Source of the DNA: a virus
Length of the DNA: 21,754 nucleotides
Strand: one strand, 5' to 3'
Virus record (IMG/VR): IMGVR_UViG_3300035670_001368
Coordinates: 1 to 21,754 of that record
This document shows positions 1 to 21,754 of this stretch, one piece after another (the first letter of the stretch is position 1; each line of letters opens with the position of its first letter). Position numbers and translations under genes: made by a program. The notes below the pieces were generated by a model. It did no database searches. It had not been told where the DNA came from and worked only from the letters and a program-made list of their open reading frames with translations.

Positions 1-378
1 TACTTTTTCTTCTCCTTTCTCTTTCTCTTCTCCTTTCTCTTTCTCTTCTCCTTTCTCTTTCTCTTGTACCGAAGCCCCTTGCCTAGCCCCTTGCCTAGCC
101 CCTTGCCTAGCCCCTTGCCTAGCCCCTACCGAACCCCCTACCGAACCCCCTTGCCTACCCCCTTTATTTTTACTCAAAAAACCTTCTATTTGTGAGTTTA
201 TATTATGCTCCTGTGATTTGTAAGCAAACATAGCCATAGGTGATAAATTGTCTGTTTCTATGTTTTCAAATTGCTTTTTCAACAAAGCTGTTATGAATTG
301 AACTTTGTCTGTGTCAGATTCTAACATTAAAAAAACATCATAATAAGACCTGTAAAAATTAAATGCTTTTCTGGTCAT
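1..378 (-). CDS. DUF6291-like phage replication-module protein, cut by window edge
   Basis: The frame is open from the ATG at 378 to base 1 (126 codons), so the C-terminus lies outside the window. Residues 1-70 form a helical domain (start MTRKAFNFYRSYYDVF, then a segment ending INSQIEGFLSKNK) that resembles DUF6291 proteins of phage replication modules. Residues 71-105 are a low-complexity linker of four-residue units (RQGG, SVGG, SVGA, then RQGA four times). Residues 106-126 are highly charged EKEKGE repeats. Known DUF6291 proteins often have a GG-rich and then a charged repetitive linker before a C-terminal domain, which fits. The gene is last in the early operon, after a DnaA-type DNA-binding protein and a nuclease. 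A role in replication initiation or helicase loading is inferred from neighbours only. There is no Shine-Dalgarno; a terminator-like hairpin abuts the start codon. Confidence 0.6.
   Translation of the reverse strand, partial: MTRKAFNFYRSYYDVFLMLESDTDKVQFITALLKKQFENIETDNLSPMAMFAYKSQEHNINSQIEGFLSKNKGGRQGGSVGGSVGARQGARQGARQGARQGASVQEKEKGEEKEKGEEKEKGEEKV
10..63 (-). repeat. 18-bp tandem repeat, three perfect copies, purine-only
   Basis: Read on the minus strand the unit GAGAAAGAGAAAGGAGAA occurs three times in perfect tandem (63-46, 45-28, 27-10), followed by GAAAAAGTA. It encodes EKEKGE three times in frame. The whole tract is homopurine on one strand and homopyrimidine on the other. Because 18 is divisible by three, copy-number changes would keep the reading frame. 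Confidence 0.95.
67..162 (-). repeat. 12-bp G-rich in-frame tandem repeat array
   Basis: On the minus strand seven 12-bp units follow one another: AGGCAAGGGGGT, TCGGTAGGGGGT, TCGGTAGGGGCT, then AGGCAAGGGGCT four times (120-73), with a broken TCGGTA at 72-67. With the flanking GGGGGT (162-157) the array carries eight runs of four or five Gs separated by 7-8 bases, which is the pattern of G-quadruplex-forming DNA. It stands out sharply in this AT-rich genome. It encodes (RQ/SV)G(G/A) units in the linker of the DUF6291-like protein. Confidence 0.95.
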
Positions 379-440
379 AAAAATAAAAAAGCCCTTCAGG
401 AATAGTGCGGTAACGGGCGCGACCATTCCATCTGGGCTAA
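379..440 (-). terminator. Terminator-like hairpin between HTH gene and DUF6291-like gene
   Basis: On the minus strand AGCCC (438-434) can pair with GGGCT (394-390), and GGAAT (429-425) with ATTCC (403-399) inside it. The GC-rich centre contains CGCGCCCG. The hairpin is followed by TTTTTTATTTTT, which runs directly into the ATG at 378. It could be an intrinsic terminator or attenuator separating the last early gene from those upstream. The outer stem is only 5 bp and the loop is large, so another structured RNA element is possible. Confidence 0.5.
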
Positions 441-467
441 AAAGTTATTAATGATGCCGTTACTCAT
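396..467 (-). CDS. Candidate 23-residue leader peptide (doubtful)
   Basis: An ATG at 467 opens a frame that ends at TGA 398-396, giving a peptide that starts MSNGIINNFLAQMEWSRPL. The end of the frame overlaps the terminator-like hairpin, as in a leader-peptide attenuator. There is no independent support such as codon bias or a known family, and a short chance frame is quite possible. It is recorded because the stretch between 379 and 478 otherwise has no gene. Confidence 0.15.
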   Translation of the reverse strand: MSNGIINNFLAQMEWSRPLPHYS

Positions 468-478
468 CAGTTGCTAAA

Positions 479-769
479 TTACGAAACTTTCTGTTTTTTT
501 TGGCTTTCTAGGGATAATTTTTTTAACTTTTTTATACCTGATGCATTGATTTTGCTAGGCATAAGGCTGTATTCTAACCAACTGCAATACGATCCGTATT
601 TTGTTTTCCCTTCCTTCTTTGTACGGGTGAGGGTTACTCCAAAAGGCCGTTCAATTAACCTTGCAACTTCACGGCTTATGTTACTAATTCCGAAGTCTTT
701 GTAAGCTGTTTTAATGCTTACAGGCTTACCTGCTAACAGGTGCTTTGCGAGTGCTTGTGTTCGTGTCAT
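479..769 (-). CDS. Small winged helix-turn-helix protein
   Basis: A 96-residue basic protein. Residues 1-55 read like the small phage HTH domain of the PF14090 type: TRTQALAKHLLAGKPVSI, then an AYKDFGI...REVARLIERPFGV segment where the recognition helix and wing would lie. The rest is lysine-rich (GIKKLKKL near the C-terminus) and could add nonspecific DNA contact. It starts 11 bases after the nuclease stop codon in the same early operon. It probably binds DNA, as a regulator or replication accessory. The exact target is unknown. Confidence 0.55.
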   Translation of the reverse strand: MTRTQALAKHLLAGKPVSIKTAYKDFGISNISREVARLIERPFGVTLTRTKKEGKTKYGSYCSWLEYSLMPSKINASGIKKLKKLSLESQKKQKVS

Positions 770-780
770 GTTATTTGTTT

Positions 781-1167
781 TTATGGTTTAAAATATTCAT
801 CCAAAAGGCTTTTTATGTGATCGAATCCGCATCCGAATACACCTGCATATCCTAACTTTTGCAACCGTTCCAATGTCCTAAGCTGTTCCTGTACGTGTGG
901 ATCTTTTCGCAAATCCCCTGACTTTGTTACAACTTTTGAAAAATCTGTCTTAATCTCTATAACAAGTCCTTTGTATTGCTTATTAGGATGCAGGATAATC
1001 AGATCAGGTATTTTATACCTTTTGCACCTTTTGCGCTTCAGCTCCATTTGCAGACCTACCGTTACCCTCATACCAGACGGATCAGATAGGTAGATAACGT
1101 CAGGATATTGAGCGTCAAGGTACTTGCAAACGGCTGTGTGTACTTCCTTTTCAGTAATCTTCTTCAT
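781..1167 (-). CDS. VRR-NUC domain nuclease
   Basis: A 128-residue protein of the VRR-NUC branch of the PD-(D/E)XK nucleases, standalone phage enzymes often compared with Holliday-junction or flap nucleases. The active-site pattern is visible: P54-D55 in KIPDLIIL, then E71-I-K73 in LVIEIKT. These are followed by the helix with Q94 (DPHVQEQLRTLERLQKLGY), where the family has its conserved glutamine. The ATG at 1167 (MKKITEKEVHTAV) is preferred over the in-frame ATG at 1215, because the extra 16 residues (MMPCMKIIQ...) overlap the small membrane gene in another frame and do not resemble the family start. It overlaps that gene by 17 bases. Likely role: processing branched DNA during phage replication and recombination with the ERF protein. 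Confidence 0.8.
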   Translation of the reverse strand: MKKITEKEVHTAVCKYLDAQYPDVIYLSDPSGMRVTVGLQMELKRKRCKRYKIPDLIILHPNKQYKGLVIEIKTDFSKVVTKSGDLRKDPHVQEQLRTLERLQKLGYAGVFGCGFDHIKSLLDEYFKP

Positions 1168-1276
1168 AAAAATCGTTTCCTTTGTAATCTGAATGATCTT
1201 CATGCATGGCATCAATGCCGCTTACCCATAGGAAGCCAACACCTAAGCATACAAGTAAAATGATAATGTGAATCAT
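1151..1276 (-). CDS. 41-residue single-pass membrane peptide
   Basis: A short gene starting at ATG 1276 whose start overlaps the stop codon of the DnaA-domain gene in an ATGA junction, and whose end overlaps the nuclease start by 17 bases. This double coupling is the main argument that it is real. Residues 2-20 (IHIIILLVCLGVGFLWVSG) form one hydrophobic helix. The rest is acidic and hydrophilic (HEDHSDYKGNDFYEEDY). It would sit in the inner membrane with an acidic tail. No family is recognised. Small early membrane peptides in phages often affect host physiology or superinfection, but nothing here proves that. Confidence 0.7.
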   Translation of the reverse strand: MIHIIILLVCLGVGFLWVSGIDAMHEDHSDYKGNDFYEEDY

Positions 1277-1710
1277 AAATTTTTAATTTTACGTGGTAAT
1301 GGTGAAATAATACATTTTTGCTTTGTTGAATATACCAGATGCATTACCGTTGTGTGATCTCTTTTTAAAAACCTACCTAACTGGCTAAGGCTTATATCTG
1401 AATGCAGTCTGGCATATCTGCAAAAGTGCGCACGTGCGGCTACAATATTGTGAAACTTTCTTTTGCCTTTCATTTCCTGTAAAGTAGTTCCGTACATGTC
1501 AGCGATCCTTTGCGCTTCCTCAATCAGATCTAACCTTTTTTCATCATGCTCCGCTTCCTTTTCATTATGAACATAGACCTTTTTAATCTTTGTAATGGTC
1601 TTTGTTTTATCGAGCATTTGCAGTATTGAAAGCAGCCTTTGCTCTGAATAAGGAAGCAGATCGAGGTTAAAGTAATCTTTTATCTCTTTTAATGCTTCTT
1701 TTGCGGTCAT
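1273..1710 (-). CDS. Protein with DnaA domain IV-type DNA-binding region
   Basis: A 145-residue protein. Residues 58-130 match the C-terminal DNA-binding domain of the replication initiator DnaA: helices around GKRKFHNIVAARAHFCRYA (82-100), then SLSQLGRFLKRDHTTVMHLV (108-126), with the signature RDHTT at 117-121. In DnaA this helix-turn-helix reads DnaA boxes. The ATPase domain that remodels the origin is absent. The N-terminal 50 residues are helical and charged and unlike DnaA. Stand-alone DnaA-IV proteins are frequent in Bacteroidota phages. It may mark the phage origin or interfere with host initiation. Its stop overlaps the next start (ATGA), and it begins 2 bases after the preceding gene ends. 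Confidence 0.8.
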   Translation of the reverse strand: MTAKEALKEIKDYFNLDLLPYSEQRLLSILQMLDKTKTITKIKKVYVHNEKEAEHDEKRLDLIEEAQRIADMYGTTLQEMKGKRKFHNIVAARAHFCRYARLHSDISLSQLGRFLKRDHTTVMHLVYSTKQKCIISPLPRKIKNL

Positions 1711-1712
1711 GG

Positions 1713-1970
1713 TTAAAATGTCAGGTCGCCTGTGTCTTTTGGTTTATTGTATGTTGTTTGCTTAGGAAGATCGGTAAGGGTTGACTTTTGGTAAGGCTCT
1801 GATAAAGTGAAAGAATAAAACTCACCTGTTTTGCCTTCACGTAACCATCCAGCTATCTCAATTTCAACACCTTTCCAATTTATTTTACCTTTAAGATCAG
1901 GTGCTTTTTCGTTGGTTTTGTTTTTTTGGATAAAACCGATCCCTTTGTTAGTGTTGTCGTAATTTGACAT
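1713..1970 (-). CDS. DUF736-like small protein
   Basis: An 85-residue soluble protein. The pattern (polar N-terminus MSNYDNTNKG, then APDLKGKINWKGVEIEIAGW, then EFYSFTLSEPY) resembles the DUF736-like proteins that phages and plasmids carry next to single-strand annealing or SSB genes. The predominantly beta appearance of residues 25-60 would suit a small OB-like fold, but that is inference. It sits between the ERF recombinase group and the DnaA-domain gene, so a role in single-stranded DNA metabolism is plausible. There is no catalytic motif. Confidence 0.5.
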   Translation of the reverse strand: MSNYDNTNKGIGFIQKNKTNEKAPDLKGKINWKGVEIEIAGWLREGKTGEFYSFTLSEPYQKSTLTDLPKQTTYNKPKDTGDLTF

Positions 1971-1988
1971 TTGATTTGATTTTATTGG

Positions 1989-2216
1989 TTAATAGTTAAA
2001 TACTCCGAGTTTCTTGTTTAATAGCTGTTCGATATTTTGATTAGCTCTATCAAAACCGTATTCAATACCGGCATGAAATAAACTGGTCAATGTTGAAATA
2101 TCGTTATTATCTATTTCAATATCAAGAAAGCCAGCTTCCTCAATATACTTGCATTTGTCGCCGAGTTCCTTTACGATATATTCGGCTCGATCCTTAAGAA
2201 TTACTATTGTTTTCAT
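1989..2216 (-). CDS. Hypothetical early protein, LFxAGIxxG motif
   Basis: A 75-residue acidic protein of unknown function. It contains LDIEIDNNDISTLTSLFHAG followed by IEYGFDR, which is similar to VEIEIKNVDMFCSDLFWAG followed by IRIGAKR in the product of 3024-3278. The two may be diverged copies or share one small fold. The start ATG at 2216 lies 23 bases inside the end of the preceding gene, read in another frame, so translation is probably coupled. Confidence 0.65.
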   Translation of the reverse strand: MKTIVILKDRAEYIVKELGDKCKYIEEAGFLDIEIDNNDISTLTSLFHAGIEYGFDRANQNIEQLLNKKLGVFNY

Positions 2217-2463
2217 ATATCACTTTGGGGGTTTGTTTTGAATTAATGTCTTTCGATCCGTCGCCGTATGTATTTACATAGTATTGCGACCCGGATATAT
2301 GATTCTTAAGGTTATCCCTACCGAATATCAAAGCATTTGTAATCTGTATGCTTTCAACGGCTTTGCATTCCATGTAAGCGGCTAACATTTGTTTTGCTAT
2401 GTTATGGTCAATTTCTAATAACTTGAGCCAAAACATATCGACTGCTGTTTTTTTTGTTTCCAT
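2194..2463 (-). CDS. Hypothetical early protein, TAVDMFWLKL N-terminus
   Basis: An 89-residue protein with no recognised function. The N-terminal half is helical (KTAVDMFWLKLLEIDHNIAK, then MLAAYMECKAVESIQITNAL) and resembles short phage proteins of Bacteroidota that begin with a TAVxW-type helix. The C-terminal 35 residues are polar and likely disordered. It begins 3 bases after the ERF gene stops and overlaps the next gene by 23 bases, so it belongs to the same recombination and replication operon. Confidence 0.65.
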   Translation of the reverse strand: METKKTAVDMFWLKLLEIDHNIAKQMLAAYMECKAVESIQITNALIFGRDNLKNHISGSQYYVNTYGDGSKDINSKQTPKVIYENNSNS

Positions 2464-2466
2464 TGT

Positions 2467-3012
2467 TTAAGGTTTTATTTGTTTAAGTGCGGTTTCAAGT
2501 TTAATAAATTCGTCCTTAGTTTCTGCTTTGTTTATGGCAGCAATAGCCTTTGCCCTTCTTTCTTCAGGTAGCTTTTCAGTTTGCCTAATCAAAGCGTCTT
2601 TCTCTTCCCTTGTAGGTTGCTCTTTACCGTGTGTGTTTGTAGCGTCTGGATCTCGGCTGTCATCTAACAAAAACAATCCTTGCAAAGCATATTTCCGAGA
2701 ATAACTGGAGGAGCTACCAAAACTCTGCGCTATATCCATCCCTTTGCGGTTTACGTCAATACCAGCTTGTGCTTTTACATCAATGTAATCTTCTTCAAAA
2801 TGTCTAAATATTGCAGTCGATTCGACATAAACAAGACCTCCGCAAGTTTCTTTAATTTCATCGCTAAGCGTTAACGTGCAATTGTATTTCAACAATAACG
2901 GCTTAACAGCTTCTAGAATATCCTCTGCATTCCGGTACTTATACTTACCGAATGCGTTAAACTGATTCTTAGGCGCTTTGAGTTCGGCCTGAATTGATAA
3001 TAACTCTTTCAT
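2467..3012 (-). CDS. erf: ERF-family single-strand annealing recombinase
   Basis: A 181-residue protein of the ERF superfamily (PF04404). These ring-forming proteins anneal complementary single strands during phage recombination and genome circularisation. Family hallmarks are visible: IQAELKAPK near the start, GKYKYRNAEDILEAVKPLL (22-40), and the core GSSSSYSRKYALQGLFLL (99-116) followed by DDSRDPDA. The C-terminal 60 residues are helical and charged, as usual. It lies in the early operon together with a VRR-NUC nuclease and a DUF736-like protein, a typical phage recombination set. The next gene toward the promoter ends 11 bases away. Confidence 0.88.
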   Translation of the reverse strand: MKELLSIQAELKAPKNQFNAFGKYKYRNAEDILEAVKPLLLKYNCTLTLSDEIKETCGGLVYVESTAIFRHFEEDYIDVKAQAGIDVNRKGMDIAQSFGSSSSYSRKYALQGLFLLDDSRDPDATNTHGKEQPTREEKDALIRQTEKLPEERRAKAIAAINKAETKDEFIKLETALKQIKP

Positions 3013-3023
3013 GTGTTTATGGT

Positions 3024-3278
3024 TTAAAAGTTTACGGTTTCGTTTTTATATAATGGCTGCCTCTTTGCACCGATGCGAATACCTGCCCAAAATAGATCGC
3101 TGCAAAACATATCCACATTCTTAATCTCAATTTCTACTTTTCTGCTGCTGAAAGCATTTTCGGGATGAATAGCTATCAGCCTGCAATAATCTGATTCTTC
3201 GCTGCATTCAGCATCTTTAAAGCATATCGACTTAATATGATTAATATCCTCAATGTTTACGTACATACTTATTTGCAT
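3024..3278 (-). CDS. Hypothetical early protein, paralogue-like to 1989-2216 product
   Basis: An 84-residue protein of unknown function, cysteine-containing (C20, C25, C33, C58). The segment VEIEIKNVDMFCSDLFWAG at 48-66 mirrors the product of 1989-2216. Two starts are possible: ATG 3278, which overlaps the end of the upstream membrane-peptide gene, or ATG 3266, which follows that gene's TAA by two bases and gives MYVNIEDINHIKS. The second would remove four residues. No domain is recognised. Confidence 0.6.
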   Translation of the reverse strand: MQISMYVNIEDINHIKSICFKDAECSEESDYCRLIAIHPENAFSSRKVEIEIKNVDMFCSDLFWAGIRIGAKRQPLYKNETVNF

Positions 3279-3427
3279 GGTGTGAGGTTTTTAGATTTAC
3301 GAATGGCTTGCTTTTGTTTGTGGTTGCGAAGGTGGCGACCTTTGTAAAATGGTCTTGCAACGTAAAATTTAAAGCTGTCTAAATAAAAGTATAGGAAAAC
3401 AAGACCTCCGATAATCCAAAGTAGCAT
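3269..3427 (-). CDS. 52-residue membrane peptide, first gene of early operon
   Basis: A short gene starting at ATG 3427, about 40 bases downstream of the strong early promoter, and ending at TAA 3271-3269, where it overlaps the next gene. Residues 2-16 (LLWIIGGLVFLYFYL) form one hydrophobic helix. The remainder is strongly basic (KGRHLRNHKQKQAIRKSK), so the positive-inside rule places the tail in the cytoplasm. Being first in the operon, it would be the earliest product. No family is recognised. Confidence 0.7.
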   Translation of the reverse strand: MLLWIIGGLVFLYFYLDSFKFYVARPFYKGRHLRNHKQKQAIRKSKNLTPCK

Positions 3428-3469
3428 ACTGCTTAGTTTTTAAGTTTACAATAATTCGTAATGACATAG

Positions 3470-3500
3470 CAAATATACACAGCTTTTACACAATTCCAAA
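3470..3500 (-). promoter_or_regulatory. Bacteroidota-type early promoter (minus strand)
   Basis: On the minus strand TTTG (3500-3497) is followed by exactly 19 bases and then TATATTTG (3477-3470). This matches the Bacteroidota primary-sigma consensus of a -33 TTTG and a -7 TAnnTTTG at about 19-bp spacing. Transcription would begin near 3463 and run into the leftward early operon. The plus strand of the same intergenic region shows no such pair upstream of the late genes. Confidence 0.85.
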
Positions 3501-3536
3501 TTTTTTTTTATTATTTTATTTTATTTTTATGTTTAA
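3501..3536 (+). other. Extremely AT-rich leader before the rightward operon
   Basis: A run of T with scattered A fills the 36 bases before the first rightward start codon at 3537, and none of them is G or C except one G at 3531. It has no Shine-Dalgarno, which is normal for Bacteroidota, where A/T-rich leaders promote translation. No -7 or -33 pair is seen for the plus strand, so late transcription may need a phage activator or read-through from outside. Confidence 0.4.
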
Positions 3537-3833
3537 ATGGAAAATCATATATTACTGCAACTTGATAGAATTGCATCTATTTTAGAAGCAGAATATGATG
3601 CACCTGACTTCCGAAAATGTGAGCTTAAAGCAAAAAATTATGATAAAGCTAGGTATCTTTACATTTGGTATGCCTTTAACGAAATAAATGTACCTAGATC
3701 AGTAATAAGAGATACACTAACTTGTTATAGCTACAAAAAGACTATTTACCAAGTTATTAGAAGAATGTATTTTCGCAGAAAAAAGTTTGATTTTATAGAA
3801 GAAATTAAAGTGTTAAAGAAAAAGCTTATATAA
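3537..3833 (+). CDS. Small basic protein opening the late operon, possibly HTH
   Basis: A 98-residue basic protein. Residues 34-80 (KARYLYIWYAFNEINVPRSV, then a segment through TIYQVIRRM) have helix spacing loosely like the DnaA domain IV or other HTH folds, but the RDHTT signature is absent. The similarity is weak. It is the first rightward gene and its TAA overlaps the TerS start (TAATG), which suggests a packaging-related or regulatory DNA-binding role. It could also be an unrelated small protein. Confidence 0.6.
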   Translation: MENHILLQLDRIASILEAEYDAPDFRKCELKAKNYDKARYLYIWYAFNEINVPRSVIRDTLTCYSYKKTIYQVIRRMYFRRKKFDFIEEIKVLKKKLI

Positions 3834-4198
3834 TGCCTTATGATATAGATGAAATACTACAAAAATGCCTAAAAGCTATTGAAGAGCATAAATGCACAAC
3901 ATTTGATGAAATGTGTTTATATGTAAAGCCATGTAGATCATCACTTTACAATTGGGGTTTGGACAAAATGGATGATATAAAAGAGGCTATAGCAAAACAA
4001 AAGGTATCGGCCAAAAGCAGAATGAAAAAGAACTGGCAGCGAGAAGATGCCGCCCCTGCTTTGCAGATAGCTGCTTTTAAACTTATGGCAGATGATGAAG
4101 AATTCAGTAAGCTAATAACAAATAAAAGCGATGTAAAAGCAGATATTAATCTACCCGAAATGAAACAAGTACTTATTACACCAAATGGCAGTACCTAG
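3833..4198 (+). CDS. terS: Terminase small subunit (TerS)
   Basis: A 121-residue protein. The N-terminal half has an HTH-like arrangement (DEILQKCLKAIEEHKCTTFD, then CRSSLYNWGL), followed by a basic helix (KQKVSAKSRMKKNWQREDA) and then LQIAAFKLMADDEEFSKLI. This layout is typical of small terminases in Bacteroidota siphophages. TerS binds the packaging site on the concatemeric genome and recruits the motor. The gene ends in TAG and overlaps TerL by 14 bases, the normal terS-terL arrangement. Identification rests on pattern and position together. Confidence 0.78.
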   Translation: MPYDIDEILQKCLKAIEEHKCTTFDEMCLYVKPCRSSLYNWGLDKMDDIKEAIAKQKVSAKSRMKKNWQREDAAPALQIAAFKLMADDEEFSKLITNKSDVKADINLPEMKQVLITPNGST

Positions 4199-5342
4199 CA
4201 AAGTAATATGGGAAACATATGATGCCTATGAAAAAGGTCATCAGATAATATGTAATGAGGGAGGTAGTAGATCAGGAAAATCATATTCTACTATTCAAAT
4301 ACTTGTTAGCATTGCCACAACACAGCCAAACAAAAGAATTTCAATAGTTAGCCATTCTTTGCCTCATATTAAAAGAGGTGCATTTAGGGATTTACAAAGT
4401 GTTTTAAGAGATACAGACAACTGGTACGAAGATTGGATGAGATGGACTGATTTCGTTTATAACTTTCCAAACGGCTCTTATATCGAACTTTTCGGACTTG
4501 AAGATGAAGGTAAGGCACGAGGCCCCGGGCGTGATATACTTTTCATAAATGAAGCTAACCTAATAAGTAAAATACTATTCGATCAGTTAGCCATGCGGAC
4601 TACTGGTACTATCTTTATGGACTGGAACCCTGCTGAATTTAACTCATGGGTTTACGATATAGCCGACAACCCGAAAAACAAAAAGATACATTCAACATAC
4701 AAAGACAACATTTACAACCTATCACAACAGCAAATAGACTACATTGAAAGCTACAAAGACCTACCAGATGATTTCATGTGGAAGGTTTATGGATTAGGTG
4801 AAAGGGGAGCATCAAAAGAACTAATATACACTAATTGGAAAATAGTTAGTCAATTACCAAACAAAGGACAAATATTTTACGGCTTAGATTTTGGTTATAC
4901 AGTACCTACAGCACTTGTAAAAATAGAACATTATGAGGGTAATAACTATGTACAAGAATTACTATACCAACCTAAGTTGACAATTACAGACCTTGTAAAC
5001 AAATTAAAGGAACTAAATTTGACGAGGAGTGATGAAATCTTTTGTGATGCAGCCGAGCCGAAAACTATTGAAGAATTAAGCCGAAATGGTTTTAATTGCA
5101 AGCCAGCAGATAAAGATGTATGGGCAGGCATTATGAAGGTTAAATCATATCCTTTGCATATTGTACATAATAGCAGCAACCTGAAAGCAGAGCTGCAATC
5201 GTACAAATGGAAAACAGATAAAGATGGCAATATAGCAGCAGATGAAGCTCCAGTAAAAGAAAATGACCACTTATTGGATGCCATGCGATATGCAATCTTT
5301 ACTAAATTAACAACTAAATCACCCTCATGGGTAGCATTCTAA
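4185..5342 (+). CDS. terL: Terminase large subunit (TerL)
   Basis: A 385-residue genome-packaging motor with ATPase and nuclease domains. Walker A is GGSRSGKS at 26-33 and Walker B is ILFINEA at 118-124, with E123 as the catalytic glutamate. A coupling-type motif lies near TGTIFMDWNPA (140-150). The C-terminal RNase H-like nuclease shows D235 in YGLDFGY, D288 in FCDAAEP, and D361/D365 in DHLLDAMRY. It is shorter than many TerL proteins but of normal size for the PBSX-like (Terminase_3) group. It packages DNA into proheads through the portal encoded immediately downstream, whose ATG follows this stop directly. Confidence 0.95.
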   Translation: MAVPSKVIWETYDAYEKGHQIICNEGGSRSGKSYSTIQILVSIATTQPNKRISIVSHSLPHIKRGAFRDLQSVLRDTDNWYEDWMRWTDFVYNFPNGSYIELFGLEDEGKARGPGRDILFINEANLISKILFDQLAMRTTGTIFMDWNPAEFNSWVYDIADNPKNKKIHSTYKDNIYNLSQQQIDYIESYKDLPDDFMWKVYGLGERGASKELIYTNWKIVSQLPNKGQIFYGLDFGYTVPTALVKIEHYEGNNYVQELLYQPKLTITDLVNKLKELNLTRSDEIFCDAAEPKTIEELSRNGFNCKPADKDVWAGIMKVKSYPLHIVHNSSNLKAELQSYKWKTDKDGNIAADEAPVKENDHLLDAMRYAIFTKLTTKSPSWVAF

Positions 5343-6698
5343 ATGAGTTGGATATCTAAACTTTTAGGCATTGAAAAGATACAAAAGAAGGCAATGTCAT
5401 TCCCGGGCGTTTATGTAGGCACACAAGCTACTTACCTAAAATGGGATAAAGATATAAACGCTTACAGCGAAAATGATAGTGTTTATACAGTTGTTAAAAA
5501 GATAGCTAAAAAGGCGGCAAATGTGCCTCTTTACTCTTATTTGCCTAAAAATCAAACATCATTAAAGCGTTATAAACACAGCCCTGTTAATAACGTGCAA
5601 CGGTATCAATTAGATCGCATAAAGGCATTAGATGAGGTTGTAAGCAATAGCGCATTATCACAGCTTATAAATAACCCTAACCCTTCACAGGGTGCTGATT
5701 CATTTTATGAAGGTATATTTAGTTTTTATGTTTTGTTTGGCGAATCCTTTATATGGCTTAACAGAGGCGGCATTGAAAACGGCGAAGTATTGGAGATGTA
5801 TGTTTTGCCACCTTCAAAGGTTGAATTAGTACCAGATCCTACTGATTTATATGGTGTTACAGGTTATTTGTTAGAGATAAACGGAAAATTTATACCTATA
5901 GCCAAAACAGATATTATACATTGGAAAACATTTAACCCTACATTCGATCCTATTGATAGAAGCCATTTGCGTGGCTTTAATCCGTTTATACCTCTCAAAA
6001 GAAGATTGCAACAAGATAACGATGCAATGGAGGCGGCAGTAGCAATGTTTCAAAATGGAGGCGCAAAAGGTGTATTAACAAACGAAACATTAGATAACCT
6101 AACACCTGAGCAAGCTGGGCAGCTAAAATCTGTAATTGATAATAAGATTAACAATACAGCCATGAAGGCGGCTGTAGCTACATTGCAAGGCAAGTGGGAT
6201 TATTTGGATATAGGTAAGGATTCTGTAGATATGCAGCTATTGGATAGCCAAGATAAAACAATGGAGCGTATCGCAATGGCATTAGGTGTAGATCCTGATA
6301 TTTTAGTGCCGGGTCAGTCTTATTCTAACAAAGAATGGGCTCAAAAGAAGTTTGTTACTGATCTTATTATGCCTATGTGCAACAGCTTAAGGGATGAACT
6401 TAACAGAGGTTTGGTGACATCGTTTAAGAGCCGTGAATACTTAGATTTTGATTTTTCTGCTATTCCTGAATTGCAAGATGATTACAGCAAAATGTCAACT
6501 GTTTATAATGGCATGTTTGATAGAGGTACTATAAGCGGCAACGAATACAGGCAATTGTTAGGCTTTGAGCCTACCACACAGCCAATGCATGAAAAATATT
6601 TGATAACGGGTAATTACGGACTTATTGAAGATGTAGATGTACCAAATGAAGATATAAGCAATGACAACGGCTCAAAATACAACGATTATATGGCTTAA
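5343..6698 (+). CDS. HK97-type portal protein
   Basis: A 451-residue phage portal protein (PF04860-like). The ring it forms occupies one capsid vertex, docks the terminase during packaging and later carries the tail. Recognisable parts are the N-terminus MSWISKLLGIEK, LINNPNPSQGADSFYEGIFS (108-127) with FGESFIWLNRG after it, DIIHWKTF, and the C-terminal VDPDILVPGQ with the helix DRGTISGNEYRQLLGFEP. The last 30 residues are polar and low-complexity. The gene abuts terL with no intergenic base. A 89-base gap follows. Confidence 0.93.
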   Translation: MSWISKLLGIEKIQKKAMSFPGVYVGTQATYLKWDKDINAYSENDSVYTVVKKIAKKAANVPLYSYLPKNQTSLKRYKHSPVNNVQRYQLDRIKALDEVVSNSALSQLINNPNPSQGADSFYEGIFSFYVLFGESFIWLNRGGIENGEVLEMYVLPPSKVELVPDPTDLYGVTGYLLEINGKFIPIAKTDIIHWKTFNPTFDPIDRSHLRGFNPFIPLKRRLQQDNDAMEAAVAMFQNGGAKGVLTNETLDNLTPEQAGQLKSVIDNKINNTAMKAAVATLQGKWDYLDIGKDSVDMQLLDSQDKTMERIAMALGVDPDILVPGQSYSNKEWAQKKFVTDLIMPMCNSLRDELNRGLVTSFKSREYLDFDFSAIPELQDDYSKMSTVYNGMFDRGTISGNEYRQLLGFEPTTQPMHEKYLITGNYGLIEDVDVPNEDISNDNGSKYNDYMA

Positions 6699-6787
6699 AG
6701 ATTATGGGTGGCAGTTTGTAAACGTTTGTATTTTCAAAGCACTTATTAATATTCAAGCAATAAATTTTTACAAGTCTATACAACACA

Positions 6788-6991
6788 ATGTTACAAACAA
6801 TAGAAATTAAAAAGTATTGTGAAAGCATTGCAAAGCGTAAATATCCGGAAACTGAAAAAGAAAAGAAGTGCATAAACGAATATGGTAAATTGATTATAAA
6901 ACGTGGTCATTTCACAAAGGAACTGATTAATTTTATCTCAAAATATGACGGCAAGACAACGGAGAATATACTGGAACCGGGAAAGAAATAA
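6788..6991 (+). CDS. Hypothetical small basic protein between portal and minor head genes
   Basis: A 67-residue lysine-rich protein (MLQTIEIKKYCESIAKRKYP, then HFTKELINFISKYDGKTTEN) of unknown function. It overlaps the Mu F-like gene by 47 bases in another frame. The overlap and the 89-base AT-rich leader (6699-6787), which shows no other gene, suggest it is translated and couples to the minor head gene. No domain is recognised. Confidence 0.5.
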   Translation: MLQTIEIKKYCESIAKRKYPETEKEKKCINEYGKLIIKRGHFTKELINFISKYDGKTTENILEPGKK

Positions 6992-7781
6992 AGCCGTTAA
7001 ATACATTACAAAGTATCAAAAGAGGTTTTACAATGCTTTGCAGTCTGATATGCAAGGCTTTCAAGATGCATTACGCAATAGCGAACAGCATGCAAGGAGA
7101 TATATCAACAATCTGCTTTTTAGCGATGGTATAAGTGCTGCAATGGCTGCTTTAATTAGTGAAATTGGTGTAAGGTATGCAAGGCAGAATTATGATAGTT
7201 TACGCAAAGAAAAGCAATTCGGTACAAGTGAAGAGTGGATTCAATTGATAATGGATTATTTAGGCACTAATTTTTACAATAATGGTGTACTTCAAATTGT
7301 AAAGACTAGCCGTACAATGATGTTTGATATATTAGAGCGTGGCAATCGTGAGGGGTGGGGTTATTTTGATTATGCTCAATATATTAGCGAAAACGTACCC
7401 GGACTGAATAGAAACAGAGCTGATATGATTGCACGTACAGAGGTTGGGCGTGCCATTCATGCAGGCACATTTGTTGGTGCGGACAAATCACCATTCAAAA
7501 AGCAAAAGATATGGGTAGCGGCAAAAGATAATAGAACGAGGGGAAATCCTTTTAATGGTCAAAAGGATAAATCAGATCATTGGCATTTAGATGGGCAAAC
7601 AGTAGATTTTAATGATAAGTTTGTAGATCGCAGATCGGGAACAGAATTAGATCATCCACATGATCCACAAGCGCAAGCTGTAGATGTAATCAGATGTCGT
7701 TGCACATTTGCCATTACAAATAAAAGAGATGCAAACGGTAGATTAATAAGAAAAAATAATATAGTTGACACATTTAGATAA
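6945..7781 (+). CDS. Mu F-like minor head protein
   Basis: A 278-residue protein whose C-terminal half matches the phage Mu protein F / SPP1 gp7 family (PF04233). Visible are NRADMIARTEVGRAIHAG (157-173), DHWHLDGQTVDF (211-222), LDHPHDP (235-241) and IRCRCTFAI (249-257), the metal-binding-like His/Cys pattern of the family. The N-terminal half is helical and basic. These proteins bind portal and capsid inside the head and may be ejected with DNA. The gene lies between portal and protease, the standard position. The exact start is uncertain because of the overlap with the small gene before it. Confidence 0.88.
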   Translation: MTARQRRIYWNRERNKAVKYITKYQKRFYNALQSDMQGFQDALRNSEQHARRYINNLLFSDGISAAMAALISEIGVRYARQNYDSLRKEKQFGTSEEWIQLIMDYLGTNFYNNGVLQIVKTSRTMMFDILERGNREGWGYFDYAQYISENVPGLNRNRADMIARTEVGRAIHAGTFVGADKSPFKKQKIWVAAKDNRTRGNPFNGQKDKSDHWHLDGQTVDFNDKFVDRRSGTELDHPHDPQAQAVDVIRCRCTFAITNKRDANGRLIRKNNIVDTFR

Positions 7782-7813
7782 AAATTACAATATAGTAATT
7801 CAATTTTGTTAAT

Positions 7814-8671
7814 ATGCCAAGTCCTACAGCAAACGAAAATAGAGATCAGTTTTTAGAACGTTGCATGGGTGATAGTGAAATGGTTGGTGAATTTGGAGAA
7901 AACGATCAGAGGTATGCGGTTTGCGTTTCGTATTGGCAAAATAAAAAAGTAATGAATACTATTCAGCATAAGGTTTACGATTTAAAAGCTCTTGATGTAG
8001 ATACGTCAAAACGCAGCGTAAAAGTAGCCATTGCTGAAATGGAAACAGTAGATAGAGATGGAGATGTATTTGAAAAGTCTGCATTTGATAAAACGATTGC
8101 AGAACGTGGTCCTAATGGGTCAAATGAGATTTGGCATTTAGTCAACCATGAACGTAAACTTGAATCTTCATTAGGTAAGTTTCAAAAGCTATATAAGGAA
8201 GGCAAATATATCGTTGGTGAAAACAGCTACCGGGATATGTTCTTGTGGAAAGAGGTTGCATGGCCTCTTTATGAGCGTGGTGATATTACCCAGCATAGTG
8301 TCGGTTTTACTACATTAAACCAAACAAAAGGTAGTAATCACAATGTAATTACACAGGTTGCTTTGTGGGAAGGATCGGCTGTTTTGTGGGGTGCAAATCC
8401 TAACACACCTACTTTTGAGGTAGTTAAATCCCTTTTGGAGCAAAAAAAAGAAACAGCTTTTGATTATATGGCATGGGTTATAAAAAAGCTGAAAGAAGGT
8501 AAATATAGCGGTGAAAACGAATCTTTACTGATAAACGAATTGCAAGAGGTTTCTAATCTATTTATGCCGCAGGAAACTGCACAGAAAGAAATTGAGCCGC
8601 AGGAAACTGCACCCAGTTTAAACGATCTGAAATCTGCAATAGACATACAATTATTAAAATTTTACAAATAA
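7814..8671 (+). CDS. HK97-family prohead protease (peptidase U35) with N-terminal extension
   Basis: A 285-residue serine protease that trims the scaffold part of the capsid protein during maturation. Residues 50-205 form the HK97 protease core: METVDRDGDVFEKSAFDKT, H112 in LVNHER, S162 in TQHSVGF, and E186 in ALWEGSAVLWGANPNTPT, which is the family's catalytic region. Residues 1-42 are an added module (PTANENRDQFLERCMGD, then QRYAVCVSYW) with two cysteines, a motif I recall from diverse phage head proteins. The C-terminal tail is acidic and carries a short duplication (PQETA twice). It precedes the capsid gene by 6 bases. Confidence 0.9.
   Translation: MPSPTANENRDQFLERCMGDSEMVGEFGENDQRYAVCVSYWQNKKVMNTIQHKVYDLKALDVDTSKRSVKVAIAEMETVDRDGDVFEKSAFDKTIAERGPNGSNEIWHLVNHERKLESSLGKFQKLYKEGKYIVGENSYRDMFLWKEVAWPLYERGDITQHSVGFTTLNQTKGSNHNVITQVALWEGSAVLWGANPNTPTFEVVKSLLEQKKETAFDYMAWVIKKLKEGKYSGENESLLINELQEVSNLFMPQETAQKEIEPQETAPSLNDLKSAIDIQLLKFYK
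8566..8612 (+). repeat. 17-bp direct repeat in protease gene, 30-bp period
   Basis: GCCGCAGGAAACTGCAC occurs at 8566-8582 and again at 8596-8612. Because the period is 30 bases the reading frame is kept, and PQETA is encoded twice in the disordered tail of the protease. It looks like a recent local duplication. Confidence 0.9.
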
Positions 8672-8677
8672 CACAAA

Positions 8678-9811
8678 ATGGCAAATGAAATTTTAGATGC
8701 CTTAAATCCACTTGTGGATGGTATCAAATCAGAAATTAAGTCAGTAGATGCAAAGCTGGCTGCTGACATCGCTCAACTTAATGAGGATGCACAAAAGAAA
8801 AACGAAACAATTGGCGAACTGGCTAGCAAAGTAAAAGAAATGTCAGCTTCTGCTAATCGTTTGAAATCAGGTATTGAAAGTGAAGCTAAAAAGGATTGGT
8901 CAAATTCTGACAAGTTTAAAGCTGCAATTATGGATATTGTTGCTGAAAACTTTGACAAGATCAAATCTGAGACTGGCTTCACAGCTACTAAGGTTGTTGG
9001 TGACATGACACTCGGCAATAATTTGACCGGAACTTCACAGATCAGCTATGTTCCTTCAAATCTGCTCCGTTCTTTCTATAACCCACATCTTTATGATGTT
9101 TTCCGCATCATCCCTACCGCTACAGGTAATGTAACTTTCCCTCGTGGAAATGCTGCTGTAGGTGAAGGTTCTTTTGGTGTGCAGACTGAAGGTTTAGCAA
9201 AAGCACAAGTTGATTATGATGTAACAATGGTAAACGTTGCCGTTCCTTTCATCGCTGGTTTTGCTAAGGTTAGCCGCCAAATGCTGCAGGATCTTCCTTT
9301 CTTACAAGCTTACCTTTCTCAGTCGCTTGTTGAAGATTGGAACAGAGCGGTTAACACTCGCTTCCTGAATACTATCGCTTCCGGCTCAACTGCTCTTTCT
9401 TCTTCTGCTACAGTTAACGCTGAAAAGATGATCGATGGTGTTGCACAGCATATGGCACTTGGTTTGGGTATGCCTAACATTATCCTGACTACTCATGCTT
9501 CATGGGCAAACTTGATGAAAACTAAGCCTTCTGATTACAGCGTACCTGGTGGTGTTACTATCGGAGCAAACGGTGAAACTCGCATTGTAGGTATTCCTGT
9601 AGTGCCTCATTCTCAGGTAACACCTTCTCGCTTCTATGTTATTAATACTGAAGCATTCGGTATTGCACAGGCTTCTGCTCTTAGCGTTCGCAGCACAGAG
9701 TTTGATGATACAGATTTCCAAAAGAATCTTATTACCTATCGTGCTGAAGCTAGAATTGAGCTTCTCAGTTTCCAGCCAACTGCTGCTGTTTACGGTACAA
9801 GCGGTACTTAA
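8678..9811 (+). CDS. HK97-fold major capsid protein
   Basis: A 377-residue major capsid protein (PF05065-like). Residues 1-100 are a helical, lysine/glutamate-rich delta domain that serves as built-in scaffold and is probably removed by the protease next door. The mature fold starts around 105-130 (GDMTLGNNLTGTSQISYVPS) and includes NVTFPRGNAAVGEGSFG, KVSRQMLQDLPFLQAYLSQS, GMPNIILTTHASWANLM and the C-terminal ARIELLSFQPTAAVYG. Codon use differs from neighbours: Arg is mostly CGT/CGC and many codons end in C, which fits selection for very high expression. It is followed by a strong terminator. Confidence 0.95.
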   Translation: MANEILDALNPLVDGIKSEIKSVDAKLAADIAQLNEDAQKKNETIGELASKVKEMSASANRLKSGIESEAKKDWSNSDKFKAAIMDIVAENFDKIKSETGFTATKVVGDMTLGNNLTGTSQISYVPSNLLRSFYNPHLYDVFRIIPTATGNVTFPRGNAAVGEGSFGVQTEGLAKAQVDYDVTMVNVAVPFIAGFAKVSRQMLQDLPFLQAYLSQSLVEDWNRAVNTRFLNTIASGSTALSSSATVNAEKMIDGVAQHMALGLGMPNIILTTHASWANLMKTKPSDYSVPGGVTIGANGETRIVGIPVVPHSQVTPSRFYVINTEAFGIAQASALSVRSTEFDDTDFQKNLITYRAEARIELLSFQPTAAVYGTSGT

Positions 9812-9846
9812 TCATTCGTTTTTGTTTAATGTTGGTTTACAATTAC

Positions 9847-9872
9847 AGCCCTCCATTTTTGGGGGGCTTTTT
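9847..9872 (+). terminator. Rho-independent terminator after capsid gene
   Basis: AGCCCTCC (9847-9854), loop ATTTTT, GGGGGGCT (9861-9868), then a T-run to 9872. The stem is 8 bp with one G-U pair. It ends transcription of the head genes directly before the glycosyltransferase cassette. Confidence 0.85.
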
Positions 9873-9873
9873 G

Positions 9874-9881
9874 TATATTTG
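9874..9881 (+). promoter_or_regulatory. -7-like box before glycosyltransferase cassette
   Basis: TATATTTG matches the Bacteroidota -7 consensus TAnnTTTG and lies two bases past the terminator T-run and four bases before the ATG at 9886. No TTTG occurs 19 bases upstream, so it is only a half match. If it is used, the transcript would start at or very near the ATG (leaderless or almost). Confidence 0.35.
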
Positions 9882-9885
9882 AATT

Positions 9886-10446
9886 ATGAAAGCAATTTGC
9901 CTTAGCCTTGCAAGCCGAAATGATAGGTGGGAATCAGCACAAAAGCAGTTCAAAGAACAAGATATAGAAGTTGAAAGATTTTTAGCCATTGATCATGAAG
10001 ATCGGTTTTTGTCTTTTAATTTATCTCAACAAGCTATATTGCAAAGCATTACAGAAAATACAATAGTTTTTGAGGATGATGTTTTATTTGTAAATAATAT
10101 GTTGAAACATATTATAAATACTGCACCTCAGGGATGGGATATACTTTATTTAAGCGGACATGTATTAGATTCATTAAAACACGTAGAAGATCATTGGTGG
10201 CGTTGTAAGCATACACATACTACACATTCTGTAATTTATACACCTAAGGCGGCAAAATATATATTAGAAAGATATGATCCTTATAAAAGCGGTATTTATG
10301 ATGATTTTCTTTTACGTGAAATACAACCTAATTTAAACGTTTATATCTGCAAACCATTTGTAACTACACAAAGACCCGGCTATTCTGATTTGTGGCAGAC
10401 AGATACCGATTACGGAATATTGCATACACAAAGCAAATTAATATGA
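9886..10446 (+). CDS. Glycosyltransferase family 25-like protein
   Basis: A 186-residue protein resembling GT25 (LPS biosynthesis and collagen galactosyltransferase group, PF01755). Key signs: ICLSLASRNDRWESAQKQF at the N-terminus, FLAIDHEDR, and V-F-E63-D64-D65-V, the metal-binding acidic motif. GWDILYLSGH and HTTHSVIYTPKAAKYILE, with a later DDFLLRE, are typical downstream family elements. It is slightly short for the family. It probably transfers a sugar from a nucleotide-sugar to a glycan in the cytoplasm. It is first of four glycosyltransferase genes; its TGA overlaps the next ATG. Confidence 0.82.
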   Translation: MKAICLSLASRNDRWESAQKQFKEQDIEVERFLAIDHEDRFLSFNLSQQAILQSITENTIVFEDDVLFVNNMLKHIINTAPQGWDILYLSGHVLDSLKHVEDHWWRCKHTHTTHSVIYTPKAAKYILERYDPYKSGIYDDFLLREIQPNLNVYICKPFVTTQRPGYSDLWQTDTDYGILHTQSKLI

Positions 10447-11177
10447 ATATTACCCATGTTACATTTAGTGATGAGAATATGTCAAAAAGTGCTATATTAT
10501 GCCGCAATAGTGCATTAAATAATGGTGCTGACATATCTATAATGTACAATAAATCGTGCTATTCTGATGAATTTAAACGCATGAATAATGATATTTTAAG
10601 CAAAGAAAGAGGTGCAGGGTATTGGTTATGGAAACCGTATATTATAGAAAAAAAATTAAGTGAATTACCTGAGAATGATATATTAGTTTATAGTGATGCT
10701 GGGGTAGAGTTTGTAAATACAATACAGTTGATAATAGAGCCTATGGATTCAGATGTTTGGCTGTTTGGAAATAACTACAGGCATTTAGATTGGTGTAAAA
10801 TGAATGTAATGGATTTTATTATACCTGATTGGATGTTTAATTATCATGAAGATTCAAGGCAAGTGCAAGCATCTGTTATTATTATAAGAAACACATTAGC
10901 GGCAAGATTGTTTGTTAGGGAATGGCTTAAATTGTGTCAAATGCCAGGATTTATAGATGATAGCGAAAGCAATGTAGATAATTATTTAGATTTTCAAGAA
11001 CATAGGCACGATCAAGCTATATTAACGTGTTTGGCATATAAATACGGAATAAAATTACATTGGTGGCCAGCACATTATAATGGAGGGCAGTTTATTTACG
11101 ACAAACATCCACAATTTAAAGATGATCATTACCCTGTAATATTTCATCATCACAGAAAACGTAATAACGAATGGTAA
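10443..11177 (+). CDS. Putative GT-A-type glycosyltransferase, unclassified
   Basis: A 244-residue protein starting at ATG 10443, which overlaps the TGA of the preceding gene. The in-frame ATG at 10392 would add 17 residues that overlap that gene and is less likely. Segment ERGAGYWLWKPYIIEKKL (55-72), followed by NDILVYSDAG (78-87), is typical of a group of poorly characterised glycosyltransferases in glycan clusters, with SDAG in place of a DXD metal motif. HRHDQAILTCLAYKYGIKL near the C-terminus fits the acceptor or catalytic helix of GT-A enzymes. Substrate unknown. Function is supported by the three flanking glycosyltransferases. Confidence 0.68.
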   Translation: MNITHVTFSDENMSKSAILCRNSALNNGADISIMYNKSCYSDEFKRMNNDILSKERGAGYWLWKPYIIEKKLSELPENDILVYSDAGVEFVNTIQLIIEPMDSDVWLFGNNYRHLDWCKMNVMDFIIPDWMFNYHEDSRQVQASVIIIRNTLAARLFVREWLKLCQMPGFIDDSESNVDNYLDFQEHRHDQAILTCLAYKYGIKLHWWPAHYNGGQFIYDKHPQFKDDHYPVIFHHHRKRNNEW

Positions 11178-11926
11178 CAAGTTTAAGCATAGGTAATGGT
11201 GGATTAGGTAGGTTTGGAAATCAGCTTTGGACTATTGCCGGAGTTATAGGTATTGCAAAACGTAATAATATAGACTTTGCTTTTCCTAAATGGGTTAATC
11301 ATGATAATGCTTTGTTTGGCGGTTTTGCTGATACAATGGAGAGGTTTTTTGTCAATAAATTGCCTGTTATACCTGATGGCAGACATTGGAATACTTACGG
11401 TTATTTTTGGGGTTATAGAGATATTGATTTGGCAAATGGTGATTGGAATATAGATGCACATCTACAAAGCCCTAAATTTTTTCAGCATTGCATAGATGAA
11501 ATAAGACATTATTTTACAATGATTAATGAGCCATATCAGAATGAGTTTTGCGCTATTCATGTAAGGGCGGGTGATTATATTGACGATCCCAATGCTTACC
11601 ATCCTAGATGCTCAAAAGAATATTATCAGGAAGCTATTAAGCTTATGCCAGAAAATACTAAATATATCGTTTTTTCAGATGATATAGAATTTGCAAAAGA
11701 AAGGTTAGGGATTGAGGCTTTATATTTATCTGGTAATTACATAGATGATTTTAGATTAATGAAGCGGTGTAAGCATTTTATTATTGCAAATAGTAGCTTT
11801 TCAGCAATGGCAGCTATATTAGCAGATCATCCAGATAAAAAGGTTATTGCACCATCTAAATGGTTTGGGTCTCATGTTGACATTTCACCAAAAGATATTT
11901 ATCATCAAAATTGGATAGTAATATGA
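11171..11926 (+). CDS. GT11 alpha-1,2-fucosyltransferase-like enzyme
   Basis: A 251-residue protein of the GT11 family (PF01531), which transfers fucose from GDP-fucose to galactose-type acceptors in an alpha-1,2 linkage. Three family motifs are seen in order: GNGGLGRFGNQLWTIAG (8-24), the Gly-rich start; H130-V-R-A-G-D-Y136, the HxRRGDY donor-binding motif; and ANSSFSAMAAIL (206-217), the usual NSTFSWW-type motif. FSDD at 168-171 and APSKWF follow the family pattern as well. It overlaps the previous gene by 7 bases and the next by 4. The acceptor is unknown; some GT11 members may use other linkages. Confidence 0.85.
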   Translation: MVTSLSIGNGGLGRFGNQLWTIAGVIGIAKRNNIDFAFPKWVNHDNALFGGFADTMERFFVNKLPVIPDGRHWNTYGYFWGYRDIDLANGDWNIDAHLQSPKFFQHCIDEIRHYFTMINEPYQNEFCAIHVRAGDYIDDPNAYHPRCSKEYYQEAIKLMPENTKYIVFSDDIEFAKERLGIEALYLSGNYIDDFRLMKRCKHFIIANSSFSAMAAILADHPDKKVIAPSKWFGSHVDISPKDIYHQNWIVI

Positions 11927-12861
11927 AAATTTTATTTAGCATTCATTTGTATTTCCCAAGACATGGCAGCGGTGCTGAAGCTATGGTAAGGAATATAAAC
12001 AGACATCTTGTAAGCAAAGGTCACGAAATAAAGATTTTGCTACATCAAGCAAATCAATATAAAATAACTGAAATGTATAATTATGAGGGTGTTGATGTAT
12101 TTCCTCCTGATGAATACATTATAGATAAGTTATTTAATTGGGCAGATGTAGTAGTTTCTCATTTAGATTACAATAAATGGACTACTCATGCTTGTGAAAA
12201 ATATAATAAGCCATTTATTCACATAGTACATAATGATACTCCTTACCCATCGGTAATAGATTCACCAATACCTTTAAAAGTTATCTATAATTCAGAATGG
12301 TGCAAAAAATCATTAAATTATAAATGGGATAGCATAGTTTTTCCTCCTCCCATTGATGAATGGGTAAAAACAGATGATAATGAAAGGGAATATATCACTT
12401 TAATAAATCTGAATCAAAATAAGGGTAGTAAGTATTTTTACAGTTTGGCTAAAAAATTACCACAATATAAATTTTTAGGAGTAAAAGGTAGTTATGATAA
12501 TCAGCATATTGAAAACTTGCCAAATGTTAAAATAATACCAAATACACCAGATATCAGGGAAGTATATAAAAAGACAAAGATTTTGTTAGTACCTAGCCAT
12601 TATGAAAGCTGGGGTATGGTAGCCGGTGAAGGCATGCTAAACGGTATACCTGTAATATATAATCCAACACCCGGATTACTTGAAAATGTAGCTGATGCAG
12701 GCATTTGCATAAACAGAAAAGAAACGCAAAAATGGATTAATGAGATTAATAAATTAATGAATGATGAAGCATATTATAAAAAATGGTCAAATAAAGGGTT
12801 GAAAAGAGCAAAAGAGCATTTTCCAAAATGGAAAGAATTAGAAGAATTTATTTGTAAATAA
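11923..12861 (+). CDS. GT4 family glycosyltransferase
   Basis: A 312-residue GT-B enzyme. The ATG at 11923 overlaps the TGA of the fucosyltransferase gene and is preferred over the TTG at 11911. The N-terminal Rossmann domain begins MKILFSIHLYFPRHGSGAE with the glycine-rich acceptor loop. The C-terminal donor-binding domain holds LNQNKGSKYF, then IPNTPDIREVYKKTKILLVP and HYESWGMVAGEGMLNGIPVI, which contains the EX7E motif (E228, E236). Retaining GT4 enzymes build LPS, capsule or glycoprotein glycans. It is the last cassette gene. A hairpin starts directly after its stop codon. Confidence 0.88.
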   Translation: MKILFSIHLYFPRHGSGAEAMVRNINRHLVSKGHEIKILLHQANQYKITEMYNYEGVDVFPPDEYIIDKLFNWADVVVSHLDYNKWTTHACEKYNKPFIHIVHNDTPYPSVIDSPIPLKVIYNSEWCKKSLNYKWDSIVFPPPIDEWVKTDDNEREYITLINLNQNKGSKYFYSLAKKLPQYKFLGVKGSYDNQHIENLPNVKIIPNTPDIREVYKKTKILLVPSHYESWGMVAGEGMLNGIPVIYNPTPGLLENVADAGICINRKETQKWINEINKLMNDEAYYKKWSNKGLKRAKEHFPKWKELEEFICK

Positions 12862-12888
12862 AAAACCCACCTGTAAAGACAGGCGGGG
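12862..12888 (-). terminator. Hairpin at cassette end with U-tract on minus strand
   Basis: CCCACCTGT (12866-12874) pairs with ACAGGCGGG (12879-12887) around the loop AAAG, with one A-C mismatch. On the plus strand it is followed by GAAATTTG, not a T-run. On the minus strand it is followed by TTTTTATTTA. As a canonical intrinsic terminator it therefore faces leftward transcription, although the stem might also slow rightward RNA polymerase or protect the 3' end of the cassette mRNA. Confidence 0.6.
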
Positions 12889-12922
12889 AAATTTGTAAAC
12901 TTAAAACCAAACTAATGATATG

Positions 12923-12930
12923 CAAATGTA
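12923..12930 (-). promoter_or_regulatory. Minus-strand -7-like box
   Basis: On the minus strand TACATTTG matches TAnnTTTG. The base 19 positions upstream does not begin a TTTG; the nearest TTTG is 14 bases away. If active it would produce a short leftward RNA ending at the hairpin 12888-12862. Chance occurrence is quite possible in AT-rich DNA. Confidence 0.2.
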
Positions 12931-12939
12931 ATTTCTTTG

Positions 12940-12968
12940 GTTGACAAATTGAATATTTTAAAGTCAAC
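12940..12968. promoter_or_regulatory. Inverted repeat GTTGAC/GTCAAC, possible operator
   Basis: GTTGAC (12940-12945) and GTCAAC (12963-12968) are perfect 6-bp inverted repeats separated by 17 bases of AT-rich DNA, 20 bases before the connector gene start at 12989. The spacing would put the half-sites about two helical turns apart on one face, as in a dimer binding site. No clear plus-strand promoter is seen nearby. Confidence 0.3.
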
Positions 12969-12988
12969 TATATTTTAATTTTACTAAA

Positions 12989-13522
12989 ATGAATAATATT
13001 TACGAAATAAAGGTTACGGATGGCTCAGAGCCTATAACTCTTGAAACCGCAAAAGATTGGCTAAGGGTTACTACAGAAGATGATGATGCTATTATAACCG
13101 ATCTTATTACCGTTGCTAGAAAGCGTATCGAGGCATATACATTACGATCATTAGTGTCAAAAAGCATAGTATTAACAGGATATTTAGAGCATGCTTTCCT
13201 TTTTCCTTATGCTCCTATTTCAAATATTAGTGCGGTTAAATATTTAAAAGGTCAAATTACAGATAGTGGCGTTAATGATTGGGATTTATTAGATGGTGAT
13301 GAATATCAGGTTATAGGATATAATGACAAGCAATTTAGACCACATTTCCCGGCAACTTATGAAATAACATATACAACTGCTGCAAATGCAGATTCAGGGC
13401 TTAAAACCGATCTAAAACGTGTTTTATTGTGGATGTACGAAAATAGAGGAGATGATACGGATGAAATGCCTGTAGAGTTAATGAGTAATGCTAAAACTTT
13501 AAAGGTTTTGACATGGGTATAG
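12989..13522 (+). CDS. Head-tail connector (gp6-like adaptor)
   Basis: A 177-residue protein of the HK97 gp6 / SPP1 gp15 connector type. The helical N-terminus (EPITLETAKDWLRVTTEDDD, then IITDLITVARKRIEAYT) is the hallmark of the family, followed by a beta-rich middle (FLFPYAPISNISAVKYLKG) and a C-terminal helix with LKRVLLWMYENRGDD. It forms a ring below the portal and starts the head-to-tail interface. It is the first structural gene after the glycosyltransferase cassette and ends in TAG, overlapping the next gene by 10 bases. Confidence 0.85.
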   Translation: MNNIYEIKVTDGSEPITLETAKDWLRVTTEDDDAIITDLITVARKRIEAYTLRSLVSKSIVLTGYLEHAFLFPYAPISNISAVKYLKGQITDSGVNDWDLLDGDEYQVIGYNDKQFRPHFPATYEITYTTAANADSGLKTDLKRVLLWMYENRGDDTDEMPVELMSNAKTLKVLTWV

Positions 13523-13881
13523 GTGTTGCGAGAAAGGTAAAGATTGTAGTTGTAGGGCAGTCTATTGGTGTGGATGGTCCAGATGTAACATCCGATGAAC
13601 TTGCCAATGTTTGGGCGCAAATAAATACAATTAGCCAATCTAGGGGATTTGATGCCGGGAAAGCTAATTACAAAACATCTTATGAGTTTTTAATCCGTTA
13701 TGATTCTGCTTTGCTTATTGATATTAGGTGTATGGTTGAATATAGCAATAGGTTTTATTCGATTCAAAGCATTGAGCGTGTGGATAGGGTAAGGGCAGAG
13801 AATAAATTTGCTAGTCAATTGCAGAATAACCCGGAAGGTAAATATTGGCGAATTGTGGCAACCTCACAAGATATAGCGTAA
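13513..13881 (+). CDS. Head closure / head-tail joining protein
   Basis: A 122-residue protein with the beta-rich pattern of Phage_H_T_join / SPP1 gp16-like stoppers (PF05521). It has VWAQINTISQSRGFDAGKAN, then SYEFLIRYDSALLIDIRCMV and FYSIQSIERVDR. The family seals the capsid after packaging and gives a platform for the tail. Position (second after the adaptor, before the gp10-like protein) agrees. The TAA overlaps the next ATG in a TAATG junction. Confidence 0.78.
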   Translation: MGIGVARKVKIVVVGQSIGVDGPDVTSDELANVWAQINTISQSRGFDAGKANYKTSYEFLIRYDSALLIDIRCMVEYSNRFYSIQSIERVDRVRAENKFASQLQNNPEGKYWRIVATSQDIA

Positions 13882-14405
13882 TGGCTCAATTTACTTTTAA
13901 AGTAGAAGGTTTGGATAAGCTTAAAGCACGTATAAAAGAGCTTCCAAAAGATGTACAAGAAGAGGTTGTAGGTGAAATACAGGCATGGGGGAATGAAGTA
14001 AATGCCGCACAATTAGCAAATATTAGCCAACAGAAAATACAGGATTTAGGCGCATTGCAGCAGAATACAAAAGCCGTGCTTAATCCAGATGGTGTGGAGT
14101 TAATTAGTAATGTTTATTATGCTCCATTTATAGAGTTCGGAACAGGTGCAAAAGTAAAAGTGCCTAGTGAGGTTTCAGCTTATGCCGCAACATTTAGAGG
14201 TGAAAAAAGAGGCACATTTGCCGAATTTGTGATAAAAATGAGGGAATGGCTAAAAAGAAAAGGATATAATGAAAAACTTGCATTTATAGCGGCTTTAAAT
14301 AAGATTAAAAATGGATCTGAGCCTAGACCGTACTTTTTCGATCCTTACCTTAAAAAAAGACGTGAATTAATAGATAGAGTTAAAAAAGTAATATATGACA
14401 TATGA
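13881..14405 (+). CDS. HK97 gp10-like tail completion protein
   Basis: A 174-residue protein. The start at ATG 13881 follows the TAATG coupling; a longer reading from TTG 13845 would add 12 residues lying in the previous gene. The family pattern of HK97 gp10 (PF04883) is clear: FTFKVEGLDKLKARIKELPK at the N-terminus, then SNVYYAPFIEFGTGAKVKVP and the C-terminal EPRPYFFDPYLKKRRELIDR. It attaches the tail to the head-closing ring. The TGA overlaps the next gene's ATG. Confidence 0.85.
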   Translation: MAQFTFKVEGLDKLKARIKELPKDVQEEVVGEIQAWGNEVNAAQLANISQQKIQDLGALQQNTKAVLNPDGVELISNVYYAPFIEFGTGAKVKVPSEVSAYAATFRGEKRGTFAEFVIKMREWLKRKGYNEKLAFIAALNKIKNGSEPRPYFFDPYLKKRRELIDRVKKVIYDI

Positions 14406-14845
14406 AAGATCCGATTAAGTTTATTAAAGACGCATATTTTACGGCATTAAATGGGGCAATTACTTACAATGGCTCAACTATACCTGTTTATGATGAAGAA
14501 GCGGACGAAACAGGTGGAGATTATTACATTTTAATATCAACCATTACAGATGCAGATTTACCAAATAAAGGTAAATTTATGAATGACGTGGAGGTGTTGA
14601 TAGATGTGGTTAGTCAAAATAATTTTAGGGTTGACTTAGTAAAAACAATAGTTGACAGCATTACTACAAAAATTTTGAATGTGATTATACCTTCGATAGG
14701 CAATACATCATTATTGGGTAATGCAGATTTTCAGATTGTAGATGTAAGAAAAGCAGCAAGTCAACACATCCCGATAATTGATACAGGCACTAAAAAGATA
14801 GTTAGAAGGTTAACAAGATTTACTCAATTAATAATAGAAAAATAA
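14402..14845 (+). CDS. Tail terminator-like protein (DUF3168-like)
   Basis: A 147-residue protein lying between the gp10-like gene and the tail tube gene, where siphophages keep the tail terminator that caps the tube and sets its end. Sequence signs are modest: MKDPIKFIKDAYFTALNG, VPVYDEE-like strand, then DYYILISTITDADLPNKGKF, DVEVLIDVVSQN and IVRRLTRFTQLI, which give the alpha-beta-beta order of DUF3168 and gpU-like proteins. The function is inferred mainly from position and fold pattern. Confidence 0.65.
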   Translation: MKDPIKFIKDAYFTALNGAITYNGSTIPVYDEEADETGGDYYILISTITDADLPNKGKFMNDVEVLIDVVSQNNFRVDLVKTIVDSITTKILNVIIPSIGNTSLLGNADFQIVDVRKAASQHIPIIDTGTKKIVRRLTRFTQLIIEK

Positions 14846-14846
14846 A

Positions 14847-15266
14847 ATGGCACAAATTCAGGGAACATCAGTTAGTTTACAAATTAGAGAGTACGGATCT
14901 GGATCTTATTTGAATGTAGTTTGTGAAACTACATCAAGTCTTTCCGGTTCTGCATCTGTTACTACAGCGGTTACAAAATGTAACACTATTACAAGTGTAT
15001 CTGCACCAACAGTAACCTTTTCAGTAGAGGGTGTTGCAGAAACTACTCCATCTGCTGGTCAGGTTAGCGTTGAAAATCTGCTTTCATGGTTTCAAGGTAA
15101 TACATTACTTGATATAAAATATGAAGATCCGGAAGATAGTGGTTCTAATTTTTATATTCAAGGTTCTGGTTATATAACTGAATTTGGTATTACTTCACCT
15201 GCAGAAGGTGCGGTTACTTTTACAGCATCTTTCCAATTAACAGGAACAGTAGACATAACACCATAA
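14847..15266 (+). CDS. Major tail tube protein
   Basis: A 139-residue beta-rich protein beginning MAQIQGTSVSLQIREYGSGS with SLSGSASVTTAVTKCNTITS after it. The C-terminal half (FYIQGSGYITEFGITSPAEG, then AVTFTASFQLTGTVDI) is a typical tail-tube signature in TP901-1-like and Bacteroidota siphophages. Hexamers stack to form the tube. It directly precedes the tail assembly chaperones and tape measure. The product of 20573-21220 seems to be a second protein of the same general fold. Confidence 0.85.
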   Translation: MAQIQGTSVSLQIREYGSGSYLNVVCETTSSLSGSASVTTAVTKCNTITSVSAPTVTFSVEGVAETTPSAGQVSVENLLSWFQGNTLLDIKYEDPEDSGSNFYIQGSGYITEFGITSPAEGAVTFTASFQLTGTVDITP

Positions 15267-15267
15267 T

Positions 15268-15636
15268 ATGAATATAAACAATAAAGAAGTAAGCCTCCGT
15301 TTTGGGATGCTTTCAGTAGAGATATTCTTAGGAGAGGCCGATAAAAATAGCGGCCTTTCTTATTATAGCTCTTTACAAATGGCTAAAATCATTTATGCAG
15401 GAATGATCAATTATTACGAGGTTAAGCAACTTCCTTACCCTGTAACATTTGAGGAGATTTATGATTATGTGGAAAGCAAAATGATGAGCAAAGATGATGT
15501 TGATGAACTTGTAAAAGTTATTGAGGATTTCAACAATTGCCAAGCTATAAAGAAAAAGGCTCAAGATGTTAAAGATGCTGTAGAGCAGATGGATGAGGTA
15601 AAAAAAAAGAAACTGATTGGCATAACACAAGAGTAA
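15268..15636 (+). CDS. Tail assembly chaperone, short (gpG-like) form
   Basis: A 122-residue helical, charged protein (SLRFGMLSVEIFLGEADKNS near the start; KKKAQDVKDAVEQMDEVKKK near the end). It sits between the tail tube and the tape measure, where siphophages place gpG. The chaperone coats and shapes the tape measure protein before tube polymerisation. The poly-A slippery site lies 27 bases before the stop, so some ribosomes shift to give the longer gpGT-like form. Confidence 0.82.
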   Translation: MNINNKEVSLRFGMLSVEIFLGEADKNSGLSYYSSLQMAKIIYAGMINYYEVKQLPYPVTFEEIYDYVESKMMSKDDVDELVKVIEDFNNCQAIKKKAQDVKDAVEQMDEVKKKKLIGITQE

Positions 15637-15929
15637 CAGCATATGCAGCAGGGTTAAAACCTGACGAGTATATGTGGATGAAGCCAAATGACTTTTATCA
15701 GTTTATAGAAGGGTATAATAAAAGGCTCATAGATCATCACGAAATTGCTAGAAGGCAAGCTTATTTTATGTTAGCTCCGCACCTAAGTAAACCGATAAAT
15801 ATGGGTCAATTTTATAAAACCTATTGGCCATTACCGGATGATAATATAGAAGAAAACAGCCGGGAAAAAAGATTGATGGATAAATTAAAACGGATTAAAG
15901 AAAATGGCAACGGAAGGCTTACAAATTAA
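15268..15929 (+). CDS. Tail assembly chaperone, frameshifted long (gpGT-like) form
   Basis: A -1 shift at 15603-15609 joins the first 114 residues of the short chaperone to a 106-residue extension, 220 residues in all. The -1 frame is open from the slippery site through ETDWHNTRVTAYAAGLKPDE, then YMWMKPNDFYQF and down to TAA 15927-15929. A separate start at ATG 15672 exists, but it lies inside the continuous -1 frame and has no independent coupling. In lambda-like phages the long form binds the tape measure through the added domain. The ratio of the two forms matters for tail assembly. Confidence 0.8.
15603..15609 (+). other. -1 ribosomal frameshift site A-AAA-AAG
   Basis: The run of nine A (15600-15608) followed by G gives codons GTA AAA AAA AAG in the chaperone frame, so A AAA AAG fits the X XXY YYZ rule and is a well-known efficient slippery heptamer in bacteria. 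After slipping, reading resumes with GAA at 15609. A small stem GGTT/AACC (15652-15661) lies downstream, but no strong pseudoknot is obvious. Confidence 0.8.
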
Positions 15930-17904
15930 AATAGGTGCTGATGTACAGTCTGCGGTAACTTCTTTAAATACATTAAATACCTCTTTAAATAAGACTACAC
16001 AAACGGCTGCAAATGTAGGTACAGCCGGAATGAATCAATTAACAAAGGGGACTTCACAGGCTTCTGCTGCCTTAACAAATTTTAGCCGTGTAGCTTCAGA
16101 TGCACCTTTTGGACTTATAGGTATCGCAAATAACATAGATCCGCTTGTACAATCATTTGTAAGTTTACGTAAAGAAACAGGGAGCGGAAAGGCTGCTTTG
16201 TCTGCATTGGCATCATCACTTGCAGGCGGTGGCGGTTTAATACTAGGAATTTCATTAGTTACATCTGCTTTACAATTTGCTCAATTAGGATTAAGTAGGT
16301 GGGGTCAAAGTACAAAAGAAGCTAAAGAGAAACAAGATAGTTTAACTAGTAGTTTTTCATCTCAATATACAGAAGTTTTATTATTGGCTAAATCTTATGA
16401 AAATAGCCAAAATACATTAAATGACAGAAAAGAAATATTATCACAATTAAATACAGTTAGTGATAAATATTTTGGTAATTTATCTGCCGAGAAAAGCACT
16501 ATAGAAGATTTACAAAAAGCATATAATGCATATATTGATAATTTAGTTAAATCTTTAGCAGTAAAGCAATTAGAGCAGGATTTAGATCCGTTAGTTAAAA
16601 GATTAGCTCAAGCACAATCTACAATAGTTAAATTAGGAAGAGATGCTGAAGTATCAGGTTTATCTTTAATAAATACAAGGGGATTAACAGGACAGGCATT
16701 AGCAGATGCTCAAAGACAAAATCAGCAAATATCAGCTTCTTTAAGAAATTTAACTAATGAACAAAGAAAAGCATTAAGCGCTACAGGTGTTTTTCAATAT
16801 AATTCAGCTGTAAGAGAACAATCTGAACTATGGAAAGAAATAAATGATTTAGTTAATAATCAATCTGTTACATTTAACAATAGTGCAAAAAATCAAAGAA
16901 ATTCTAATGCTAAAACTAAAAAAGATCAAAATGAAATTGTTGATATATTAAAAAAATATAATGAGCAATTAAAATCTATTAATTGGGATGAGCAAAATCG
17001 TGGCATAGATGGGACAAAGGCTAGATTAGAATTAGCTGGTGAAACTTTAAGAACTTTATATTTAGCAGGCGTAAAAGAATCATCTGACGCATGGAAAACA
17101 GTTAGTGCAAATTTTGTAGATTTTGGAAAAGAATTTGATAAATATTTATCAGCTCAAAAGCTACAGGAATTAAATAAGTTTATTGAAAGCTACAAATTAG
17201 CATTTAAGGAACTTGACATTAAAGAAGAAATTACAGATCAGGATCAGTTAAATGCTAGGATTAACTTAACTATTGACGCTTTAATTAAGCTAAAAAAAGA
17301 AGGGCAAGATAACACAACTCAATATCAAGAATTACAAAATACATTAAACAACTTAAAAGCAGAGGTTGGTTTAAGAGAAATAAGAAAAAGGCAAGAGGAA
17401 ATAAGGCGAATTTGGGATAAATATAGTTTACAAGTACAGAAGCTTGATTTTAATAAAACACGTGGCAGCTTAGATATACTTAAAAGCAAAATTGATCTTA
17501 TTGGAAACACAATACAAGATTTAAGGTCTAAGGGATGGACTGATAAAGATTTAGGAATACAAGTTTTAGGAGCACAATTAAATGGACTTATAGAGCAATT
17601 TCAAGCATTGCAGCAACAAAGAGAGGTTTTTGAATCGTTAAGATCTGCTATAGAAGGCGGTTTGACAAATGCTTTTGATAGCGTGTTTAATGCTTTAGTA
17701 GAAGGTCAAGATGTATTTAAGGCTTTGGGAGATTCAATAAAAAGATTAGCTTTGGATTTAGTAAAGTTAGTAATACAGATGACTGTTGTAAGAGCAATTG
17801 CAAATGCTATAGTTCCGGGTGCAGGCGGTGCGGTAGTTGATGTTGCTCAACAAGGTGTTATTAGAGGCGATACTTTTTCATTTTTATTAAATAGAGGTGG
17901 ATAA
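15904..17904 (+). CDS. Tail tape measure protein
   Basis: A 666-residue protein. Its length fixes tail length; at about 0.15 nm per residue this implies a tail of roughly 100 nm (inference). The N-terminus (GLQIKIGADVQSAVTSLNTL) and the block SRVASDAPFGLIGIANNIDP (61-80), with a hydrophobic glycine-rich segment at 107-130, are typical of Bacteroidota phages. Residues 150-560 are largely helical and contain three repeats of about 78 residues, aligned at Y352, Y430 and Y507. The C-terminal 60 residues are hydrophobic (LALDLVKLVIQMTVVRAIAN). The start lies within the end of the frameshift frame. Confidence 0.92.
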   Translation: MATEGLQIKIGADVQSAVTSLNTLNTSLNKTTQTAANVGTAGMNQLTKGTSQASAALTNFSRVASDAPFGLIGIANNIDPLVQSFVSLRKETGSGKAALSALASSLAGGGGLILGISLVTSALQFAQLGLSRWGQSTKEAKEKQDSLTSSFSSQYTEVLLLAKSYENSQNTLNDRKEILSQLNTVSDKYFGNLSAEKSTIEDLQKAYNAYIDNLVKSLAVKQLEQDLDPLVKRLAQAQSTIVKLGRDAEVSGLSLINTRGLTGQALADAQRQNQQISASLRNLTNEQRKALSATGVFQYNSAVREQSELWKEINDLVNNQSVTFNNSAKNQRNSNAKTKKDQNEIVDILKKYNEQLKSINWDEQNRGIDGTKARLELAGETLRTLYLAGVKESSDAWKTVSANFVDFGKEFDKYLSAQKLQELNKFIESYKLAFKELDIKEEITDQDQLNARINLTIDALIKLKKEGQDNTTQYQELQNTLNNLKAEVGLREIRKRQEEIRRIWDKYSLQVQKLDFNKTRGSLDILKSKIDLIGNTIQDLRSKGWTDKDLGIQVLGAQLNGLIEQFQALQQQREVFESLRSAIEGGLTNAFDSVFNALVEGQDVFKALGDSIKRLALDLVKLVIQMTVVRAIANAIVPGAGGAVVDVAQQGVIRGDTFSFLLNRGG

Positions 17905-20057
17905 TGGCATATGCAGCTAAATATAGGATTGAATTTGATACTGTAAAGGGTAGATCAATAAAAATTGATATTGAGGAAGATAACTTTGCTGGAAGTGTTA
18001 CTAATCTTACAGCGGCAGGCACTTCACCATTGGAAATAAGATACCCTAATGGTGAATTTGATAAAATGACTGGCATAAGGGAAAGCAAAGTAAGAATTAG
18101 GGTGCTTTCTACAAATGTAGATACAACAGATTTTTTGATTACATCAGATACGCAATACAAAGTAAAGATTTACGTAAATAATACGGTTGAATGGGTAGGG
18201 TGGTTGGATAACGATTACATTACAGAGGAGTTTTTAGATACGCCTGTAATTATTGAACTTTCAGCTTCTGATGGGTTAAGTTTGGCTAAAAGCATTGATT
18301 TATCAGATTTATCTAATAATCAGTTATGGGGTTTATATAGGGTAAAAGAATTTATTGCTTATGCCTTAGATAAAACAGGCTTAGGATTAGATTTTTACAG
18401 CTTTATTAATATGTTCCCGGCTGGCTTTGAACGTACAACATTAGATAATGATGCTTTTTTCTATTCTTATATTACAAGCCATACATTTTTAAGAGGTCCT
18501 CGTGAGTTTGATGATGCTTACACTGTATTATCTAAGATTATGCAGGCTTTTGGGTGTACTTTGTTTCAAGCACGTGGGGCATGGTATATTATACAAACCA
18601 ATGATAGGATAGCAAACGATTTAGACGGCAATAGACGTAATGCTTCGGGTGTATATCAGGAAAACCATTTAAACCAAAATTTTAGCATTGATATTGGTTT
18701 GGATAAGGTTACAAAGCTTATAAATGCAGATGCTTTGACTAGCTGGGAAAGGGAATTTAAAGAAACTGTTATAAAATATAGTTTTAAAATGCCGCCTATA
18801 TTTTTCCGTAATTGGGATTTATTGGATGGTACGTTTAGCGCTCCTTTGTCTGGTACTATAACTAGGTTAAAAAAAGAGGATGGAAATATAGTTTCATATA
18901 ATTTACAAAGGCAAGTATATAGTTTATTAAATTGGGAAGAAAATGATCTTATACCATCTGCTTTGCCTACTGTAACATATGAGCCTTATGTTGGTGTAGA
19001 AATTGACCCAAATACTAATGCTGAATTAGTAAGATATTTAATTTTTTATTCAGGTACTGAGAATTTTTTATCTGAAATAAAAGCAATAACAACAACAGAA
19101 TATCCAGTTAATAAAGATGATGTTTTTAGTATGTCTTTTGCATCAAGGGAAAAAAATGCAGGATTTAAAAATGGCGTACAATATGTAAGAGTTCAAGTAA
19201 CAAAATCAAATGGGGATTATTATTATTTAGAAGCAAATGGAAGATGGAGATTTCAAGGGCAAGGTGGAATACCGAATTTAGGAGCTACATGGGAAAATGC
19301 ACAAGATCGCAGATTTTGGGAAGAATATAGTATAGAATCAGAGCCAATACCTGAGAATGGTATGCTTAGTATAATGTTTACAAATTGGGGACATAGCAGA
19401 ACAGCTAATAACGAAGTTCATTTTAAGGATTTATCTGTTGAAATACGTCCTTACTATAATGAAATGTTAGAAGTGGATGGTTATCAATATAAAAACAGCC
19501 AAACAAGTGAATTAAAGAATTTATATGATAATGAGATATTTGTAAGCAAATCTGATAACATAAGCACACAGGGAGCGATTTTAACAGATAGTTACGCCCA
19601 AGTGAATAGCTGGAAATATGCAGGTGCAGACGATAATACAGCCGTTCCTTTTGCTAAATATATAGCAAGATCATATTGGAGGGCAATGTATCGCAATTTT
19701 GAAAGAATTGAGGGCAGATTATACGACCTTTATCAGGGAAGCAGATTGTTATCTTTGCTTAATACAGTTAAGTTTTCAGCAATTACAGATAAAGAATTTA
19801 TGATTACAACTATGAATATTGATGTTAGAAATGAATCTGCTGAATTCACAATGGTTGAATTAAGGAATACCGCAAACGATAATGATTTTACAGAAACAGG
19901 AACAGAGGATTTTAAATACTTGAATGTTAAAGCCCGTAATTTTGATGAAGTGATAAAAGAGCCTAGAACGCCAATAGATTGGAAATATGGCAATTTAGGT
20001 GTAATAAACAGCTTATTAAGGAGAAACAAAAGAAGAAGATTTAACAATTATTCATAA
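17904..20057 (+). CDS. Distal tail / baseplate hub-like protein
   Basis: A 717-residue protein directly after the tape measure (TAATG overlap), the place of the distal tail or hub protein in siphophages. The first 130 residues are beta-rich (AKYRIEFDTVKGRSIKIDIE, then VEWVGWLDNDYITEEF, IIELSASDGLSL) and resemble the distal-tail-type start seen in Bacteroidota phages. The middle contains SKIMQAFGCTLFQARGAWYI. A region around 430-500 (RVQVTKSNGDYYYLEANGRW) may be carbohydrate-binding-like, which is inference. It probably closes the tube tip and bears the fibre. No enzymatic motif is recognised. Confidence 0.72.
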   Translation: MAYAAKYRIEFDTVKGRSIKIDIEEDNFAGSVTNLTAAGTSPLEIRYPNGEFDKMTGIRESKVRIRVLSTNVDTTDFLITSDTQYKVKIYVNNTVEWVGWLDNDYITEEFLDTPVIIELSASDGLSLAKSIDLSDLSNNQLWGLYRVKEFIAYALDKTGLGLDFYSFINMFPAGFERTTLDNDAFFYSYITSHTFLRGPREFDDAYTVLSKIMQAFGCTLFQARGAWYIIQTNDRIANDLDGNRRNASGVYQENHLNQNFSIDIGLDKVTKLINADALTSWEREFKETVIKYSFKMPPIFFRNWDLLDGTFSAPLSGTITRLKKEDGNIVSYNLQRQVYSLLNWEENDLIPSALPTVTYEPYVGVEIDPNTNAELVRYLIFYSGTENFLSEIKAITTTEYPVNKDDVFSMSFASREKNAGFKNGVQYVRVQVTKSNGDYYYLEANGRWRFQGQGGIPNLGATWENAQDRRFWEEYSIESEPIPENGMLSIMFTNWGHSRTANNEVHFKDLSVEIRPYYNEMLEVDGYQYKNSQTSELKNLYDNEIFVSKSDNISTQGAILTDSYAQVNSWKYAGADDNTAVPFAKYIARSYWRAMYRNFERIEGRLYDLYQGSRLLSLLNTVKFSAITDKEFMITTMNIDVRNESAEFTMVELRNTANDNDFTETGTEDFKYLNVKARNFDEVIKEPRTPIDWKYGNLGVINSLLRRNKRRRFNNYS

Positions 20058-20242
20058 TGCAGGAAGTTAAATTAATAAGAATAGTTGGTGTCACAGAATT
20101 AAGTGAAACGGAAGATCGTTTTATACTGCATGATTTAGCTGATGGTAAATATTATTTTGGTAATATAAACGGCGTACCTACTGAAATAACTACAGATAAT
20201 TCTAATAAATGGGCAAAAATATTTTTTTATGGAGGTGATTAG
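20057..20242 (+). CDS. Small hypothetical tail-region protein
   Basis: A 61-residue protein (RIVGVTELSETEDRFILHDL, then ADGKYYFGNINGVPTEI) coupled to the gene before it by TAATG and ending in TAG 14 bases inside the next gene. Its beta-strand-like composition and place after the distal tail gene suggest a minor tail component. No family is recognised. Confidence 0.55.
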   Translation: MQEVKLIRIVGVTELSETEDRFILHDLADGKYYFGNINGVPTEITTDNSNKWAKIFFYGGD

Positions 20243-20570
20243 AGTATTAGGCACATCTTCGCCAAGTGCAAATATATTGACAACACTTTACACAGTTGGT
20301 GAGGATAAAGGTGCTGTAATATCAATGTTAAATATTTGCAATCGAGATAGTTATGATGCAACTATAAGAATAGCGGTATATAGAACAGAATCTCCAGCTA
20401 GTGCTGATTATTTAGAATATGGCATGGTTGTTTATGGCAATTGTTCGGCTCAAAGGTTAAAAGGTGTTACACTAGCACAAGGTGATATTATTGGGGTTTG
20501 GGCATCATCTGAACACGTAAGTTTTAACTTATTTGGAAGCACATTCGATCAAACATTTGAATACGTATAA
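20229..20570 (+). CDS. Conserved virion-associated beta-rich protein
   Basis: A 113-residue protein with the pattern LGTSSPSANILTTLYTVGED, then VISMLNICNRDS, DYLEYGMVVYGN and VWASSEHVSFNLFGSTFDQT. I recall this order (PxxxTLTxLYTV, CNR, ASxxxxSFNLFG) from many unrelated phages, where it is usually called hypothetical or virion structural. It appears to be a small jelly-roll-like or Ig-like domain that could decorate the tail. The ATG lies within the last codons of the preceding gene, and GGAGGTG follows it, which serves no start here. Confidence 0.6.
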   Translation: MEVIRVLGTSSPSANILTTLYTVGEDKGAVISMLNICNRDSYDATIRIAVYRTESPASADYLEYGMVVYGNCSAQRLKGVTLAQGDIIGVWASSEHVSFNLFGSTFDQTFEYV

Positions 20571-20572
20571 AA

Positions 20573-21220
20573 ATGGCAAATCTTAACGGAAACGAACTTG
20601 TTTTATATTCTTATAAGGATTTAGAGCCTATTGGCTGTGAGGAAAGTTTTACCCTTAATCTAACATCTACAGAAATAATTACAACCACAAAAGGCAGCGG
20701 AAGGGCTACAAATAGAGAATACGGTGCTTATGATTGGAATATACAAGCTGCTGGTGTTATTACTGTAGGTGAAGAATTTAAAACAAACCCATTGCATTTT
20801 AATGATAATTTAATTAAAGGCAAAAAGGTAGCTGTAAAGGCTGTGTATGGATCTGATTTTTATTTCGGCATTGGTATTGTAACATCAGCTACAAATACAG
20901 GCACATCAGGTGAATTAGCAAAATATGATGTCACAATAACAGCAGATGGTCCACTATATAGTACAAATAATTTAAAAAATACAGAAAACGAGCCTTATTT
21001 ACTTGAATATAGCAGTACATTATATGATATAAGTTTTTCATCAGCTAGTTTATTAAATGCAACATTATTGATGGTGTTTGTAGGTGATGAATATTACGCT
21101 CCAGATACTTATGAATTTATTGCAGATAATGGTTATGGCAGCGGTGTTATTACTTTTGATACTACTTTACCAATTGGCAAAATTGTTAAATTATTTATAG
21201 TGCCATTGGTTGACATTTGA
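20573..21220 (+). CDS. Second tail tube-like protein
   Basis: A 215-residue protein. Residues 1-130 recall tail tube proteins: NLNGNELVLYSYKDLEPIGC, TTTKGSGRATNREYGAYDWN, KVAVKAVYGSDFYFGIGIVT and ELAKYDVTITADGPLYS, close in outline to the last strands of the tube protein at 14847-15266. Residues 135-215 add a second beta domain (YSSTLYDISFSSASLLNATL, then VFVGDEYYAP). It may be a minor tail component built on the tube fold with an added receptor- or glycan-facing domain. Exact role unknown. Confidence 0.6.
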   Translation: MANLNGNELVLYSYKDLEPIGCEESFTLNLTSTEIITTTKGSGRATNREYGAYDWNIQAAGVITVGEEFKTNPLHFNDNLIKGKKVAVKAVYGSDFYFGIGIVTSATNTGTSGELAKYDVTITADGPLYSTNNLKNTENEPYLLEYSSTLYDISFSSASLLNATLLMVFVGDEYYAPDTYEFIADNGYGSGVITFDTTLPIGKIVKLFIVPLVDI

Positions 21221-21245
21221 TTTATAAACATCGCATTTTTGCGGT

Positions 21246-21253
21246 TAATTTTG
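21246..21253 (+). promoter_or_regulatory. -7-like box before fibre gene
   Basis: TAATTTTG fits TAnnTTTG and lies five bases before the ATG at 21259. A small stem CGCA/TGCG (21232-21235 with 21240-21243) precedes it. No TTTG at 19-base spacing is present; the nearest suitable one is 26 bases upstream. The arrangement copies that before the glycosyltransferase cassette. Confidence 0.3.
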
Positions 21254-21258
21254 GCAAT

Positions 21259-21754
21259 ATGAAGCATATTTTAGTAGTTTTATTTATTTTTTTAAGCTTT
21301 TCTGCTTTTTCACAAAATAGATTTCCTTCTGTAGATTCAGCTAAAAACTATGTTTTAAGGTATATAAAAAACAGCGCAGTTGAAAGTTTTACCAATTGGA
21401 GAATGCAAAATACTGTTTATGGTACATTAGAGCTTTTGGATAGTTTGGCTGTTAATGCTGCATTAGATAGCATTTTTATTGAATCAGATACTTTAAAATA
21501 TAGTAAAGGTGGTATTATTTATACAGTTGGCAGTCTCGGCGGTGTAACACCTACTTTGCAGCAAGTTACAACGGCTGGTAACACAACATCTAATGACATA
21601 AGAGTTGAATATATTGAGGGCTCTGGAGATGTTGTTGTTAGATTAGCCGCTGATGGTAGCGATGGTCTTATTGAAGTTGGTAATTCAGCTTTATCAGGGC
21701 TAGTTTCAATACAAACAAATACTACTGATAGTGGTAGTATTTCTTTTTTTAAAG
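21259..21754 (+). CDS. Fibre-like protein with signal peptide, cut by window edge
   Basis: The frame is open from ATG 21259 to the end (165 codons), so the C-terminus is missing. Residues 1-18 form a signal peptide (MKHILVVLFIFLSFSAFS followed by Q-N-R), of the short type common in Bacteroidota secreted proteins, with a probable cut after FS or SAFS. Later, LQQVTTAGNTTSNDIRV followed by GDGSDGLIEVGNSALSG-like text (VRLAADGSDGLIEVGNSALS) is typical of Bacteroidota phage fibre shafts, which often end in an S74-type chaperone. It is likely a receptor-binding fibre, but export by a signal peptide is unusual for a virion part built in the cytoplasm. Confidence 0.7.
   Translation, partial: MKHILVVLFIFLSFSAFSQNRFPSVDSAKNYVLRYIKNSAVESFTNWRMQNTVYGTLELLDSLAVNAALDSIFIESDTLKYSKGGIIYTVGSLGGVTPTLQQVTTAGNTTSNDIRVEYIEGSGDVVVRLAADGSDGLIEVGNSALSGLVSIQTNTTDSGSISFFK

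Follow-up and report, generated by a model that had tools for sequence, protein, structure and literature searches.

Four glycosyltransferase genes beside the capsid gene of an uncultured Bacteroidota phage form a candidate virion-glycosylation cassette

Why does a small phage carry four consecutive glycosyltransferase (GT) genes between its major capsid gene and its head-tail connector gene? To our knowledge, only a handful of phages, the majority of them mycobacteriophages, have been shown to glycosylate their virions with their own enzymes, and virus-encoded virion glycosylation is also known from giant algal viruses. The DNA analyzed here (the window; 21,754 nucleotides of IMG/VR record IMGVR_UViG_3300035670_001368) is an exact segment of a complete circular 35.1-kb genome from a small virus of Bacteroidota-type bacteria. 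An earlier, sequence-only reading had described a block of four overlapping GT genes at this site, and our analysis confirmed this observation. On the plus strand, the major capsid gene (HK97 fold; 8678-9811; PF05065, E 5.5e-15; phrog_10; alignment A1) is followed by gene 1 (9886-10446; 186 aa), gene 2 (10443-11177; 244 aa), gene 3 (11171-11926; 251 aa), gene 4 (11923-12861; 312 aa), and a gp6-like head-tail connector gene (12989-13522; PF05135, 1.2e-8; phrog_442), which forms the right border of the cassette. The two Pfam-supported neighbors thus agree with the placement originally given. The junctions consist of ATGA at 10443, a 7-nt overlap (ATGGTAA) at 11171, and ATGA at 11923, and the four genes are therefore linked and translationally coupled, as the short overlaps had indicated. 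The true start of gene 2 is the ATG at 10443, the GTG at 10392 being merely a mechanical ORF start, while gene 4 starts at the ATG at 11923.

All four genes are intact, with catalytic motifs retained and dN/dS values of 0.07-0.11 that reflect purifying selection, and no membrane or hydrophobic segments were predicted in any of the four GTs. Their assignment as GT25-, GT-A-, GT11-, and GT4-like enzymes was upheld by Pfam for genes 1, 3, and 4 and by a fold model for gene 2, and the motifs read by eye (EDD, SDAG, HVRAGDY, and EX7E) proved to contain residues that are invariant in the respective families (EDD, DAG, HxRxGDY, and E-x7-E). Gene 1, of the GT25 family, matches Glyco_transf_25 (PF01755, E=1.8e-6) at 28.4 bits against a gathering cut-off of 24, as do 14 of 18 homologs, and its profile matches include the protein-modifying GT25s mimivirus R655 (1e-10) and procollagen galactosyltransferase (4e-10). 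Gene 2 has no Pfam family match, and structure searches by sequence returned only chance matches for it and for one methyltransferase group. Its AlphaFold2 model (pLDDT 93.5) has an unclassified GT-A fold, with VIA Z scores of 14.4-14.5 to BoGT6a, alpha-1,3-GalT, and PBCV-1 A64R; the resemblance (Z 14.5) to GT6, the family of blood-group-type alpha-1,3-Gal/GalNAc transferases, is accompanied by 12% identity and is level with that to PBCV-1 A64R. In this model, an invariant D-A-G (85-87) would occupy the place expected for a DXD/NXN motif. In Hyperionvirus, this fold occurs within a protein of 581 aa annotated as a methyltransferase. Gene 3 is, as judged from its sequence, GT11-type and fucosyltransferase-like, with a Glyco_transf_11 score (PF01531, E 3.8e-22; phrog_2644) of 79.3 bits against a cut-off of 23.9. 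Gene 4 combines a GT-B fold, a Glycos_transf_1 domain (PF00534, E=5e-18; phrog_26352), and EX7E, which places it in the GT4 family. Structure prediction, suggested previously as a check, was run on genes 2 and 4, and the gene 4 model (pLDDT 92.5) matched GT-B/GT4 structures with Z scores of up to 29.9.

The block had also been described as lying inside the structural operon, which holds for its position but not as simple continuity with the capsid message. A strong intrinsic-terminator-like hairpin with a T-run follows the capsid gene (9847-9868, plus strand) and another hairpin, with its T-run on the minus strand and no strand assigned, lies 3' of gene 4 (12866-12887), so that the block is bracketed on both sides. 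A hairpin like the one 3' of the capsid gene recurs in 75 of the 78 distinct relatives, GT-free phages among them. The sequence TATATTTG (9874-9881, plus strand) fits the Bacteroidota -7 element TAnnTTTG and is kept in close relatives, making it a weak candidate for a block promoter. Because the TAnnTTTG pattern is no more frequent in the window than expected by chance and no -33 element was seen near TATATTTG, a Bacteroidota promoter 5' of gene 1 is only a possibility. In several relatives (e.g., L045, L051, and L047), gene 4 overlaps the start of the connector gene, which argues that the block is expressed together with the head-tail genes.

Related genomes had been proposed as a test of whether the block is present or absent at this site. 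Of 49 distinct loci that span the site, 45 have the block or a reduced form comprising a methyltransferase and a GT4-family gene, and the block was linked and in the same order, rather than scattered, in every spanning relative that carries it. Eleven site-spanning contigs were retrieved with the portal gene, a choice independent of capsid and GT queries, and every one of them had the block. The four spanning loci lacking it have distant capsids (25-36% identity), and one of these has an empty 195-bp site. These results indicate that the module belongs to the core gene set of a large clade of uncultured phages. On the basis of the survey of spanning loci, a chance insertion or a patchy moron was also rejected. 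As for the four-step glycan inferred previously, the window does encode four GTs, but a fixed number of steps does not hold in the lineage, in which there are 2 to 6 glycan-type genes. Many relatives have a SAM methyltransferase at the site, often in the slot between genes 2 and 3, whereas this slot is empty in the window, which lacks the gene. The same slot can also hold DNA methylases, and homing endonucleases occur within the block, indicating that some genes there lie outside the glycan path. Gene 4 is the GT common to every version of the module, including the methyltransferase plus GT4 form. A prophage origin was considered and rejected: profile scans of genome contigs with gene 4 and the capsid alignment returned a single distant GT-free relative, located in a Chitinophagaceae MAG, and 395 Bacteroidota genomes yielded no further capsid relatives. 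An integrase search among the relatives gave a single case, on the distant contig of L103.

We compared the phage group of the window (class A) with a second group (class B). Median identity between the classes is 66% for the capsid and 33, 51, 43, and 47% for genes 1 to 4, compared with 32% for the portal, 30% for MuF, 26% for the protease, 29% for the connector, and 30% for the tail tube. Within class B, the corresponding values are 76% for the capsid, 46-59% for the GTs, 65% for the protease, 33% for the portal, 29% for MuF, and 28% for the connector. Thus, between the classes, the capsid and GTs are far better conserved than the portal, protease, and connector. In partial Mantel tests, genes 1 and 2 follow the capsid with each neighbor controlled (r 0.46-0.81, p<=0.004). 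Exclusive tracking of the capsid is not supported for genes 3 and 4, which also follow portal or tail-tube genes. It should be noted that linkage alone makes neighboring genes co-transfer. The GTs are not bound to one capsid sequence, since the capsids of two GT-bearing groups (L103 and L107) look unrelated (29-33% identity). A list of the capsid Ser/Thr positions that distinguish GT-bearing phages from the four GT-free sequences indicated no site.

Several known systems resemble this arrangement. In mycobacteriophage Corndog, an O-methyltransferase (gp35) and glycosyltransferases (gp36-gp38) lie among the head genes, and this module is reported to act on both capsid and tail tube (Freeman et al. 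2023, pmid 37329881, as cited in PMC12363180 and PMC11600133). Both siphophages have several tandem GTs in the head-gene region, accompanied by a methyltransferase in Corndog and, in many relatives though not in the window, by a SAM methyltransferase that may act on the sugar. Both presumably use host-derived sugar donors, and the window shares with the Corndog/Che8/Myrna kind the linkage of phage GTs to structural genes of the head or tail. Compared by gene content and position, the two differ in host phylum, in the GT11 of our set, and in location, which is between portal and protease in Corndog and between capsid and connector here. In chlorovirus PBCV-1, viral cytoplasmic GTs and a methyltransferase act on the major capsid protein and build a fucose-containing, O-methylated glycan (PMC7826918). 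The gene 2 model resembles the GT domain of A064R (2p6w/2p73; Z 14.4), but this is a fold match only, at 11-12% identity, and PBCV-1 (A064R, A111/114R) is a eukaryotic giant virus with multidomain enzymes and an N-linked glycan. The sole cultured-phage match of gene 4, Streptomyces phage TurkishDelight gp20 (29% identity, 95% of query), likewise occupies a position between the capsid and the major tail genes, although it is a tandem double GT4 from a phage with an actinobacterial host, annotated without adjacent GT25 or GT11 partners. Among Bacteroidota phages, Cellulophaga phi17:1 and phi18:1 likewise have a GT gene and a SAM-methyltransferase gene among their structural genes, except that their predicted GT is of the TOD1/MUCI70 family and lies between MuF and protease.

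Taken together, we consider it probable that the block is a late-expressed, cytoplasmic virion-glycosylation cassette resembling that of Corndog, with the major capsid protein as its likeliest acceptor. The matches of gene 1 to protein-modifying GT25s and of the gene 2 fold to a chlorovirus capsid glycosyltransferase suggest the same. Soluble phage enzymes would draw upon host nucleotide sugars, with GDP-fucose serving the GT11 enzyme in a putative alpha-1,2-fucosyl transfer and UDP- or GDP-sugars the other three. They would assemble a short, fucose-containing glycan, branched or capped, straight onto a structural protein of the phage, in all likelihood the capsid protein encoded upstream and possibly the tail tube as well. 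Gene 4 may act first, as it is the sole GT common to all module versions, and in relatives the methyltransferase would O-methylate the glycan. The benefit may be a shielded or altered particle surface. That donors would come from the host fits the lack of transporter, flippase, and nucleotide-sugar synthesis genes, which had been noted in the window and which we extended to the complete 35.1-kb genome (with Pfam run on 10 of its remaining ORFs).

The sequence-only reading had also raised remodeling of host surface sugar to block superinfection. In this view, the enzymes would alter LPS or a Bacteroidota protein O-glycan during infection and so keep rival phages from adsorbing or released virions from re-adsorbing. 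GT11, GT25, and GT4 enzymes are common in surface-glycan loci, and distant relatives of gene 2 occur in ordinary Bacteroidota genomes, where one of the two neighborhoods read (L171) is an O-antigen-like polysaccharide locus with flippase-, polymerase-, and NeuB-like genes. Furthermore, methyl groups are frequent on Bacteroidota O-glycans (PMC12871550), fucosyltransferases are important in them (PMC8698959), and LPS modification was proposed by the authors for the Cellulophaga phi18:1 GT (PMC11946311). However, the complete genome revealed no membrane protein, flippase, or ligase and no lysogeny gene, and neither it nor the four GTs supplied the membrane GT or flippase partners that mark gtr and surface-glycan modules. 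Since the position by the capsid gene is also fixed across divergent phages and the history is shared with the capsid, we regard host-surface remodeling as rather unlikely; position, capsid co-inheritance, and precedent favor virion glycosylation, even though the distant Bacteroidota relatives of gene 2, one of them in a polysaccharide locus, speak for the other side.

Moron-like accessory cassettes are usually patchy among close relatives. Such a cassette, with its own transcription signals and another use, such as modification of host proteins, would account for the hairpins on both sides, the promoter-like TATATTTG beside the gene 1 start, and an A+T content slightly above that of the surroundings, but the hairpin 3' of the capsid gene is also present in GT-free phages, the block has the same order in all close relatives spanning the site, and its constraint is like that of structural genes, making this explanation improbable. 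A T4-like role in glycosylating hypermodified phage DNA seems highly improbable: gene 1 does weakly match phrog_2835, named as a glucosyltransferase, but the GT families represented act on proteins or glycans, the genes lie within the head-gene cluster, and the annotated gene set of the complete genome showed no nucleotide-hypermodification gene.

If virion glycosylation is the function, a further, tentative possibility is that in this uncultured Bacteroidota siphophage clade the capsid and its glycosylating machinery form one exchangeable unit (capsid gene, GT25, GT-A, interchangeable methyltransferase, GT11, and GT4; minimally methyltransferase plus GT4) that is swapped among phages whose portals, connectors, and tails are unrelated, and in which the GT11 and GT6-like pair might produce a fucosylated, blood-group-like cap. 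A conserved modular glycosylation cassette, adjacent to and co-inherited with the capsid, appears to be core to a large group of uncultured Bacteroidota phages. If this is true, capsid glycosylation would be far more widespread in nature than has been assumed, and the same-site variants, with 2 to 6 genes and several kinds of methyltransferase, would allow the roles of individual enzymes and sugars and the function of the coat to be tested.

The window carries a siphophage head-tail cluster (terminase, portal, MuF, protease, capsid, connector, neck, tail tube, and tape measure), in which four glycosyltransferase (GT) genes separate the capsid gene (8678-9811) from the connector gene (12989-13522): GT1 (GT25 family, 9886-10446), GT2 (unclassified, 10443-11177), GT3 (GT11 family, 11171-11926), and GT4 (GT4 family, 11923-12861). 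Their junctions are, in order, an ATGA, a 7-nt overlap, and another ATGA, in agreement with the short-overlap coupling proposed in the sequence-only reading. The catalytic motifs named there also held, as the EDD of GT1, the HxRxGDY of GT3, whose GT11 identity stands, and the E-x7-E of GT4, a GT-B enzyme, are all invariant. The DAG of GT2 is likewise invariant and sits at the place expected for DXD or NXN; thus, metal use by GT2 is uncertain. GT1 exceeds the GT25 gathering score, with family profile matches to mimivirus R655 and procollagen galactosyltransferase. GT2 had no match in Pfam or NCBIfam, and its AlphaFold2 model (pLDDT 93.5) adopts a GT-A fold, for which three VIA-align matches are tied: BoGT6a (Z 14.5, 198 residues, 3.3 A), bovine alpha-1,3-galactosyltransferase (Z 14.4, 195 residues, 3.2 A), and a PBCV-1 capsid glycosyltransferase (Z 14.4, 178 residues, 3.0-3.2 A). 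The fold matches listed for GT4 include GtfA and SdgB, which target Ser residues of proteins, together with many small-molecule and polysaccharide enzymes, and therefore do not fix its acceptor. Purifying selection acts on all four genes much as it does on the structural genes (median dN/dS 0.07-0.11), and none of the four proteins has a hydrophobic segment. The capsid gene has a median dS of 0.93, below that of portal, MuF, GT1, GT2, and GT4 (1.5-1.8), which suggests codon constraint or recombination.

The whole window is contained as an exact match in IMGVR_UViG_3300034073_002123, whose 127-bp end repeat indicates a complete circular genome of ~35.1 kb. Its larger remaining genes, ten of them searched with Pfam, encode a GH19 lysin, a BT4734-like primase, a phosphoesterase, and tail-side proteins without assignment. 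No integrase, flippase, or sugar-nucleotide gene was found, which extends to the complete genome the earlier remark that the latter two are absent. Two tail-side proteins (L116:12970-15551 in the complete genome) have signal-peptide-like N-terminal stretches, one with a weak match to an arabinofuranosidase model (E 9e-5). Relatives of the capsid come from Flavobacterium phage 11b, Cellulophaga phages, and a Chitinophagaceae MAG contig, which makes a host in the Bacteroidota probable.

Relatives were gathered from IMG/VR with capsid, GT2, and portal queries, yielding 49 loci, after removal of duplicates, that span the capsid gene to the connector or a tail gene. GT1-GT2-GT3-GT4 was the arrangement in 22/49, while 10/49 have recognised methyltransferases between GT2 and GT3 and 13/49 have a methyltransferase and GT4 alone (class C). 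Only four were GT-free: the three phages Flavobacterium 11b, Cellulophaga phi10:1, and Cellulophaga phi17:1, and the Chitinophagaceae contig, the last with a capsid-connector gap of 195 bp. All 11 spanning contigs reached by portal alone carry the block. This is the comparison of related genomes called for earlier; the block is real, conserved, and coherent. The added methyltransferases are SAM-dependent and of several mutually unrelated groups, two recognised mainly by sequence and position, with no or weak Pfam support. The GT2-GT3 slot can also hold an N6/N4 DNA methylase (L029, 10483-11091; L045 by sequence grouping) or an MptE-like protein (L104, 2663-3256; PF01973, E 1.5e-11), whose family includes the flagellin-glycosylating Maf proteins and would fit protein glycosylation. 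Single relatives have homing endonucleases: GIY-YIG between GT1 and GT2 (L035, 3174-3857) and NUMOD4/HNH between GT3 and GT4 (L106, 2400-2900). In contig L028 (capsid identity 76%), a short lipoprotein-like ORF (LAASCCKK; 4449-4809) takes the place of GT1, where the contig stops.

A hairpin and T-run follow the capsid gene in 75/78 distinct relatives, GT-free phages included; therefore, the GTs are probably made below capsid level, via read-through or a weak promoter. This hairpin, and the overlap of the last GT with the connector start in several relatives, are consistent with late expression. An inverted repeat before the connector gene (12940-12988; GTTGACAAATT...GTCAAC), conserved in close relatives, is a candidate operator or late promoter.

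The sequence-only reading offered virion or host-surface glycosylation and found the former attractive because of the neighbouring capsid gene; position, capsid association, and precedent also favor the virion. Between the window's group (class A) and another block-bearing group (class B), identity is 66% for the capsid and 33-51% for the GTs versus 25-32% for flanking genes on both sides, and within class B the protease-capsid-GT stretch (46-76%) is conserved relative to portal, MuF, and connector (28-33%); the stretch thus seems to have been swapped as one unit. In partial Mantel tests, GT1 and GT2 were tied to the capsid and GT3 and GT4 to the capsid and other genes. Part of this pattern could arise from linkage alone, the loci gathered with the capsid query are biased toward similar capsids, and two GT-bearing lineages have capsids with just 29-33% identity. 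A virion role is supported by the association, which falls short of proving the capsid as acceptor. Modification of the host surface by the four enzymes is the main rival, and distant GT2 relatives do sit in Bacteroidota genomes, one within a polysaccharide locus.

Virion modification has precedents. The head genes of Corndog include one O-methyltransferase and three GTs (PMC4351075), and work cited in PMC12363180 and PMC11600133 later reported capsid and tail tube modification by this module. The fucose-containing, methylated PBCV-1 capsid glycan is built by the virus's own cytoplasmic enzymes (PMC7826918). The sole cultured-phage match of GT4 adjoins the capsid gene in phage TurkishDelight, and phage Phrappuccino encodes a relative of the class C methyltransferase next to a GT. 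The cultured phage Cellulophaga phi17:1 has a TOD1/MUCI70 GT and Methyltransf_24 between MuF and protease (L114:2124-3796), and the two may form an independent virion-modification pair. Judged from its genes, the window's cassette would work like the Corndog, PBCV-1, TurkishDelight, and Phrappuccino systems, and its best reading, which we consider reasonably probable, is a capsid-linked virion-glycosylation cassette.
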